A stretch of 64,000 nt of DNA. Origin: Erysipelotrichaceae bacterium 66202529 (GTDB lineage Bacteria; Bacillota_I; Bacilli_A; Erysipelotrichales; Erysipelotrichaceae). The stretch covers positions 4,092,001 to 4,156,000 of the forward strand of contig CP046174.1 of assembly GCA_017161075.1 (NCBI GenBank), given 5' to 3'. Shown here piece after piece: positions 1 through 64,000 of this stretch (the first letter of the stretch is position 1; every line of letters starts with the position of its first letter). The translations under genes and the position numbers were made by a program. Below the pieces are notes generated by a model. The model made no database searches. It was not told the DNA's origin and saw only the letters and a program-made list of their open reading frames with translations.

Positions 1-1071
1 AAAACAACGAATAAGCTGATCGCTATGGCAAACGAAATCGGAGAGCACGTCAATGAGCGGGAGCTGGATTCCTTGCTGTCAACCGGAGAGCAGAGGACGA
101 TTACCCTGCTTGCTATGGCAATCGACGCGTTAGGTGTTCCGGCAATTTCCTTGACCGGATATCAGTGCGGCTTCATAACCAGCCACCATCATTCCCATGC
201 CCGCATAATGGATATAGATATCACCCGGCTCAGGCAGCACCTCGATGACAACAGGGTTGTTGTGGTTGCGGGCTTTCAGGGAGCGAATGAGTATGGGGAT
301 ATCACAACACTTGGACGTGGGGGAAGTGATACAACGGCGGTTGCACTTGCGGCAAAGCTGGGCTGGGAATGTCATATCTTCACAGATGTTAACGGTGTGT
401 ATACCATTGACCCCAGAATGTATCCGCATGCGAAACGTTTGCAGGAAATCACATATAATGAAATGATGCAGATGGCCTGTCTTGGTGCAGGCGTACTGGA
501 AACAAGAAGTGTAGAGCTGGCCAGTAAATACAATGTGAAATTATTTCTGGGAAGAGCATTAGAGGAGAATTTAAACAAAGGAACGTATATTATGGAAAAA
601 ACGAAGCATCTCGAAGATATGCCAATCACCGGTATCAGCATCAAAGAAGATTATGCAATTATGAGGGTAAATGATCTGCCCAACGATGGAAAGTTTCTGA
701 ATTCGCTGTTTGCGATGATATCCGAGCTGGATATCAATCTGGATACGATATCCCAGCAGCTGACACACGATGGCAAGGTCAATTTCGCCTTCTATTGCAA
801 TAAACAGCAATCGGATGTAATTTTGAAAAACATTGACCGTCTGCATTCCCGCTATCCCATCTCCCGTCTGCTCGGCTTTGTCAAGCTGTCCATTGTCGGA
901 GTAGGTATCTCCACACACAGCGGTATTGCCGCAAAGGTATTGACGACATTAAGCGATCACAATATCCGTTATTATCAGATTACCTCCAGTGAAATATCCA
1001 TATCTCTCACGATTGAAGAGAAGGATAAGCTGAAGGCTGTCGAGGTATTGGGAAAGGCATTTGACCTATGA
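1..1071 (+). CDS. lysC: Aspartate kinase, 5' end cut off by the window edge
   Basis: Phosphorylates aspartate, the first step of the lysine/DAP pathway, in the cytosol. The reading frame is open to base 1, so the ATG at 25 is internal and about 50 N-terminal residues, including the usual KFGGTS motif, lie outside the window. Visible family motifs are LLSTGEQ, TTLGRGGSDTTAVALA and FTDVNGVYTIDPR of the kinase domain. Two ACT-type regulatory segments follow in the last 150 residues (NDLPNDGKFLNSLFAMIS and VGVGISTHSGIAAKVLTTL). There is no homoserine dehydrogenase domain, so it is monofunctional. The stop overlaps the dapF start by 4 bases (ATGA), which argues for translational coupling in a dap operon and for a lysine-sensitive isozyme; the inhibitor is inferred. 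Confidence 0.95.
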   Translation, partial: KTTNKLIAMANEIGEHVNERELDSLLSTGEQRTITLLAMAIDALGVPAISLTGYQCGFITSHHHSHARIMDIDITRLRQHLDDNRVVVVAGFQGANEYGDITTLGRGGSDTTAVALAAKLGWECHIFTDVNGVYTIDPRMYPHAKRLQEITYNEMMQMACLGAGVLETRSVELASKYNVKLFLGRALEENLNKGTYIMEKTKHLEDMPITGISIKEDYAIMRVNDLPNDGKFLNSLFAMISELDINLDTISQQLTHDGKVNFAFYCNKQQSDVILKNIDRLHSRYPISRLLGFVKLSIVGVGISTHSGIAAKVLTTLSDHNIRYYQITSSEISISLTIEEKDKLKAVEVLGKAFDL

Positions 1072-1889
1072 TTCCGGTAACGAAATATCACGGCTGTGGA
1101 AATGATTTCATCATAACCGACTGGGAGAGGGTTATGAACTGCGATATCGAAGACTTTGTCGTTAAGGTCTGTGACCGGCATACCGGTATTGGCGCAGATG
1201 GCTGCATTCTCGTAAAGCAGCATCCATTGGAAATGGTATTCTATAACGGAGATGGCTCCCGCGCACCGATGTGCGGAAACGGTATCCGCTGCTTTGCGAA
1301 ATACTGCTATGATGAAAGAATAGAAACAGCCGAGGAATATGATGTAGAAACCTTGGCTGGCAGAAAGCATGTGACGAGGGTATCCCTTGATCCGTTTCAG
1401 GTACGTATTGATATGGGTACCTGGGATGATGATCCCAAAAGCATACAGGTGGAGGGTCAAAGTGAGCCGATTATGGACTATAAGCTAACGGTAGGAGATA
1501 CCAGTGTCTCTGTATACAGCTTCTTTATGTCCACGGTACACACCGTCGTTTTTGTCTCTGATGCCTTTGCCTTTGATTACAGCGATATCGGTAAGAAAAT
1601 CTGCCATCACCCATTATATAAGGAACAGACAAATGTCAATTTTGTGGAAATTGCAGATGTGAATACATTAAGAATGGTAACGTATGAACGCGGTGTCGGT
1701 ATGACGCTTGCCTGCGGTACCGGCGCCTGTGCAGCAGCCAGAATTGCATATGAGAAAAAGGGCTGTGCATCGAAGCTGCGTGTTCTGTTAAAGCGTGGAG
1801 AGCTGCATATCAAGATCGATGATCAGCAGCATGTCCACATGTTTGGTCCTGCGGAAAGGATCCTGAAAGGAGAATTTGCATATGTTTGA
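1068..1889 (+). CDS. dapF: Diaminopimelate epimerase
   Basis: Interconverts LL- and meso-diaminopimelate for lysine and peptidoglycan, without a cofactor. At 273 aa it is full length. The two catalytic cysteines are visible: C69 in MCGNGIRC and C216 in LACGTGACA. The opening KYHGCGNDFI replaces the usual KMHGLGNDF, and the usual GNPH motif in the middle reads STVHTVVF, so the protein is a divergent member with intact acid/base residues. The start overlaps the aspartokinase stop by 4 bases and the end overlaps dapA by 8, giving a tightly coupled operon. An epimerase in second position upstream of dapA is compatible with an acetyl-branch DAP pathway. Confidence 0.95.
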   Translation: MIPVTKYHGCGNDFIITDWERVMNCDIEDFVVKVCDRHTGIGADGCILVKQHPLEMVFYNGDGSRAPMCGNGIRCFAKYCYDERIETAEEYDVETLAGRKHVTRVSLDPFQVRIDMGTWDDDPKSIQVEGQSEPIMDYKLTVGDTSVSVYSFFMSTVHTVVFVSDAFAFDYSDIGKKICHHPLYKEQTNVNFVEIADVNTLRMVTYERGVGMTLACGTGACAAARIAYEKKGCASKLRVLLKRGELHIKIDDQQHVHMFGPAERILKGEFAYV

Positions 1890-2763
1890 TGTAAAAGGAA
1901 GTATTGTCGCGTTGGTAACTCCGTTCCATGAGGATGGAAGCGTTAATTTTGAGAAGCTGAAGGAAATTCTGGAATGGCATGTGGAAAGCGGAACCGATGG
2001 TATTCTTGTTCTGGGTACTACCGGTGAATCCAGCACCATGACACATGAGGAGGATGACGCCGTGGTGGAATGCACCCTGCAGACGATTAAGGGAAGGATT
2101 CCTGTTATCGTAGGAAGCGGGTCCAACTGCACACAGACTGCTGTTGAAAAGAGTAAAAAATATGCCGATATGGGGGCAGATGCACTGCTTGTGATTTCCC
2201 CCTATTACAACAAGGCCAATGCGCAGGGAATGATTGCCCACTTTACTGCGGTTGCGGACGCTGTGGACAAACCGGTTATTCTATATAATGTTCCAGGCAG
2301 AACCGGCTGCAGCATCAATGAGGAGGCTGTCAAAGTACTCAGCAAGCATCCAAATATCTGCGGTATCAAGGAAGCGAGCGGAAACATTGCATATGCCGCA
2401 AGCATAGCACGTTACCTCAGCGATGATTTCGTTATGTTCAGCGGAAATGATGATATGGTCATTCCTCTGCTGGCTCTGGGAGGAAGCGGTGTTATTTCCG
2501 TATGGGCGAACATCATGCCGAAGGAAGTACATGAAATGGTGCACAATTACCGAAACGGCAACACCGATGCGGCGCTTGCGACACAGCTCAACTGTCTCGA
2601 TCTGATTCATGCGCTGTTTATCGAGGTCAATCCGATTCCTGTAAAAGAGGCTTTAAATATGATGGGCAAGGGCGTCGGCGGCTATCGTCTGCCTTTATGT
2701 GAAATGAGTGAGGATCACCGTCAGGCACTGCTCACACAAATGAAAGAGGCCGGCCTATGTTAA
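1882..2763 (+). CDS. dapA: 4-hydroxy-tetrahydrodipicolinate synthase
   Basis: Condenses pyruvate with aspartate semialdehyde, the committed step to DAP. From the ATG at 1882 the protein has 293 aa, normal for the family. I chose this ATG because AAGGAGA lies 8 bases upstream; an in-frame TTG at 1876 is closer to the site and less likely. The Schiff-base lysine is K163 in GIKEASGN. The tyrosine of LYNVPGRTG (Y135) and the GTTGESSTM loop are present, as is the YYNKANAQG segment. It overlaps dapF by 8 bases and dapB by 7, so the four genes are probably co-translated. Confidence 0.97.
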   Translation: MFDVKGSIVALVTPFHEDGSVNFEKLKEILEWHVESGTDGILVLGTTGESSTMTHEEDDAVVECTLQTIKGRIPVIVGSGSNCTQTAVEKSKKYADMGADALLVISPYYNKANAQGMIAHFTAVADAVDKPVILYNVPGRTGCSINEEAVKVLSKHPNICGIKEASGNIAYAASIARYLSDDFVMFSGNDDMVIPLLALGGSGVISVWANIMPKEVHEMVHNYRNGNTDAALATQLNCLDLIHALFIEVNPIPVKEALNMMGKGVGGYRLPLCEMSEDHRQALLTQMKEAGLC

Positions 2764-3476
2764 ATGTACTTGTTGTCGGCTATGGAAACATGGGGAAAAT
2801 GATTGTGGATACCATCGGACAAAGTGATGATATGAGGGTTGTGATGATTGCGGATGGAACCAATCATCCCGATCTGTCCACGCTTCAGGAGCAGGTGGAT
2901 ATCATCATTGACTTTTCCCATCCGGATAATCTGACGTGGATCAAGCCGTTTGTATTGAACCATCCATGTGCATATATCTGTGGTACGACCGGACATAATG
3001 ATCTGCAAAGACGGCAGGTAGAAGAGCTGAGCAGTGTTGCCCCGGTTGTATTTCAGGCAAACTTTTCTCTTGGAATCGCCGTATTCCAGGAGGTTCTGCA
3101 AATGATTACCCCAATGCTGGAGGAAAGCTTTGATATCGAGGTTGTGGAAAAGCACCATAACCAGAAGCAGGACGCGCCAAGTGGTACCGCAAAAATGCTG
3201 GTAGCTGCCATGAACAGGGAGCATACATACCGGGAGGTACACGGACGAAACGGGTTTGTGGGAAAACGTCAAAAGGAAATCGGTATCCATGCCGTCCGTG
3301 GAGGAACGGTTGCGGGAGAGCACGATGTTTACTTTTTCGGGGATGATGAAATCTTTGAAATCAAGCATACTGCCAACAGCCGTAAAATCTTTGTTAACGG
3401 AGCATTGCGGGCTGCCCGCTTTGCGGCTGCACAGAAGCCGGGTATGTATACCATGAAAGATATTCTGTTCGCATAA
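2757..3476 (+). CDS. dapB: 4-hydroxy-tetrahydrodipicolinate reductase
   Basis: NAD(P)H-dependent reduction of the DapA product to tetrahydrodipicolinate. The N-terminal VGYGNMGKM is the dinucleotide-binding loop. ICGTTGH precedes the catalytic/substrate segment [15 protein letters not shown], which holds the conserved histidine pair and lysine. At 239 aa it is shorter than the roughly 270 aa enterobacterial enzyme, as in several Firmicutes. The start overlaps the dapA stop by 7 bases, and dapH follows 10 bases after the stop with AAGGAGGAAG as ribosome site. Confidence 0.95.
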
Positions 3477-3486
3477 GGAGGAAGAC

Positions 3487-4179
3487 ATGAACGCTAATGA
3501 AATCATCGCATTTATACAAAATGCCGAAAAAAAGACACCGGTAAAGGTGTATATCAAGGAAAAACGGCCTGTTGACTTTCCGGACTGTCAGGTTTTCGGT
3601 GCAGCAGGAAAGGTCGTATTTGGCGATTGGAAGGTAATTGCGCCCATTCTGGAAGCAAATCAGGATGCCATAGAGGACATTGTGATCGAAAACGATTGCC
3701 GCAATTCCGCTGTTCCACTGCTGGACAAAAAATACATCAATGCGCGCATTGAGCCAGGGGCTGTGATACGCGATCAGGTGGAAATCAAAGATAATGCCGT
3801 CATCATGATGGGAGCCATCATCAATATCGGTGCAATCATCGGAGAAGGAACCATGATCGACATGGGCGCCGTGCTGGGCGGCAGAGCAACGGTTGGCAAT
3901 CATTGTCATATCGGTGCAGGCGCAGTCCTTGCGGGCGTTATAGAGCCGGCGAGTGCAACACCTGTCATTGTTGAGGATGATGTATTGATCGGTGCAAATG
4001 CCGTCGTGATTGAGGGTGTGCATATCGGAAAAAATGCTGTAGTTGCGGCAGGTGCTGTGGTTATTGAGGATGTTCCTGCCAATGCTGTTGTCGCAGGCTG
4101 TCCGGCACGCGTTATCAAGCAAAAGGATGCAAAGGCGGCAGAGAAAACCGAGCTGGTGGATGCTCTGCGAAGTCTGTAA
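3487..4179 (+). CDS. dapH: Tetrahydrodipicolinate N-acetyltransferase
   Basis: Acetylates tetrahydrodipicolinate with acetyl-CoA, placing this organism on the acetylase branch of DAP synthesis. The 230-aa protein opens with the DapH-specific segment [20 protein letters not shown], like Bacillus DapH. From about residue 90 to 200 it runs through left-handed beta-helix hexapeptide repeats (for example [19 protein letters not shown]). It is the last gene of the operon and is followed by a hairpin terminator. The next two enzymes of the branch, acetyl-DAP aminotransferase and deacetylase, are not adjacent; the aminotransferase at 14480 is a candidate for the first. Confidence 0.93.
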
Positions 4180-4192
4180 TACACGTATAAAG

Positions 4193-4220
4193 AAAACGGA
4201 CATATTCTGTTCGTTTTTTT
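4193..4220 (+). terminator. Rho-independent terminator of the dap operon
   Basis: AACGGACA and TGTTCGTT form an 8-bp stem with one G-T wobble and a 6-base loop, followed by seven T. It lies 14 bases after the dapH stop. Confidence 0.8.
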
Positions 4221-4245
4221 ATGATGCGCCCGACTTTTTAGCTTA

Positions 4246-4290
4246 ACCCTATGATAATATACCCTATGATAATATACCCTATGATAATTT
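4246..4290. repeat. Three tandem 15-bp repeats
   Basis: ACCCTATGATAATAT occurs three times head to tail at 4246, 4261 and 4276; the third copy differs only near its end. It sits in the intergenic space after the dap terminator. Each unit carries a TATGATAAT core. The function is unknown. Confidence 0.9.
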
Positions 4291-4415
4291 AGAGGGGACA
4301 CTAATTCGTACGGTAATTTAGAAATTCCTTTTTTAAGAAATTACGGAACACAAAAGCTATTTACTAATAAAATCCCGATATGAAGCTGAAACGATTTGTA
4401 ATCACCCGTTATGAT

Positions 4416-4445
4416 TTGGATACCGGAGCTCATATGTGCTATAAT
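4416..4445 (+). promoter_or_regulatory. Sigma-A-type promoter
   Basis: TTGGAT, an 18-base spacer and a perfect TATAAT lie 25 bases upstream of the ATG at 4471. Confidence 0.65.
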
Positions 4446-4470
4446 ATCCAGGTATTATAGGAGGTAGTTT

Positions 4471-4839
4471 ATGAAACGTTCCCTATCGTGGCTGGAGCTG
4501 CTATGGTATTTGCCGCTTTATATTATCAGTGTATACTTTAATTTAAACTCTGTTATCATTCTTGCTATCGTGCTGATTGGTTATACGATATCGCATTATC
4601 ATAAATATTCCATCAGTGAGGCATATCGTGAAAATTACAGGAAATCCTTTCTATTTGTCCATACGAAGGATACACCGGAAACATTGCAGATCAGCAGCAT
4701 CTGGGGCATTTTGTTTTCTGCGGTTTGTTGTATCTATTTCTTTATGCACGATACAACCGCCGGTATATACAGTCTGCTTCCTACCGCTATTCCCCTGCTT
4801 TTGTTCATCTACATCCGCATAAAAAGAAAAGCACACTGA
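4471..4839 (+). CDS. Small integral membrane protein, unknown
   Basis: I do not recognise a family for this 122-aa protein. It has about four hydrophobic segments: WLELLWYLPLYIISVYF, VIILAIVLIGYTI, SIWGILFSAVCCIYFF and IYSLLPTAIPLLLFIYI. A basic, polar stretch (HYHKYSISEAYRENYRKS) lies between segments 2 and 3, and the tail is RIKRKAH. Start support is good: TAGGAGG lies 7 bases before the ATG and a promoter just upstream. It converges on the lipoprotein gene ending at 4840 with no gap, so neither gene has room for a separate terminator. Confidence 0.75.
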   Translation: MKRSLSWLELLWYLPLYIISVYFNLNSVIILAIVLIGYTISHYHKYSISEAYRENYRKSFLFVHTKDTPETLQISSIWGILFSAVCCIYFFMHDTTAGIYSLLPTAIPLLLFIYIRIKRKAH

Positions 4840-6027
4840 TTACTGTGTCAGTATCCAGTGTGTTATGTCCTGATTCATGACTCTTTGTACCTGAGAGTCT
4901 TTTTCTTTTGTATAGAGACTGTTCTGTAACAGAGAGAGCAGATTGCTTTTTTCATACAGCTCCATCAATGTAATGGATGGCTTTTCCTTTATATAGGAGG
5001 AGCTTCGCAGCTGGGATGCATTCATTGCACATAGGATTTGTTTTACATACGTGTCATAAATCCCTATACGCTCCACATCCTCACATTGTACAAGCGGAAA
5101 CATACGCTGCTTTAACAATGCCTCTATCCCCTCCTGTGAGCGTACAAGCTGCAGAAATGCGAATACAGCATTGGGATAGCGGGTCGCTTTGTTCACCATA
5201 AACCCATATACATCCAGAACAGGACGCAGGGTGGTATCCTCATAAGCGGGCATTGGAGAGAAGCGCAGATGCATGGAGGCATAGGCATTGGATTGTGAAA
5301 AGGATGTATCATTCATAAGCAATCCGCTCACATAGCGTCCATCCTCATAAAACGCCGCATCATCCAGGGTATCATCATGCAGACGCAGGACTTCATGAAA
5401 GCTACGGTAACGGTGCAGCCGCTCACGAAATTCCTGATTCTTTATAACTTCATTTTTCGGTATTGCCGCATCCTCTTCATCCTCCTTGTCAAAAAAGAAA
5501 GGAAGAGTATAATCACGACCGCGGTTCTGGTAATACGCATCCTTTACCCCTTTCAAATTTTTGAAATCCTCAAAATCCTGCTCAGTTAATCCACGGTGGG
5601 CGGCAGTATATGTATTTTGCACATAGATCAGACCTTTTCCACTCACTGGAAAAAAGCGGTTCTGCAAGGCTGTTCGTTCAAATTCAGAGGGCCATGCATA
5701 CTCCAGATGTCGCAAAATTCCGGTCAGAGGATAGGTCTGAACCGTCTCATATAGCGCATCCCAGTCACTTCGCCATACAATGTCCTGCTGGTTTAGGGAC
5801 TTTTTTGTAGTGCTGATATGCAAGGCATGCTTATGCGCAGGATAGTGTTCATCCCACAGCCGCTCCAGCTCCCTTCCATAGGATTTATTTGGTACATATA
5901 TTTGCAGCTGGGCATCCTGCTCGATCTCATAACGGTTTCCATCCATATGGATATCTGAGGGCTGAGAAACAGCACCGCTGCACCCCTGCATCAGAAGCAC
6001 CAATACACACAACAGCAGCTTTTTCAT
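4840..6027 (-). CDS. Lipoprotein resembling an extracellular solute-binding protein
   Basis: An exported lipoprotein of 395 aa, probably surface-anchored. The signal peptide is KKLLLCVLVLLMQGC with lipobox LMQG and lipidated C16. I start at 6027 because AGGAGG is 6 bases before this ATG; an ATG 6 bases earlier abuts the Shine-Dalgarno site. The body has the looks of a family 1-type binding protein: IYVPNKSYGRELERLWDEHYP near the N-terminus and a C-terminal TRYPNAVFAFLQLVRSQEG segment. No permease or ATPase gene is adjacent, so an ABC import role is unproven. It diverges from the GH13-like gene at 6159 across 131 bases and could share its operator. Confidence 0.65.
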   Translation of the reverse strand: MKKLLLCVLVLLMQGCSGAVSQPSDIHMDGNRYEIEQDAQLQIYVPNKSYGRELERLWDEHYPAHKHALHISTTKKSLNQQDIVWRSDWDALYETVQTYPLTGILRHLEYAWPSEFERTALQNRFFPVSGKGLIYVQNTYTAAHRGLTEQDFEDFKNLKGVKDAYYQNRGRDYTLPFFFDKEDEEDAAIPKNEVIKNQEFRERLHRYRSFHEVLRLHDDTLDDAAFYEDGRYVSGLLMNDTSFSQSNAYASMHLRFSPMPAYEDTTLRPVLDVYGFMVNKATRYPNAVFAFLQLVRSQEGIEALLKQRMFPLVQCEDVERIGIYDTYVKQILCAMNASQLRSSSYIKEKPSITLMELYEKSNLLSLLQNSLYTKEKDSQVQRVMNQDITHWILTQ

Positions 6028-6107
6028 ACACATCCTCCTCGTGAAGTCAGTATAAAAATACCCTGCTGAAAAAAGTGTCGAAATCGCTTTCTTTTCTCAA
6101 TTAACGA

Positions 6108-6142
6108 TTGACATTTTTCGCCACGTATAGAATACTATACGT
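6108..6142 (+). promoter_or_regulatory. Promoter overlapped by a 20-bp palindromic operator
   Basis: The -35 TTGACA lies at 6108-6113, with AATACT at a 17-base spacing or TACTAT at 19 as -10. Overlapping the -10, ACGTATAG and CTATACGT form a perfect 8-bp inverted repeat around AATA (6123-6142). A repressor bound here would block the promoter of the GH13-like gene. The regulator is not identifiable in the window. Confidence 0.7.
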
Positions 6143-6158
6143 ATAAGGGGGTTTTCAC

Positions 6159-8174
6159 ATGAACTACTTAAAACGCTTATATGAAGAGCTGGAACGCCAA
6201 TGCGGGCTCCATGCGGATGAAATCTACAACTATGCTGTTCCGCAATCCTGGAATCTGTACGGCTACCGTCCGGCAAAAAGCATACGCAGCAAAGAGCTGC
6301 TTGTCCATCCGTATGAATTTTATTTGTTTACGCTTCGTCATATTTTAAAGGATGCGGATGGAAACTGGAAACAGCCGCAGAAAACGGCAGGGAAAACCTC
6401 TGATCGCTCATGGTTAAAGAACGCAAGCATATATTCCCTCATGGTTCGTACAGCTACTGCATGGGATCATGACCGGGACGACCGTCTTGTAAGTGACAAT
6501 CTGTATCACCTCAATGATAACGGTACCTTTTTAAAGAGTATCCTACTGCTGCCGCTGTTAAAGCGCATGGGAATCAACACGATTCTTCTGCATCAGATTT
6601 TTCCCTTATGCAAGACACAGAATGCACATGATTATCCGGTGAAGGAGGCCGTTACCGATTTCCGTAAGCTAGATGATACACTAAAGGATAATCTGATTTC
6701 TGAGCTGTGTGCAGAGGAACAGTGTGCAGCCTTTATCGAAGCCTGCCACCTGTTGGGATTCCGTGTACTTCTTGAATACTGTCCGGGTAAGCTTGCCAGA
6801 GAAAACAGCTATTACCAAGAACATCCGGAATGGTTCTTCTGGTATGATGCAGACAGGCAAAATGCCTACCATGCGCCGCTGTGCAATGCATTGCCGCAGA
6901 ACACGATTCCCTTTTCCTATGCATTAAAGGATTTCTACCGCAGTGAGGATGTCCAAAAGCATATCGCTTTATTCCAGGAAGCTCCTGCTGCACTGGCATC
7001 CTATGAGAGCCTGAAGGATATTGAATATGCACTACATACAACGATTGCACCTGCGATGGTGGATCAGATCAACGCCGGTATTCCTGTGGAACAGGATACC
7101 ACCATATGGCGGTTCTATGAGGATTTCCACGCCCAGACACCAAAGGAAATACGAAAGAGTGCAAAGCCGTATCTGATGCAGGATGTTATACGCTACGACC
7201 TGCATCCGGCCAGAAAGCCAATGAGCACTCTATGGGATATGCTGTGTGAAAATATCACCTGGTATCAGCAGACGCTCGGCATTGACGGTATATATCTGGA
7301 AAAACCGTATCTGTTGCCGGAAAAGCTGCAAAAAGCCCTGGCAAAAACAGCAAGAAAGCAGAATCGCGCCTTAGCCATGATTGCGGAGGATACCGCTGCG
7401 GAAAACAGTCCGTTATGGCTGCATAAGGGCTATGATGCCATATCCGGCAGCGGTGCCTATGAGGAAAGTGATTTATGGAATTTTAAATTTCACAGCTTCA
7501 GCTATCGTCTCAAGGGTAATGTATGTCCGATGTTTGCAGCTTGTGAAGCCCACGATTCCCGCCGTATCACCAGTGTGGAGGGTAATACAGGAACAATCAT
7601 GCTCACCGTCATGAATCAGTTTTTACCAAACGGAATCCCGTTTATGATGAATGGTGTGGAATGCTTTGAGGTACAGCCAATGCAGCTCAGTGAATACGGT
7701 GATCCTAAATATCTGAATATATTGCCAAAGGAGGATGCACGTCATCATAAGCAGGCTTATCTTGATGAATACTGGTTCAATTACCGAAGCAGTGATTTGC
7801 CGGTTCTCCCTTCCCTGCTGGAAAAAACAAGTGCGATCCGGCAGAATTATCTGGAGGCTATTACAAATCCGGATGCATGTATTCCTGTCTGGTTTGATTC
7901 CCCCAGAGATTATGGAATCGGCTTTACCTACATATGTGAGGACAGAGCGCTGCTTGTTGTATGCAATACCAATGTACATGACAGCGTACAGCTGCATATT
8001 CATACAGAGAATATGATTTGTGAGCTTCCGTTCGCTCCACGTTCAATAAAACAGATTTTTTCCACAAAGGATCCGTATATGCATGATATTCAAATGGACA
8101 GCTTCCAGAACATTCCTCTTGCATTTGATCCGGGTGAAGTTAAATTTATACAATTAAAGCCGGAAAGCCTGTAA
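6159..8174 (+). CDS. GH13 alpha-amylase-fold protein with non-canonical active site
   Basis: A 671-aa cytosolic protein (no signal peptide) with the layout of GH13 enzymes. Residues 1-90 form an N-terminal extension, SIYSLMVRTATAW (91-102) begins the barrel, LLPLLKRMGINTILL (130-144) is barrel strand/helix 2, and a C-terminal beta domain follows. The catalytic regions deviate. Region I reads FRVLLEYCPGKLA, where D-x-x-x-N-H is usual. Region II reads GIDGIYLEKP (374-383), so the invariant Arg is Tyr and the nucleophile Asp is Glu381. Region III keeps IAED (E410) and region IV keeps AHDSRR (H465, D466). It could be a pseudoenzyme, a maltosyl/GlgE-like variant or a divergent hydrolase. A palindromic operator controls it. 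Confidence 0.8.
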   Translation: MNYLKRLYEELERQCGLHADEIYNYAVPQSWNLYGYRPAKSIRSKELLVHPYEFYLFTLRHILKDADGNWKQPQKTAGKTSDRSWLKNASIYSLMVRTATAWDHDRDDRLVSDNLYHLNDNGTFLKSILLLPLLKRMGINTILLHQIFPLCKTQNAHDYPVKEAVTDFRKLDDTLKDNLISELCAEEQCAAFIEACHLLGFRVLLEYCPGKLARENSYYQEHPEWFFWYDADRQNAYHAPLCNALPQNTIPFSYALKDFYRSEDVQKHIALFQEAPAALASYESLKDIEYALHTTIAPAMVDQINAGIPVEQDTTIWRFYEDFHAQTPKEIRKSAKPYLMQDVIRYDLHPARKPMSTLWDMLCENITWYQQTLGIDGIYLEKPYLLPEKLQKALAKTARKQNRALAMIAEDTAAENSPLWLHKGYDAISGSGAYEESDLWNFKFHSFSYRLKGNVCPMFAACEAHDSRRITSVEGNTGTIMLTVMNQFLPNGIPFMMNGVECFEVQPMQLSEYGDPKYLNILPKEDARHHKQAYLDEYWFNYRSSDLPVLPSLLEKTSAIRQNYLEAITNPDACIPVWFDSPRDYGIGFTYICEDRALLVVCNTNVHDSVQLHIHTENMICELPFAPRSIKQIFSTKDPYMHDIQMDSFQNIPLAFDPGEVKFIQLKPESL

Positions 8175-8204
8175 TATTATACATGGACTTCCGGGCTTTT
8201 CTTT
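8156..8204 (+). terminator. Terminator overlapping the end of the GH13-like gene
   Basis: AAAGCCGGAAAG, inside the last codons, pairs imperfectly with CTTCCGGGCTTTT at 8188-8200, followed by CTTT. Confidence 0.6.
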
Positions 8205-8242
8205 CCCTTGCATATCCGCTATAATAGGCATAGGTGATTAGC

Positions 8243-8851
8243 ATGTACAGAATAAAAGACGATACAATGGCAGAGCTGGAAATCAAAAAAAGCCGTTTTC
8301 TTTGTTATTTACATAAGAGCTTTTCAGAAGCAGATGCCAAGGATTTTATACAGAAAATAAAAAAGCTGCATCCCAATGCACGGCATCACTGCTATGCGTT
8401 TATCATTGGTGAGCATAACGAGCTGCAGCGAAGCAACGATGACGGAGAGCCGCAGGGTACTGCCGGTGTTCCTATGCTGGAATGTCTTGCCAACCGTAAG
8501 ATGCAGGATACGATAGCTGTAACCGTACGGTATTTTGGCGGCATTAAGCTGGGGGCAGGTGGTTTGATCCGCGCATATGCAAAAAGTGTCTCCCATGCGC
8601 TGGATCAGGCAGTGATTACACAAAAGCAAAAACGCCTAGTTTACCGTATGACCTTCAGCTATGAGCTGATTGGAAGGCTTGACCATTATTTCCGACAGAA
8701 CGATGTGGCGGTACTGGATAAGGACTATGGGGAACAGGTAACGTATTTATGGATGTGCAGAAAGCCGCTGGATGATGATATATCAGAGCTCACAAACGGC
8801 CGTTATCTTCCGGTCTATGTGGAGGAACGCGCTGTCGATGTTGAAGTGTAA
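8243..8851 (+). CDS. YigZ/IMPACT family protein
   Basis: Member of the UPF0029/IMPACT family, a two-domain cytosolic protein whose eukaryotic relatives control translation through GCN1; the bacterial role is unsettled. The family signature YFGGIKLGAGGLIRAY is present, preceded by RHHCYAFIIGEHNELQRSNDDGEP, which matches the conserved core. The C-terminal half is the smaller ferredoxin-like domain. I use the ATG at 8243 (203 aa), with TAGGTGAT 6-7 bases before it, rather than the GTG at 8234 that overlaps the ribosome site. It appears monocistronic. Confidence 0.88.
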   Translation: MYRIKDDTMAELEIKKSRFLCYLHKSFSEADAKDFIQKIKKLHPNARHHCYAFIIGEHNELQRSNDDGEPQGTAGVPMLECLANRKMQDTIAVTVRYFGGIKLGAGGLIRAYAKSVSHALDQAVITQKQKRLVYRMTFSYELIGRLDHYFRQNDVAVLDKDYGEQVTYLWMCRKPLDDDISELTNGRYLPVYVEERAVDVEV

Positions 8852-8940
8852 AAAAAGCGTGTGAGATATTGTGATATTGAGCGAAAGGATTGACGCTGAC
8901 GCTATACAGGTATAATCTTATAGCGAAAGAAGGAATATGC

Positions 8941-9543
8941 ATGAACACTTTACATAGATTTCTTACCTGCATGACAGGAGAATTTGATAATGCAGAGCAA
9001 ATCAAACAACAGCACGATGCAGGAGCGATCACACATCCCTACGCACACCATATCAATACCGTGATGAATGAGCGTATTCAGCATCTGCCAGCAAATTTCC
9101 CCGGTTATTTTCTGCTGGAGGAAAGCTATTATACACAAAATGGCGCTACCAATGCACAGCCTCACCTTTTTCTCTTTACACTGAATGAGGAAGGCAACGT
9201 AACCTTAACCTCCTATGATATGCCGCAGGAGTATACGAAGGAAGACTTTACCGCAAGCAATCCGGATTTAAAGCTGGATTACCTAAGCCTAAAAAAGAGT
9301 GAAAAATTCACACCGATGGTATATGAAGAGCATGATGGTGTATTCACTGGAAGCAGTATCAGCATGTTTACACCGGTACTGAAATTCATTCTACACGAAA
9401 CCACTGGAGCAGATCAGCTGGAGGTAGAGGAAGCTATGGAAATGAATGGCAGGAAAACCTTTGGATTTGACGGGCCTATCATTTATAAGCGGATGCAGGA
9501 TATTGAAAAGCAGGTAACTACAGAGCAGGAAAATAAAAAGTAA
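8941..9543 (+). CDS. CpcT/CpeT-like protein
   Basis: A 200-aa cytosolic protein. The pattern LHRFLTCMTGEFDNAEQIK, then PGYFLLEESYYTQNG, then PHLFLFTL recalls the CpcT/CpeT bilin-lyase fold, which usually shows a WMxGxFxNxxQ opening and an EQAY motif. I recognise this by motif order only; no alignment was run. This organism has no phycobilisomes, so another small-molecule or lipocalin-like role is likely if the assignment holds. The start is the ATG at 8941, preceded by GAAGGA; the frame is open back to 8890 but without a ribosome site. A TATAAT lies at about 8912. The last 15 residues are highly charged. Confidence 0.6.
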   Translation: MNTLHRFLTCMTGEFDNAEQIKQQHDAGAITHPYAHHINTVMNERIQHLPANFPGYFLLEESYYTQNGATNAQPHLFLFTLNEEGNVTLTSYDMPQEYTKEDFTASNPDLKLDYLSLKKSEKFTPMVYEEHDGVFTGSSISMFTPVLKFILHETTGADQLEVEEAMEMNGRKTFGFDGPIIYKRMQDIEKQVTTEQENKK

Positions 9544-9565
9544 TGTTTTACCATTATAAATACAT

Positions 9566-9610
9566 GAAAGAGACGATATCATACATCTATGATTCATCTC
9601 TTTCTTTTTT
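9566..9610 (+). terminator. Hairpin terminator after the CpcT/CpeT-like gene
   Basis: GAAAGAGA (9566-9573) pairs with TCTCTTTC (9597-9604), followed by six T. Confidence 0.7.
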
Positions 9611-9638
9611 CACCGTATTCGTATATCAGTGGATAGCA

Positions 9639-9796
9639 TATGTATGATTTATAACAAAAAGAAGAATAAAAGCTTGAGCTGTTTCTCACCTGAAAACACA
9701 TAAAAGGAGCTACAATATATATGCTTTTATAGCAAAAATAAAAATATAAGCCTGAGTTCTTTCTCATTTGAAGGTACATAAAAGGAAAGCAGCTAC
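9639..9796. repeat. Imperfect direct repeat, two units of about 75-80 bp
   Basis: Unit 1 (9639-9712) and unit 2 (9715-9796) share TTTATA-CAAAAA, ATAAGC-TGAG, TTTCTCA--TGAA and ACATAAAAGGA followed by GCTAC in the same order. The reverse strand of the repeat encodes a short repetitive open frame (FCYKS...CFQVRNSS), which is a consequence of the repeat and not convincing as a gene. Confidence 0.75.
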
Positions 9797-10014
9797 AAAA
9801 GGATTGATAACCATTGCATTGTTGTATTTCACGATTCTCATATGCCAGGAATCAAAAAAGAATGTAAGTGTGGCGCCATTCTTCCCTGTAATAATACCCT
9901 GCCTTGCTTTTATCATAATAGCGTAAATAAAATGCTTAGCGTAATGTACAATCCATTCTACAATTTATTTTCTAATTCTTAAACGTATTAACATCTTTAT
10001 AATTTTTTCACATT

Positions 10015-10536
10015 TTAGGTATTTGAAAAGAAGTTTTCAGGATCCTTTTCATACACGGATAAAAAGTTCAGGAGAAAGCGTTGTGCCAGAGAAGCAGGCT
10101 TCACAGCGGCTTTAGCTTCTTCAAATGTAAACCAGGCGGCCTGATCCACCTCCCAGTCACTGACATCCTCCAGTGATTCGCTGTCAATTATCACTGCAAA
10201 GTTAAAAATCAGCGTATTGGTCTTTGGAAAATACTCGCTTTTCAGAAAACGGTACTGCAGCACCTTTCTTCCGATTTCCTCCTGCATTTCCCTCACCAGC
10301 GCATCCTCTGCGCTTTCTTCCTTATTCACATAGCCTGCGACAAGAATATTATTCGGCTTTCCATACTGCTGGATCATAAGGAGCTTATCTCGTTTCGGAT
10401 TCAGTGTAACCATGGAAATTGCAGTACTGAAAATAGGAAAACGAAACTGCCTGCAGGAGGTACAGAAGGGAATCCTTCCCTCATGCTCCAAATCCTTCAT
10501 AACCAGCTTATGTCCGCACTCATAACAATAATTCAT
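10015..10536 (-). CDS. NUDIX hydrolase with N-terminal zinc ribbon
   Basis: Hydrolyses a nucleoside diphosphate linked to another moiety. The 173-aa protein begins with a four-cysteine zinc ribbon (C4, C7, C25, C28), as in NudC-type NADH pyrophosphatases. A complete NUDIX box follows at 68-89: G68, E74, R82-E83, E86-E87, G89. The NudC specificity motif after the box is not obvious and the protein is shorter than NudC, so the substrate is open. It is transcribed alone; the 10612 gene upstream is 75 bases away on the same strand and might be co-transcribed. Confidence 0.85.
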   Translation of the reverse strand: MNYCYECGHKLVMKDLEHEGRIPFCTSCRQFRFPIFSTAISMVTLNPKRDKLLMIQQYGKPNNILVAGYVNKEESAEDALVREMQEEIGRKVLQYRFLKSEYFPKTNTLIFNFAVIIDSESLEDVSDWEVDQAAWFTFEEAKAAVKPASLAQRFLLNFLSVYEKDPENFFSNT

Positions 10537-10611
10537 AAATACACCTCACAATCGTACTTATTATACACCTGTTCTTTTATGACATACAAAAGAAAGAAAC
10601 CTTGCGGTTTC

Positions 10612-11448
10612 TTATCTCAGTTCTTTTACCAGCTTCCACAATTCACTGTAGGAAACAAAGCCGATTGCATCACATTTCTCTTTTGCCACCTGACGCTGTT
10701 TTTTTACGTTTCCGTCATGTACCTTGTTCAGATTATTTTTATCCATCATGTACTGAACATAGGAGAATTTCTTTAACAGGAACCAGTTTGCGATAATACT
10801 GTTAATACACTCTTCCTTATCATCGCATTTCGCAAGAATGTCTCTCAGGTTTACCAGCTGGTAGCTGGCAATCTTCTGAGCCAGCTCATACATCTCATCA
10901 TAGTTCAGGAATAATTTTGCATCAAGCTCACGCTGTACGATTCCAGCCTTGCGGTTTCGTTCAAAGAAGCTTTCTACAGTATCCAGCAGGATATCGACAC
11001 TTTCCCTGTTCACGCTTAAAGCGATGATTTCATTCCGCGTTCCTTCATATTCATTCTCCGGTTCGCTCATGACATAGTACAGTGCCTTTGCCATCACATA
11101 TTCCTCTTTATCTCCCAATGTAAGAATAATTGCCTTCTGGTGTTCATCAAAGCTTCCATATACCACATACGGACATTTGATTGTTCCTTTTGGCAGTTTA
11201 AATGAATCCTTGTAGCGTATAATCTGGTTGGCGATTGCATCCTTGTTAATGTTCAGCCTCAGATTTGCGCAGATTTTCAGATTATGATCCTTTTCAAAGA
11301 GCTGCGAAAGGATAGTGTAATCGTCCTCTTTTCCTTCTGCCGTTTCAATGATGGAAAGATAATCTTCTAGGAAACCATTAAATTCACAGATACCGATATC
11401 TGCTTCTCTTACGTCTTTTACTTCGCATAAAATATCATAAATAGCCAT
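10612..11448 (-). CDS. Conserved-looking cytosolic protein, unknown
   Basis: I do not recognise this 278-aa protein. It has no signal peptide or membrane segment. The N-terminal two thirds are mixed alpha/beta (NLKICANLRLNINKDAIANQIIRY; KAIILTLGDKEEYVMAKALYYVMSE). The last third is helical and charged, ending in a basic VKKQRQVAKEKCDAIGF segment. Start support is strong (GGAGAGAAC 5 bases before ATG). It lies upstream of the NUDIX gene on the same strand. Confidence 0.7.
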   Translation of the reverse strand: MAIYDILCEVKDVREADIGICEFNGFLEDYLSIIETAEGKEDDYTILSQLFEKDHNLKICANLRLNINKDAIANQIIRYKDSFKLPKGTIKCPYVVYGSFDEHQKAIILTLGDKEEYVMAKALYYVMSEPENEYEGTRNEIIALSVNRESVDILLDTVESFFERNRKAGIVQRELDAKLFLNYDEMYELAQKIASYQLVNLRDILAKCDDKEECINSIIANWFLLKKFSYVQYMMDKNNLNKVHDGNVKKQRQVAKEKCDAIGFVSYSELWKLVKELR

Positions 11449-11881
11449 AGTTCTCTCCTCCTTTCCCTGTCGTATTTTACATTTGAAGATAAAATGAACT
11501 ATGTATGTCTATATGAAATGCAGATGTATGCTCATATCCATTATATGAAGCAAATCTGCTGAATTATTCCTATTTCTTAAAAATGTAAGGGGATTCCTAA
11601 TTTAATTTTACAACCTTTTGAGAATTTTTCAACATATTTTTCCATAATTGACCGATTTCGTCTCATATTTTTTCCACAATCCCTGTATACCAGGTATTTC
11701 TCTCAAATTTTTTTATCCCATGCATAAAAGTCAACGAAAATGTACAGGAGCTTACCATTGCGAAAAGGACTGCATTCCCAGTCCCTTTTATTTTTTATAA
11801 ACTGCTTCCCTGCTTCTGCTTTTACGTCCACATCCTTCAGTTTTTAAGGATTCGATCTCATTTTGTTCTCATTTGACCTTA
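11449..11881. other. Intergenic region with one hairpin
   Basis: AT-rich, with no supported gene. An imperfect hairpin at 11763-11796 (AAAAGGACTG / CAGTCCCTTTT, one bulge) could end the sigma-factor operon on the minus strand, where its tail is only TTTT, or act toward the plus strand, where the tail is TTTTATTTTTT. Confidence 0.55.
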
Positions 11882-13099
11882 TCATTCATGAAAATACCAC
11901 TTGTTTTCCTTCAATTCCTTTAAATCCTGTGGATATAAGGCAGGCACCTCCAGAATAACAGGCTTTTTTTTCACCGTTTCCCATGCATAAAACCGATAAA
12001 TTGGCAGGACATAAGGCTGATAGGAGGCATACCCATAGTCTCTGCCTCCATAGGTAAGCTCAACGTGAAGAATATCGAGGTGCTTTAAAGAATATTCTGT
12101 AGACTGAAGGATACTGTAATATCCCCCCTGATACATAACCTCTTTTGCTTCCTCACTGCTCAGAATAGTATATTCCTGCAGCAGCTTGTACTTTTTACTA
12201 TACGGAATGCTGAGATAGTATACACCGTTTCCAGCATCACATAATACAGCCCCCTCTATCACCTGATGTAACAATCCCTTTTTCGCATGATCGTCTGCCT
12301 CGAAGATATCTGTTTGGCAAACCATCAGTCCGTTTCCCATATGGATATCACAGCTTGTCTGCATATCTGCCCTTTTGAAGGAGAACAGCTGCGGATATAC
12401 ATGTAACAGTTCCTTTGCGATGTTCTGCTGCTGTGTTCTGGTTCCTTCCTTTAAATCTGTTTCTATAATAAATCGCAAATCACCGTTACCATCCGCCACC
12501 GCATCAGTGATTCGAAGCAGCCTGGACGGTGTTTTCTTTACAGACTCTAACAGATGCTTCGCTTCTTCTTCCCGCTTCTTCCTTACGGCTTCTGAAACAG
12601 ACTCCGTATTCACTACATTTCCATATAAGCTCTTATATACAGGCAGAGCTCCTGTGATATTCAAATGTGCATTTTCATATGGCATATCCCTGATTTTCTT
12701 TTTCTGTATAGATACCTGCTCAGAAGCCCCCATTCCCCCCATAAAGGATTGTATCTGCGGCTGATAGGATGCATCCGGAAGAATACGATCCTGTGCAGAG
12801 CCTGTCTTTCCTTCTGTTTCCTTTAGCGAATCCGTTACTGATTCCTCATGTATGGTATTCCCTGAGTTTTTCGCTATCTGCCCCATATCCTCCCCTACAT
12901 CTGCGGGCTTATCAAACAGCATATATAGTCCTATACATAGCAAAAGCATAGCACATACCGTTACACATCCCCATACATACCGGTGATTCCGTCGATGGTA
13001 TTGCCGTGGCTGCATCTCATCCTGCACAGCATTTCTGATGTTTTGCTTTAACTCCTCACTCATATGTATCTGATTCAGCTCATCGCGATATTTCTTCAT
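11882..13099 (-). CDS. Membrane protein paired with an ECF sigma factor, probable anti-sigma factor
   Basis: A 405-aa single-pass membrane protein. Residues 1-40 are cytosolic (RDELNQIHMSEELKQNIRNA, then a basic stretch), 41-62 is the membrane segment (YVWGCVTVCAMLLLCIGLYMLF), and about 340 residues are extracytoplasmic. The outer part is polar after the membrane, followed by a mixed beta-rich region with several aromatic segments (YQGGYYSILQSTEYS, YGGRDYGYASYQPYVLP). The gene overlaps the sigma gene by 4 bases (ATGA), the usual arrangement of an ECF sigma/anti-sigma pair. No zinc-binding H-x3-C-x2-C motif is visible, so it is not a ZAS-type anti-sigma. The signal it senses is unknown. Confidence 0.7.
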   Translation of the reverse strand: MKKYRDELNQIHMSEELKQNIRNAVQDEMQPRQYHRRNHRYVWGCVTVCAMLLLCIGLYMLFDKPADVGEDMGQIAKNSGNTIHEESVTDSLKETEGKTGSAQDRILPDASYQPQIQSFMGGMGASEQVSIQKKKIRDMPYENAHLNITGALPVYKSLYGNVVNTESVSEAVRKKREEEAKHLLESVKKTPSRLLRITDAVADGNGDLRFIIETDLKEGTRTQQQNIAKELLHVYPQLFSFKRADMQTSCDIHMGNGLMVCQTDIFEADDHAKKGLLHQVIEGAVLCDAGNGVYYLSIPYSKKYKLLQEYTILSSEEAKEVMYQGGYYSILQSTEYSLKHLDILHVELTYGGRDYGYASYQPYVLPIYRFYAWETVKKKPVILEVPALYPQDLKELKENKWYFHE

Positions 13100-13587
13100 A
13101 ACAACTCACCCTCTTCCAGTCTTTTTTTCAGCTGCTTTCTTGCACGGTGCAGCCATGTTAGTATGGTTGCTTCTTTTTTCTGCAGAATTTCCGCAATCAT
13201 AGAGACACTAAGCTCCTCATAATAAAACAGATATAGGACATTGCGATACTTTACCGGCAGCTTCATAACCTCATATAAAAGCCCAAAATCAGCCTTTACG
13301 TTTATCCCTGCCAGATTTTCCTGCAGTTCCACCGTCGTTCGCAGCTTCTGATATTTCCAGCAGTCCTTACATACATTGATCGTCACCCGCAGAATCCATG
13401 CCTTTTCATGTGCCTTTGATGTAAATTGCGGGCGCTTCTTCATAATCCGTAAAAAAACATCCTGTGATACATCCTGCGCATCATATACATTTCCCATATT
13501 CTGCAAGGCAATCCGGTATACCGTATCACCATAAACCTCCAGCAGCTCATCCAGACTGCTGCACAGCGCCTGCTCACTTTCATCCAT
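13096..13587 (-). CDS. ECF RNA polymerase sigma factor
   Basis: Directs RNA polymerase to a private promoter set. The 163-aa protein has region 2 (DTVYRIALQNMGNVYDAQDVSQDVFLRIMKK) with the typical D-A-x-D-x-x-Q-D-V-F segment, the KAWILRVTINVCKD end of region 2, and region 4 (LYLFYYEELSVSMIAEILQKKEATILTWLHRARKQLKK). It is first of a two-gene operon with the membrane protein that overlaps its stop. AGGAGA lies 6 bases before the ATG. Its own promoter cannot be assigned without knowing the sigma specificity. Confidence 0.92.
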   Translation of the reverse strand: MDESEQALCSSLDELLEVYGDTVYRIALQNMGNVYDAQDVSQDVFLRIMKKRPQFTSKAHEKAWILRVTINVCKDCWKYQKLRTTVELQENLAGINVKADFGLLYEVMKLPVKYRNVLYLFYYEELSVSMIAEILQKKEATILTWLHRARKQLKKRLEEGELL

Positions 13588-13991
13588 ATATATTCTCCTT
13601 CATGTTAAAAACGATTACTTCCCTAAATATATTTCATAAAATTTATACAATCATTCCATTCACTGCAATCATGACCTGCCACATAATTGTATACCACATA
13701 ATTTCTTCTCTCTTTTAATTATGTATTTCTGTTCTTTGTCCTTATTATAACAGATTGATTTTAAATTCCTGTTCGCTTCTTTGTCTTTATTATAACGAAA
13801 TTCCTACTGATACAGCCTTCCATACACCAATCCTTTATAAGCATGCTTTTGATCACACATACATCTGTCTCTACCATTTTCACTGAATGTATTCTTGTTT
13901 ATCCACTATACTGCCTTTCAACTTTTCACCTTTTTGTTTACTTCATAAGCATCTCGGTTTAAAATATAAGTATTATACGAGGTGATAAAGG
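13588..13991. other. Divergent intergenic region between sigma operon and Lrp gene
   Basis: AT-rich, without a supported gene. A near-identical 20-mer, TTCTTTGTCCTTATTATAAC, occurs at 13732-13751 and 13777-13796 (one mismatch). Read on the minus strand each copy contains TATAAT, so these could be duplicated -10 elements, but I found no -35 at the right distance. Confidence 0.55.
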
Positions 13992-14480
13992 ATGAAAAAA
14001 GAATTACTGCTGTCATTACTGGAAACAAATGCAAGATACTCTACCAGAGATTTGGCGGATGTTTTGCTGGAGGATGAAGAAAGTGTCATCCACACCATGA
14101 ATGACCTGGAAAAGAAAAAGGTTATTTGTGGCTACCATACCATTATCAACTGGGAAAAGACCAACAAAGATAAGGTCATGGCCCTGATTGAAGTAGATGT
14201 TACACCGGAACGTGATTTCGGCTATGACCGGGTCGCCAAGAATATCTACCGTTATCCGGAAGTCGATACTATGTATCTGATGAGTGGAAAGAGCGAGTTT
14301 ATCGTCATCATTTATGGAAGAACCATGCAGGAGATATCCAATTTCGTCGGTGCAAAGCTGGCTACAACAGAAAATGTCGTTTCAACATCTACCTTTTTCG
14401 TGCTGAAGGAGTATAAGATCAACGGTATTGTTCTGGATGAAGAAGAGAAGCCAAGCGAAAGACTGGTTGTGACGCCATAA
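13992..14480 (+). CDS. Lrp/AsnC family transcriptional regulator
   Basis: Amino-acid-responsive DNA-binding protein. Residues 1-50 form a winged-helix (TRDLADVLLEDEESVIHTMNDLEKKKVICGY). Residues 65-150 form the RAM ligand-binding/oligomerisation domain (VMALIEVDVTPERDFGYDRVAKNI... DTMYLMSGKSEFIVIIYG). Length (162 aa) is typical. Its TAA shares one base with the ATG of the following aminotransferase (TAATG), so the pair is translationally coupled and the regulator probably governs this aminotransferase in response to its substrate or product. Confidence 0.9.
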   Translation: MKKELLLSLLETNARYSTRDLADVLLEDEESVIHTMNDLEKKKVICGYHTIINWEKTNKDKVMALIEVDVTPERDFGYDRVAKNIYRYPEVDTMYLMSGKSEFIVIIYGRTMQEISNFVGAKLATTENVVSTSTFFVLKEYKINGIVLDEEEKPSERLVVTP

Positions 14481-15649
14481 TGTACGAAAAATTTTTAAGT
14501 CAGCACGTACAAACCATCAAACCAAGCGGAATCCGTAAATACTTTGATCTTGCCAGTGAAATGGAGGGCGTTATATCCCTTGGTGTCGGAGAACCCGATT
14601 TTGATACACCCTGGCATATCCGTGAGGCTGCAATTTATTCCATAGAGAGTGGAAAAACACATTATACCGCGAATCAGGGACTTCTGGAGCTGCGTGAGGA
14701 AATCTGTCTGTATCAGAAACGCCGCTTTCATCTGGATTATGATCCTGTGGACAACGTGATTGTGACTGTCGGCGGCAGTGAGGCCATTGATATTGCCATG
14801 CGCGCCATTGTGAATCCGGGTGATGAGGTCATTCTGATGGAGCCAAGCTATGTGGCCTATACGCCAAGTGTCGAGCTTACAGGAGCCGTTCCGGTGCATA
14901 TCAAGCTGGAGCATGAGGATCAGTTCAAGCTGACACCAGAAAAGCTAAAGGCTGCGATTACACCGAAAACGAAAGCGATTTTGATGAATTTCCCGAGCAA
15001 TCCAACCGGCGGTGTCATGACGAAAGAGGATTATGCAAAGCTAGTACCAATCCTGAAGGAGCATGAAATCATCGTTATCAGTGATGAAATTTATGCTGAG
15101 CTGACGTACGATGGCACCTTCTGTTCTCCTGCCAATTTTGATGAGATCAAGGATCAGGTCATCATTATCAGCGGTTTTTCAAAGGCTTATGCCATGACCG
15201 GCTGGCGCCTGGGGTATGTTCTAGCGAATAAAACCTTTACCGCCGCAATGAATAAAATTCACCAGTATATCATCATGTCCGCTCCAACAGCTGCACAATA
15301 CGGTGCCATAGATGCTATGCGCAATGGTGATATTCATGTCGCAGAAATGCGAGAGTCCTACATGACAAGGCGGAATTTCATTACGAAGGGCTTCAACAGA
15401 ATTGGATTGCCAACGCATTTACCACATGGTGCATTTTATATCTTCCCGGATATCAGAGGAACCGGATTAACGAGTGATGCATTCTGTGTTCAACTGCTGG
15501 AGGAGCAACGGGTTGCCTGCGTGCCCGGTACGGCATTCGGTGATGCAGGAGAAGGCTTTATCCGTGTATCCTATGCATACAGCATTGACCATATCCGTGA
15601 AGCGATTGAGCGCATTGATCAGTTCATGGAAAAATTCCGTCAGAAATAG
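14480..15649 (+). CDS. Class I/II PLP aminotransferase, PatA-like
   Basis: PLP enzyme of 389 aa. Visible family features: SLGVGEPDFDTP near residue 35, YTANQGLLELREEI, VGGSEAIDIAM, NFPSNPTGGVM, SDEIYAELTYDG, the PLP lysine in SGFSKAYAMTGWRLGY, and the C-terminal RVSYAYS carboxylate-binding arginine. By overall resemblance it belongs with Bacillus PatA (N-acetyl-LL-diaminopimelate aminotransferase) and related aromatic/alanine aminotransferases. Because dapH in this window needs such a step, a DAP role is attractive, but aspartate, alanine or aromatic substrates remain possible. Coupled to the Lrp gene and followed by a strong terminator. Confidence 0.88.
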   Translation: MYEKFLSQHVQTIKPSGIRKYFDLASEMEGVISLGVGEPDFDTPWHIREAAIYSIESGKTHYTANQGLLELREEICLYQKRRFHLDYDPVDNVIVTVGGSEAIDIAMRAIVNPGDEVILMEPSYVAYTPSVELTGAVPVHIKLEHEDQFKLTPEKLKAAITPKTKAILMNFPSNPTGGVMTKEDYAKLVPILKEHEIIVISDEIYAELTYDGTFCSPANFDEIKDQVIIISGFSKAYAMTGWRLGYVLANKTFTAAMNKIHQYIIMSAPTAAQYGAIDAMRNGDIHVAEMRESYMTRRNFITKGFNRIGLPTHLPHGAFYIFPDIRGTGLTSDAFCVQLLEEQRVACVPGTAFGDAGEGFIRVSYAYSIDHIREAIERIDQFMEKFRQK

Positions 15650-15652
15650 TAT

Positions 15653-15705
15653 AAAAAGGTTGTGTAAATGTGACACCATGTCCATTCGCACAACCTTTTC
15701 TTTTT
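15653..15705 (+). terminator. Strong bidirectional terminator
   Basis: AAAAGGTTGTG pairs perfectly with CACAACCTTTT around a 24-base loop, followed by CTTTTT. Because the next gene ends at 15712 on the other strand, it can serve both operons. Confidence 0.85.
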
Positions 15706-15711
15706 GCTTAC

Positions 15712-16620
15712 TCACATATCCAGTTCCAGCTCCAGCTGCTCTACATCCTTTTTCTCAATCACCCGCATTAAGGTTTCTCCTTCCAGTGGTGGCTCCAGCC
15801 GGTCGATCAGAAACCTGACATTCGCAAATGCTGTTCTGCGATATTCCATCAGCGGCTTTATATATTCTTTGAACATATCCCTGTTAAAATACTCCTTCGC
15901 CTGCTCATCACTGCCATAGCTCAAATTCCATGCAGCCAGGGCAGCCTCCAGAATTTTCCCCTGTTCATCAAAGCCCTTTTGATACAAATAACCACTTAAT
16001 GGATTTATAAAATCCGAAAACAAATCTTCCTTTGTTTCCTGCATATTCCGGTTCAGTACACGGAAGGATGCAGCTTCACTCGCTGAAAGCATTGCCCCTT
16101 TGTCTTTGGCGATACTGCGAAAGTCCTCATACAGCTCTATGATATATGAAAAGTCTTTTAATGCTTTGGTAGTTCCGATGCTATCGAGAATAAAGAAATC
16201 CTTGTATGGCAGGATGGCATATTGAACCATACAGGGCAGCGTCTGTTCACGCAATAGAAAGCTCAGGGAATCGGTGATCCCCTTTACTCCGTAAAGCAGC
16301 TTATTCTTACGATCCATAACAAAGGTATACTCCTGTTCATAGCGCATAACATAGAGCTGGCGTTTACAGCTACCTTTAAACCGCTCTATACAGACAGCAT
16401 CCTCCTTTGCCAGCTCAGGATGTAGCTTCAGATAGCGCTCAATCAGTTTCCTGCTTGTCTGTTCATTACGAAACAGTATGGTACTTCCGATATGACAGAT
16501 GTGTTCCATATTATCCATGGTGATTCTTGTTTTTTTATTCTTTGTCTGATAAGCATATATAAACAAGCCACTGAGTAGCTGTATAACATGCTGAGCTTCC
16601 TGTTCAGGTAAATGATCCAT
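15712..16620 (-). CDS. Unknown cytosolic protein
   Basis: Not recognised. From the ATG at 16620 the protein has 302 aa; I chose it because AAGGGAGA lies 8 bases upstream and the 28 residues before it fall in a low-complexity repeat region. It has no membrane segment. Largely alpha/beta with a central FKGSCKRQLYVMRYEQEYTFVMDRKNKLLYG segment and a helical C-terminal third (YFNRDMFKEYIKPLMEYRRTAFANVRFLIDRLEP). It is transcribed alone, convergent with the aminotransferase. Confidence 0.65.
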   Translation of the reverse strand: MDHLPEQEAQHVIQLLSGLFIYAYQTKNKKTRITMDNMEHICHIGSTILFRNEQTSRKLIERYLKLHPELAKEDAVCIERFKGSCKRQLYVMRYEQEYTFVMDRKNKLLYGVKGITDSLSFLLREQTLPCMVQYAILPYKDFFILDSIGTTKALKDFSYIIELYEDFRSIAKDKGAMLSASEAASFRVLNRNMQETKEDLFSDFINPLSGYLYQKGFDEQGKILEAALAAWNLSYGSDEQAKEYFNRDMFKEYIKPLMEYRRTAFANVRFLIDRLEPPLEGETLMRVIEKKDVEQLELELDM

Positions 16621-16673
16621 AGATGATTCTCCCTTTCCCTTCGTGTTACCTATATCATACCATAAAATATCCT

Positions 16674-16870
16674 GAGGGGATAGCATGCCCCATGGGTATA
16701 GCATGCCTTCTGGATATAATATTCCCTCTTTGGGTACGGCACGTACTTACTCATTGGGCAGGGCACGTCCTTAATCTACAGCATGCCCGTGAATATATTT
16801 ACTCTCGAGTATAATATACTCTTGAGAATATGATACTCTTTCGCTTAACATGTTCTGAAATATAATATGC
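16674..16870. repeat. Degenerate tandem repeats of about 20 bp in an intergenic region
   Basis: Successive variants of GGGTATAGCATGCC occur: GGGGATAGCATGCCCC, GGGTATAGCATGCC, GGATATAATATTCCC, GGGTACGGCACGTAC, GGGCAGGGCACGTCC, CAGCATGCCCG, then GAGTATAATATACTC. Many units are themselves near-palindromic around GCATGC or TATA. The whole 16621-17006 gap holds nothing else that I can support. Confidence 0.65.
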
Positions 16871-17006
16871 TTAAACGTACAGTATATTGTTCCCTTATCC
16901 TGTACTTTCTGTATAAAACAGCTATATTGTAAAACCGTACGCTTTCTCTGCTATGAGCCTTCTGTGTAGTTTAAAGGTCGTATACAGTATGAATGTATTC
17001 GTTTCT

Positions 17007-18383
17007 TTATATAAAGGCTGCTTCCCTCTGCGTATCCTTATGAACAAGTACATGAATCCATTTTTTCGAACGGAACCGCCACAGGGTAACCATTGCTTTC
17101 ACAAGCTCATCGCTGAATGACAATGCGACAACCCAATGCAGTGGCAGCTTCCATACAACAGCAGCGAGGAAGGACATAGGAATAGCAACACACCATATAC
17201 CGATCAAATCACAAAACATACAAAATTTCGTATCTCCTCCCGATCTTAGAATACCGCATATATGTACATAGGACATCATTTTCGGTGTCGTATACAGCGC
17301 ATAGGCAATCAATGTAAGATTCAACATACTACTGGTTACACGATCATAATTGTAAATATCAATAATAGCACCTTTAAACAATAGCAGTGCTGCGGTCATA
17401 GCAAGACAGAAGCCGATGTTAATAACGATAAAAGCTTTTCCATAGGCATAGGCAAGCTTTGTATGATTTCTCCCCAGCTCATTGCCAATCATAACAGCAC
17501 AGGCGTTGCCAAGACCAAAAAATACACATTGAAATAAATCATTGATAACACTCGCCACCTGTACGACTGCGACTGCACTCGTTCCCAATAATCCATAAGC
17601 AATAAAGCATACGGTGGTTCCGATGCTCCATGCACTTTCACTCATGGCTACAGGAAGGGCGGTTTTCACAACACGCTTCATTAACGGGATATCCAGCTTA
17701 CGGATGGTGGCAAGATCAACAGCCAGCGGATGATCGTTGCTGAAGTATACATACCCCAAGATCAACAGCATTTCCACGAAACGGGCGGTCAATGTCGCTA
17801 TAGCAGCACCCTCCACACCCAATCGCGGTAAATGAAGGTTTCCAAATATCAATCCATAATTCAATACCGTATTGATGGTGATAGCCAATACGCTTGCGAG
17901 CGTCGGTACCTTCAGGTTATGAATGGCACGGGAATTAAAGCTCATAAGAAAGGAAAACGCCGTCATCATATAGGTGAAACAGGTGATACGCAAATACGAT
18001 GCCCCAATAGCCACAACATCCGGTTCCCTTACAAATAACTGTAAAATCTGCGGCGCAAATGCAAGTGCCAGCACAACAGTAAATAATGCCAGAAAAAAAC
18101 CAATTCGCATTTCAATCGCAATGACCTTACGAATATTTTTCACATCCCGGATTCCCCAGTATTGAGATACATAAATACTGGAGCCGCTGTAAATCCCAAA
18201 GCAGATAATTGAAAAAATGAAATAAACCTTGTTCGCTGCCCCAACAGCTGCCAGCTCCCCTACACCGATACTGCCGATCATGAACGTATCAATCATATTC
18301 AGACTCAGTGATATGATCTGCTGTAAAACGATTGGCAGTCCTATGGTGAGAAGAAGCCGCACAAATACCTTTTTATCTATCAT
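17007..18383 (-). CDS. MATE family efflux transporter
   Basis: Twelve-helix cation/drug antiporter of 458 aa in the plasma membrane. It shows the MATE opening (GLPIVLQQIISLSLNMIDTFMIGSIG), the second-half repeat (LGTSAVAVVQVASVINDLFQCVFFGLGNACAVMIGNELGR), and the pairs of hydrophobic segments expected. It closely matches the other MATE gene at 55896 in organisation but not in sequence. Transcribed alone; AGGTGATAG precedes the ATG. Substrate unknown. Confidence 0.9.
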   Translation of the reverse strand: MIDKKVFVRLLLTIGLPIVLQQIISLSLNMIDTFMIGSIGVGELAAVGAANKVYFIFSIICFGIYSGSSIYVSQYWGIRDVKNIRKVIAIEMRIGFFLALFTVVLALAFAPQILQLFVREPDVVAIGASYLRITCFTYMMTAFSFLMSFNSRAIHNLKVPTLASVLAITINTVLNYGLIFGNLHLPRLGVEGAAIATLTARFVEMLLILGYVYFSNDHPLAVDLATIRKLDIPLMKRVVKTALPVAMSESAWSIGTTVCFIAYGLLGTSAVAVVQVASVINDLFQCVFFGLGNACAVMIGNELGRNHTKLAYAYGKAFIVINIGFCLAMTAALLLFKGAIIDIYNYDRVTSSMLNLTLIAYALYTTPKMMSYVHICGILRSGGDTKFCMFCDLIGIWCVAIPMSFLAAVVWKLPLHWVVALSFSDELVKAMVTLWRFRSKKWIHVLVHKDTQREAAFI

Positions 18384-18484
18384 ACTATCACCTCAAACTG
18401 AGTGTAATTTTATCATACTATGATACTATGAAGCAATACTGTTTATATAGGCAGCAATAGCATATGTAAACATTTCAAATGAAA

Positions 18485-18505
18485 AAGGGACATATTTCGT
18501 CCCTT
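18485..18505 (-). terminator. Second hairpin downstream of the HAD gene
   Basis: AAGGGAC / GTCCCTT, 7 bp perfect, 7-base loop; on the minus strand the stem is followed by TTTCATTT, making a backup terminator. Confidence 0.55.
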
Positions 18506-18682
18506 CTTCATGTATCATGTTCAGACTGCTTGATACATCGACATCTGTAAACAAAGGATGTCCGCCATGGGATGGTTCCATTCTCCCCTGACACCATTAT
18601 TATACATCAGAATACCGGAATTTCCACGCTATTGATCCTTTTCATAAATATGTACTCCAGATTTAGCTTGACAGGGTAAAAC

Positions 18683-18708
18683 GAAAAAGAGCTTCACTTA
18701 GAAGCCCC
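18683..18708 (-). terminator. Terminator directly after the HAD gene
   Basis: On the minus strand GGGCTTC pairs with GAAGCTC (one wobble) around TAAGT, followed by TTTTTCGTTTT. Confidence 0.7.
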
Positions 18709-18710
18709 TT

Positions 18711-19529
18711 TCATCTTAATATATAGCGCTGTATTGCCTTTGCCACACCGTCATCCATAAAATCGGAGGTCACGATATCACAGGCTGCCTGGATTTCCTC
18801 ACTTGCATTCGCCATAGCAACTGTAAGTCCTGCTTCCTGAAACATGGGAAGATCATTTTGTGCATCACCAAATGCCACAAACTCCTCTTTCTTCAGATGC
18901 AGAGCCTGCAATACAGCTTTTATTGCATTCCCTTTGTTAACACCTCCGGCAGTTATATCAAAGCTGATTGGCTGATAATTTGTTACCGTGGTATTCTCTA
19001 TACATTCTATTTGTCCTCTGGCTTTTAAGAGCCGCTGTGCGTTCATGTCATAAACCAGTATTTTTGCGATATCATGGACGTTTCTGCTCAGTTCCTCCCA
19101 GCTCATATCGGTAAATGATTTCACCTGTACATCAGCAGGCAGCCGATTATTCATATGGTCATACAGAAAGCGTTCATCATAAGGCTCATGTGTAAAAAAT
19201 TCATATTTCCCCTTGAAAAAGGCGTGTGCATGCTCCTCCCTTTTCAGTACTTCAATAATCTGATGCAGACAATACGGCTCTATCCATTGTTCGATACATC
19301 GCGTCCCTATTTCATATATACCGCCATTAGAAGATATCACTTTTACTCGTTCATGAATCTGCTGTGCTATCATTTTTGTGAAGCAGTACGGTCTGCCGCT
19401 GATCAGATATATCTGTATGCCCTGTTCTACACATTTCCGTAAGGCCTGTAAATTTCCTTCACTGACTGTTTGATCCCTACGCAGCAGTGTTCCATCCAGA
19501 TCCAGACCTATCATGCGAATTTCAGGCAT
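18711..19529 (-). CDS. Cof-type HAD-IIB sugar-phosphate phosphatase
   Basis: Dephosphorylates small phosphometabolites, probably sugar phosphates. The 272-aa protein has HAD motif I GLDLDGTLL (two catalytic Asp), motif II LISGRPY, the lysine of motif III in GGVNKGNAI, and motif IV GDAQNDLPMF. The type IIB cap lies in the middle. Its start overlaps the stop of the iron alcohol dehydrogenase by 8 bases, so the two are co-translated and the phosphatase may act on a substrate or product of that dehydrogenase. Confidence 0.92.
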   Translation of the reverse strand: MPEIRMIGLDLDGTLLRRDQTVSEGNLQALRKCVEQGIQIYLISGRPYCFTKMIAQQIHERVKVISSNGGIYEIGTRCIEQWIEPYCLHQIIEVLKREEHAHAFFKGKYEFFTHEPYDERFLYDHMNNRLPADVQVKSFTDMSWEELSRNVHDIAKILVYDMNAQRLLKARGQIECIENTTVTNYQPISFDITAGGVNKGNAIKAVLQALHLKKEEFVAFGDAQNDLPMFQEAGLTVAMANASEEIQAACDIVTSDFMDDGVAKAIQRYILR

Positions 19530-20640
19530 AGGAATCTTTCAGTATGGCCTCCAGCTCTTCTCTGCTTCCAAACGGAAGATGATCCAGTATAGGAGATGCC
19601 AGGATTTCATGAAATTCATCTTCGCTTACGCCGAAGTCCTTCAGCTTTTTATGAAGTCCAATCGTTTCCAGAAAGTTTGTCATTGCAGAATATAAATCTT
19701 CACTTCCAAACAGCTTGGCAACATCCGCAAAGCGTTCCCTGTTCTTTTCAGCCATGTGCTGAATGAAGGCAGGGAATACAACAGCAAGTGCTTCTCCATG
19801 CGGCAAATGGACGATTCCACCAATGATTTCAGAAAGCGGATGCGGTGCGCTTGCCCCGGAATTTGCCAGAGCACGTCCTGCCAGTGTATCAGCAAGACAC
19901 ATATTGGTACGATATTTTAGATTCTGCGGCTCCTGTAATACGCTTGGCAGATTTTCTATGACAAGACGCATAGCCTCCATAGAATCCATTGCACTGTAAT
20001 GTGAAGCATTGGCGTTGATGTAGCTTTCAAATGCATGTGTGAAAGCATCAAATCCGGTTGCCGCACTCATCCGCTTTGGCAGTGTCAGCATAAGCTCAGG
20101 ATCAAGAATCGTTTCCTGAGAGAAATTATCCGGGTGGAAAAAGGTGATTTTTTCTTTTCCTCTGGTGATAACGGCTGCCTGAGTTACCTGTGATCCTGTC
20201 CCTGATGTGGTCGGTACACTCAAAAGAGGCAGATGTTCCTTACTGTAGGATGCATAGTATGCAAACGGTGAATTGTATTCGTTAAACAGGTAATCCCAGT
20301 CTATGCTGTCCTTTCCATTCGCAAAGGCGATGGCTTTCGCAGTATCGATGGAGCTTCCTCCCCCAACTGCCAGTACAAAATCAGCAGGCTGTTCCTTCAG
20401 CATGGCAAAGCCCTGTTCTACAATTTCCACACTTGGATTCGGTTCTACCCTGTCAAAATGAATAACACGGATTCCTTCTGCATCCAGAAGCTTTTTTACA
20501 CGCTCATATAACGGCTGTAGGGGTGCATCCGGTGTTGTAACTAGAAAACAGGTTTTTCCATAGCTTTTACATACGTGCCCCAGCTCGCTCAGTTGTCCGG
20601 CACCAAAATGAATCTTTGTTGGCTGATAATAGTGAAACAT
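19522..20640 (-). CDS. Iron-containing alcohol dehydrogenase, copy 1
   Basis: NAD(P)-dependent oxidoreductase of 372 aa in the group III metal-dependent family. The nucleotide-binding loop is VGGGSSIDTAKAIA. The metal site is visible in GFDAFTHAFESYI (Asp, His) and in ASAPHPLSEIIGG plus HLPHGEALAV (His residues). It opens with HYYQPTKIHFGAGQL, nearly the same as the paralogue at 23859 (LHYQPTRIHFGPGK). It is the first gene of a two-gene unit with the HAD phosphatase and diverges from the FSA-like gene at 20845. AGGAGGTATG precedes the start. The substrate is unknown. Confidence 0.92.
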   Translation of the reverse strand: MFHYYQPTKIHFGAGQLSELGHVCKSYGKTCFLVTTPDAPLQPLYERVKKLLDAEGIRVIHFDRVEPNPSVEIVEQGFAMLKEQPADFVLAVGGGSSIDTAKAIAFANGKDSIDWDYLFNEYNSPFAYYASYSKEHLPLLSVPTTSGTGSQVTQAAVITRGKEKITFFHPDNFSQETILDPELMLTLPKRMSAATGFDAFTHAFESYINANASHYSAMDSMEAMRLVIENLPSVLQEPQNLKYRTNMCLADTLAGRALANSGASAPHPLSEIIGGIVHLPHGEALAVVFPAFIQHMAEKNRERFADVAKLFGSEDLYSAMTNFLETIGLHKKLKDFGVSEDEFHEILASPILDHLPFGSREELEAILKDSYA

Positions 20641-20766
20641 AGTACATACCTCCTCTATACACGTTCATTATACGGCTTTTTTTCAGGCTGTACAGAACAT
20701 GGATATACAGAGTGCTTCCATATCGATAAGGAAAAAAATACATTCGCACCATTACCGCATTCTTAC

Positions 20767-20785
20767 GGAAGCATTTGTTGCTTCC
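20767..20785. promoter_or_regulatory. Candidate operator between the divergent dehydrogenase and aldolase genes
   Basis: GGAAGCA and TGCTTCC form a perfect 7-bp inverted repeat with a 5-base spacer, in the 204-bp divergent intergenic region. A TATACT -10 for the rightward gene lies about 30 bases further. Confidence 0.45.
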
Positions 20786-20844
20786 TATGAAAAAATACCC
20801 TGCTTCCTTGTGTATACTATAGGTAATAGAGGAGGAATGATGGT

Positions 20845-21489
20845 ATGCTGTATCTGATTGATAGTGGGAATGAACAGGAAATCCGCGAGGCCCTGACACT
20901 GGGAGTAAGAGGTGTAACCGCCAATACCAGTATGTATCGTAAGAATCATATCGGGATACATGATTTTGTTTCAACATATGCAAAGGAGAATCTAGATTTT
21001 CTAAGTGCTGAAGTTATCGGCACCTATGAGGAAATGCTGCAGCAGGCAGAGACGCTGCTTGCAATACACAACAAGCTGGTTATTAAAATCAATTTTTCAA
21101 AGGATGGATTGCGGTTGGCAGACGCCTTACATAAGCGCGGAGTGAAAACCGCAATGACTCTGCTATTTACTATGGGACAGGCTGTGGCAGCAATCAATGC
21201 CCATGTGGATTATCTGTTTTTCTTTATTGGGAGAAATGAGGAATACGGAAGTGATGCTATGCGTATTCTGAACGATATTCAGGAAATGATAGAGGCTAAA
21301 AGCTATTCGGTTAAAACTGTAGCAGCTTCCATTAAGAATCTGGCACAGCTGGAGAAGCTGGCGGCAATGAAGATCGATTACGCTGCCATTCCTTATGCGT
21401 TGTATATGAAATCCCTACAGCATCCGCTGACAGATAGCGGTGCACAAACCTTTGCGGATGATTTTTATCAGAATGCATGTAATCATTAG
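20845..21489 (+). CDS. Transaldolase/fructose-6-phosphate-aldolase-like protein, copy 1
   Basis: A 214-aa class I aldolase-fold protein of the TalC/FSA group. The Schiff-base lysine is K81 in LVIKINFSKDGLRLADAL, followed by GVKTAMTLLFTMGQAVAA, as in FSA. After that the usual YVSPFVGR reads YLFFFIGRNEEYGSD, so the active-site wall differs. The VTANTSMYRK opening corresponds to the VTTNPS motif. The paralogue at 23222 has the same deviations. Probably cleaves or forms a keto-sugar phosphate; the substrate cannot be told. GGAGGAATGATGGT precedes the ATG. Confidence 0.85.
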   Translation: MLYLIDSGNEQEIREALTLGVRGVTANTSMYRKNHIGIHDFVSTYAKENLDFLSAEVIGTYEEMLQQAETLLAIHNKLVIKINFSKDGLRLADALHKRGVKTAMTLLFTMGQAVAAINAHVDYLFFFIGRNEEYGSDAMRILNDIQEMIEAKSYSVKTVAASIKNLAQLEKLAAMKIDYAAIPYALYMKSLQHPLTDSGAQTFADDFYQNACNH

Positions 21490-21597
21490 CATGATGTAGT
21501 TTTTCATTACCATGTAGATGAGCAAGGTAATGCTTGGCGATATAAAAAGGATTCTTCATAATTTTTAAATAGAATCGTAATGATTTGCAAATACATG

Positions 21598-21645
21598 AAA
21601 AGATGCATATGAATCCAGTGTATAGGACGATTATGCATCTTTTTG
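21598..21645 (+). terminator. Terminator after the FSA-like gene
   Basis: AGATGCATA (21601-21609) pairs with TATGCATCT (21632-21640), followed by TTTTT. Confidence 0.8.
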
Positions 21646-21707
21646 CGTGTTTTTATAAGATGTATAAAGTTCAGCCTTGTTAAAAATATTTTTCTCTCAT
21701 TTATGTC

Positions 21708-22205
21708 TTATGCGACAAGTGTAAACAGAGTCATGTATATTACAGATGTAAGAAATAGCAGACCGGCTGCATTCGCAATAAGTATGCCCCGTATTCCAGG
21801 CTTCCTGATATTAGTTATCAGCGTATGCAGACCAACCGCATTACGGCGCAGGCTTTGAAATAGAAAGATAAACAGTAGAATGGATGTGACCGGATTCAGT
21901 AAAAAGCTTTGTACCAGCATGACAAGAGCAGCCTGCAGCAGAGAGCGTTCCACTTGTTCCTGTTGCTTAAACTGCCTTAGTAGAAAAAATATTTCACCGG
22001 CACACAAGAGCTCAATCATGGCATACATGAAATAGATATTATAACCTACATCCCTTTGAATCAGTGTAAACAATGCAATCCCCTGATCACTAGCCCGTAA
22101 GCAGCAATACAATATCAATACGATACCCAAGATACCTGTCAACAAGCCAGTTATTTGAAGCATACGAAGAGACAGCTTCCACTCCATACTCCGTTTTCTT
22201 TTCAT
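21708..22205 (-). CDS. Small membrane protein at the end of the PTS operon
   Basis: Not recognised. 165 aa with four hydrophobic segments (LRMLQITGLLTGILGIVLILYCCL, YNIYFMYAMIELLCAGEIFFLL, LLQAALVMLVQSFLLNPVTSILLFIFLFQSL, GILIANAAGLLFLTSVIYMTLF). A basic MKRKRSMEWK start puts the N-terminus inside. GGAGGAGTAGG precedes the start, 21 bases after the hydroxyacid dehydrogenase stop, so it is probably the last gene of that operon. Confidence 0.75.
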   Translation of the reverse strand: MKRKRSMEWKLSLRMLQITGLLTGILGIVLILYCCLRASDQGIALFTLIQRDVGYNIYFMYAMIELLCAGEIFFLLRQFKQQEQVERSLLQAALVMLVQSFLLNPVTSILLFIFLFQSLRRNAVGLHTLITNIRKPGIRGILIANAAGLLFLTSVIYMTLFTLVA

Positions 22206-22226
22206 GTTCCTACTCCTCCTGTACAG

Positions 22227-23204
22227 CTATTTCAGACTTTCCTTGCGGCAGCCGCTTACCAAATCCACCTGGTTACGGATTTTATCTCCTGCCAGATATG
22301 CTTTCAGATTTTCTGCCGCAAAGGCAAAGAACCGGTTATTTGTTTCCGGAAGATATGTTCCGCCTGCCACATGCGGTGTCAGAATAAGGTTATCCAACTC
22401 CCATGCGGGATGCTCAGGAGGTAACGGTTCCCCCTCAATAACATCCAGAGCCGCCTGTGCGATTGTATGATTACGCAAGGCCTCCAGCAAATCATCTGTA
22501 TTTACAATAAATCCGCGTCCGATATTCAAAAAGCAGGCACTTTTTTTCATTCGTGCAAATGTATTCTTATGGAACAAATGCCGTGTATCATCATTCCCAG
22601 GCAGGCAGACTGCAACCAGGTCGGCACGGGGAAGCAATGCATTGAGATCACACATAGCGTGAATTTCATCAGCACTTTCATTCGGCTCTGCAGCAGTCAG
22701 CTGACACGCAATCACATAACCGCCAAGCAAACGAATCAGTTTCCCATAGCTGGATCCGATATCACCTAAGCCGAGTATCAGAACCGTAGAGCCATAGACA
22801 GAAGAAATCGTCCCTTCCTTCTTCCATGCATGATCCCTTTGATTCTGCATATAGGCCTTCATTTTTTTAAACATCATAAGTGTAGTCGTAAGCATAAATT
22901 CACTGATGGCAAGACCGTATACACCGCTGCCGTTACTGAACAGGATACGGTTATTTTTTATCAAGGTACAGTCGCGATAATCATCTGTGCCTGCACTTTG
23001 TAATTGCAGCCACTGTAATTGCTCACAGTTTTCCAGCAGCGATGCCCGGGGATTTCCGATTATGATATCCGCCTTCTGCACATCCTCCTGCTGCACCGCC
23101 TTTGCACTGCGGTATATGAATTGTGCATTTGGCGCTGCCTGTTCCAGCATTTTTCTATGATGCTCCTGCGTATCCGCCACAACCAGTATACGATAATTTT
23201 TCAT
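22227..23204 (-). CDS. D-isomer-specific 2-hydroxyacid dehydrogenase
   Basis: NAD(P)-dependent reduction or oxidation of a 2-hydroxy/2-keto acid (325 aa). The Rossmann loop is ILGLGDIGSSYGKLIRLLG. The catalytic arginine lies in FLNIGRGFIV, the glutamate in ALDVIEGEPLPPEHP and the histidine in LILTPHVAGGT. It is in the PTS operon after the FSA-like aldolase, 17 bases downstream, with TTGGAGGAAG as ribosome site. Because the operon also has an alcohol dehydrogenase and an aldolase, it may reduce an aldolase product; this is inference. Confidence 0.9.
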   Translation of the reverse strand: MKNYRILVVADTQEHHRKMLEQAAPNAQFIYRSAKAVQQEDVQKADIIIGNPRASLLENCEQLQWLQLQSAGTDDYRDCTLIKNNRILFSNGSGVYGLAISEFMLTTTLMMFKKMKAYMQNQRDHAWKKEGTISSVYGSTVLILGLGDIGSSYGKLIRLLGGYVIACQLTAAEPNESADEIHAMCDLNALLPRADLVAVCLPGNDDTRHLFHKNTFARMKKSACFLNIGRGFIVNTDDLLEALRNHTIAQAALDVIEGEPLPPEHPAWELDNLILTPHVAGGTYLPETNNRFFAFAAENLKAYLAGDKIRNQVDLVSGCRKESLK

Positions 23205-23221
23205 GGTGAGCTTCCTCCAAT

Positions 23222-23857
23222 CTACAGGTTTTTTAATTGATTCCAGTCATCCTCAAACATCCTGCTTCCGGATATTGTCAAGGTGTTTTCCATTGTTTTT
23301 TTCAGAAGATGGAAGGACAGGGCTGCATAGCTTACGCCCATGACTGCCGCCGCCTCCAGCTGATGCAGGTTTTTAATGCTTGCCCCGACAACATAAACAT
23401 CACTATTAACAGTCGCATGACAAATACGGTTTAAAACCTGTAATCCATCCTGCCCGTTTTCATCATTTCTGCCAACAAAACAGAAAATATACCGGCAGAC
23501 GCTCTGTACGGCAAGAACCGCCTGTGACACCGTGAAGATCAGCGTCATAGCGGTTGTGATCTGTTTCCTGCTCAATGCAGCCGCGAGTCGTAACCCTTCT
23601 GCACTGTAATTTATTTTTATCACGACATCCGGATACTGCTCATGCAGAGAAAGTGCCTGTTTATACATTTCCTCATAGCTTCCTATCACCTCAGCACTGA
23701 GAAAGCTGTGCGGAAGGGCTTCGACATGTGTAAGGAATTCATAAAGTGTAATTGCTTCCTTACGATACATGGTTGCATTTGCCGTAACTGCATCAATTCC
23801 CCAAGTCATCGCCTCCTCGATTTCCTGAAGACTGGCGGTATCTATCATCAGCCGCAT
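23222..23857 (-). CDS. Transaldolase/FSA-like protein, copy 2
   Basis: A 211-aa paralogue of the protein at 20845. Schiff-base lysine K81 in VVIKINYSAEGLRLAAAL; the opening VTANATMYRK and the changed wall motif YIFCFVGRNDENGQDG are shared with copy 1. The ATG lies 1 base after the stop of the iron dehydrogenase gene, so translation is coupled. In this operon it stands beside a divergent epimerase, suggesting isomerisation followed by C-C cleavage of an imported sugar phosphate. Confidence 0.87.
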   Translation of the reverse strand: MRLMIDTASLQEIEEAMTWGIDAVTANATMYRKEAITLYEFLTHVEALPHSFLSAEVIGSYEEMYKQALSLHEQYPDVVIKINYSAEGLRLAAALSRKQITTAMTLIFTVSQAVLAVQSVCRYIFCFVGRNDENGQDGLQVLNRICHATVNSDVYVVGASIKNLHQLEAAAVMGVSYAALSFHLLKKTMENTLTISGSRMFEDDWNQLKNL

Positions 23858-23858
23858 A

Positions 23859-25007
23859 TCAATAGCAGGCCTTTAAAATGGATAACAGACGCTCTGTTTC
23901 CTGAAACCGCGTTTGTTGGCGTACAGTCTTCAGCATGCTCTCATACTGTTCCTGACTTGTCTGAAAGTCAGATATGGTAAATTGTAGATCAACCCTTTTC
24001 AAAAAGTCCTCTACGACAGAACGTGCCTGTTCCTTGGTAGTACAGGAAATCTTCGGTGCTATTACCTGCAGAATTGCACTTAATCGTTCATGGTATTCCG
24101 CATCCTCGAAATATTCCTCGATAAATTTTGGATAAACAACAGCCAGAGAGCAGCCATGATTGATACGGGTATTCCAGCTGGTTAAAATCTCACCTAAGAA
24201 GTGTGGAATCGTTCCGCCTCCATTCGCAAGGCAGATTCCGGCGATGGTATCTGCCGCAGCAAGCTGTTCCCGGTATTCCAATCTGGCATCCTCCTTCAGC
24301 TTCGGTAATATATCAACAATCATCCGCATTCCCGTGATACACATCGGTTCACTGATGCAGGAAAGTCGCTTCATCATATACGATTCACTCAGGTGACAAA
24401 ATGCATCGAATGCAGTGCTAGCACTCATACCATAAGGAAGTGTTGCCATCAGCTTAGGATCTATGATTGCTTCTCTTGGGAAAAACTGCTGTCGGAACAC
24501 AGTAGTTTTCTGGTGCGTTTCCTCATTGGTGATAACTGCCGCCTGTGTACACTGGCTTCCTGTTCCGCTGGTTGTTGGAATTGCCAGAATCGGCAGCGCT
24601 CCCTCATGCGTGAAACAATCATCCTGAAAGCCTGTGCGCACTGTGAAAAATTCATCCCAGTCTATCGTTCTGCTTCCGGCATTATAGGCGACCATTTTCG
24701 CTGTATCTATCGCAGAGCCGCCGCCAAGACCTACAACAAAGTCCACATGATGGTCAAAGCCTTTTTTCACTGCTTCCTCTACCGCACTGCTTAACGGATT
24801 TGGCTGTACCTTATCATATACACTGACGGTTATCCCCTCAGCTTCTAATAACTCACGGACATGTGTAAACAACGGCTTCAGCACTTCAATCGGCTCCGGT
24901 GTTACCAGCAGACAGCAGGTACCGTAGGCACGCGCTATCTCTCCGATTTTTTCTATTTTACCAGGACCAAAATGAATCCTGGTAGGCTGGTAGTGCAAGA
25001 ATTCCAT
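23859..25007 (-). CDS. Iron-containing alcohol dehydrogenase, copy 2
   Basis: Group III metal-dependent dehydrogenase, 382 aa from the ATG at 25007. I use this start because it aligns with the paralogue (LHYQPTRIHFGPGK) and falls 1 base after the upstream stop; an earlier in-frame ATG at 25037 lies inside the previous gene. The nucleotide loop is LGGGSAIDTAKMVA. Metal ligands are seen in AFDAFCHLSESYM, TIPHFLGEIL and RINHGCSLAV. Third gene of the PTS operon. The N-terminal half is closer to copy 1 than the C-terminal half, so the two may differ in substrate. Confidence 0.9.
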   Translation of the reverse strand: MEFLHYQPTRIHFGPGKIEKIGEIARAYGTCCLLVTPEPIEVLKPLFTHVRELLEAEGITVSVYDKVQPNPLSSAVEEAVKKGFDHHVDFVVGLGGGSAIDTAKMVAYNAGSRTIDWDEFFTVRTGFQDDCFTHEGALPILAIPTTSGTGSQCTQAAVITNEETHQKTTVFRQQFFPREAIIDPKLMATLPYGMSASTAFDAFCHLSESYMMKRLSCISEPMCITGMRMIVDILPKLKEDARLEYREQLAAADTIAGICLANGGGTIPHFLGEILTSWNTRINHGCSLAVVYPKFIEEYFEDAEYHERLSAILQVIAPKISCTTKEQARSVVEDFLKRVDLQFTISDFQTSQEQYESMLKTVRQQTRFQETERLLSILKACY

Positions 25008-25008
25008 A

Positions 25009-25728
25009 TTACAAGCCTGCCTTTTCTGCCGCTTCATCTATCGCGGCACGGCATTTTTTCACCGCAGCTTGAATTCCATCCGGATCGGTATACAAGGCGG
25101 TGGAAAAAATTAAGACATCCGGATTACAGGCAACGATTGGATCCAGATTGCCCACCCGGATACCACCGTCTACGGCTAACTCACAGTCCGGATTGCATGC
25201 ATCTATTTTCTTTCTGGCATTTTTCACCAGCTCCAATGCACTTCTTCTCCACGCCCAGGTAGTTTCTCCTTTTGGCGGCTTTCCTGCACCGTGAATAACA
25301 ATATGCAGACGATCGATATCATAAATGGATTCATCCAGGAAGCACAGCGGTGTATAACAGCCAATCGTCAAGCCGATTTTCAGTCCAAATTCATGACACC
25401 AGTTAATAATGTAGGCAAGCGGTGCCCCGATAAAGTGTTCTGCCGGCAGTATGAGCATAGTAGCACCTGCAGCAGCGATCTTTTCAATAAAGATTTTATC
25501 ACAATCCTTGGCATATAGATGACACTCGATTTCTTTATCCGTTATCGAGCGGACTGCCTTAATAATCTGGTGTCCTCCCATCAGCTGCAGATTTTGTAAA
25601 TCGTACATATCCGCAGCATCACTGTGACAGTAATCACAGCCGGCATCCAGTGCTTCCTTCATATTGCCCCGGACATCTCCATAATCAAACGTACCGGCCA
25701 TTCCAGCCGCAATCTTAATATGTTTCAT
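25009..25728 (-). CDS. Divergent ribulose-phosphate-3-epimerase-like protein, copy 1
   Basis: A 239-aa TIM-barrel protein. The four metal ligands of ribulose-5-phosphate 3-epimerase are kept: H35 and D37 in YCHSDAADM, H70 in ECHLY, D187 in AVDGGI. The phosphate-binding parts differ: the PGFGGQ loop is replaced by IHGAGKPPKGETTWAW, and the last loop reads DVLIFSTALYTD, where a GSA motif is usual. So it is probably an epimerase or isomerase on a different sugar phosphate. It follows the PTS EIICB gene by 11 bases and is 1 base upstream of the iron dehydrogenase. A paralogue at 43288 belongs to the second PTS locus. Confidence 0.8.
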   Translation of the reverse strand: MKHIKIAAGMAGTFDYGDVRGNMKEALDAGCDYCHSDAADMYDLQNLQLMGGHQIIKAVRSITDKEIECHLYAKDCDKIFIEKIAAAGATMLILPAEHFIGAPLAYIINWCHEFGLKIGLTIGCYTPLCFLDESIYDIDRLHIVIHGAGKPPKGETTWAWRRSALELVKNARKKIDACNPDCELAVDGGIRVGNLDPIVACNPDVLIFSTALYTDPDGIQAAVKKCRAAIDEAAEKAGL

Positions 25729-25739
25729 AAAAAGCCTCC

Positions 25740-27362
25740 TTATTTATTTGCATTTTTCTCAAGATATTGCTTCACCTGTGAACAGATGTTGGTTACTCTT
25801 GGCCCATAAATAATCTGATATTTACTGCCATTTACAACCACACCGATTGCTTCACGGTTTTCCAGCCAGAACTGTTTATCCGCAACAAGTTTAGTGTCCT
25901 TCACTTCAACACGTAACCTTGTCGCACAATTTTCCACATTCAGCATATTGGCTGCACCTCCAAAGCTTTCTACAATACCAGCGATGAAATCGTCCTCTGT
26001 GGAATTCTGCTTTGTGACATCATCCAGAAGCCCTGCCTTCTGCTGGAACTCTTTTTTACTAATCAGCTTGTCGGTACCCCTGCCTGGTGTTTTTATATCC
26101 CATTTCAGAATTGCCCAACGGAAGATGATAAAGTATAAAGCAAAATATAGCGGAATTAAAATCAGCAGTGACATCGCATGAACCTTAGCAGGCTGTAATA
26201 CGTTTGGTATCATAAAAATCAATGCAAAGCCCTGAATGGATACCTTAGTCGCCTCGGTCAGTACAAAGGCAAGTCCTGTCATTGGTACATGTACCAGATA
26301 ATACAGTAATGGATTTGCGAACAATACCGTAAATTCCATAGGCTCCGTAACACCGACAACGGATGCAGTAAATACAGCAGGCACCAGTATGGCAAGTGCT
26401 TTTTTACGATTTTCTTTTTTTGCACAGAAATACATTGCAACAGCGGCACCAGGCCATGCGCCCAGATTCATTACAATACGTCCGCTTGTAAAATTTCTAA
26501 CCAGATAATGAGTTGCTGTGGCAGAACCAATGACAGCATTTTCGATATTTTTCGTACCAAGAATCATCTGTCCATCCACAAGCATCTTTCCACCAAGCTC
26601 GGTATACTGCAGCGGGAAGGTTACTAAGTGATGCATTCCAAAAGGAAGAAGAGCTCTGTCTACAACACCATATACAAAGGTTCCTACAAGACCACTCTTT
26701 CCGATAAACACAGCAACATACTGAATAACATCATTGATAACCGGCCACACGTAATAGATTATCGTACCCTCCAGCGCCGCAAAAAAGGGAATAATCAAAA
26801 TGATAAATTTTGGCCCTGCGAAAAATGAAAACAGATTCGGTAATTTGATATCTCCCCATTTATTCATCAGGATACCTGTTGTTGCACCACAGATGATCGC
26901 CCCGAAGATACTCATATCATAGGTGAATACGCCAAGGACATTTGTCCAAAGCTTGGAAAATACGATAGCCGCATCCGATGTCATCCCCATTTTCATCAGT
27001 GCTTCCGGTACGACAGTATCCGGTGTATACCCATGTGCCCCCGCATTAACCGAGATAATCGTATTCACACACATCAGCATGAATACACCGGCAAATGCTG
27101 CATAGCCTTTATTATTTTTTGATAAACCAAAGGATATCCCTGCGACAAACCATAAAGGAAGGTTTCCCATTATCATACTTGCGATTTTCATAAACATCAG
27201 CGCAATCGTATGCGGAATAGTACCTGCGGTGAATATATAATTGACAAATGGACTGGCAAAGCCCATCAAAAGTCCGCAGACGACAAGCACGATGATGGGA
27301 ATCATCATTGCGCCCGCAACATACTGGAAGCTTCCGGTAAAGTGGGATAGATATTTTTTCAT
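25740..27362 (-). CDS. PTS EIICB, glucose/alpha-glucoside family, copy 1
   Basis: Sugar-importing and phosphorylating permease of 540 aa. Residues 1-430 form EIIC with about ten membrane segments; FGMHHLVTFPLQYTELGG is the sugar-binding region typical of the family. Residues 460-540 form EIIB with the phosphorylated cysteine C479 in ENCATRLR. There is no EIIA domain, so it must borrow one, probably the EIIA at 42559. It heads the operon with epimerase-, dehydrogenase- and aldolase-like genes. A promoter with a cre-like palindrome lies upstream. Confidence 0.93.
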   Translation of the reverse strand: MKKYLSHFTGSFQYVAGAMMIPIIVLVVCGLLMGFASPFVNYIFTAGTIPHTIALMFMKIASMIMGNLPLWFVAGISFGLSKNNKGYAAFAGVFMLMCVNTIISVNAGAHGYTPDTVVPEALMKMGMTSDAAIVFSKLWTNVLGVFTYDMSIFGAIICGATTGILMNKWGDIKLPNLFSFFAGPKFIILIIPFFAALEGTIIYYVWPVINDVIQYVAVFIGKSGLVGTFVYGVVDRALLPFGMHHLVTFPLQYTELGGKMLVDGQMILGTKNIENAVIGSATATHYLVRNFTSGRIVMNLGAWPGAAVAMYFCAKKENRKKALAILVPAVFTASVVGVTEPMEFTVLFANPLLYYLVHVPMTGLAFVLTEATKVSIQGFALIFMIPNVLQPAKVHAMSLLILIPLYFALYFIIFRWAILKWDIKTPGRGTDKLISKKEFQQKAGLLDDVTKQNSTEDDFIAGIVESFGGAANMLNVENCATRLRVEVKDTKLVADKQFWLENREAIGVVVNGSKYQIIYGPRVTNICSQVKQYLEKNANK

Positions 27363-27401
27363 TGTTCCTTCTCCTCTTTTCTTTCACTGATACACAAAAC
27401 G

Positions 27402-27450
27402 GTAAGCGCTTACGCACATTTATTATAGATTTTGCATAAAAAAAAGACAA
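27402..27450 (-). promoter_or_regulatory. Promoter with cre-like operator for the first PTS operon
   Basis: On the minus strand TTGTCT (27445-27450), 17 bases and TATAAT (27422-27427) form a promoter. Just downstream, around the expected start site, GTAAGCGCTTAC (27402-27413) is a perfect 12-bp palindrome with a CcpA/LacI-type core. The placement fits catabolite repression. Confidence 0.65.
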
Positions 27451-27478
27451 TGACCCGGATGTATGGGAATTGTCTTTT
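27442..27478 (-). terminator. Terminator after the PRD regulator gene
   Basis: AAAAGACAAT and ATTGTCTTTT form a perfect 10-bp stem; on the minus strand it is followed by a run of T. Its distal arm overlaps the -35 of the PTS promoter. Confidence 0.85.
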
Positions 27479-27499
27479 CAACAAGAGTAATTTTTTACA

Positions 27500-29071
27500 T
27501 CACAGCTGTGGGAACTGCATACGCGGATCCTTTACCAATCTGTGGAAATTCAGCTTCTGAAAGTATTCATGTATCTGCTTATTACAGTATACGATATCAT
27601 GGTAATTCATACATTTGGGTATCACCAGTACCGGTAATTCCGTTAAAGCAGGCAGAGGAACACTTGACAATACGAGATCATACCTGCTCCATGTGCAATT
27701 ATCCATCTGTCGAATTACTTCCGTATCTATAATCTGTGCTGATAACAGATAGGACTGCAGCTGAATCTGCAGATATTCCAATTCTATGGTGTTGCAGTCA
27801 TGCAGCAAAATACAGCGAAGCGGGCGCTTTTCTTTTTCCACAATCCCTGCCAGCAAAATCGTCAGGTGATATACAAATTTATCGTAATAGCAGATATCGT
27901 AGTGCTCGATAATCAAATCCGCCATTTCCTTTGCAAATATGGAAAGCACCTTAAAATGTGAGGTGAATTCCACATAATAGTCATGACCTGCCTGCTGCTT
28001 TTCATGTATCTGGTATACAAGCTCCCGCTGCATAATATGGATCAGCTGTGTGAAAAACTGGTCGATATGCTCATCGTGCAATGCCAGATGCTCCTGAAGA
28101 TAGCTGTAAAGCTGCTGTAAAATCTGATCATCCACCTGTTCTGTAATACAAAGGGAATTCAGCTCCAGATGCTCCTGACAGGAATCACTTACAATAAGCA
28201 GAGAAAGAAAATACATCGCTTCGCTTTCCGGCAAACGGATATGAAATTCACGTAGACAGTATTCCTGCAGAAAGGCTATAAGGTGATGCTGATCGATCAG
28301 CTGAATCAAGTGAATTCGTTTTTCCGGAAGCTGGATCGTATAGCCCTCCTGATAGCGAACCAGTATGATTTGCAGACTGCGTTTAAAAAAGACAGTATCT
28401 GTATTCAGAAATGTGACGGATAATTGCTCCTGCAGCTCATTCATTAAAGTATCCATCGCAGCTGACCAGTCTGTTTTATCATAATACTGCAGACATTTTT
28501 GCAATTTCAAAGTATCCAGAAAACCTTGATTTCCATTCTGCTGCGCAAGAAACCTCTCACACTCGCTCATCCATTGTACAATGGCAAGACGATGACGCTT
28601 CTCTCCTTCACTGACACGCAGACCTCTTGTTCTGGATTTACATACATGCAGCTGATATGTGGACAGCCAGGAATCCGCAGCATCACAAATCTTATAAATA
28701 GATGGTCGGGAAAGATGCAGGATATCCTGTAATTCACTAATGCGGATCAAATCACCCTCATTCAAAAGTAAATGCAGCAAATAAAGAAGACGCTCCTTCT
28801 GAAAAGCAGGCTGTTCCATATCCATACGAAGCTGCGCTGCAAGGGCTCTGCGATAATTTTCTTCACCATTCAAAAGAAAACCTCTCCCTTTTTTTCCAAT
28901 AAGTTCAAGTCCGTATTTCACTGCCTCCTGATGTACCATCGGCATATAATTATTCACTGTTTTCCTTGATACACCGAGAGCTTCGGCGAGCTTTTCACTT
29001 GTCATGTATTCTTTTTGTTGTAATAGAAGATGTAATATTTGCTTATTCAGTTCCTTTTCCTTCATAACCAT
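27500..29071 (-). CDS. PRD-domain sugar operon regulator, copy 1
   Basis: Transcriptional activator of the LicR/MtlR type, 523 aa from the ATG at 29071. I chose this start because GGAG lies 6 bases before it. The N-terminus has an HTH (YMTSEKLAEALGVSRKTVNNYM) and a second HTH near residue 120 (LIRISELQDILHLSRPSIYKICDAAD). PRD-like helical domains follow, with conserved histidines around HDEHIDQFFTQLIHIMQREL. The C-terminal part (YDLVLSSVPL) resembles an EIIB-like fold without a clear cysteine. It lies just upstream of the PTS operon on the same strand, separated by a terminator, and is its likely regulator through PTS phosphorylation. Confidence 0.8.
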   Translation of the reverse strand: MVMKEKELNKQILHLLLQQKEYMTSEKLAEALGVSRKTVNNYMPMVHQEAVKYGLELIGKKGRGFLLNGEENYRRALAAQLRMDMEQPAFQKERLLYLLHLLLNEGDLIRISELQDILHLSRPSIYKICDAADSWLSTYQLHVCKSRTRGLRVSEGEKRHRLAIVQWMSECERFLAQQNGNQGFLDTLKLQKCLQYYDKTDWSAAMDTLMNELQEQLSVTFLNTDTVFFKRSLQIILVRYQEGYTIQLPEKRIHLIQLIDQHHLIAFLQEYCLREFHIRLPESEAMYFLSLLIVSDSCQEHLELNSLCITEQVDDQILQQLYSYLQEHLALHDEHIDQFFTQLIHIMQRELVYQIHEKQQAGHDYYVEFTSHFKVLSIFAKEMADLIIEHYDICYYDKFVYHLTILLAGIVEKEKRPLRCILLHDCNTIELEYLQIQLQSYLLSAQIIDTEVIRQMDNCTWSRYDLVLSSVPLPALTELPVLVIPKCMNYHDIVYCNKQIHEYFQKLNFHRLVKDPRMQFPQL

Positions 29072-29332
29072 CACCGTCTCCATTATAACAGATTTCCTGT
29101 ATAAGGATGAAACAACGAAATAGCAGCCTGTATGAATCAAAAAGAAATATGTCTTCGATCTCTTTGAATCAAAAAGAAGACTATCATAAGTACAGCCCAA
29201 CCTCAAAAGCCTTTTTACCTTAATTCTCGATATTCGTCTGATTAAATAAAAAAACTGAATACCATATCGCGGAATCCTTTATAGAATTCTACAGCTGCAT
29301 CCAGTCTCTTTCCAAATTTTTATATGCAGGGG

Positions 29333-29938
29333 TTACTCCTGCTTATGATCATGTATAATTTTCTTCCCCGGAACCTCATGACAATGGCGGCATCTGGCTT
29401 CGTACTGCTCACTTGCACCAACCAGAATGATCGGATCATCATAACGGGCAGGTCTTCCATCAATCAGACGCTGGCTTCTTGTGGCAGGCGCTCCGCATTT
29501 TGTACATACCGCTGTCAGCTTTGTCACGAATTCCGCATGTGTAAACAGCTGTGGCATGACACTGAATGGCTCACCACGAAAATCCATATCTAATCCCGCA
29601 ACCATAACACGCTTACCATGATCCGCAAAGTAATCACATATTTCTACAATCTCCTCATCGAAAAACTGTACCTCGTCGATTGCAATCACATCATAGCTGT
29701 CATCTATGTAATCAAAAATCTCGTGTGCACGGGATATCACAAAGCTTTTCGCTGTGCTTCCGCAATGTGACACAACACAATCCTCACTGTAGCGATCGTC
29801 AATCTTTGGCTTGAATACGGCAATCTTTTTTTTCGCATATTCCAGTACCTTGATCCGGCGAATCAGTTCCTCTGTCTTTCCTGCAAACATACAGCCGGAT
29901 ATAACCTCCAGCCAGCCTTCCTTATACTGCTGATACAT
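29333..29938 (-). CDS. tdk: Thymidine kinase
   Basis: Salvages thymidine with ATP. From the ATG at 29938 the protein has 201 aa; GAGGAG lies 8 bases upstream, and the frame continues 21 codons further without a ribosome site. The P-loop is GCMFAGKT (15-22), the catalytic glutamate is E89 in AIDEVQFF, and the C-terminal zinc site has CTKCG and CRHCH. It is a type II (Tk1-like) enzyme. It is close to the L31 gene, a common pairing in Firmicutes (rpmE-tdk). Confidence 0.97.
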
Positions 29939-30107
29939 AACGACACTCCTCACTAACATTACGATTTGTATTATATCATAAAGTGATTCCCGTATGTACA
30001 ATTTACATCTGTTACTTAGCTTACATTTTCTTTCATCCTAAAATCTGACCTTTTAACATTTTTTATCCATTCTCTGGTAATCTTCAGTGTATGCTATAGA
30101 CGGATTT

Positions 30108-30133
30108 GTAAAAGAAAAGAGGCGACAGCCTCT
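30108..30133 (-). terminator. Terminator of the L31 gene
   Basis: On the minus strand AGAGGC-TGTC-GCCTCT is followed by TTTTCTTTT, 19 bases after the stop. Confidence 0.8.
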
Positions 30134-30151
30134 CTTCCATTGTTATTGTTG

Positions 30152-30355
30152 TTATTTAAGTCCGTATTTTTTATTGAATTTTTCAATACGTCCCTGTGCA
30201 GCAGCAAATCTCTGACGTCCGGTATAGAATGGATGGCAGTTTGAACAAGTATCAACACGCAGCTCTTTGCTTGTTGAACCAGTTTCAAATTCAGCTCCAC
30301 AAGAAGTACATTTTACCATAATACGGTGGTACTCTGGATGAATTCCTTTTTTCAT
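30152..30355 (-). CDS. rpmE: 50S ribosomal protein L31, zinc-binding form
   Basis: Bridges the ribosomal subunits. The 67-aa protein carries the zinc-type cysteines C16, C19, C37 and C40 (CTSCG and CSNCH), so it is the C+ form that stores zinc. GGAAGGAGAG precedes the start. A strong promoter lies 55 bases upstream. The leader in between has a small AACC/GGTT hairpin that might be an L31 autoregulatory element; this is weak. Confidence 0.97.
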
Positions 30356-30409
30356 TTTAACTCTCCTTCCGCCTTAAACCTCAGGTGGGTTCAAAGTAAG
30401 TGCTATATA

Positions 30410-30438
30410 ATTATAACAATAAGTTTCAGCGAAAGCAA
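30410..30438 (-). promoter_or_regulatory. Strong promoter of the L31 gene
   Basis: On the minus strand TTGCTT, exactly 17 bases and a perfect TATAAT, ending 55 bases upstream of the start codon. Confidence 0.8.
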
Positions 30439-30500
30439 TAGGTTTTTTGTAAAATCATGTAGATTTCCCACACAGGCATTTTTGAATTTCAGCTTTCCCG

Positions 30501-31985
30501 TCAGTTCTTAAAACCAGTGAACTTTTCTGTATGTTTCAGTTCATCCATCAGCTTTTGGAGATAGTCCTTATTCTTTTTATTCACTTTAAGTGTGTACCTG
30601 CGATAAACCTTTGATTTATTTTGCTTAATATAGGTTATTGTAACATTATAAGACTCATCATAATACTCCTCTACATTCAGCTTGCTTGCTTTCTTTTGTA
30701 CGTCCTGCATAAACTGCATAGATTCTGTATCCTGAATGACGGTACTATAGCCATCATAATATTCCTTTTTCTTGGTATCATGAAACCGCATGCCGTTATC
30801 ATCCTCTATAATGTAATTATGCACATCGAATTCAATTTCCTTTACTTCTGCCAGAGAAGGGAATTCCTTTACCATACCCAGCCCCTTTGTCTGTGTATAC
30901 AAATAGCTAAAGCCGAAGGTTCCAATATAGAGCAATGCAAATACGATTACATGAAGCTTTTTTATCTGTATTTTACGATTTGAGAAGAAAATCATACAGA
31001 AGTAGGCAACCAGGATGATAAGACTTGGCACAATCACACCGCCATCGATATTCATAACAAATAGTATCATACAGAAGGTGATTACAGTGATAATCACCGG
31101 GTAGCCAAACAGGGAGACCGTGCGCTGCTCCGCATCCTCTGGCTTTCTTTCCACAAAGGATTTCCATCCAAACCAGAAGCAGAGGACGCCTATGATTCCC
31201 CAATATAGAAAGTATAGCCAGTTAAAGGTATTGATCAGGTTATCTGCTCGAAACATGTCTGTTGCCAAGGCTTGCATCGTGGTAAATAGAAAAGCATAGA
31301 TGGTACTCGGCATAGAAAGCAGTATCTGAATCAATCCCATGTTTATAAATTCATTTGGTGATACACCAATATTTCCAAGAATTGTCGTTATCTGATTACT
31401 AAAGAAAATCGCCGCTGCCACTATGACAATAAACGGCATGACAACATATGCGCCATTAACCAGAATACTGTCAATCAGGTTATTGCATTTTACACTCAGA
31501 AAGGTGAAGATGGAATACTGAATCAAAAGCAGCAGGGACAGCCCCAGGAAAAATAGCAGGGGAATTGCCATATGCAGCAGCCTTGCTCTGTAACCAAAGC
31601 CCAGCATAACCAGATACCCCAATAGATAGTTGATCAGCAGAGGAACATATAAGACAATCAAACCGCTGATATAATTAAACAAAAACAGATGTTTTCTTTG
31701 TATTGGCAGGGAGAAGTACAGCTCATGACTTCTTTTCTTATACAGATAACGGAAATTATAAATCGGTAACAGATAGGACAGGATACACCCTCCCGCACAG
31801 GCTGCAGCTCCCAGAGCGATAAAGCCCGTATAAAATGTATCTTCAGAATAGGGGTTGCGTGGAAGCCCGAAATAATTAAAGGTAAAGAACGGCATCATCA
31901 GAAACAAAATAATAAAAACCAGTATTAACTGCCGTTTATTGCTATTTATATAATAGCGCAGATAGGCTTTTAAATCATTCATCAT
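30501..31985 (-). CDS. ABC exporter permease
   Basis: Membrane component of a GntR-controlled ABC system, 494 aa. Start at 31985, preceded by AAGGGG about 10 bases away and overlapping the ATPase stop. It has about ten hydrophobic segments arranged as six (QLILVFIILFLMMPFFTF ... INYLLGYLVMLGFGY ... YVVMPFIVIVAAAIFF), then three more, and a C-terminal extracytoplasmic or cytosolic polar domain of about 130 residues (VHNYIIEDDNGMRFHDTKKK). It follows the ATPase gene, as in YtrA-type operons. Substrate unknown; peptide antibiotic or lipid II-targeting compounds are typical for such systems. Confidence 0.82.
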   Translation of the reverse strand: MMNDLKAYLRYYINSNKRQLILVFIILFLMMPFFTFNYFGLPRNPYSEDTFYTGFIALGAAACAGGCILSYLLPIYNFRYLYKKRSHELYFSLPIQRKHLFLFNYISGLIVLYVPLLINYLLGYLVMLGFGYRARLLHMAIPLLFFLGLSLLLLIQYSIFTFLSVKCNNLIDSILVNGAYVVMPFIVIVAAAIFFSNQITTILGNIGVSPNEFINMGLIQILLSMPSTIYAFLFTTMQALATDMFRADNLINTFNWLYFLYWGIIGVLCFWFGWKSFVERKPEDAEQRTVSLFGYPVIITVITFCMILFVMNIDGGVIVPSLIILVAYFCMIFFSNRKIQIKKLHVIVFALLYIGTFGFSYLYTQTKGLGMVKEFPSLAEVKEIEFDVHNYIIEDDNGMRFHDTKKKEYYDGYSTVIQDTESMQFMQDVQKKASKLNVEEYYDESYNVTITYIKQNKSKVYRRYTLKVNKKNKDYLQKLMDELKHTEKFTGFKN

Positions 31986-32868
31986 AAACACCATACCCCT
32001 TCTTTTCCATTTCATAAATAAAGACTTCCTCCAGATTGACATTCAGAACTTCCATCATTAAAGGATTCATCGTATTCAGATAGTTTTTGATTTTTTCAAT
32101 ATCTCCCTTAACAACCAGATTCACAACCCGTGACTGGATATGCATCGACAACAAATCCAAAGCCTTGAAATCGTCCTCACTTTTTTCTTCCTGAAACGCA
32201 AGCTGTATTTTATGGATATTTTCTTTTGTTTCATCCACATAGCCTGCCGTCCGAATGTTATAATCCTCTAAAATACCAAAGGTATCACAGATATCCTCCA
32301 GCTCCCGAAGGTTATGACTGGATATGATGACGGTCATTTCCTTTTCTTCAATCATTCTACTGATTGCTCGTTTAAAGGTAAGGCGCATTACCGGATCAAG
32401 CCCGTCGAATGCCTCATCGAGAAACAGATATTTCGGTGAGATGGCAAGCGCAAGTACGATAAAGGATTGCCGTTTCATACCCTTGGAGAAATTTTTCAGC
32501 GGCTTATTTTCATCCAGCTTGAAGATGGCACGGTATTTCTCATAAATTTCATCACTGAGCCCCGGATACCATACACGGTAAAATTCTTTCATATCCCTAA
32601 GCGTTGCATTGAAGAAATAAAACGGGTCATCGCTTATTAGCAGAATATCACGCTTCACTTCTGGATTGTCGAACACCTTTTCATCATCGATACAAACACA
32701 TCCCAAATCGGGCTTCATGATACCCGCCATAATTTTCAGTAGTGTGGATTTACCGGAGCCGTTAGGGCCAATCAGACCGAATACACTGCCACTTTGAATA
32801 TCCAGATTCACATCCATCAGCACGGCCTTATCTCTAAACTTCTTCGTCAGTGACCTGATTTTAAGCAT
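31975..32868 (-). CDS. ABC transporter ATP-binding protein, GntR-operon type
   Basis: ATPase of 297 aa from the ATG at 32868, which has GAGGAGG 9 bases upstream. Walker A is GPNGSGKS, the signature region reads LKNFSKGMKRQ, Walker B is KYLFLDEAFDGLDP and the switch histidine is in ISSHNLREL. The signature is non-standard (FSKGM for LSGGQ), as often in YtrB-like proteins. It overlaps the GntR gene upstream by 8 bases and the permease gene downstream by 11, so all three form one operon. Confidence 0.92.
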   Translation of the reverse strand: MLKIRSLTKKFRDKAVLMDVNLDIQSGSVFGLIGPNGSGKSTLLKIMAGIMKPDLGCVCIDDEKVFDNPEVKRDILLISDDPFYFFNATLRDMKEFYRVWYPGLSDEIYEKYRAIFKLDENKPLKNFSKGMKRQSFIVLALAISPKYLFLDEAFDGLDPVMRLTFKRAISRMIEEKEMTVIISSHNLRELEDICDTFGILEDYNIRTAGYVDETKENIHKIQLAFQEEKSEDDFKALDLLSMHIQSRVVNLVVKGDIEKIKNYLNTMNPLMMEVLNVNLEEVFIYEMEKKGYGVYDE

Positions 32869-33244
32869 GATCTGTTCCCTCCTCATAGACTGCATCAATC
32901 GCCTTGTACAGCTCCTCTCTTTCGATATGATGCTGCTTCATATCGGCAACTGTACCTTTAAAATCCTTTAGTTTATCCTCCCGTATCAGCTTATCGGATT
33001 CATTGTCTGCCACAAAGCATCCCTTCCCTTTCTCCGAGTAGATATATCCTTGCTCTTCCAGCTCCTGATAGGCTTTGGCAACGGTATTGGGATTTACACC
33101 AATCTGTGATGCCATGGCACGAACAGAGGGAAGCTTGTCGTTTGGTGATAAAATACCAATCGTGATAAACTCCAGTATTTGCTTTTTTAATTGTTCAAAT
33201 ATCGGAAGCTTGCTTTGTGTGTCAATTACAAACATCAACTGCAC
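32861..33244 (-). CDS. GntR family regulator, YtrA subfamily
   Basis: A 127-aa repressor, with an N-terminal winged helix (PIFEQLKKQILEFITIGILSPNDKLPSVRAMASQIGVNPNTVAKAYQELEEQGYI) and a short C-terminal dimerisation helix typical of the YtrA group. First gene of the ABC operon and probably autoregulated through the inverted repeat immediately upstream. Confidence 0.92.
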   Translation of the reverse strand: MQLMFVIDTQSKLPIFEQLKKQILEFITIGILSPNDKLPSVRAMASQIGVNPNTVAKAYQELEEQGYIYSEKGKGCFVADNESDKLIREDKLKDFKGTVADMKQHHIEREELYKAIDAVYEEGTDHA

Positions 33245-33251
33245 CTCCAGT

Positions 33252-33278
33252 GTATTAGTGTACTAACTACAGTAATAC
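33252..33278 (-). promoter_or_regulatory. Candidate GntR operator
   Basis: GTATTA and TAATAC form a perfect 6-bp inverted repeat 15 bases apart, beginning 8 bases upstream of the gntR start codon. Its position suggests autoregulation. Confidence 0.5.
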
Positions 33279-33722
33279 AGTATCATGATATCCATAAGAT
33301 GTCAATATAAAAAGGATACACCTGTAAGCTTTATGAAACGTTATGGAGGATAATTAGTTACTTTCGCGGCATGAACTGACAATAAATAAAAAGCAACAAA
33401 CAGAAAATACTATTAGTCCTGCAGTTTTCTGCTGCCCTATGATACTGAATTACTATCATCCTTCCTGTTTTTCACACTTGCATAACAGTGTTTCCGGTAA
33501 ATCGTAATCAGGCAGACCTTTACAGCAGGCTTCCCTGTACAGTATCCAAATCCATAAAACACAAAGAAAAGCAGATGCAACAGACTTACATAGTGTCGCT
33601 GTTGCATACGGGCATTTTTTAATTTTATAACCCTTATAATTAGTGATATCATTGAACAAAAGCCCTTATTATATATGTCTTAATGTCTAATCACAGATTT
33701 ACTTGCTGGATAGCACATTTTC
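33279..33722. other. Intergenic region without a supported gene
   Basis: A 67-codon open frame on the minus strand (33456-33659) is rich in Cys and starts only at TTG without a ribosome site, so it is not supported. No repeats were seen. Confidence 0.5.
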
Positions 33723-33751
33723 TTGACATAGTGCATATCATATGGTATAAA
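33723..33751 (+). promoter_or_regulatory. Promoter of the riboswitch-controlled CDF gene
   Basis: TTGACA, exactly 17 bases and TATAAA. The implied transcript starts near 33758 and has a leader of about 240 nt that contains the riboswitch. Confidence 0.8.
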
Positions 33752-33804
33752 TTTAATACCTCTTTGCACTGCATTACATTCTTATGAATGCGAGATAAAA
33801 CAGT

Positions 33805-33895
33805 ACAAACTGAGCAGGCAATGACCAGAGCAGTCATGCAGCCGGGCTGCGAAAGCGGCAACAGATGATTACACGCACATCTGTGGGACAGTTGT
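33805..33895 (+). promoter_or_regulatory. NiCo (czcD) riboswitch aptamer
   Basis: The RNA folds as a four-stem junction. P1 is ACAAACTG (33805-33812) with CAGTTGT (33889-33895). P2 encloses ATGACCAGAGCAGTCAT. P3 is GCAGCCGGGCTGC. P4 is ACAGATG with CATCTGT (33861-33884). The junction sequences GAGCAGGCA, GCGAAAGCGGCAA and GTGGGAC match the czcD motif I remember from Erysipelotrichaceae. Family knowledge: it binds Co(II)/Ni(II) and has also been reported to respond to Fe(II). A terminator overlaps P4, and the next gene is a cation diffusion facilitator, which fits an ON switch for metal efflux. Confidence 0.9.
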
Positions 33896-33917
33896 ATATT
33901 CCACAGATGTTTTTTTA
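33877..33917 (+). terminator. Riboswitch expression platform terminator
   Basis: ACATCTGTGG (33877-33886) and CCACAGATGT (33901-33910) form a perfect 10-bp stem followed by TTTTTT. The left arm is also the 3' arm of riboswitch P4, so metal-stabilised P4 prevents the terminator. Confidence 0.9.
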
Positions 33918-33998
33918 TACATTTGAGGAATTGCTTTCTCAGTGAAGTGCCATAAGAGATGGAAAATTTTCGTAAAACGAAATTAGGAGGACTCTTTT

Positions 33999-34922
33999 AT
34001 GACAACGGAAAAGAAGCCATATGAAATGGCAGTTGGTATCACAGACAGAAGGGAAGCATTGATTATACGAAAAATGTCGTTGATTAGCCTGATTGGTAAT
34101 ACGGTATTATCCGGCTTTAAGCTGTTTGCCGGTGTTATCGGTAATTCCGGTGCAATGATTTCCGATGCTATCCATTCTTTTTCAGATGTATTAACTACCT
34201 TGATTGCCTGGATTGGTGTCAAGGTTTCCAAAAAAGCTGCGGATGAGGCACATCCTTACGGACATGAACGTATGGAATGCGTCGCTTCTCTGCTTTTAGG
34301 TCTTGTGCTTATGGCAACAGGTCTGGGAGTTGGCAGAGTCGGAGTAGACAACATTATAGCAAATAACTATGAGACTCTTGCAATACCCAAATTGATTGCC
34401 CTTGCTGCGTCAGTTGTTTCCATCCTTGGAAAGGAAGCTATGTTCTGGTATACAAGATATTATGCAAAGCTAATAAATTCCTCTGCCTTCATGGCGGATG
34501 CGTGGCACCATCGCTCCGATGCGATTTCCTCCATCGGCTCTTTCATAGGCATCGCCGGCGCCATGCTTGGCTTCCCGGTTATGGATTCTGTAGCAAGCGT
34601 AGTGATTTGTCTGTTTATTTTAAAGGTTGCCTATGATATCTTAAGGGACGCATTGATGAAAATGCTGGATACCTCATGCGGTGAAGCTTATGAAAATCAG
34701 TTAACTCACTATATAGCTGAGAAAGAGGATGTACGTTCTGTAGATTTACTGCATTCCCGAATGTTTGGCAACAAGGTCTTTATTGATTTGGAAATTTCGG
34801 TAGACGGCGATAAATCATTGCGTGATGCACATGCGGTTGCTGAGCTTGTACATGAGGATGTTGAGCTTAATTTCCCTGAGATAAAGCACATCATGATCCA
34901 CGTTAATCCGGCAAATGAATAA
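33999..34922 (+). CDS. Cation diffusion facilitator metal exporter
   Basis: Exports divalent metals in exchange for protons. The 307-aa protein has six membrane segments. The transport site is H59/D63 in HSFSD and H170/D174 in HHRSD; most CDF zinc transporters have H/D pairs, and a D in the first position would point to iron or manganese. The C-terminal cytosolic domain (residues 220-307) ends in HIMIHVNPANE. A NiCo riboswitch in the leader suggests Co/Ni/Fe efflux. AGGAGGA precedes the ATG and a strong terminator follows. Confidence 0.93.
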   Translation: MTTEKKPYEMAVGITDRREALIIRKMSLISLIGNTVLSGFKLFAGVIGNSGAMISDAIHSFSDVLTTLIAWIGVKVSKKAADEAHPYGHERMECVASLLLGLVLMATGLGVGRVGVDNIIANNYETLAIPKLIALAASVVSILGKEAMFWYTRYYAKLINSSAFMADAWHHRSDAISSIGSFIGIAGAMLGFPVMDSVASVVICLFILKVAYDILRDALMKMLDTSCGEAYENQLTHYIAEKEDVRSVDLLHSRMFGNKVFIDLEISVDGDKSLRDAHAVAELVHEDVELNFPEIKHIMIHVNPANE

Positions 34923-34965
34923 AGAAGCCAGCTTTCGAAGATTATAAAACTATGATAAATAACAG

Positions 34966-34998
34966 AAAACCCCTGCTTGAGTAAAAACAGGGGTTTTA
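34966..34998 (+). terminator. Terminator after the CDF gene
   Basis: AAAACCCCTG pairs perfectly with CAGGGGTTTT. Confidence 0.88.
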
Positions 34999-35155
34999 TC
35001 AGCTTAACAATGAAGAAGGCGGATAAGAAAAAACGATATGCCTGTTCTGTTATAGGTAAAAACACATATTACGTAAAAAAGGAATCCTTTCAAATCCCTT
35101 TTTCTTGTAGAGTATATAAAATTGCACTGCCTCCTTTTATGGTGAAGCAGGTGTT

Positions 35156-36220
35156 CTATCCTTCCTGTTTTTCTTCCTTGACGAGCTTTCCTTCCGCATT
35201 ACGGATAACTACCGTACCGATTGGTTCTTCGAGAAAGGGAATTATATCCGGATCATAATTGCATACGGTATTCAAAGAGAATACCTGTGTGTGATCAATG
35301 TCATCGATATACTCCTGTGTTTCATCCCCTGCGAAGATTCTCCAGCCGCTGTCCGGATTGTCTTTGGAAGGCTCCTCGCGTACCATATAACAGATTTTAT
35401 CCTGATCGATGCTGACACGATCCGTCACAAAGCAGCCAAGGGTGCTTTCAATGAGCTTTTTCCCCTCTTTAATTCCCGGGAAATATTTCTTACCCTCCAG
35501 CCAGGAGTACCGATTCCATACATTTGTTCTGCTTTCAAAAAAGAGCTTTTCGATTGCCTGCAGTTCATTCTGAAACATCATGCTCCCATAATCATTGTTC
35601 ATACCGGAGCTACGAAACATAAAGTAGCATCCACCGCAAAGATAGCTGATTGCAAATTCCTCCCAGCTGTCAAACTGCCGGAATGCCCGGGTTCCGATAT
35701 CCTGCAGCATCATTTCTACCGTTTCCCGATCCAGAATATCGACCGCATAGCATTCCCGGATCATACGGACGCATTCTCCATAATCAAAGGCGGCAAAGCC
35801 TTGCTCCTTCAGGAAGGGATAAAACTGCTTTGCGAATGTTTTACAGCCCTCGAAGAACAGTCTTGCTTTCTCATCCAGCTCCTCTAAATCAAACTGAGGA
35901 TCATCCTTCCAGAAGCCCAGAAACTGCTCATACTGCCATTGTACATTATCATTCAAAAAGGCTTTGATTGCTTTAATTGCACTGTCTGTATCAGTGATTT
36001 CAAACTGTTCCTTTAAATGCTTGCGCAGAGCCTCACGGTTTATCTTTTCCCCTACCTCAAGCTTTACCAGATCATAGCCGTTCAAAATGGAAGGTATTCC
36101 GGAAAGCAGGATTTCAAATTCTTCTCTTTGAATAGCGATTTTCCCTTCCATTCGTTTGTTTTTCATCTTTTTTTCCAGCTGATGCAGCAGCTTGATATAC
36201 GTTATTTTTTTCTGTGACAT
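35156..36220 (-). CDS. DUF1266-DUF2185 fusion protein
   Basis: A 354-aa cytosolic protein. Residues 95-215 match the DUF1266 pattern (FDYGECVRMIRECYAVDILDRE... GTRAFRQFDSWEEFAISYLCGG). Residues 260-345 match the DUF2185/Imm33 pattern (CFVTDRVSIDQDKICYMVREEP, DSGWRIFAGDETQEYIDD, LNTVCNYDPDIIPFLEEP). Imm33 domains occur as immunity proteins in polymorphic toxin loci, but no toxin is adjacent here. The N-terminal 90 residues are helical and charged. Transcribed alone; the neighbour upstream is over 200 bases away. Confidence 0.75.
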   Translation of the reverse strand: MSQKKITYIKLLHQLEKKMKNKRMEGKIAIQREEFEILLSGIPSILNGYDLVKLEVGEKINREALRKHLKEQFEITDTDSAIKAIKAFLNDNVQWQYEQFLGFWKDDPQFDLEELDEKARLFFEGCKTFAKQFYPFLKEQGFAAFDYGECVRMIRECYAVDILDRETVEMMLQDIGTRAFRQFDSWEEFAISYLCGGCYFMFRSSGMNNDYGSMMFQNELQAIEKLFFESRTNVWNRYSWLEGKKYFPGIKEGKKLIESTLGCFVTDRVSIDQDKICYMVREEPSKDNPDSGWRIFAGDETQEYIDDIDHTQVFSLNTVCNYDPDIIPFLEEPIGTVVIRNAEGKLVKEEKQEG

Positions 36221-36443
36221 AATCTTCGTCTCCTCATCGTATCAATATGACTATTATACAACAGTTTACTCTACAGGGAAACGCCGGAACTAAAAGAATA
36301 CACATTACGCTTTATCACCTATTCATATTATATATTTTGGTTAACTGTAAAATAAATATTTCATACAAATTTGAGCAATAAGAGTAATATAAAATATCAC
36401 AATCCATACAATGGCTGAGATACTTCATCTAATTTCATAAATC

Positions 36444-36911
36444 TTAATTATCACCATTTCTTAGAAGTGAGAGAAAAGCTGTTCCATTTTGTGGAGCATC
36501 TTGTGAAAAATACTCACATACAGTAGCTCCAACGTCAGATAAAGTATGACGAAGCCCAATTGTTTTACCTTGTAAGCCTTTTTTATAAATCAAAAGAGGT
36601 ACATTTTCCCTTGTATGCTTATTATGCCCTATTAAAGGATCATTTCCGTGATCAGCCATTATAACGAGAATATCCTGTTCATTCAACTTCTTTATAATCC
36701 TTCCGATTTTCTCATCTGCAATTTCCAACAAAGTTTTATACCAGCTAGCATCCTGACTATGACCTGCAAGATCTGTTTCCTGAACGTTGGTACAAATAAA
36801 GCCCCGCTTCAAAATTTCAATTTCCTGGATTGTCAAATCCAGTACCTTCACTGTATCTACACAAGAAACTGATTTACCTTCTTTATTTGCGACGATAACG
36901 ATTTCTTTATC
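36444..36911 (-). pseudogene. Remnant of a YhfW-like phosphopentomutase-family gene
   Basis: The C-terminal part of an alkaline-phosphatase-superfamily mutase: FICTNVQETDLAGHSQDASWY, then VIMADHGNDPLIGHNKHTREN VPLL, which carry metal-binding Asp and His residues, as in DeoB and E. coli YhfW. An initiator GTG at 36851 gives 135 aa, but homologous-looking residues (IVIVANKEG, VDTVKVLDL) extend upstream to the in-frame stop at 36912. At least two thirds of the protein is missing and no ribosome site is seen. I read this as a 5'-deleted gene. Confidence 0.75.
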
Positions 36912-36977
36912 TCATACTATTATTAAATATCATAGAAAGGAATTTATAAAAAAATCATTACGGAAAAGATATTATAC

Positions 36978-37018
36978 AGAAAAACAGCAGCTTTCGGCAT
37001 TACCGAAAACCGCTGCGA
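36978..37018 (-). terminator. Terminator of the second PTS EIICB/membrane protein unit
   Basis: On the minus strand CAGCGGTTTTCGG and CCGAAAGCTGCTG pair (two wobbles) around TAATG, followed by TTTTTCTG. Confidence 0.8.
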
Positions 37019-37531
37019 TTAACGAATAGAGAAATATATTCCAAATACAAGAGAGATAAAGAGTATGAGTACAACTGCTGTAATCACAAGTACAGATAGC
37101 TGACCTTCCTTCCTGATTTCCTTCAGCGCCCCTTTAAAAGAGAAGGACTCCCACGAAAAGTACTTTCGCAGTGACAAAATCATCAGAATAGCAGAGATAA
37201 AGTTCATCAATACAAACTGTCCGACAGTCATCAGAAGCAGATTTACACGGACGCTTTCTACATGCTGTGGAACCTCCAAATCCTTCAGGAAATTTTTCAG
37301 CACGTACCAGACATACAGATTAGCGGTACAGATCATAAAGCCGGTAATCACAATCGGACTCTTGCTGATCAATTCCTCATAAGATTTGCCGCTCAGATTG
37401 GATAATCCTCCGACATAAACCAGAAACAGTACAATCATAGCAACACAAGCGTATTTCGCATAGCGCATATACCGGAAGCTGCCTGTTGTCCGAAGCTTAT
37501 TCTTCTGTCTGATAACGTCTCTTTTTTTCAT
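37019..37531 (-). CDS. Small membrane protein downstream of PTS EIICB
   Basis: Not recognised. 170 aa from the ATG at 37531, which has AGGAGG 7 bases upstream; the ORF extends 9 codons further up without one. Four hydrophobic segments (YACVAMIVLFLVYVGGL, SPIVITGFMICTANLYVWYVL, VNLLLMTVGQFVLMNFISAILMILSL, LSVLVITAVVLILFISLVFGIYF). The N-terminus is very basic (KKRDVIRQKNKLR). It follows the PTS gene by 46 bases on the same strand and probably shares its transcript. Confidence 0.7.
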   Translation of the reverse strand: MKKRDVIRQKNKLRTTGSFRYMRYAKYACVAMIVLFLVYVGGLSNLSGKSYEELISKSPIVITGFMICTANLYVWYVLKNFLKDLEVPQHVESVRVNLLLMTVGQFVLMNFISAILMILSLRKYFSWESFSFKGALKEIRKEGQLSVLVITAVVLILFISLVFGIYFSIR

Positions 37532-37577
37532 AATGACTCCTCCTGCCATGGATGCCATACCCTCATCTCCTCTTTTG

Positions 37578-39191
37578 TTAATCTAAATGCAGATAGTCTT
37601 TCACCTTTGTTGTGATATTTACTACACGGACACCATAGATGACCTGAACTGAATTCTTACCGCGTACCACACCGATTGCTTCCAGATAGTTCTTCCAGCT
37701 GGAATCCGGTGCGATTAGGGAATCGTCTTTAACTGTAACACGCAGACGGCTAGCACAGCAGGTTACCGTTTCAATATTGTCTGCTCCCCCAAGAGCCTCA
37801 ATAATACGGATTTCCAGTGCATCCTCCGGTAAATCGGAAGCTACAGCACCATCCTTGCCGCTATTTTTAATTTCATTGTATTCTTTTTTACTCATCAGCT
37901 TGATTTCACCCTCATCATCACGACCAGGTGTTTTCAGATTGAATTTTGTAATTGCAAATTTGAATGCGAAGTAGTATACGATAAAGGTTACAGGCAACAG
38001 CCATAATGCACTCATAGCATGTACCTTCTGCGGCTGGAACAGGTTTGGAATCATGAAGAATAACGCTGTTCCGTTGATGGAAATATTGGTGATTTCTGCA
38101 GCCACATAGCACAGACCGCATAATGGAGCATATACCAGCCAGTACAGTGCAGGAGCAACGAACAGGAAGGTATACTCGATTGGCTCTGAAATACCAACCA
38201 TCGCCAGAGTGAAGACAGATGGTACCAGCAATGCCGCAACCTTCTTCTTGTTTTCCGGTTTTGCACAGCGATACATTGCAAATGCAGCACCAGGCAGACC
38301 AGCCAGCTGGAACAGCAGACGTCCGTTTGTGAAGTTTCTTGTGATATAGCCGGTTGCACTTGCGCTTGCAGCCTGCCCGTTGATAATGTTTTTTACACCC
38401 TCATACATCACACCGTCGATCATCATCGTACCGCCGACCTTTGTATATTCGATCGGGAATGCAATCAGATGGTGGATACCAAACGGCAGCAGCATCTTAT
38501 CCAGTGTACCGAACACGAAGGTTCCCAGCAGACCGCTTGTACGGATAAAGCCTGTAATATTCTGCAGAGCACCTGCGACATACGGCCATACATAGTAGAA
38601 TGCGATAGCCAGTGGAATGGAAGCAAGAGCCACCATGATAATAACGAATTTTGTACCTGCGAAGAATCCGAACATCGCCGGCAGCTTTGTATCAACGAAT
38701 TTGTTGTGCAGTGCTGCGGCAATCAAACCGGTAACGATACCGGAGAAGATTCCCATGTTGTATGAATAGATCCCCAAAGAGCTTGACCATAATGCGTTGA
38801 AGTTCAGCGCTGCCTGCTGGGAATAACCGCTTTTTACCAGTGCATCCACAGTAGTTGTTTCTGCAGTCCATCCTTCCAATGCAGCCCATCCTTCGATCCC
38901 CCTCATGAAGCAGAAGAATAAGATCAGACCCGCAAATGCTGCCCATCCCTTCTCCTTCTTGGCAAGAGTGAAGGCAATTGCCACGGCGAACCATAGCTGC
39001 AGATTGTTCATGAACATGAATCCCAAATTGGTAATCATAGTGAACAGATTGTACAGGATGTTTCCTTCCGGCAGAATGTAGTTTGTAAATGCACTACCGA
39101 TACCGACGAAGAAACCAACAAGTACAAGCAGGATGATTGGAACCATCATTGCCCCGGCAAATGTCTGAAGTTTTGCCTGAATATTTTTCAT
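37578..39191 (-). CDS. PTS EIICB, glucose/alpha-glucoside family, copy 2
   Basis: Sugar-importing permease of 537 aa, paralogous to the one at 25740. EIIC fills residues 1-430, with the family motif FGIHHLIAFPIEYTKVGG. EIIB fills 455-537, with the phosphorylated cysteine C479 in TCCASRLR (a second Cys precedes it). No EIIA domain is fused; the EIIA at 42559 is nearby. A cre-like site and the shared GTGGTAATTT box lie upstream. GGAGGAACAAGCT precedes the ATG. Confidence 0.93.
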   Translation of the reverse strand: MKNIQAKLQTFAGAMMVPIILLVLVGFFVGIGSAFTNYILPEGNILYNLFTMITNLGFMFMNNLQLWFAVAIAFTLAKKEKGWAAFAGLILFFCFMRGIEGWAALEGWTAETTTVDALVKSGYSQQAALNFNALWSSSLGIYSYNMGIFSGIVTGLIAAALHNKFVDTKLPAMFGFFAGTKFVIIMVALASIPLAIAFYYVWPYVAGALQNITGFIRTSGLLGTFVFGTLDKMLLPFGIHHLIAFPIEYTKVGGTMMIDGVMYEGVKNIINGQAASASATGYITRNFTNGRLLFQLAGLPGAAFAMYRCAKPENKKKVAALLVPSVFTLAMVGISEPIEYTFLFVAPALYWLVYAPLCGLCYVAAEITNISINGTALFFMIPNLFQPQKVHAMSALWLLPVTFIVYYFAFKFAITKFNLKTPGRDDEGEIKLMSKKEYNEIKNSGKDGAVASDLPEDALEIRIIEALGGADNIETVTCCASRLRVTVKDDSLIAPDSSWKNYLEAIGVVRGKNSVQVIYGVRVVNITTKVKDYLHLD

Positions 39192-39206
39192 AGCTTGTTC
39201 CTCCTT

Positions 39207-39220
39207 TGTTTACGCTTTCA
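39207..39220 (-). promoter_or_regulatory. Candidate cre site upstream of the second EIICB
   Basis: On the minus strand TGAAAGCGTAAACA matches the Gram-positive cre consensus TGWAANCGNTNWCA at all but one position. It sits between a TAAAAT -10 and the start codon, where CcpA would repress. Confidence 0.55.
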
Positions 39221-39280
39221 TTTTAGCATGTCCGCCAAATTGAAAAAGAATGCAATGAGTTACGGTAATGCATTATTATT

Positions 39281-39290
39281 GTGGTAATTT
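39281..39290. promoter_or_regulatory. GTGGTAATTT box, copy 1
   Basis: GTGGTAATTT followed by TTCATCA, 90 bases upstream of the EIICB start. The same box occurs 94 bases upstream of the EIIA gene at 43159. A candidate binding site of the PRD regulator encoded between them. Confidence 0.5.
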
Positions 39291-39294
39291 TTCA

Positions 39295-40662
39295 TCACCT
39301 TTTTATGCATGCAAGCTCTACAAGTGCCTCATAGTAGATATCGCTTGCTTTTAACAGTGATTCCACCGGCATGCATTCATTCGGCATATGCGGGCGGGGA
39401 TCCTCATCGGGAAAGGTCGCACCAAAGGCTACGCCATGATCGAGCACACGGGCATAAGATGCGCCTCCCTTTGTGAACACCGCAGCTTCTTCATCCATTA
39501 CACGCTGGTATGCGGTTTTCAGACTCTGAATCAGTGTACTGTTTTCTTCCACATACAGCAAACGCTTATGACGAAGAACCTCAAGGTCACAACCGTATTG
39601 CAAAGCAAGCGTTCGCAGCACAGAAAGCAGCTCCTGCTCATTTGTTGCTTTTACATAACGCACATCCAAGCACAGCTCCAGCATACCATTGTGGGTCTGC
39701 ATTGACATTGGACAGACAGAGCCGCAGCCCATTGCCTCATCCTCAAAATATAAGCCGCTTTTCTTACCATAAAAATCATCTGTAAAATTTTCATACAGCA
39801 TATTTACCATGGCATATAAGGAGGTGTTCCTGTCTAGGTGTCCATGAAAATCCTTTACAAGCTTATAAATGGCATTCTCCCCACGCTGTGGATTGCGTGA
39901 TAATGCCCTTATCCCGCGATAGGTTATCCTGATTCCATCCGGCAGTACCTCAATCAGATTGGTACGCTCCACAAAGCTGATATCGCTTCCCTTTGGCAGC
40001 AGCACCTGGATATCATCACAGACAATATTCAACCGTTCTTTACAATACAATCGGATATCCTTATCCGCCTGCATGAGGAAGCGTACCTGAAGAATTCCCT
40101 TTTCTCCATTGACGATAGGAAAATTGCCATCCGGTGAAAAGCCGCAAACCGGCTGTACCGCATGCTTGAAATAATGTTCCATACATTCCCAGGTTGTCTC
40201 CTCCGCACCTCCAGCAATGATGCGGATTGGGTGGTGCAGCTTTCGCTTTTCTTTTTTGATACGTGCTGCCGCATACAAAGCTGCCAGCAAAGGCCCCTTG
40301 TCATCATTGACACCACGGCCATACAGCATACCGTTTTCCTGACGCATAACAAAGGGATCACTGTTCCACAAAGAGCGCTCACCTGCTTCGACCACATCCA
40401 GATGACCGAGAACACCGATGTAATCATCCCCTTCTCCTATCTGTGCATCCAATGCATAGCCGTCAAAATCGCGAACGGTAAAGCCCATCCTTTGTGCAAT
40501 TTCCATAAATGCATCAAATGCCTTGCGGATTTCCTTACCAAACGGTGCTTTGGCTGATGCAGTTTCCATATCCCGAACAGACGGTATCGCAACAAGACGG
40601 CCTACATCTTCCAGGAATTTCTCTATATCTTCACTCTGTTGTATATTTTGTATCGAATTCAT
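39295..40662 (-). CDS. Sapep/PepV-type M20 dipeptidase
   Basis: Metal-dependent dipeptidase of 455 aa, cytosolic. Ligands and catalytic residues of the M20 family are visible: GVLGHLDVVEAG (His, Asp), GRGVNDDKGPLLAALYAA (bridging Asp), IIAGGAEETTWECMEHYF (general base Glu-Glu), and a late FGATFPDEDPRPHMPNE that supplies the last His. The length and middle lid domain match PepV-like enzymes rather than DapE, so it should not be taken as the missing DAP deacetylase. It lies between the EIICB gene and the PRD regulator; a link to sugar use is not evident. Confidence 0.9.
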   Translation of the reverse strand: MNSIQNIQQSEDIEKFLEDVGRLVAIPSVRDMETASAKAPFGKEIRKAFDAFMEIAQRMGFTVRDFDGYALDAQIGEGDDYIGVLGHLDVVEAGERSLWNSDPFVMRQENGMLYGRGVNDDKGPLLAALYAAARIKKEKRKLHHPIRIIAGGAEETTWECMEHYFKHAVQPVCGFSPDGNFPIVNGEKGILQVRFLMQADKDIRLYCKERLNIVCDDIQVLLPKGSDISFVERTNLIEVLPDGIRITYRGIRALSRNPQRGENAIYKLVKDFHGHLDRNTSLYAMVNMLYENFTDDFYGKKSGLYFEDEAMGCGSVCPMSMQTHNGMLELCLDVRYVKATNEQELLSVLRTLALQYGCDLEVLRHKRLLYVEENSTLIQSLKTAYQRVMDEEAAVFTKGGASYARVLDHGVAFGATFPDEDPRPHMPNECMPVESLLKASDIYYEALVELACIKR

Positions 40663-40913
40663 TGTATCATGCCTCCTTGACTGGTATCCTTCATCAGACC
40701 CTGTGCAGGCAGAGAAGGAAAAACGATTGATTTATCAACTTTATGCATATTCACTTTTTTACCCTTATGTAAAGCCTGTGCTTGAAATCATACGGTATTG
40801 TGTTGCTGGAACGTATATCGGCTGGTTATAACTTCCTGCTTCTTGTTGTCGTCATTCTTGACAGAACGGCATTTCACACGTATAGTTGCAGGTGAAAGCG
40901 AGGGTGCACGCTT

Positions 40914-42449
40914 ATGAATAAACGTATCATGAAAATCGTGGATGTACTATTGAAACAGGATTCCTATATCACGATTGATAAAATTTCCGAAGAGCTTGCG
41001 GTTTCCAATAAAACGATACGCAATGATCTTCAAATCGTGGATCAGTATCTGGAGGAAAACCACCTCAGACTGATTAAAAAAACCGGTGTCGGTATCCGAA
41101 TTGAGGGCTCGGTGAATGACAAGCTGCATATTCTGGAGAGTGTTCGTGAGAAGAACAAAACACTTGCGGATTATTCTCCGCAGGCCCGTAAGATTTTCAT
41201 CGGGATGCAGCTGAGTACCTTTGACAGCTGCCGTATTTATGAGCTGAGTGAACAGCTTTTTGTCTCCCGTGCCACAATTCACAAGGATATCCTGTCGCTT
41301 ACCAGGGATCTGGAAACCTTTAAGATTACCTTACATCGCAAGAATAATAACGGAATCAGCATGGAAGGGAAGGAAAAAAATATCCGTAACTTTCTACTGG
41401 AGCTGATGCTGCGGGATAACGGCTATCAGATGTTTATGGATATCATACGCCGTGATGACTACAGATGTGACGGCTCCTATGTATATCCGGGACTTGAGGT
41501 CACAGATGATGAAATGAAGGATTTCACCGACTGTATTTTACGCTGCGGAAATCCGTATATCAGCTCTTTAACCTTTCCTTCGATGGTGCTTGTGGTTCTG
41601 CGTATGTTTGTGCTTTATCTTCGTATCCAGGATCATCATATTGTCCATCTCTCTGATTCATTTATCAGCGATCTCAAAAAAGAGCCCTTCTATAAGGAAG
41701 TCAGAGAGCTGTGCGACCGGCTGGCAAATCATTACCGACTCCAAATTCCGGATGTGGAAATACGCTATCTGCAGGTTTACTTTCTGGCCCTGCAAAACAG
41801 CAGTGACCTCAGTGAACAGGAACAGAAGGAAGCACGCATGCTGAGTGATGCACTGCTTTCATCGTGGAGTGAACAGCTGCATCTTCCCTTTGATCAGGAT
41901 GAGGAGCTGCGTCAGTCCGTTTACGATCATCTCTGCCCTGCCATCCTTCGCTTCCGACATGGCATACCGAAGGAGAATCCTTTGATGCAGGAAATCCATA
42001 CCTTGTACGAACGAACCTTTCAGGTCGCACGAACCAGCGTTTCTGTGATTGAAGAGCATTTCCACTGCAAGGTAAGCGATGATGAGGTAGGCTTTTTAGC
42101 ACTGCATCTGGCCGCATCTCTGGAACATATGAAGCAGCCTCTGAAAACTGTGCTGGTTGCCCACGGCGGTGTTGGTGCCGGAAACCTGCTGCGCAGAAAG
42201 CTCACCGCACAGATACCGGAAATCGACATTATTTCCCAGGAAACATTTCTCTCCATCTATGAGCGTGATGTGAGTGATGTCGATCTGATAATCAGTACCC
42301 TGGAGCTCAGCCTGCATACCGATGTCAAAATCCTGCAGGTAAATTCCCTGCTTCATGATTATGATCTTCACCGTTTAAAGGATATTATCCGCGATTATTA
42401 CAAGGTGAAAAATGATCCCTATAATTTTAAAGCAGCAGTACAGGAATAG
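40914..42449 (+). CDS. PRD-domain sugar operon regulator, copy 2
   Basis: Transcriptional regulator of 511 aa. HTH at 15-45 (DSYITIDKISEELAVSNKTIRNDLQIVDQYL), second HTH near 105-130 (IYELSEQLFVSRATIHKDILSL), two PRD domains (around residues 180-290 and 300-400, the second with FHCKVSDDEVGFLALHLAASLEH), and an EIIB-Gat-like domain from about 410 (KTVLVAHGGVGAGNLLRRKL). The EIIB cysteine position reads HGGVGAGN, so the usual Cys is replaced by Gly. It is the likely regulator of the flanking EIICB, EIIA and epimerase-like genes. Confidence 0.88.
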   Translation: MNKRIMKIVDVLLKQDSYITIDKISEELAVSNKTIRNDLQIVDQYLEENHLRLIKKTGVGIRIEGSVNDKLHILESVREKNKTLADYSPQARKIFIGMQLSTFDSCRIYELSEQLFVSRATIHKDILSLTRDLETFKITLHRKNNNGISMEGKEKNIRNFLLELMLRDNGYQMFMDIIRRDDYRCDGSYVYPGLEVTDDEMKDFTDCILRCGNPYISSLTFPSMVLVVLRMFVLYLRIQDHHIVHLSDSFISDLKKEPFYKEVRELCDRLANHYRLQIPDVEIRYLQVYFLALQNSSDLSEQEQKEARMLSDALLSSWSEQLHLPFDQDEELRQSVYDHLCPAILRFRHGIPKENPLMQEIHTLYERTFQVARTSVSVIEEHFHCKVSDDEVGFLALHLAASLEHMKQPLKTVLVAHGGVGAGNLLRRKLTAQIPEIDIISQETFLSIYERDVSDVDLIISTLELSLHTDVKILQVNSLLHDYDLHRLKDIIRDYYKVKNDPYNFKAAVQE

Positions 42450-42558
42450 CCGTTTACCTCCATATGAAAACCGGGAAGTCATGATTGTGTTCCATAGCAT
42501 CATGCTTCCCTTTCTTATGCATATCTGTAAGAAATAAGCGATATCACCGTTCCTATTT

Positions 42559-43065
42559 CTATACTGTGTACGTTACAGCTATACTTTCTCCACCCTTCAT
42601 ATCCACATTATCCACTTTACGGAATTCCTTATAGCTTTCTGCATTTGTGAAAATGACAATAACTGTCAGATCATAGCCCTTGGATAACAAATACTCACGA
42701 TCCATTTTCAGCAATGCCTCTCCTTTTTTCACTGTCTTTCCCTGTTCGCACATACAGGTAAAGCCGTTTCCGTTTTCATTTACCGTATCAATTCCAACAT
42801 GAATCAGAATTTCCATACCGTTAGGCAGAGTCAGTCCCACTGCATGATTGCTTGGAAACAGCATCGTTACTGTCGCATCCGCACAGGCATAAATCGTATC
42901 ACCGGTAGATGCCACCGCAAAGCCGTCTCCCATCATTTTCTGGGAAAACACCGGATTCTTTACCTCTTCGATTGGAATCAGGGTACCATCTACCACAGAA
43001 AGAAGCTCTTCCCGCTTACTTTCTTTTTCTTTATTTTCTTTTTTCTTAAAGCCAAACATTGTCAC
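42559..43065 (-). CDS. PTS glucose-type EIIA
   Basis: Phosphocarrier of 168 aa that passes phosphate from HPr to an EIIB domain. The active-site histidine is H89 in ILIHVGIDT, with H74 in SNHAVGLTL; both are conserved. The N-terminal 22 residues are a highly charged Lys/Glu stretch. It is a free-standing EIIA and can serve both EIICB proteins in this window. It diverges from the epimerase-like gene at 43288. AGGAGGTAGTGAC precedes the ATG. Confidence 0.93.
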   Translation of the reverse strand: MTMFGFKKKENKEKESKREELLSVVDGTLIPIEEVKNPVFSQKMMGDGFAVASTGDTIYACADATVTMLFPSNHAVGLTLPNGMEILIHVGIDTVNENGNGFTCMCEQGKTVKKGEALLKMDREYLLSKGYDLTVIVIFTNAESYKEFRKVDNVDMKGGESIAVTYTV

Positions 43066-43158
43066 TACCTCCTAGCTTCCTGTTATCTACTCCTATATCT
43101 TACCTGTTTCCATGGCGCATTACAATCTTTTCACTGTAAATTTCATGGCCTTTTCTAT

Positions 43159-43168
43159 GTGGTAATTT
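43159..43168. promoter_or_regulatory. GTGGTAATTT box, copy 2
   Basis: GTGGTAATTT followed by CTTACATCA, in the divergent region between the EIIA and the epimerase-like gene. It lies 94 bases from the EIIA start in the same orientation and nearly the same distance as copy 1 from EIICB. Confidence 0.5.
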
Positions 43169-43227
43169 CTTACATCAATGTTTATAAATTGCCTTATTGA
43201 TACGGATGGCGTTTCCACATCCCGCGA

Positions 43228-43257
43228 TTGCGGAAGTTTAGCAAAGTAGCGTACAAT
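43228..43257 (+). promoter_or_regulatory. Promoter of the second epimerase-like gene
   Basis: TTGCGG, 18 bases and TACAAT, 30 bases upstream of the ATG at 43288. CCGCGATTGCGG just overlapping the -35 can form a small hairpin or operator. Confidence 0.6.
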
Positions 43258-43287
43258 AAGGGTGCGAAAAGAAGGAGGAACTTACTT

Positions 43288-44004
43288 ATGAAACATATTA
43301 AAATTGCGGCTGGACTTGCACATGTAAATTACGGCAGAATTGCCGATCTGGTAAAGGAGGTCAGTGACGCAGGCGTTGATTATATCCATTCAGATGCTGC
43401 CGATATGCACGATCTTCAAAATATGAAGCTGATGGGAGGACATCAGATCATCGCAGGAATCCGCCCGGAAACTGATAAACCTATTGAATGTCATATCTAT
43501 ACGATCAGCATGGACAAAATGTTCATTGAGCAGATCGATGAAGCAGGTGCAAATATGCTGATTATCCCTGCCGAGCATTTTATCGGTGCACAGCTTGCCT
43601 ATATCATCAACTGGTGCCGTGAGCGTAAGATCAAGGTTGGTCTGACCCTGGGATGCTATACGCCGTTATGCTTTGTAGAGGAAAGCATTTATGATATCGA
43701 CCGTCTGCACATCGTTACACACGGTGTGGATGAGACAGATGGAAAGGATAACTGGGGATGGAGAAAGAGTGCCATAGACCTGGTACAGCGTGCACGCAAG
43801 ATGATTGATGAGAAGAATCCGAAATGTGAGCTGGCTGTAGACGGAGGTCTGCGTGCTGATAATATGGACAAGCTGATCGAATGCAATCCAGATGTCATCG
43901 TTTTGTCCAGTGCTATTTTCAAGGATCCAGATGGGGCAGCAGCTGGTGTGAAGAAATGCAGAGCCGCAATCGATGCCGCAGCAGAAAAATACGGTCTTGA
44001 ATAA
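43288..44004 (+). CDS. Divergent ribulose-phosphate-3-epimerase-like protein, copy 2
   Basis: A 238-aa paralogue of the protein at 25009, starting at the ATG preceded by AAGGAGGAAC; the frame is open 20 codons upstream but covers the promoter. The metal ligands H34 and D36 in YIHSDAADM, H in ECHIY and D in AVDGGL are kept. The phosphate-loop replacements are shared with copy 1 (THGVDETDGKDNWGWR; DVIVLSSAIFKD, closer to the standard loop). It probably works on the sugar phosphate produced by the second PTS. A terminator hairpin follows 5 bases after the stop. Confidence 0.8.
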   Translation: MKHIKIAAGLAHVNYGRIADLVKEVSDAGVDYIHSDAADMHDLQNMKLMGGHQIIAGIRPETDKPIECHIYTISMDKMFIEQIDEAGANMLIIPAEHFIGAQLAYIINWCRERKIKVGLTLGCYTPLCFVEESIYDIDRLHIVTHGVDETDGKDNWGWRKSAIDLVQRARKMIDEKNPKCELAVDGGLRADNMDKLIECNPDVIVLSSAIFKDPDGAAAGVKKCRAAIDAAAEKYGLE

Positions 44005-44659
44005 TACGAAGAACTCTCCCGCTGAGAGTTCTTTTAAAGAAAGCTCCATCCTGGCTCTTGTAAAGGATTACGGATGGATCACCTTCGCTGCTGCCATTAC
44101 CGCTGCTGCGGTTAATTTCTTCTTCACCTCCACCGGGCTGGCACCGGGAGGAATCACCGGACTCTCTCTGGTTTGCTCCACCGTTTTCGGTATTCCGGTT
44201 TCAACCATGTCCCTGTGTATTTCCATACCGCTGCTCATTTTATCCACAGTTGTTCTGGGAAAGAGCTTCGGTATCAAAACGCTGTATATCACCCTGGCAA
44301 CACCGCTGTTTATGAAGCTGATACCTTCCCTTCATACGACACAGTTTCTTCTGGATATTCATCCGCTTCTGGAATTAGCGGTTGCGGGAATTCTTGGAGG
44401 ACTGCTGGTTGGTTCTGCCATAGGAATCGCCTTAAACCATGCCTGTGCAACAGGCGGTACCGATGTTATAGCACTGCTGATTCAATATGTTTTTAAATTT
44501 TTAAAGGTCAGTGTGATTCTGTTCTTCCTGGATGGCTCTGTAGTAATTGCCTCCGGTGTGATTACACAGAATGCCTTGATATCCGTGTTCAGCTTCTTGT
44601 CTTTGATGGTTATTATTCAGACGATCAGCTTTGTGACTAAGCATAAGCTGACCGCATAA
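43973..44659 (+). CDS. YitT family membrane protein (DUF161)
   Basis: A protein of up to 228 aa with about five or six membrane segments, of the YitT/DUF161 family: AVNFFFTSTGLAPGGITGLSLV, LGKSFGIKTLYITLATPLF, LAVAGILGGLLVGSAIGIALNHACATGGTDVIALL. The function is unknown. The C-terminal DUF2179 domain found in longer members is absent. The start is uncertain: the ATG at 43973 overlaps the epimerase-like gene by 32 bases without a clear ribosome site, and a terminator-like hairpin sits within the first 20 codons. A non-ATG start after the hairpin (about 44040) is possible. Confidence 0.7.
   Translation: MPQQKNTVLNNTKNSPAESSFKESSILALVKDYGWITFAAAITAAAVNFFFTSTGLAPGGITGLSLVCSTVFGIPVSTMSLCISIPLLILSTVVLGKSFGIKTLYITLATPLFMKLIPSLHTTQFLLDIHPLLELAVAGILGGLLVGSAIGIALNHACATGGTDVIALLIQYVFKFLKVSVILFFLDGSVVIASGVITQNALISVFSFLSLMVIIQTISFVTKHKLTA
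44009..44035 (+). terminator. Hairpin between the epimerase-like gene and YitT
   Basis: AAGAACTCTC and GAGAGTTCTT form a perfect 10-bp stem with loop CCGCT, followed by TT and A's. Good stem, weak T-run; it lies inside the annotated start of the YitT frame. Confidence 0.65.
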
Positions 44660-44663
44660 GCAA

Positions 44664-44706
44664 AAAATCCTGATTGTAAGGCTATACGTCTTCTAATCAG
44701 GATTTT
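44664..44706 (+). terminator. Terminator after the YitT gene
   Basis: AAAATCCTGATT pairs perfectly with AATCAGGATTTT around a 19-base loop, followed by GTTT. Confidence 0.78.
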
Positions 44707-44878
44707 GTTTATATCAATCTTTCTTCTCTATTAAGCAATTCTATTTCCTCTGAATTTCATGCGAATTGCTGTAATTAAACGTAATGACAGGCATTGCATA
44801 TTGTGTCATATACAAAACCATATCCTGCTTTATATTCTTATGTAAACAGATAGCTGCATAGAGAGTTAAAACAGAGCA

Positions 44879-45925
44879 TTAAGGAAGCTGTGAGATTTCC
44901 CATTGGTAATCCAGATAAGATGAAAAATCTAGTTCTTCATCAAAATAGTATAGCTCTTCAAAATTCATATTACTCTGAACAACACCTGAATCGAAATACT
45001 CAGTATATGATGTATCATCCTTTTCATAAGTAATCAACATCATATAGTTTCTTGTAAATAATAAATTTTCTCTTGCCTTTTTTAATTCAAACGTTGGTGT
45101 TATTATAATTTCATCGCCTTTATGTAATTGTATACGAATATTTTTAGGATCGATATCTTTATAATCTTTATCTCCATTTTTATTACTTACATGAATACTT
45201 AAATTTGAAACCGTAGTGTCATCTCTGAATTCCCCTATTTCTTTCAATGTAACATCTTTTTTAATAGTGAATGCATATTCAAATCTGAATTTCTGTTTGT
45301 AGGAAGCAACTGTCTTAGCATATAGTGAGGAAGTATTTATTGCATCAATGTCATCTCTATAATTTTTATTATTCAAAAGCTTAATATGAATTGATTGTGA
45401 ATATAATTCTTTGTCACCATCCAGTATTTTCAGCTGCGTAATTTCATTTTCTTGATAATTCATGATGAATCCATTTGTTAGTGCTATGTCAATTTGATAG
45501 ATATGAAAGTTTTTCAATTCATTCTTTTCTGCTTTTTTTTCAAATTCATTTTTGAAGCTTTCCTGATCTTCCAGGTGTTCGCGTCTTTTCTTTGCGTCAT
45601 TTTCACCTAAAGCTGATATATCTCTATTCCAATCATACCCATTTTCAGTAGCCCAGACAAACCAAGGCTTCTTATCTGTCATATTTATTTTTTTATAATC
45701 TATATCATAGTCGATTCCTAGATTTGAAGTTAATTCAACCCTTAAATCTTTAATTTCGTTTTTTGATATTACATCTACCGGGATTATATTATTTCTACCG
45801 GTATCATCAATATAGATAATATCTAAAGATGAAGCAGATGTCTTGACCATTCCTTTTGAACTTTCCTGCTTACAGCCTGCTGCTAATAGTAGTATTATAA
45901 AAAAAACATATATTTTTTTATGCAT
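44879..45925 (-). CDS. Lipoprotein, unknown
   Basis: A 348-aa exported lipoprotein. The signal is KKIYVFFIILLLAAGC with lipobox LAAG and lipidated C18. I use the ATG at 45925, which has GAAGGAGG upstream; the ORF continues 10 codons further. The mature protein is polar and beta-rich (IRIQLHKGDEIIITPTF, YMMLITYEKDDTSYTEYF) with no family I recognise. Codon use is AT-richer than its neighbours (AAA, GAT, TTT, AAT dominate) and it is flanked by AT-rich gaps, so it may be a later acquisition. Transcribed alone. Confidence 0.75.
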   Translation of the reverse strand: MHKKIYVFFIILLLAAGCKQESSKGMVKTSASSLDIIYIDDTGRNNIIPVDVISKNEIKDLRVELTSNLGIDYDIDYKKINMTDKKPWFVWATENGYDWNRDISALGENDAKKRREHLEDQESFKNEFEKKAEKNELKNFHIYQIDIALTNGFIMNYQENEITQLKILDGDKELYSQSIHIKLLNNKNYRDDIDAINTSSLYAKTVASYKQKFRFEYAFTIKKDVTLKEIGEFRDDTTVSNLSIHVSNKNGDKDYKDIDPKNIRIQLHKGDEIIITPTFELKKARENLLFTRNYMMLITYEKDDTSYTEYFDSGVVQSNMNFEELYYFDEELDFSSYLDYQWEISQLP

Positions 45926-46424
45926 AAAGCCTCCTTCTGTTATCTTGCATAGCATACAAAATTAGCAGGATTTTATATATCCTTTTCCTTATTCGTTAGA
46001 AGAAATATTGAGCATTAAGCTTTCCTTATGCACATTTCTACAATTTCCTAGAACAAATTGCTTGTATACACCATTTATAGCTATGACCATTATGATTCTG
46101 GAAAATGCTCATTTAATAATATCATGACATTATTAAGTTTACAAACTTTATAATCAATATAAAAACAAAACAGACATTTTTAATCATTATTCTTACTATA
46201 TAGATTTCACTTCTAAGTACCAAGTATTCGTACAGTAAAATGAAATGGTATTCATATAAAAAAATCAAATGTCTTCCTAATTTTATGAATCAATTTTTAA
46301 ATCCCTGCAAAATATTTAATTCTTTTGACTTTTTTCAAAAGAAATATACACTTATAAGTAAGAAAACTGTCACATATAGATTATTTTTCAGTCTAATAGA
46401 TAGGAAGCAAAGGAGGCTGATAGT
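45926..46424. other. AT-rich intergenic region
   Basis: No supported gene. A 67-codon frame at 46240-46443 has no ribosome site and overlaps the sigma gene. An inverted repeat CTTTTGA / TCAAAAG (46322-46341) lies about 90 bases upstream of the sigma gene and could be an operator. Confidence 0.55.
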
Positions 46425-47279
46425 ATGCAGCAGGAAGAAATAAACAAACGAATTGATCAGGCGGTTCAGGGAGACCGCAGTGCATTGGAGGAGGTGCTGG
46501 CAGAAATACAGGATATGGTATTCAATCTGTCACTGCGTATGCTGGGAACGATTGCAGATGCACAGGATGCCACACAGGAAATCCTTATAAAGGTCATGAC
46601 CAGCATTTCCACCTTTCGCAAGGAAAGCAAATTTCAGACCTGGGTATACCGGATTGCTGTTAATTATCTAATGGATGTACGAAGCTCGATGTTTGCTCAG
46701 CATCCTCTGGATTTTGATTTCTATGCAAATGATTTGCGTGCAAGCTATGTACCGGATGAAGAAGAAGCCCTGACAGGCTGTACAAGGGAGGAGGCCGCAA
46801 GAGAACTGAAGCTCTCCTGTACCAATGTCATGCTGCAATGCCTGAAACCTCAGGATCGCTGTATTTATATTCTCGGAACCATGTTTCACATTGACAGTCG
46901 AAGTGCCGCAGAGATACTGAATATGACACCGGAGGCATATCGCCAGCGGCTATCTCGTGCAAGAAAACGCATGGCTACTTTTTTAAGTGAATATTGCGGA
47001 GCTGTATCCAATGGCTTCTGTCAGTGTGACAAACGGATACCCTATGCGGTGATGACACATCGTCTTCAACCGCAGAATCTGGAATACAGCAGAATGAAGA
47101 CACTGGATAAACGTATTTTAAATGAATTTTGTAATCATATGGAACAAATAGAGGAAATTATGGACAGCTTTGATCAGCTGCCGGCCTTCCGCTGCACGCT
47201 GGATGCAAAACGCTTGTTGAAGGAGCTTGTGGAATCAGACCTGATGAAAAAAGTTCAAAATACAAAGGAGGCTGCTTAA
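46425..47279 (+). CDS. Sigma-70 family RNA polymerase sigma factor with Cys-containing C-terminal extension
   Basis: ECF-like sigma factor of 284 aa. Region 2 reads FNLSLRMLGTIADAQDATQEILIKVMTSISTFR, with KFQTWVYRIAVNYLMDV. Region 4 reads CIYILGTMFHIDSRSAAEILNMTPEAYRQRLSRARKRMATFL. Then about 95 extra residues follow, starting with C191, C199 and C201 (CGAVSNGFCQC), a possible metal site, and a helical tail. The extension may sense a ligand in place of an anti-sigma factor; no anti-sigma gene is adjacent. Translation begins after AAGGAGG, and the DUF2461 gene follows by 1 base. Confidence 0.88.
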   Translation: MQQEEINKRIDQAVQGDRSALEEVLAEIQDMVFNLSLRMLGTIADAQDATQEILIKVMTSISTFRKESKFQTWVYRIAVNYLMDVRSSMFAQHPLDFDFYANDLRASYVPDEEEALTGCTREEAARELKLSCTNVMLQCLKPQDRCIYILGTMFHIDSRSAAEILNMTPEAYRQRLSRARKRMATFLSEYCGAVSNGFCQCDKRIPYAVMTHRLQPQNLEYSRMKTLDKRILNEFCNHMEQIEEIMDSFDQLPAFRCTLDAKRLLKELVESDLMKKVQNTKEAA

Positions 47280-47280
47280 T

Positions 47281-47958
47281 ATGTCCCTTATGATGGAATA
47301 TTTACAAGAGCTTCAGAAAAACAACAACCGGGAGTGGTTTCAAAACCATAAGGAGCTGCGAAAGGCTGCAGAGGCGGAGTTTGAGGAGCTACTTCAGGAG
47401 CTGATGGAACGCATTGCCTGCTTTGATCCCTCCATCATTGGATTCTCACCGAAAGAGCTGACCTTTAAGCAGGTGCGGGATACCCGATTCAGTAAGGATA
47501 AGACACCTTATTTACCAGCATTTCGTGCCCATATATCCGCAAAGAGAAAGCTCCCTGTTCCGGTTGGCTATTATATTCATCTGATGCCGGATAATCAAAG
47601 CTTTCTTGGCGGAGGACTGTTTGCGGATATGTTTAAGGACGCAACTGCCATGATGCGGGAAGCTATTGCCAAAAAACCGGATGAATTTGCTTCAATCATA
47701 AACGCACCTTCCTTTCAGAAGCATTTCACTATCCATGGAACGAAATTAAAGCGTGTACCGAAAGGATATGATCCAGAGCATGCAATGGCTGAATATCTCT
47801 GTCATAAAAGCTGGTGTTTGGAATATCCGCTTACGGATGATGAAGTGGAAGACCGTGAACAATTCCTGTCTCTGGCATCAACTATATTTCAAAGAATGAA
47901 GCCATTTCATGATTTCATGAATGCAGCATTGAAGGATTTTCAGTTTCCACAGCGATAA
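47281..47958 (+). CDS. DUF2461 family protein
   Basis: A 225-aa cytosolic protein of the DUF2461/TIGR02453 family. The signature NNNREWFQNHKE near the start, then FKQVRDTRFSKDKTPY and YYIHLMPDNQSFLGGGLF are all present, as is the LKRVPKGYDPEH segment. Function unknown. It is coupled to the preceding sigma factor gene by a 1-base gap, an unusual partner. Confidence 0.88.
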   Translation: MSLMMEYLQELQKNNNREWFQNHKELRKAAEAEFEELLQELMERIACFDPSIIGFSPKELTFKQVRDTRFSKDKTPYLPAFRAHISAKRKLPVPVGYYIHLMPDNQSFLGGGLFADMFKDATAMMREAIAKKPDEFASIINAPSFQKHFTIHGTKLKRVPKGYDPEHAMAEYLCHKSWCLEYPLTDDEVEDREQFLSLASTIFQRMKPFHDFMNAALKDFQFPQR

Positions 47959-48485
47959 GAAGCATACAAGCTGCGTTACTGAGGCTGGTTCGGATTTTTT
48001 AATACAAAGAAGTGAAGCTTCTGTATTATTGAGCCTTACCTATATTTATGCTCAGGAACCAGCAGGAAATAAAATAATTAAAAGCAGCTTTATCCATGCT
48101 TATATTCAGGAAGTGTGCCCGAAAAAATGGAAATAGAGGAAAAGCTTCGAGTATCTATTTGTCACAATGGGCAAATCGTACATCTGTAAAAAATGAGAGA
48201 AGAAGGAAAACTCCAGGCAATCACAGGAATCTTTCCTTCTTCATTTTGTTTCTTAACTGTGTATCTGAAAATAAACTAGGTAGCTCCATTCTTGCTTCCT
48301 TTTACCGCTCATATTGCTGGATATGATCAATATTTGCATAAGAGCAAGTGGCAGTATCGTAAAAGTCTTTTCTTTTTTAAACGCTGAGGCTTTCCTCATC
48401 GTATTGTAAGGCATACATAACCGTTATTTACGAATGACAGCTCCTGCATGTAATGCTGGCTGCTTGGATATAGTGCGCATTGCTG
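47959..48485. other. Intergenic region downstream of the sigma/DUF2461 pair
   Basis: No supported gene. It holds a weak hairpin near 48002-48030 (AATACAAAGAAG / CTTCTGTATT) and the perfect hairpin at 48199. A 76-codon frame at 48096-48326 lacks a ribosome site. Confidence 0.55.
48199..48250. terminator. Perfect 11-bp hairpin
   Basis: GAAGAAGGAAA pairs with TTTCCTTCTTC around a 22-base loop; ATTTTGTTT follows on the plus strand. A probable terminator, possibly for both directions. Confidence 0.65.
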
Positions 48486-49202
48486 TTACACACGTATGGC
48501 CGCTTCTGTTTGAAATGACTGGCCGTCAGTATAAGGAATCCCATAGAATTGCGCCAGCATCTTTTTCCATGCTGTATCCAGATTCTCATCCAGCTGAAAC
48601 AAACCGGAATTGCCTACGATGAACACCTCGACTCCTGCATCACGCAATTCTGAGAAGGTCGTCGCATTACAGGAGCCATCCACCTCAATCAGGTAATGAT
48701 ATCCATGCTTCACCTTCAGCTTGCGAGCCTCCTTTATCTTATCCAGCATTTCCCGGATAAAGGCCTGCCCGGCAAAGCCTGGATCAACGCTCATAATGGT
48801 GATTTTATCAACCAGGTGTAGATAATGCTGTACATAGGATAAGGGAGTAGCCGGGTTCAAAACGATACCGGCTTTGCATCCGAGATCATGAATTTTATGC
48901 AGAATACGGAAGGCGTCGGAGTTAATGGTTTCCGCATGCGGCGAGATATAGGCAGCCTTTGCCTTTGCCAGAGTAACGATATAATCATCCGGATTCGTCA
49001 CCATCAGATGGCAGTCTAACGGAACGCTGCTGATGCGGGATATTGCTTCTACAAAATCCGGAGAAAGTGTAATGTTTTTGACAAAATGACCATCCATTAT
49101 GTCAATGTGATAGAAATCGGCATGTGAATTTAAGATTTGAATCTGTTCCTTAATTTTCAACAGATCCATGCACATTATCGATGGACTGAACATAGGCTTC
49201 AT
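48486..49202 (-). CDS. alsE: D-allulose-6-phosphate 3-epimerase-like protein
   Basis: Interconverts D-allulose 6-phosphate and D-fructose 6-phosphate in allose use. The 238-aa protein is strongly AlsE-like in recall: SPSIMCMDLLKIKEQI, HADFYHIDIMDGHFVKN, LDCHLMV, VDPGFAGQAFI, EVDGSCNATT and VEVFIVGNSGLF. Metal ligands are H32, D34, H65 and D175. The start at 49202 has AAAGGAGG 8 bases upstream; an ATG 6 bases earlier is too close. A LacI-type operator lies 19 bases upstream. No allose kinase or permease is visible next to it. Confidence 0.88.
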   Translation of the reverse strand: MKPMFSPSIMCMDLLKIKEQIQILNSHADFYHIDIMDGHFVKNITLSPDFVEAISRISSVPLDCHLMVTNPDDYIVTLAKAKAAYISPHAETINSDAFRILHKIHDLGCKAGIVLNPATPLSYVQHYLHLVDKITIMSVDPGFAGQAFIREMLDKIKEARKLKVKHGYHYLIEVDGSCNATTFSELRDAGVEVFIVGNSGLFQLDENLDTAWKKMLAQFYGIPYTDGQSFQTEAAIRV

Positions 49203-49220
49203 AAGCATTTCCTCCTTTTG

Positions 49221-49234
49221 CGTAAACGTTTACG
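49221..49234 (-). promoter_or_regulatory. LacI-type operator at alsE
   Basis: CGTAAACGTTTACG is a perfect 14-bp palindrome between the lacI-like gene and alsE, next to the alsE ribosome site. It nearly matches the site upstream of the regulator at 50278. Confidence 0.8.
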
Positions 49235-49267
49235 TTGCTGTTCTTTTGAAAGCTCACCTTCGTGAGC

Positions 49268-50260
49268 TCAGGTTGATTCTCTTATGCAAAGTGATACCGG
49301 TATAATAAATTCCTGCTTTTCCAGCGCATGATGAATCCGCTTCAGCAGCGCATCTCCTGCCGCTTCCGCCATCAGCTCTGTATTTTGTGTAATCGTCGTC
49401 AGTGCCGGGTGGCAGAACTGCGATATGGATACATTATCGAAGCCGACAATTTTTACCTGCTCTGGAACCTGGATATTCTGTGCATGCAAGGCATTCAGAC
49501 AGGCCAGAGCCATATTGTCATTGGTCGCAAATACGCCGTCAAAGAAACAGCCTTTGTCCGAAAGCAGCTGTGTGACAGTGGTAAATACACTGGTATAATC
49601 ACTTTTTGTCATGATTTCCCAATCCTCATGAAATGGTATATCAGCCTCTTCCAGAGCTTCCAGATAACCGCTTCTCCTCTGCCGGATTGTTGACGCCCGC
49701 TTTTGATCCCTTAACAGCAAAATACGCCTGCACTGCTTCTGAATCAATTCTCTTGCGGCAAGATATCCGCCCTGACGATTGTCGGAATGGACAAAGATAT
49801 GCACATCCTCCGGCTTTCGGTCGATATAAACGACGGGTATGGAGAATGCGGATTCCTGTATCGGATTTGCATTCTGTCCTGAGATATAAATGATTCCCTC
49901 TACCTGCTGCTCCATCAGATTGCGGATATGAAGCTGTTCAATTTCAATATCCTCATGAGAATCACAAATCAAAACAGAATACTGATGCTTGAGGAAAAAC
50001 AGCTCCAGATTGCGGATGATCCTCGCGAAAAATTCATTGGTGATATCCGGAACAATGACACCGATGTTCCGGCTTCTCTGTGTCCGAAGCCCCTGAGCAT
50101 TTTTGTTCAGTTGAAAGCCATATTCCTCAATCACCCTGCGTACACGAAGTTCCGTTTGCCTGGAATAGCCCCCCTTTTCGTGGAGAACGCGGGAAACCGT
50201 TGCGGTGGACACCTGTGCAAGCCGTGCGATATCTATAATATTATATTTATGATGCTCCAA
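49268..50260 (-). CDS. LacI family transcriptional regulator
   Basis: A 330-aa repressor. HTH and hinge at residues 7-60 (NIIDIARLAQVSTATVSRVLHEKGGYSRQTELRVRRVIEEYGF), then a periplasmic-binding-protein core (IGVIVPDITNEFFARIIRN; FDGVFATNDNMALACLNAL; VKIVGFDNVSISQFCHPALTTI). Palindromes of the TAAACGTTTA type lie upstream of this gene and of alsE, so it is probably autoregulated and represses alsE. The effector is probably a sugar or sugar phosphate. The hairpin GAGCTCAC-GAAG-GTGAGCTTTC just after the stop may terminate it. Confidence 0.92.
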   Translation of the reverse strand: MEHHKYNIIDIARLAQVSTATVSRVLHEKGGYSRQTELRVRRVIEEYGFQLNKNAQGLRTQRSRNIGVIVPDITNEFFARIIRNLELFFLKHQYSVLICDSHEDIEIEQLHIRNLMEQQVEGIIYISGQNANPIQESAFSIPVVYIDRKPEDVHIFVHSDNRQGGYLAARELIQKQCRRILLLRDQKRASTIRQRRSGYLEALEEADIPFHEDWEIMTKSDYTSVFTTVTQLLSDKGCFFDGVFATNDNMALACLNALHAQNIQVPEQVKIVGFDNVSISQFCHPALTTITQNTELMAEAAGDALLKRIHHALEKQEFIIPVSLCIREST

Positions 50261-50277
50261 GCTTACACCTCCTTTTA

Positions 50278-50291
50278 CGTAAACGTTTAAC
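50278..50291 (-). promoter_or_regulatory. LacI-type operator upstream of the regulator gene
   Basis: CGTAAACGTTTAAC contains the perfect palindrome TAAACGTTTA (50280-50289), 18 bases before the start codon. Together with 49221-49234 this defines the binding motif. Confidence 0.75.
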
Positions 50292-50528
50292 TAATTCCAT
50301 CTATATCATAGCCAAATTTCTTGTGCTTGTCAACATAGAAATAGCAGGAAGGGATGAAAAGAGATGGGAAGCCTTCGTATACGCACAGAAAACAGCAGAT
50401 ACCGTACTGGTGATCTACCGTTTTCACTGCTATGTGTATTCATTTTAAAGGGAATACTGCATTGTTCTTTAAAGCCTTATTCCTGTTCCAACCTATTTAA
50501 TTTCCATCCTATACAAAAGTCTCGCAGC

Positions 50529-51551
50529 TTACCGCTTTTTCTTTGTTCCCTGCATCGTACATGAGCCCTTACAATATACAGCCTGTATCGTTCTGCTTTC
50601 TAAACGAAGGCAGTACAGCATATGCAGCAGAAAGGCAATCGCAGCAATCAGAAGCAGAATCTCCAGTTTTATGAGAAACCATAGCAGGAAAAAAGGAAAA
50701 AATGCAAAGGAGAAGGCATGCAGCTTCATACTCACCTCGATAACGGCACACCTTTTCCAGTAGGTATCTCTGTGCGTATCAAAGTGGCAAAAAACGAATT
50801 GCAGAAAACGGTCTGCCAGCTTCTGATATCGCATAAGCATAAGCTGTCCCGGTGTGAATGTAAGGTTGGGAAACAGCCTGCTTAAAACCATTTCGCGATG
50901 CAGCTTGCGCTTCATACATACCGGAAGACAGAGAAACAGCCCTATGATAACACTCATACAAAACAAGAGAATCAGCAGCCACAGACTGGCAAATGCCGGA
51001 CTCCAGTCCCTGGCATTCAGAATACAGAAGATAAGAAAAACAGGAACAAGCCGTTTGGTCACATTAACAATCGTGATGGTTCCCATAGCCGACAGATAGC
51101 CCTGTGAGGTTTTATAACAGCCATAGAGAAAGCCTGTCAGATACAGCAGCTGCATACATAGCAGAAAGGGCAGAATAAGCGATGAGTATGTTTTTCGCAG
51201 CAGAATATACACACCAATACCAAGCACAGCAGCAGGAATCTGAAACAGCAACAGCACTGCCAGCTTCGCAAGAAAGTCTTTGCGGCAGGTGAGCGGATAA
51301 GCTAGAAATGTACGCCAGGAAAGCGGTGGTTCCCCCTCCCATGCAATCAGATACAAGATGCTTAAAAACAGAAAGGATGCCAGAACTGCGGCTGCCTGTA
51401 TCTGAAGCTCCTGTAAGCGTGCACTATTATCGCCTACTGTAACATTGTAGGACTGTATACCGCTGCAATAGACATACAAAAGCAGCGCCAAGGGAACCAG
51501 ATACTGCCATTTCCTGCTGCGTAAAATACGCAGAAGCTCATAACGTATCAT
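50529..51551 (-). CDS. ABC exporter permease, unknown
   Basis: A 340-aa membrane protein with about eight hydrophobic segments (WQYLVPLALLLYVYCS; AAVLASFLFLSILYLIAW; LAVLLLFQIPAAVLGIGVYILL; LILLFCMSVIIGLFLCLPV; FSFAFFPFFLLWFLIKLEILLLIAAIAFLLHMLY). Its ATG overlaps the ATPase stop by 4 bases. I do not recognise a closer family; the membership in the MerR-controlled operon makes a multidrug or peptide exporter plausible. The basic ends (CTMQGTKKKR) would be cytosolic. Confidence 0.72.
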   Translation of the reverse strand: MIRYELLRILRSRKWQYLVPLALLLYVYCSGIQSYNVTVGDNSARLQELQIQAAAVLASFLFLSILYLIAWEGEPPLSWRTFLAYPLTCRKDFLAKLAVLLLFQIPAAVLGIGVYILLRKTYSSLILPFLLCMQLLYLTGFLYGCYKTSQGYLSAMGTITIVNVTKRLVPVFLIFCILNARDWSPAFASLWLLILLFCMSVIIGLFLCLPVCMKRKLHREMVLSRLFPNLTFTPGQLMLMRYQKLADRFLQFVFCHFDTHRDTYWKRCAVIEVSMKLHAFSFAFFPFFLLWFLIKLEILLLIAAIAFLLHMLYCLRLESRTIQAVYCKGSCTMQGTKKKR

Positions 51552-52216
51552 ACCGCATCCTCCTCCAGCTGGAAGAATTGTGTGATTTCCATATGGTTTT
51601 TGGTATCTAGTATCAGCCGATGACCATCCAGGACAAGCAAACGGTCAGCTATCGGTACAATACCGGCTGCAGTGTGACTGGTAATCAGGAATACTGTATC
51701 CTGAGATTTCTTACGAATCAGCTCACACAGGCATTCACTGCTTTTCGCATCAATGGCAACAAACGGCTCATCCATGATAATCATATCCGCATTACTGAGC
51801 AGAATGCAGGCAATCCCCGCTTTCTGTTCTTGCCCGGAGCTGCACTGATCAATGCGTTGCTCCAGATAATCAATGGATAGCGCCTGCAGAACCTCCTGCA
51901 CTGCCTTATCCTGTAAGTTTAGATTTTTGCCATGAAAGGAACGGTAAAAATAACGCAGATTTTCCAGTACCGTCAGATGCCGATACAGGGGATGCGAAAA
52001 CGGCAGATAGCCAATCGTCATTTCTGTTCGCTCAATGGTGCCATAATCTAAAGGAAGAAATCCGCAAAGCACATTCAGAAGTGTACTTTTACCGGCTCCG
52101 TTTTTACCAGTCAGCAGAATGCAGCCATCCCCTTGCTGTATGGTAAGATTCAAATCCTCCAAAATCCAGTCCGTATCATAGGCAAAGCATACCTTATTCA
52201 GCGTGATCTGTTTCAT
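51548..52216 (-). CDS. ABC transporter ATP-binding protein, MerR-operon type
   Basis: ATPase of 222 aa from the ATG at 52216, which has AAGGAGA upstream; the frame continues 7 codons further. Walker A is LTGKNGAGKSTL, signature region is IDQCSSGQEQKAGIA, Walker B is ADMIIMDEPFVAID, and LITSHTAAG carries the switch histidine. The signature SSGQEQ is slightly off standard. It overlaps the merR-like gene by 23 bases upstream and the permease by 4 downstream, giving a three-gene operon. Confidence 0.9.
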   Translation of the reverse strand: MKQITLNKVCFAYDTDWILEDLNLTIQQGDGCILLTGKNGAGKSTLLNVLCGFLPLDYGTIERTEMTIGYLPFSHPLYRHLTVLENLRYFYRSFHGKNLNLQDKAVQEVLQALSIDYLEQRIDQCSSGQEQKAGIACILLSNADMIIMDEPFVAIDAKSSECLCELIRKKSQDTVFLITSHTAAGIVPIADRLLVLDGHRLILDTKNHMEITQFFQLEEDAV

Positions 52217-52826
52217 TTTGCCCTCTCCTTTCCTCATACAGGCTGCGCAGTCTTCGAATTCCCAAAAATAACAAATAGTCTAAAGGACTTTCCAGACGGG
52301 AGGATGCTCTGCCGATGACATAAAACACATGACCAAGCAGCAGAAATCCAATGACAGGATATGGCATATATTCATTATCAAGCAAAAGTGTCGCAAGCAT
52401 GACCTCCACTACAATAAAGGAAGATACGCTATACTTAGCAGACTGTGGTTCCTGGATATCTTGCCACGCTGCTTCCATCTCCTGATCTACAGTCTGGAGA
52501 AGCTCTGTATTCTTCTCCTCCAAAAGTCCTGCAACTTTTTCCATATAAAAATTTTGCAGCTCACATTGTGCGAGCTTTTTTTCCAGCTGCTCCCTTTGCG
52601 TATCCAGTAGCTGCAGCTTCTTTTCCTGTAACAGCAGCTGCATATCCGCAAGTGACACATCCATTCTGCGCAATATTTTTATGAGCATCAGCATTCGGAC
52701 ATGCTCCTGTGTGTAACAGCGGTATCCGCTCTCATCCCTTGCAATATGCAGCAACCCTTTCTTCTCATACAAATTGATTGCTTTCCTACTTAATCCGGTT
52801 ATACATACAACCTCCTGAATCCTCAT
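52194..52826 (-). CDS. MerR family transcriptional regulator
   Basis: A 210-aa regulator. N-terminal winged helix (VVCITGLSRKAINLYEKKGLLHIARDESGYRCYTQEHVRMLMLIKILRRMDVSLADMQLLL), long coiled dimerisation helix (QLLDTQREQLEKKLAQCELQ), then a C-terminal part of about 90 residues with two hydrophobic stretches (SSFIVVEVMLATLLLDNEYMPYPVIGFLLLGHVFYVIG), perhaps membrane-associated. It heads the ABC operon and is probably autoregulated through the promoter upstream. Confidence 0.88.
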   Translation of the reverse strand: MRIQEVVCITGLSRKAINLYEKKGLLHIARDESGYRCYTQEHVRMLMLIKILRRMDVSLADMQLLLQEKKLQLLDTQREQLEKKLAQCELQNFYMEKVAGLLEEKNTELLQTVDQEMEAAWQDIQEPQSAKYSVSSFIVVEVMLATLLLDNEYMPYPVIGFLLLGHVFYVIGRASSRLESPLDYLLFLGIRRLRSLYEERRGQNETDHAE

Positions 52827-52834
52827 ACCATATC

Positions 52835-52850
52835 ACCTCATATTTGAGGT
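52835..52850 (-). promoter_or_regulatory. Palindrome over the MerR ribosome site
   Basis: ACCTCA and TGAGGT form a perfect 6-bp inverted repeat around AAATA-type spacer (TATT). It covers the Shine-Dalgarno region of the merR-like gene and lies just downstream of the -10, so it is either a second operator or an RNA hairpin. Confidence 0.5.
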
Positions 52851-52851
52851 T

Positions 52852-52882
52852 ATTGTACAGCAGTCCCCAGGGGAACGGTCAA
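52852..52882 (-). promoter_or_regulatory. MerR-type promoter with 19-bp spacer and palindrome
   Basis: On the minus strand TTGACC, a 19-base spacer and TACAAT. The spacer contains TCCCCTGGGGA, an 11-bp palindrome (one central base). Long 19-bp spacers with a palindrome between -35 and -10 are the hallmark of MerR-activated promoters, and the downstream gene is a MerR protein. Confidence 0.75.
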
Positions 52883-52985
52883 TAATAAATACAAAATTTA
52901 TACAAATTTTATAAAAAACACATATTAGACACTTAGAAGCAGATATTAGTTAACGTTTATAATACACAGTTATCCAATACGAAAA

Positions 52986-53018
52986 CTGTCTGTAAAAGAT
53001 GATTTCTCTTACAGACAG
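52986..53018 (-). terminator. Terminator downstream of ferritin
   Basis: CTGTCTGTAA and TTACAGACAG form a perfect 10-bp stem, extended by AAGA/TCTC; TTTTCG follows on the minus strand, TTTTTTT further off on the plus strand. Confidence 0.7.
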
Positions 53019-53041
53019 ATAATCGTTTTTTTATAGCATTT

Positions 53042-53554
53042 TTATAATACCAAGGATGGCGCACTGTAGGCACGGCCTGCCATTTCAGCATCCAGCATAT
53101 ACAGACTCTTCGGATCGCTGCCGAATAATTCAAATTTCTTTACCATATCCTCCGCATTCTTTTCTTCCTCACCCTGCTCCTTTACGAACCAGTCAAGGAA
53201 TTGCATCGTGCGGTAGTCCTTTACCTGATGTGCTGCATCATAAATGGTATTGATCAGGCTGGTTACATAGCGCTCATGCTCCAAGGCGAAATCCAACGGA
53301 TCCTTTAAGGCTGTGCAGACTTTATCAGGCTTATCCACCTGCTCCAGAGTAATGTGCTCCCCGTTATTCTGCAGATACTGCAAAAGCAGCATTGCATGAT
53401 CACGTTCCTCCTGTGTCTGAATCCTGTACCAGTTTGCGAAGCCATCCAGCCCCTGCTCCTGATAGTATAAAGAGAAATCCAGATACAGATATGCGGAGTA
53501 CAGCTCCTTATTGATCTGATCATTCAGTAATTCGGATACTTTTTTATCAAGCAT
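53042..53554 (-). CDS. ftnA: Ferritin
   Basis: Iron-storage cage protein of 170 aa. The ferroxidase residues are visible: E17 in INKELYSAY, E50 and H53 in TQEERDHAM, E94 in LEHERYVT and E/Q around FVKEQGEEEKNAE. It is typical of bacterial non-haem ferritin (about 165 aa). The CDF exporter with a metal riboswitch is the only other metal gene in the window. AGGAGGTAAGA precedes the ATG; no Fur box was searched. Confidence 0.95.
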   Translation of the reverse strand: MLDKKVSELLNDQINKELYSAYLYLDFSLYYQEQGLDGFANWYRIQTQEERDHAMLLLQYLQNNGEHITLEQVDKPDKVCTALKDPLDFALEHERYVTSLINTIYDAAHQVKDYRTMQFLDWFVKEQGEEEKNAEDMVKKFELFGSDPKSLYMLDAEMAGRAYSAPSLVL

Positions 53555-53654
53555 AATCTTACCTCCTGTGTCTTACAGTATAAGTATACTCTGTAAGCAT
53601 CAGATTCGGAAGTACCTTTTTTACATTTTTTACTAAAATGTGACAGCTATATGA

Positions 53655-55088
53655 CTATTCCTTTGCGCGTTCCACCTTTAGCTTTTTGCCCTTAATGGTT
53701 TTCCGGCGCAGGGCATGCAGCACCTGCATTCCCTTTCCATGCAGTATATCCACATAGGACTGATGATCCTGTACCTGAATAACACCGATATCATCCCCGC
53801 TGACACCTTCAATTTCACAAATGGCCCCAACGATATCCCCGGGACGGATTTTCTTTGTCTTTCCACCGCCAAGGTACAACTTCATGGTATCCTTGCGCAA
53901 ATCCTTCCCTTTTTCCTCCTTTTGTGACTGCGGAGTACCCAGCTTTTTCAGGGCTTCCCTATCCGCTATCACAGCATCCAGCTCTGCACAGTCATGAAAT
54001 TCCAGTGCATTTCCAAGATACTCCTCGAGCTCCTGAAGCCGGAAATCATCATACTGTGAAACAAAGGATATCGCAATCCCACTGCGGTCAAGCCGTGCAG
54101 AACGCCCGATTCGGTGTATGTAGGTTTCTTTTTTATTCGGCATATCATAATTGATAATATGTGTTACATCCTGTATATCAATCCCTCTTGCGGCTACATC
54201 GGTCGCTGTGAGAATACGCAGCTTCCCCAGACGAAAATCCTTCATGTTTTCCAATCGATCCTCCTGCAGCATCCCTCCGTGCAGCTGATCGACACTGATT
54301 CCCTTATCATACAGCATATGACAGATTTCACGAACATGCTCCTGTGTTTTCGCAAAAATGATACAGGATTCTGGCTGTTCCCTGCAAAGCAGCTTTAACA
54401 ATGCCTGCGGCTTTTCATGCTCCTTCATACGGTATGCATAATGATGCATCTGTTCACTAACCGATGTGTTCTGCTTGATTTCCACAGCTTCCGGATGCTT
54501 CAGAAAGTCATTCGCTAGCTCCTGTATCTCATTTGGCAGGGTTGCGGAAAACATACAGACAGAAGCAGTTTTCGGCAAATGGAAAAATATCTTCTGCACT
54601 GTTTCAATGAATCCCATATTCAGCATTTCATCTGCTTCATCCAGAATGATATAGCGCAGCTTATCCGTCCGCAAAGTTCCCTGTTCCAGATGATCCAGTA
54701 CCCTACCCGGTGTCCCTGCGACAACATGTGTCCGCTGCTTTAAATCCTGTGCCTGAAAACGGAAGGGCTGTTTGCCGAATACAGCAGCTGTTTTGATTCT
54801 CTTGTAGGCACCGATATTGTCAAATTCTCCTTTGATTTGCAAAGCGAGCTCTCTGGTCGGACTCAGCACCAGAGCCTGTGGGGAGCGTTCATCCCAGACC
54901 AGATCCTGTATAACAGGGATTGCAAATGATGCAGTTTTTCCACTCCCGGTTCTTGATTTAACCAGGATATCCTTCTTTTCCAGCATGAGCGGTATGACAG
55001 CTTCCTGTACCGGAAGCGGACTCTCATAGCCCAGTGTATGCAGTGCCTCACAGATGGAGGCATCCAGCTTATAATCTTCAAATTTCAT
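53655..55088 (-). CDS. dbpA: DEAD-box RNA helicase, DbpA type
   Basis: ATP-dependent RNA helicase of 477 aa. Q motif then Walker A SRTGSGKT, motif Ib TPGR, motif II DEAD (LDEADEM), motif III SAT, and C-terminal helicase motifs TDVAARGID and HRIGRSAR. The last 75 residues (KLYLGGGKTKKIRPGDIVGAIC... VLHALRRKTIKGKKLKVERAKE) match the DbpA RNA-binding domain that targets 23S rRNA hairpin 92. A role in 50S assembly follows from the family. Two micropeptide genes lie immediately upstream in the opposite direction. Confidence 0.94.
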   Translation of the reverse strand: MKFEDYKLDASICEALHTLGYESPLPVQEAVIPLMLEKKDILVKSRTGSGKTASFAIPVIQDLVWDERSPQALVLSPTRELALQIKGEFDNIGAYKRIKTAAVFGKQPFRFQAQDLKQRTHVVAGTPGRVLDHLEQGTLRTDKLRYIILDEADEMLNMGFIETVQKIFFHLPKTASVCMFSATLPNEIQELANDFLKHPEAVEIKQNTSVSEQMHHYAYRMKEHEKPQALLKLLCREQPESCIIFAKTQEHVREICHMLYDKGISVDQLHGGMLQEDRLENMKDFRLGKLRILTATDVAARGIDIQDVTHIINYDMPNKKETYIHRIGRSARLDRSGIAISFVSQYDDFRLQELEEYLGNALEFHDCAELDAVIADREALKKLGTPQSQKEEKGKDLRKDTMKLYLGGGKTKKIRPGDIVGAICEIEGVSGDDIGVIQVQDHQSYVDILHGKGMQVLHALRRKTIKGKKLKVERAKE

Positions 55089-55179
55089 AATTTATCACCT
55101 ATATGTTTCAGCTTTCCTACCTATTATACGGGATAACGTGAGGAAAGGCAAAGACAGACGCTGTGAAATATTACAAAAT

Positions 55180-55234
55180 TGTAATCCTGCTGTAAGCTGA
55201 AACACACGACAATCCGATGTACATACGATATAAT
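55180..55234 (+). promoter_or_regulatory. Promoter with TGTAA direct repeats, micropeptide 1
   Basis: TGTAAT (55180) and TGTAAG (55191), spaced 11 bases start to start, 6 bases before CACACGAC (55203-55210), then exactly 18 bases and TATAAT (55229-55234). TGTWAH-N5-TGTWAH is the WalR/YycF consensus; the second unit ends in G rather than H. Identical architecture to 55515-55569. Confidence 0.75.
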
Positions 55235-55261
55235 GCAGGTAGAAAGAAGGAGGAGATGGAG

Positions 55262-55327
55262 ATGAAAAAACTGTTAAGCTGGATTGGCACTGCACTCTGT
55301 TTGGCATTTTTCGGATATCACGCCTGA
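55262..55327 (+). CDS. Micropeptide 1, C-x-x-F-x-G-Y membrane peptide
   Basis: A 21-aa peptide, too short for ordinary gene callers. It begins MKKLLSWIGT, then has A-L-C13-L-A-F16-F-G18-Y19-H-A. A basic start plus an uncharged hydrophobic body gives one short membrane-inserted helix. AAGGAGGAGATGGAG precedes the ATG closely. It is flanked by a promoter and a terminator, so it is a free-standing gene. It aligns without gaps to the peptide at 55599 (shared M1, K2, K3, C13, F16, G18, Y19). No known family comes to mind. Confidence 0.75.
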   Translation: MKKLLSWIGTALCLAFFGYHA

Positions 55328-55362
55328 ACCTCTGATTTGACATTCGTCTGTTAACTATCACG

Positions 55363-55384
55363 AAGCGCTGAGAGGCGCTTTTTT
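55363..55384 (+). terminator. Terminator of micropeptide 1
   Basis: AAGCGC-TGAGAG-GCGCTT followed by TTTT, 36 bases after the stop. Confidence 0.85.
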
Positions 55385-55514
55385 CAATGTGGAACAGATA
55401 GGTGATATGGTGTTGCATAGTAACAGGATATTTTTTATATAACATTTTTTCATAGGATACAGGATATGCGAAAAGCAATGCTATTTGTTAAAGCTGACAG
55501 ACAGCTAACAGGAT

Positions 55515-55569
55515 TGTAAGCAAAGTGTAAGTAACTTCACACGACGAAGCCATCTGCTTTCGGTATACT
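55515..55569 (+). promoter_or_regulatory. Promoter with TGTAA direct repeats, micropeptide 2
   Basis: TGTAAG (55515) and TGTAAG (55526), spaced 11 bases, 6 bases before CACACGAC (55538-55545), then 18 bases and TATACT (55564-55569). Every spacing equals that of micropeptide 1, while the intervening bases differ, so the elements rather than the whole DNA are conserved. Confidence 0.75.
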
Positions 55570-55598
55570 ATAGGTGTAAAGACAGGAGGGACGCCACC

Positions 55599-55679
55599 AT
55601 GAAAAAATTCATCGAGATTGCAGAAGCTATCGCATGCATCCTGTTTCTTGGATATCGTGAAGAAAACTTCATCCGATAA
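55599..55679 (+). CDS. Micropeptide 2, C-x-x-F-x-G-Y membrane peptide
   Basis: A 26-aa peptide. It begins MKKFIEIAEA, then has I-A-C13-I-L-F16-L-G18-Y19 and ends in a charged REENFIR tail. CAGGAGGGACGCCACC precedes the ATG. The shared C13, F16, G18 and Y19 with micropeptide 1, the shared MKK start and the shared promoter say these are paralogous, deliberately regulated genes. A short hairpin (CACAG / CTGTG, 55685-55705) with TTTCT follows. Localisation to the membrane is inferred from hydrophobicity. Confidence 0.75.
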   Translation: MKKFIEIAEAIACILFLGYREENFIR

Positions 55680-55895
55680 CTTCCCACAGTTATATTTCGC
55701 TGTGTTTCTATAGATTGGGCACCCGTACGCTTTGTACAGGTTCCCTTTACAGGTTATGATGCACAGCCAGGTCTAATGATATGCTGTATCTGTGATTGAT
55801 TAGAGTATGATGCTAAGGGAACAGCCCCTATTGTATCATGTTCTCTCATATGCTGATATTTATCTATTTTCCAAAGGACTGTGCAGCATTAGCCC

Positions 55896-57290
55896 TTATA
55901 GTTCTTCTGTGGATTCTTCTAACCTCTGTTTCCTCCCTGGTTCTGTAAGAATTGTTGACTGCTCCCAAGTATGTCTGAGATAAATGGATTGTGCAAGTAT
56001 GCATTCAAAGATATTACTGAGCAGCATCGCCAACCAGATTCCGGTAATTCCAAGATGAGTAAAGCGGTGGAACAGGAGAATCATTGGAATGCGGAAAGCC
56101 CATAGCCGCATCATGGATAGGATAAAGGTATAGTTTGTATGACCGGAGCCGTTAAATACACCATCGTTCAAGTTGATATACCAGCCCATAAACACACCGC
56201 ATAATAATGCAAATAACGCATATTCACGAGTCAGCTCCACAAGCTGGATGGATGCGTTCGGTACAAATATATGGATAAACGGGGTTATCGCGAACATTCC
56301 GATGATGGTCAGCGCAGATGAGAACAATGTTGACAGCTTCATTGCTGTATGAAAAGCTTTACGGGCACGCTCCGGGTTATTGGCGCCCAGATTTTGACCG
56401 ACAAAGGTAGCTAAAATTGTACCAATGGATGTAACGGGGATATAGGCAAGCGTCACCAGTTTCGCACCGACACCGTAAGCCGATATGGCGATGGCACCAT
56501 AGTAAACAATGTATTTATTCATGATGACAAAGCCCAGATTTTCCAGAAACTGCCCGCTTGCGGCAGGAATGCAGAGCTTCAGTATCATTTTCCCGTCTGC
56601 AGGACGAAATGGGTATGTGCGAAAGTCGATATGTACCGGAAATTCCTTATCATGAAGACGTCGCCAGGCAAATGGCACCATAATCAGCTTGGATACTACC
56701 GTGGCAATGGCTGCCCCAAGTATGCCGAAGTGAAACACAAATATAAAGATTGGATCCAATACCGCATTGAATAGAGACGCACACGTATTCAGCTTTACGC
56801 CGGAACGGCTGTCACCGGCACTCTGCCGCATGGCCATATAGAGATTCAGCATCAGCAGACCGATATAATCAAAGGAAATTCCAAACAGATACCAGTAGCT
56901 GTCATCATAGATTTCTTTTGGCGTATCCAGCCAGTTCAGAATCGGATGCAGCAGAAGCAGAGTTCCCGCACTCAAAAGGATGGCAAAGCCTATCGCAAAA
57001 TATAAAAGAGCTGTTGCGAAACGGCAGGCATCCTCTTTTTGATTTGCCCCAAGACGAGTGGATATCAAAGCGATAGCGGCTGCGCTGAGTCCCATAGCAA
57101 CACTTTGTGCACACCACATGATCGGGCCTACCAGCGAAACAGCACCTACCTGTAATTCTCCTATCTGTCCTACCCAGAAGGTATCGATAATATTATAGAG
57201 AGAGTTTACCAGATTCAGTATAAAGAGAGGTACTGCCATGCGCAGCAGCGCTTTCGTCAGATTACCTTGTAATATACCTTTTTCCTGCAT
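55896..57290 (-). CDS. MATE family efflux transporter
   Basis: Multidrug/cation antiporter of 464 aa with twelve membrane segments. MATE repeats are recognisable (AVPLFILNLVNSLYNIIDTFWVGQIGELQVGAVSLVGPI; SIGTILATFVGQNLGANNPERARKAF). The protein is closer to the DinF/NorM-like group with the GQNLGANNPERA motif than the copy at 17007. A strong ribosome site (AGGAAGGAG) precedes the ATG. It reads away from the P1 peptidase gene at 57491 across 200 bases. Substrate unknown. Confidence 0.9.
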   Translation of the reverse strand: MQEKGILQGNLTKALLRMAVPLFILNLVNSLYNIIDTFWVGQIGELQVGAVSLVGPIMWCAQSVAMGLSAAAIALISTRLGANQKEDACRFATALLYFAIGFAILLSAGTLLLLHPILNWLDTPKEIYDDSYWYLFGISFDYIGLLMLNLYMAMRQSAGDSRSGVKLNTCASLFNAVLDPIFIFVFHFGILGAAIATVVSKLIMVPFAWRRLHDKEFPVHIDFRTYPFRPADGKMILKLCIPAASGQFLENLGFVIMNKYIVYYGAIAISAYGVGAKLVTLAYIPVTSIGTILATFVGQNLGANNPERARKAFHTAMKLSTLFSSALTIIGMFAITPFIHIFVPNASIQLVELTREYALFALLCGVFMGWYINLNDGVFNGSGHTNYTFILSMMRLWAFRIPMILLFHRFTHLGITGIWLAMLLSNIFECILAQSIYLRHTWEQSTILTEPGRKQRLEESTEEL

Positions 57291-57490
57291 CGGTATCTCT
57301 CCTTCCTATATTGTTATATCATAGCATATTTCTTGCTCTTCGCCTATAGATCAGGAGAGTAGATTGTATATAAGGATGTATGGATTTGATTATTTCATTA
57401 CAATTTAGATACAAAACAGACAGCAGCTTGTGCTATTCTTATAGCATGAGGTAATTCATACCGCAAGAGAGCGGTGGAATGGAGGCTTAT

Positions 57491-58489
57491 ATGAAAAAGG
57501 GAAGACGAAATAAAATAACGGATGTCAGAGGTGTTCGTGTCGGACATAAAACAATAGCAGAGGATGCGTTACAAACCGGTGTCACTGTGATTCTTCCAAC
57601 AGAAGGTGATATTTTTCGTGAGAAGCTGTCAGCGGGATGCCATGTTATTAACGGATTTGGAAAAACAAGCGGGTTGGTACAGCTGGAGGAGCTTGGAACG
57701 CTGGAGAGTCCGATTGCATTAACAAACACACTAAGCGTAGGTACCGTACAGCAGGCACTGGTAAAGTATATGCTAAGAGATCATCCGGAAATCGGTACGA
57801 CAGGCGGTAGTGTGAATGTTGTTGTGGGAGAGTGTAATGATGGGTATCTGAATGATATACGTGCGTGCTGTATTCAGGAAGAGGATGTGTATGATGCAAT
57901 CAAAGATGCTAAGGAGAATTTTGAGCTTGGTGCTGTTGGTGCAGGCCGTGGTATGAGCTGTTTTGAGATGAAGGGAGGTATCGGTTCTGCATCAAGAGTC
58001 ATCGTATTGGATGAATCAGATTATACGGTAGGTGCTCTGGTGCTTTCCAATTTTGGATTACAGGGTGATTACATAACGGATTCTATATCCTTTCGTGAAT
58101 ATCTGAATGAACAGGTAGAGCAGGGCAGCATTATCATTGTTCTGGCAACGGATATTCCGATGTCCGATAGGCAGCTGAAGCGTTTATGCAAGCGCATGCC
58201 GGTGGCGCTGGCACGGCTGGGCTCACATTTGGGAAATGGAAGCGGCGATATTGTGATTGCTTTTTCTACAGCAAATAAATTTCCACATGAATCAAAGAGT
58301 AGCTTTCTTTCGCAAAGTGTTCTTCACGAACAGCAAATCGACAAGGTTTTTCGTGCAGCCATCGAAGCATGTGAGGAGGCGATACAAAGCTCCCTGGATG
58401 CTGCGGAAACGGTAGTCGGACGCGAGGGTCATTGCAGGTATAGTTTAAAGGATACATTGATAGGAAGGGAAAAGGAGAAGGTCAAATAA
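57491..58489 (+). CDS. P1 family peptidase (DmpA-like)
   Basis: Autoprocessing aminopeptidase/esterase family. From the ATG at 57491 the protein has 332 aa; GGAGG lies 5 bases before it, while the ORF begins 4 codons earlier. Motifs: ITDVRGVRVGHKT opening, TGVTVILP, GGSVNVVVGECNDGYLND, GAVGAGRGMSCFEMKGGIGSASR, where the Ser of GSASR is the nucleophile that becomes the new N-terminus after autocleavage, then FGLQGDY. No partner genes. The C-terminal HCRYSLKDTLIG is family-typical. Confidence 0.9.
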   Translation: MKKGRRNKITDVRGVRVGHKTIAEDALQTGVTVILPTEGDIFREKLSAGCHVINGFGKTSGLVQLEELGTLESPIALTNTLSVGTVQQALVKYMLRDHPEIGTTGGSVNVVVGECNDGYLNDIRACCIQEEDVYDAIKDAKENFELGAVGAGRGMSCFEMKGGIGSASRVIVLDESDYTVGALVLSNFGLQGDYITDSISFREYLNEQVEQGSIIIVLATDIPMSDRQLKRLCKRMPVALARLGSHLGNGSGDIVIAFSTANKFPHESKSSFLSQSVLHEQQIDKVFRAAIEACEEAIQSSLDAAETVVGREGHCRYSLKDTLIGREKEKVK

Positions 58490-58512
58490 AATATCAATAT
58501 AAAGAGGGAGAT

Positions 58513-58628
58513 AAAAAAGTGGTTCTTTCTCGATTCTAGGTATATGGAATCGTGAGCTACAAAATCGATGGTTATCAATCCTTTTGTATCTCATATCCTC
58601 TCCTGTACCTTAAAGTGAGAAAGAACCA
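58513..58628 (-). terminator. Large structured terminator-like element
   Basis: TGGTTCTTTCTC (58520-58531) pairs perfectly over 12 bp with GAGAAAGAACCA (58617-58628). Between them lie two more hairpins: GATTC/GAATC (58532-58551) and GAGcTACAAAA/TTTTGTAtCTC (58554-58592), so the element folds into a three-way junction of about 110 nt. On the minus strand the outer stem is followed by CTTTTTTAT, so it could end the DUF2075 gene 26 bases upstream of it. Confidence 0.65.
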
Positions 58629-58654
58629 GATTATTTCATCCTTTCGATTACATC

Positions 58655-60529
58655 CTATGACATTAAATCCTTGATATATTTTTGTAGCTTTGGATCACAG
58701 CAATAAATATAGCATCCTTTCATACCTCTTGTCATCAGTGTATAATACGTATTTAAGATAATTTGTCGTTCTATATATTTTGCTTTTCTTGGATCCTCAC
58801 GATACAGTTTTTTCAACCCCTTTACAGATGAATCAGTTTTAGCTCTCCGCCTATAATCAGTTACAAGTTCATCATTTTCATATCGAAGATCTTCTCCTAT
58901 GATAACTCCTACATAATCAAATTCAAGCCCCTGTGTAGTATGGATACAGCCTATCTGATCAATAGATCCTTTGCTTATTGCATATGGATCATTAGCATCC
59001 AGATTCCAACTCATTTTAAACTCACCAATCTCAATGTCATTATGTTTTGGATTACTTCTGCCAGCTTTTTCCCACTCCCAGCAATAACCTGCTAAAATTC
59101 TGGCTTTCCCTGATATATCATTTTTTTCATTGATCATAGCCCTTAATTTATTTGGATCATCTATAATACGAAAATCAAAATTTATATCCTTGAAATTGTA
59201 ATTTGCAGTTTCTTCTAACTGCAGCATATTTCTTATCCAAGCAAGATATCCATCAGATCCATTACAGCGGAATTGTGAATGCAATTCATATTGTATAACC
59301 TCCGCATTTAGTAGTTGTGCCTGCTTTTGAAACTCAGAAATACTTCCAAAATCACGAAAATGAACACGTTGATAGGGATCGATAAAGAAAACAGTAAAGA
59401 GTGATGATTCTATCAGCTCCTGTATCTGGTTTTCACCTTTTTGAAACATACCTGATTTTTCTCTTAATCTATGCGCTTCGTCTATAATCAAAAAATCATA
59501 ATCGTTCGGTTGCTGCTGATAAAAATTATCAGGAGCAGCAAACAGCGATTTGATTTTGCTTTTCTTCATTTTACCAGCAAGTCTATCTATGTAAACGTTG
59601 CGTGGAGCCGCATTCTTTGTTATATATTGCCCGAACATGTCTTCCTTTAGTAGCTTTACCATCGCATTTACAGCAATCACAGATTTCCCTGTTCCTGAAC
59701 CGCCTTTTGCAATCATTACCCGTTTCCTTTTATCCTTTTGACACAATCTGGCCATATAAAGAATTTCTTCATAAACTACTTTCTGTGTATCCAGCATAGT
59801 AAATTCCTGATTTCCATCCAGCATTGAAGAAATGCAGTCCTGAAGACTCTTGGAAGGTCTAATTCTGCCATTCTCTATTAGAAACAGTACCTCCTTATGA
59901 TCCCCTTCTTTTAAATGCTTTTTAATAAATTCTCGTAGTCTTGGAATCTCTCCCTGCGTGAATAAGGGTGATTTTTCAATACATGCATTATAAATTGGAT
60001 TTTTGATATTTTGTTCTTTCTTTAAATCATAATTATGCAGATATGCACAGGGATACAACTGTATATCTTTTTTCCCAACCTCCTCGATGTAATCATTCAT
60101 ATGCTGTACATATGACCAAGCCTGATAGCAAGGATGTACAACGCGATGCACTCCTTTTCCCAGTGCCGTCATAACCTCAGTATTTATCAAATCATCGCGG
60201 TTGAATACCGTTTCCACACGTTCCCACTGCTTTAGCTCAATGATAATAGCACTTGCTTTTCCATCATGATTATATCCAGACATAATAAAATCCACACGCT
60301 TGTTTGTTTTAGGAATATTATATTCAATTGCTACACCGCAGGTATCCGGTATATTCGAATCATTTAATACCTTATACATATATTGAAGCGAATTTCTCCA
60401 CGAGGTTACTTCTTTTTTACTTGTATGAATGTGCATATGCTCATAAAGCTTTTCCTCTAAAAGATGGGGTATTTTATCAAGATCCATATCCATTCTAAAA
60501 TCATATTTTGTTCCCTCATATATTAGCAT
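58655..60529 (-). CDS. DUF2075 nuclease-helicase
   Basis: A 624-aa cytosolic protein. Residues 60-105 show a PD-(D/E)xK-like core (RVDFIMSGYNHDG, D80; IIIELKQW, E98-x-K100). The SF1 helicase of DUF2075 runs from about 265: Walker A GGSGTGKS (276-283), motif II DEAH (350-353) in FLIIDEAHRLREKSG, and late motifs GCIHTTQGLEFDYVGVIIG and YTLMTRGMKGCYIY. This architecture is frequent in defence islands. It is divergent from cas3, sharing a 128-bp promoter region, which suggests co-regulation but not proof of partnership. Confidence 0.85.
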   Translation of the reverse strand: MLIYEGTKYDFRMDMDLDKIPHLLEEKLYEHMHIHTSKKEVTSWRNSLQYMYKVLNDSNIPDTCGVAIEYNIPKTNKRVDFIMSGYNHDGKASAIIIELKQWERVETVFNRDDLINTEVMTALGKGVHRVVHPCYQAWSYVQHMNDYIEEVGKKDIQLYPCAYLHNYDLKKEQNIKNPIYNACIEKSPLFTQGEIPRLREFIKKHLKEGDHKEVLFLIENGRIRPSKSLQDCISSMLDGNQEFTMLDTQKVVYEEILYMARLCQKDKRKRVMIAKGGSGTGKSVIAVNAMVKLLKEDMFGQYITKNAAPRNVYIDRLAGKMKKSKIKSLFAAPDNFYQQQPNDYDFLIIDEAHRLREKSGMFQKGENQIQELIESSLFTVFFIDPYQRVHFRDFGSISEFQKQAQLLNAEVIQYELHSQFRCNGSDGYLAWIRNMLQLEETANYNFKDINFDFRIIDDPNKLRAMINEKNDISGKARILAGYCWEWEKAGRSNPKHNDIEIGEFKMSWNLDANDPYAISKGSIDQIGCIHTTQGLEFDYVGVIIGEDLRYENDELVTDYRRRAKTDSSVKGLKKLYREDPRKAKYIERQIILNTYYTLMTRGMKGCYIYCCDPKLQKYIKDLMS

Positions 60530-60566
60530 AATAAAGTACCTCCTTATCCACAGCCTTTACTCTTAC

Positions 60567-60594
60567 ATTATAACTCAATAACTGATATATTCAA
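60567..60594 (-). promoter_or_regulatory. Promoter of the DUF2075 gene
   Basis: On the minus strand TTGAAT, 16 bases and perfect TATAAT. Confidence 0.65.
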
Positions 60595-60607
60595 TTACAT
60601 ATCGATA

Positions 60608-60636
60608 TTGACACCGCCAAATGTAAACGCTATTAT
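60608..60636 (+). promoter_or_regulatory. Promoter of cas3
   Basis: TTGACA, exactly 17 bases and TATTAT, 21 bases upstream of the cas3 ATG. The two divergent -35 boxes are only 13 bases apart. Confidence 0.8.
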
Positions 60637-60657
60637 TTAATAGATAGGGGTGGGAAT

Positions 60658-63027
60658 ATGAAAATACTGGCACATATAAACAGCAATCAGGAAGAGCAGT
60701 CATTACAGGAGCATAGTGTGAATACCTTTGCGGCGATTGAAAAGTACGCAGCAGCAAGAGGTCTTACGAATTGCATGAAGCTGACTGCTTTTTTGCATGA
60801 CTGCGGGAAGGCATCGCAGAGCTTTCAGGAGTATATAAGAAAAGCAGCCCTGGAAAATATATTTCTCCCTAAGGTAAATCATTCCTCAGCTGGCGCACAG
60901 ATATTGCTCGAAGTCTGTCAGCAATATACTACTAGCGATGATACGCTTGTGAAGCTCATGCTGGCACAGACAATCGTCTCTCATCATGGATTAAGCGACT
61001 TTTTCAATGTCAGTGGTGAGAATATGCTGCATAAACGCTGTTATCCGGAGAAAGAACTGGATATGAAGCATATTAAAAGCTATGTCGATAAGGTTACTGA
61101 TTCACAGGAGCTAACAACACTTTTCATTGCGGCTCAACAGGAATTATTCAAGTATGTTACAGATATTGTCCAACAGAATACAACGAAGGATTATATAGAT
61201 ATCTTTTTTCATCTGGGCGCCTTGCAGCGGCTTATGCTTTCACTGTTAATCCATGGAGACCGTGAGGATACACGCAATTTTATGGAGCATACACGAACAG
61301 CCAGCTATCAGGAGGACTCGATTTGGAAAGCAGCATCAGAAAACCTGGAATCTCATATCGTAAAAATAACGAAAAAGTCTACTAAAAATAAAATCAATAA
61401 ACTGCGTACCGATATATCCAATCAATGCAAAGAATTTGGCTGTCAGCCTTCTGGAATTTATCGCTTATCCTGCCCTACCGGCTCCGGCAAGACACTGGCG
61501 TCTCTTCGGTATGCTTTACAGCATGCCCAAGTATATCACAAGAAGCATATCATCTATGTTGCGCCTTATAAAACAATACTGGAGCAAAATGCTGAAGTGA
61601 TGAAACAGTTTTTTTCAGAAGACTTTGTTTTAGAGCATCATTCCAATATCATTCCTTCAGAATACACAGATTATGATTATTACAGCTCATCCTGGAATAA
61701 ACCTGTGATTTTAACTACAGCAGTACGTTTTTTCGATACTCTATTTAAAGATAGGACAACAGATGTGCGCAGGTTTCATCAGTTAGCTGATTCCATAGTG
61801 ATTTTGGATGAGGCACAGAAGATACCTGTTAAAACAGTTTCCATGTTTAATGAAATGATGAACTTTCTTGCCTGTCATTGTAATACTACCATTGTGTTGT
61901 GCACTGCAACACAGCCCTTACTGGAAAAAACAAAGTATCCTATCCGATTGGCTTCCGATTCAGAAATCGTTCGGCAGACGGAGGAACTGCATGAGCATTT
62001 TAAACGTGTACATATAGAAGATGTCTGTCGTAGTGATGGTTACACGATGACAGATGTATCTGATTTCATATTTCAGAAGCTGAAGCCGGGAAATAGTTTA
62101 TTGGCTATCGTCAATACAAAAGCAGAAGCATTAGATTTATACCATGCTTGTAAGCTGCATCATGAATTACATGATATGTATTTATATCATTTATCAACAG
62201 GAATGTGTCCAGAACATCGACAGGATAAATTAAAAGAAATGGAGGAGCACGTAATCAAAAAGGATACTGTTTTATGTATAGCAACAAATCTAATTGAGGC
62301 AGGTGTTGATCTTGATTGCGATATTGTCATTCGTTCCCTTTGCGGGTTGGACAGTATCTTACAGGCAGCAGGCAGATGTAATCGTAATGGGAAAAATGAT
62401 GATTTAGGAACAGTGTATCTGATCAATTCCAGTGAAGAACATATTGATAAGCTGACAGATGTGAAAAAGGGACAGGATGAAACAAGTATATTACTAGCTC
62501 AACTGCATAAGTCAAAGGAAGGCAGCAATGTCGATGAGCTCTTATCTCTTTCATATATTGAACAATATTACGAATCCTATTTTTTCAGCCGCAGGCATGA
62601 TATGGGGTATTCAACCGTTGTTGATGGAAAAAAGGTTACTCTATTTGACCTGCTTACACAAAGAGGTCATCTAACGAAAAATTCAGAAGCGTTATTTCAT
62701 CCATATCTGGGACAGGCTTTAAAAAGTGCAGGGCATAAATTTGAAATGATAGATTCAGACAGCATCGGTATACTTGTACCGTATGGCGGTGGTTCCGAGT
62801 TGATTGCGAAGCTGCAAAGTTCAATCAGTAATGCAGAGAAATATGCCCTGCTTGATCAGGCACAGCGGTTTATGGTGAATGTGTATGAGAATAAGTATAA
62901 GGAAATGATGAAGGAAGATATGCTTGTTCAGCTTGAGTTTAATGGAATGCTGGTGCTGAAGGAGGGGTTTTATAAGGAAGATACCGGATTGGAGATAAAA
63001 AAAGAGTTGGAGGATATGTTTGTATAA
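60658..63027 (+). CDS. cas3: CRISPR-associated nuclease/helicase Cas3, type I
   Basis: Degrades DNA opened by Cascade. The 789-aa protein fuses an HD nuclease and an SF2 helicase. HD residues: H19 in LQEHS, H47-D48 in LHDCGK, H75 in NHSSAG, H109-H110 in SHHGL. Helicase: Walker A CPTGSGKT (272-279), motif II DEAQ (384-387, the unusual last residue), CTATQP, and the C-terminal motif QAAGRCNRNG. The Cas5c gene downstream marks it as type I-C. The gene is unusually ended by its own hairpin, then a 600-bp gap before cas5. Confidence 0.95.
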   Translation: MKILAHINSNQEEQSLQEHSVNTFAAIEKYAAARGLTNCMKLTAFLHDCGKASQSFQEYIRKAALENIFLPKVNHSSAGAQILLEVCQQYTTSDDTLVKLMLAQTIVSHHGLSDFFNVSGENMLHKRCYPEKELDMKHIKSYVDKVTDSQELTTLFIAAQQELFKYVTDIVQQNTTKDYIDIFFHLGALQRLMLSLLIHGDREDTRNFMEHTRTASYQEDSIWKAASENLESHIVKITKKSTKNKINKLRTDISNQCKEFGCQPSGIYRLSCPTGSGKTLASLRYALQHAQVYHKKHIIYVAPYKTILEQNAEVMKQFFSEDFVLEHHSNIIPSEYTDYDYYSSSWNKPVILTTAVRFFDTLFKDRTTDVRRFHQLADSIVILDEAQKIPVKTVSMFNEMMNFLACHCNTTIVLCTATQPLLEKTKYPIRLASDSEIVRQTEELHEHFKRVHIEDVCRSDGYTMTDVSDFIFQKLKPGNSLLAIVNTKAEALDLYHACKLHHELHDMYLYHLSTGMCPEHRQDKLKEMEEHVIKKDTVLCIATNLIEAGVDLDCDIVIRSLCGLDSILQAAGRCNRNGKNDDLGTVYLINSSEEHIDKLTDVKKGQDETSILLAQLHKSKEGSNVDELLSLSYIEQYYESYFFSRRHDMGYSTVVDGKKVTLFDLLTQRGHLTKNSEALFHPYLGQALKSAGHKFEMIDSDSIGILVPYGGGSELIAKLQSSISNAEKYALLDQAQRFMVNVYENKYKEMMKEDMLVQLEFNGMLVLKEGFYKEDTGLEIKKELEDMFV

Positions 63028-63028
63028 T

Positions 63029-63051
63029 AAAAAAGGCATATAGCCTTTCTT
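63029..63051 (+). terminator. Hairpin directly after cas3
   Basis: AAAGGC-ATATA-GCCTTT followed by CTT, starting 2 bases after the stop. Short stem with a weak T-tract, so termination may be partial. Confidence 0.55.
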
Positions 63052-63409
63052 AAAACGTACATTCACCAATACATATAAATATTTAGATCCACAGTATTTC
63101 ACTGACGTGATTTATTATAGTGTATATTCTACATTTAGTCAAAGAGAAAGAATTAGAATAAATTACAATAGAGTAAAAAAGCTAAGTAATAAAATCTGTA
63201 ATAATTTTTATAGGCTTATCATATGTTTGAAATACTATCATATTTATTCTTCATTTATATGTAAATGGTTAGATGTAAGTGTTTAAACATTGTGCTTTAC
63301 AACCTTTACTTTATGTGATAACCTTATTGTGTGAGTGAAAGAGCTTACAATGTTGGCGTACATCTAATTGGTTTATAAGATCACAGAGCCCAAAGATAGG
63401 AGGTGTAAA
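63052..63409 (+). other. AT-rich leader between cas3 and the micropeptide
   Basis: No CRISPR repeat and no large gene. A weak promoter candidate, TTTACA, 17 bases, TAACCT, lies about 90 bases upstream of the micropeptide start (from about 63296). Ribosome site AGGAGG at 63398. Confidence 0.45.
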
Positions 63410-63550
63410 TTGCAATACATGAAGGAGACTGATGAAAGAAGAGAAGATGATCGTTATGTGATTATTCACAAAGATTTTATGAATGTAACAATGAAAATCA
63501 TATATACTTTAATAGTCGCAATTATCTACATACTCTTCAAGTTTGCTTAG
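63410..63550 (+). CDS. Micropeptide between cas3 and cas5, 46 aa, membrane
   Basis: A TTG start with AGGAGG exactly 6 bases upstream gives 46 aa; an ATG 9 bases further is possible. The first half is charged (KETDERREDDRYVIIHKDF), the second is a single membrane helix (IIYTLIVAIIYILFKFA) near the C-terminus. No family known to me. It is the only frame in the 600-bp gap between cas3 and cas5c. Whether it belongs to the CRISPR system is open; it could be a guest. Confidence 0.65.
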   Translation: MQYMKETDERREDDRYVIIHKDFMNVTMKIIYTLIVAIIYILFKFA

Positions 63551-63556
63551 ATTTTA

Positions 63557-63594
63557 AATACAATATGATGTTGTTTAATACATCATATTGTATT
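63557..63594. other. Long perfect hairpin upstream of cas5
   Basis: AATACAATATGATG and CATCATATTGTATT, 14 bp perfect, 10-base loop, right after the micropeptide stop and 40 bases before the cas5 ATG. No T-run follows, so it is not a typical terminator. It may be an operator, an mRNA-stabilising stem or an attenuator for cas5. Confidence 0.6.
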
Positions 63595-63633
63595 ATAAAA
63601 TTAAAATAAATTTACTAGAAAGAAGGTGAAAAA

Positions 63634-64000
63634 ATGGAAAAGCGAAATGAAATTACGTTTTGTGTGAAAGCGAAGTATGCGCTCTTCTCCGATCCCTTGA
63701 ACCGTGTTTCAGGAGAAAAATTCTCATATCAGATTCCCACATATGAGGCATTAAAAGGGGTTGTGAAAAGCATCTACTTTAAACCTACAATCAGCTGGTA
63801 TATTGATGAGGTACGTATTATGAATCCTATTCAGTTTACAACACAGGGCATCCGTCCGATTGATTATCATGGTGGTAATACACTCTCATACTATACCTAT
63901 CTCACTGATGTTTCATATCAGGTCAAAGCACATTTTGAGTGGAATCTTCATCATGACGAATTGGAACAGGATCGTAATGAAAACAAGCATTGGTTGATTG
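63634..64000 (+). CDS. cas5c: CRISPR-associated protein Cas5, type I-C (Cas5c/Cas5d), cut off at the window end
   Basis: Processes pre-crRNA in type I-C systems, replacing Cas6, and caps the 5' handle. 122 residues are visible. The Cas5c core is clear: [19 protein letters not shown], then [34 protein letters not shown] and [18 protein letters not shown] precedes the ATG 7 bases upstream. The usual next genes (cas8c, cas7, cas4, cas1, cas2) would lie outside the window. Confidence 0.93.

Follow-up and report, generated by a model that had tools for sequence, protein, structure and literature searches.

Twin micropeptide genes under look-alike promoters between the DbpA-type helicase and MATE genes of an Erysipelotrichaceae bacterium

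Layout of the intergenic region and its surroundings

The stretch of DNA analysed here (the window) comprised 64,000 nucleotides of contig CP046174.1 from Erysipelotrichaceae bacterium 66202529. A domain scan assigned positions 53655-55088 on the minus strand to a DbpA-type helicase gene (DEAD, Helicase_C and DbpA RNA-binding domains) and positions 55896-57290, also on the minus strand, to a MATE gene. The MATE protein was 89% identical to P0005 and P0027, both named [Clostridium] innocuum, and by this measure the window comes from [Clostridium] innocuum or a close neighbour of it. Two short units, ORF1 and ORF2, lie on the plus strand in the DbpA-MATE intergenic region. A role as leader peptide of the MATE or the DbpA gene was ruled out for both because these neighbours are encoded on the opposite strand.

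The ORF1 unit begins with a direct repeat, TGTAA-N6-TGTAA (55180..55195, from sequence and pattern search), which is a putative response-regulator site. It is followed by CACACGAC (55203..55210, consensus scan and pattern search), a conserved block that overlaps a weak -35 (ACGACA, with a 17-bp spacer to TATAAT), and by the -10 itself (TATAAT, 55229..55234, consensus scan). Downstream of a Shine-Dalgarno (SD) sequence (AGGAGG, 55248..55253, read from the sequence) lies ORF1 (55262..55327, from sequence and peptide comparison), encoding the 21-aa hydrophobic micropeptide MKKLLSWIGTALCLAFFGYHA. The unit closes with an intrinsic terminator, AAGCGC-TGAGAG-GCGCTT plus a T-run (55363..55384), identified by sequence and fold and absent from the consensus-scan output.

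The ORF2 unit repeats this plan on the same strand. Pattern search located the second copies of the direct repeat (55515..55530) and of CACACGAC (55538..55545, weak -35 region) and, together with the sequence, a -10 (TATACT, 55564..55569). After a further AGGAGG (55584..55589, sequence) follows ORF2 (55599..55679), encoding the 26-aa hydrophobic micropeptide MKKFIEIAEAIACILFLGYREENFIR, of which residues 1-19 form a core conserved in relatives by database comparison. A plus-strand hairpin (weak terminator) lies 3' of ORF2 at 55685..55704.

ORF1 and ORF2 are separated by 271 bp, and AGGAGG stands 8 or 9 bases upstream of each ATG. The two micro-ORFs of 21 and 26 aa are thus present as originally predicted, each after AGGAGG. 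In both promoters 18 bases separate the end of CACACGAC from the -10, and TGTAA-N6-TGTAA lies seven bases upstream of CACACGAC; the original prediction was correct on the repeat and on the 18 bases, and the interval it gave as six bases was corrected to seven. It had also given each unit a hairpin, of which that of ORF1 is a good terminator and that of ORF2 is weaker. A possible third, weaker half-site was observed 11 bp 5' of each TGTAA pair (TATTAC at 55169-55174 and GCTAAC at 55504-55509). Separately, an 18-nt inverted repeat (89%) flanks the ORF1 unit, with one arm in the DbpA leader (55093-55110) and the other directly past the ORF1 terminator (55390-55407).

Several other features were observed elsewhere in the window. 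A NiCo riboswitch (82 bits) lies upstream of a cation-efflux family gene at 33800-34922, an ordinary nickel/cobalt efflux unit. Two small proteins with sigma-70 region 2/region 4 domains are encoded at 13096-13587 and 46425-47958. An ORF at 11882-13099, whose start is overlapped by the gene for the first, has no Pfam or NCBIfam match and could encode the anti-sigma factor of that protein; the second protein also carries HTH_16, and a DUF2461 gene follows directly. A plus-strand Cas3 gene that scored best with type I-C models lies beside a minus-strand Schlafen-group-3/AbiO-like helicase gene at 58655-63027 and probably opens a CRISPR-Cas locus extending past the window.

Similarity of the two units and conservation of the ORF2 core

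The pattern TGTAA-N6-TGTAA-N7-CACACGAC occurs exactly at 55180-55210 and 55515-55545. With up to three mismatches allowed it matched these two sites alone in the window against 0.03 matches expected, a test that is partly circular because the pattern was derived from the two sites themselves. The pattern CACACGAC-N18-TATA is likewise exact in both promoters and gave three window matches with two mismatches allowed (3.15 expected). The TGTAA repeat taken by itself was not rare, with nine window matches at up to one mismatch (5.4 expected), and TTGTAA-N6-TGTAAG gave eight at up to two mismatches (6.7 expected). Unanchored similarity between the promoters was unremarkable over 31, 32 and 40 nt (3.8, 1.7 and 0.9 pairs expected in the intergenic region) and rarer over 64 nt (0.05 pairs expected). 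Similarity anchored at start codons was assessed using the upstream regions of 431 SD-preceded starts (ORFs ≥ 17 aa), compared in register with shifts of up to 3. Over 64 nt ORF1/ORF2 was the best of 92,246 window pairs and the sole pair to reach 40 matches; over 32 nt, 16 pairs including this one scored at least as well, so that it was not unique.

Among 15,712 pairs of SD-preceded micro-ORFs in the window the two peptides ranked second, the best-scoring pair lying inside two paralogous transaldolase genes. Their ungapped BLOSUM62 score was 37, a value equalled by 0.018% of ORF2 shuffles in which MKK was held fixed. The gapless alignment at C13, F16, G18 and Y19 described originally was recovered, and M1, K2 and K3 match as well; these seven identities alone are weak evidence, being reached in 3.9% of MKK-fixed shuffles. 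Codon position 2 was the most conserved (12/19, vs 8/19 and 7/19 at the others), which is the pattern expected of hydrophobic proteins and of protein-coding paralogues. The observation of twin micropeptide genes under look-alike promoters was confirmed. Paralogy of ORF1 and ORF2 is well supported, their matched promoters are supported as well, and the two genes probably arose when an ancestral one was duplicated in tandem long ago.

A protein search with both peptides recovered three relatives (P0044, P0045 and P0046), all of ORF2, and a repeat search with alignment A1 returned the same three (3 of 17 candidates). The length range of this search excluded peptides shorter than about 26 aa, and since peptides of 21-26 aa are apparently absent from the database, the visible relatives are lengthened alleles only. 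All three keep M[KN]KFIEIAEAIACILFLGY, with a core identity of 19/19 or 18/19, counts to be read with the points that a word search favours conserved sequences and that three alleles are few. The original prediction had asked for conservation of the peptides and promoter spacings in related genomes; for the ORF2 core this was checked, and conservation was found in every database relative.

Beyond the core the relatives diverge after GY or GYREE, P0044 only at the stop codon, which it has lost, and P0045 is frame-shifted. The different ways in which these two proteins lose the stop hint that the tail behind GYREE is not under selection, and the ORF2 tail seems free to vary. Besides their separate routes to stop loss, P0044 and P0045 were both observed to carry K2N. 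Their nine-residue tail pieces are consistent with one common DNA stretch at 25/25 positions. In the DNA deduced for these relatives the hairpin stem CACAG...CTGTG is kept, the loop is unlike that of the window, and one T-G pair has become C-G; conservation of the stem 3' of ORF2 is thus deduced from two proteins.

In P0046 the distance from the core to the end of the MATE gene is 56 nt, vs 240 nt in the window. Over its final 85 nt this allele runs antisense into a MATE 3' end of [Clostridium] innocuum type, and these nucleotides are consistent at 85/85 positions with 23 of 43 MATE proteins, including P0005 and P0027. The window DNA is inconsistent with this antisense stretch at 16/85 sites (14/85 using the cluster protein P0001). 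The two lineages therefore differ at 16 or more of the 85 MATE-end sites, yet the 19-residue ORF2 core is identical. In a uniform-substitution simulation at 16.5% divergence, 19/19 residues were kept in 0.055% of trials and at least 18/19 in 0.36%; at 20% divergence, 19/19 were kept in 0 of 20,000.

Family searches and the candidate regulator

Residues 4-19 have a mean Kyte-Doolittle hydropathy of 1.68 in ORF1 and 1.90 in ORF2. By hydropathy both peptides have a single hydrophobic span and a positive N-terminus, and each would form a single short membrane span with its MKK end inside. The motif CxxFxGY is common to both paralogues, and ORF1 ends two residues past it. No family matching the peptides was found in Pfam, PHROGs or PADLOC, in agreement with the original statement that no described family was known, and in NCBIfam the only match was LP_plasma (lipoprotein leader) for ORF1, at 16.1 bits and below the cut-off of 24. 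A PDB search with ORF2 gave no match, neither peptide matched plasmid sequences, and peptide-derived patterns had 0 matches in viral contigs. Rfam contained no RNA family matching the micropeptide region, so that a described RNA family was ruled out. A lipobox takes the form [LVI][ASTVI][GAS]C after a signal sequence. Lipidation of the conserved Cys, suggested originally, was not borne out; it is unlikely because Leu precedes the Cys in ORF1, and 12 residues precede the Cys in both peptides. With TALC in place of a lipobox in ORF1 and LP_plasma below its cut-off, a lipoprotein was rejected as unlikely. Among titles and abstract openings, no report of such peptides was found in the Clostridium innocuum small-peptide or two-component literature, and no related paper was found for AgrD in Erysipelotrichaceae.

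Neighbouring genes and the promoter pattern were also searched for in other genomes. DbpA-helicase relatives were found at no fewer than 80 loci in genome contigs, those listed belonging to other Firmicutes or more distant phyla at 51% identity or less. Genomes sampled around a Rossellomorea genome included no close relative: in class genomes DbpA was recovered in 17/398 (E ≤ 1e-150, best 51%) and an S58 peptidase in 23/398 (E ≤ 1e-100, best 60%). In Rossellomorea-centred samples searched without a positive control, MATE was recovered in 0/398 phylum genomes (E ≤ 1e-115) and 0/329 class genomes (E ≤ 1e-95), empty results that by themselves say nothing. A 16S probe matched 3/60 class genomes, all with two mismatches and one other 16S variant, and with at most one mismatch it matched 0/80 phylum genomes. 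The promoter pattern had no match in 161 class genomes or in viral contigs. Viral contigs held two DbpA-helicase relatives (33% and 40%) and no relatives of MATE or the S58 peptidase, and plasmids and phages gave nothing beyond helicase matches and chance hits.

Direct repeats of 11 bp situated 5' of a weak -35 are a usual mark of promoters that OmpR/PhoB-family regulators activate. An OmpR-type regulator would fit the TGTAA-N6-TGTAA boxes, and the original prediction had named WalR/YycF or another member of this family. Their 11-bp direct repeats are close to the WalR consensus quoted in PMC9210968 (TGTWAH-N5-TGTWAH), from which, in its B. subtilis form, the two boxes are one and two bases off; they differ from the WalR/YycF regulon by these mismatches and in having no wall-hydrolase gene attached. 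Sites within two mismatches of the consensus numbered 195 in the window, vs about 155 in shuffles, and a C. difficile scan allowing one mismatch gave 522 intergenic hits according to the same source (PMC9210968), so that weak matches mean little. Given the one and two mismatches and the 195 window sites equally close, WalR is a possible regulator of the two promoters, and other OmpR-family members would fit as well. Scans by Pfam or NCBIfam covered 61 of the 100 window ORFs of at least 95 aa, made up of all 48 of at least 200 aa and 13 shorter ones, and recognised none of them as a response regulator, a sensor kinase, AgrB or an Rgg-type gene; the remaining 39 mostly overlap other ORFs.

Proposed working of the pair and alternative readings

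We tentatively propose, with doubt slightly outweighing belief, that ORF1 and ORF2 encode paralogous peptides that span the membrane once, are controlled by a two-component regulator and probably modulate a partner in the membrane. Each gene would be transcribed on its own from a promoter whose weak -35 would need activation, and the activator would be a response regulator of the OmpR/PhoB family that occupies the adjacent upstream TGTAA-N6-TGTAA, in the manner of envelope-stress regulons. Envelope or nutrient stress would activate the two-component regulator and so switch on both units. The peptides, in which a positive MKK N-terminus precedes a hydrophobic stretch of 16 residues and the end carries the conserved CxxFxGY, would then enter the membrane, where their C/F/GY residues would contact a partner (a sensor kinase or an envelope enzyme). 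Such binding may tune the response as a form of feedback, as MgrB does with PhoQ. From the features described above we infer translation, the regulator class, membrane insertion, the partner and the feedback role alike. MgrB is a 47-aa PhoQ inhibitor of the PhoQ/PhoP regulon; its TM region and two lysines at its N-terminus are important, according to PMC8404706. The likeness is that of a small membrane protein in an OmpR-family two-component regulon, as proposed for ORF1/ORF2; these differ in being about half its length, from another phylum and a tandem pair, and are likened to it by manner of action alone.

The peptides might instead be precursors of secreted signals, either thiolactones of a minimal AgrD-like type, with CLAFF and CILFL as the rings, or linear pheromones resembling SHP or cCF10, a reading that we consider unlikely. 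The sequence C-xx-F-[FL], a Cys plus four residues ending hydrophobic, resembles autoinducing-peptide rings; the CLAFF and CILFL segments have this look, AgrD is also a small peptide with a Cys followed by hydrophobic residues, and four of the seven residues common to the paralogues fall in CxxFxGY. Against this, AgrD leaders and tails are longer than the 12-aa leader and few-residue tail found here, the tail is not conserved, no family matched, and NCBIfam, which presumably includes an AgrD-type model, gave no match to one. Neither AgrB nor an Rgg domain was found among the window ORFs scanned. An agrB may lie elsewhere in the genome, and an AgrD-type gene can sit apart from any agr operon (PMC5322536). 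The peptides are like the SHP precursors of Rgg systems in being short and hydrophobic with their own promoter, and SHP3 is 23 aa long, as given in PMC3150281. They differ in the absence of an Rgg gene among the ORFs scanned and in the Cys-F-GY motif, and the ORF2 tails vary, whereas SHP3 activity requires an intact C-terminus (PMC3150281). The specific form of a cyclic or linear Cys-based autoinducer pair (CLAFF, CILFL), released under envelope stress by OmpR-type regulation and with a dispensable tail, seems very improbable; if true, it would constitute a stress-gated peptide signal in Erysipelotrichaceae.

A slightly more doubtful reading than signal precursors in general is that each unit yields a regulatory small RNA of about 140 nt, which might or might not also encode a peptide (dual function), as short monocistronic units with hairpins and a stem that relatives keep while the loop changes (deduced from proteins) would allow. 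The folding energy, however, was little or no better than that of shuffles (z -0.54 and -1.36), Rfam gave no match, conservation of the ORF2 core holds for its amino acids, and the codon positions show the pattern of a protein. Small membrane toxins of type I toxin-antitoxin systems, silenced by antisense RNAs, are a shade more doubtful again. Ibs toxins are 18-19 aa, and tiny hydrophobic peptides in tandem behind strong SD sequences recall these Ibs/Sib units. The repeated units of clostridial type I toxins are similar in kind, but the C. difficile toxins named in PMC7699646 are longer (34-47 aa) and prophage-borne. No antisense promoter appeared in the ORF1/ORF2 units: the minus strand over both held no promoter-like site at 9/12, and a relaxed scan gave 8/12 at best, in consensus scans of a kind that can miss promoters. 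The region also has no Rfam match, and toxins of this sort would not usually have an activator-type promoter. Chance micro-ORFs behind chance promoter-like sequence, that is, no function at all, would agree with the promoter similarity over 31-40 nt, which is within chance when unanchored, and with the commonness of the repeat box; we judge this decidedly improbable in view of the anchored 64-nt test, the peptide score and the conservation of the core across lineages.

Genes of fewer than 30 codons tend to evade gene callers, and the relatives of ORF2 are visible only with lengthened tails. With single-span membrane peptides under a two-component regulator as the preferred, tentative reading, this paired family of micropeptides, with its recognisable promoter and gut-associated host, would offer a compact and clean case in which to test peptide modulators of two-component systems in Gram-positive bacteria.
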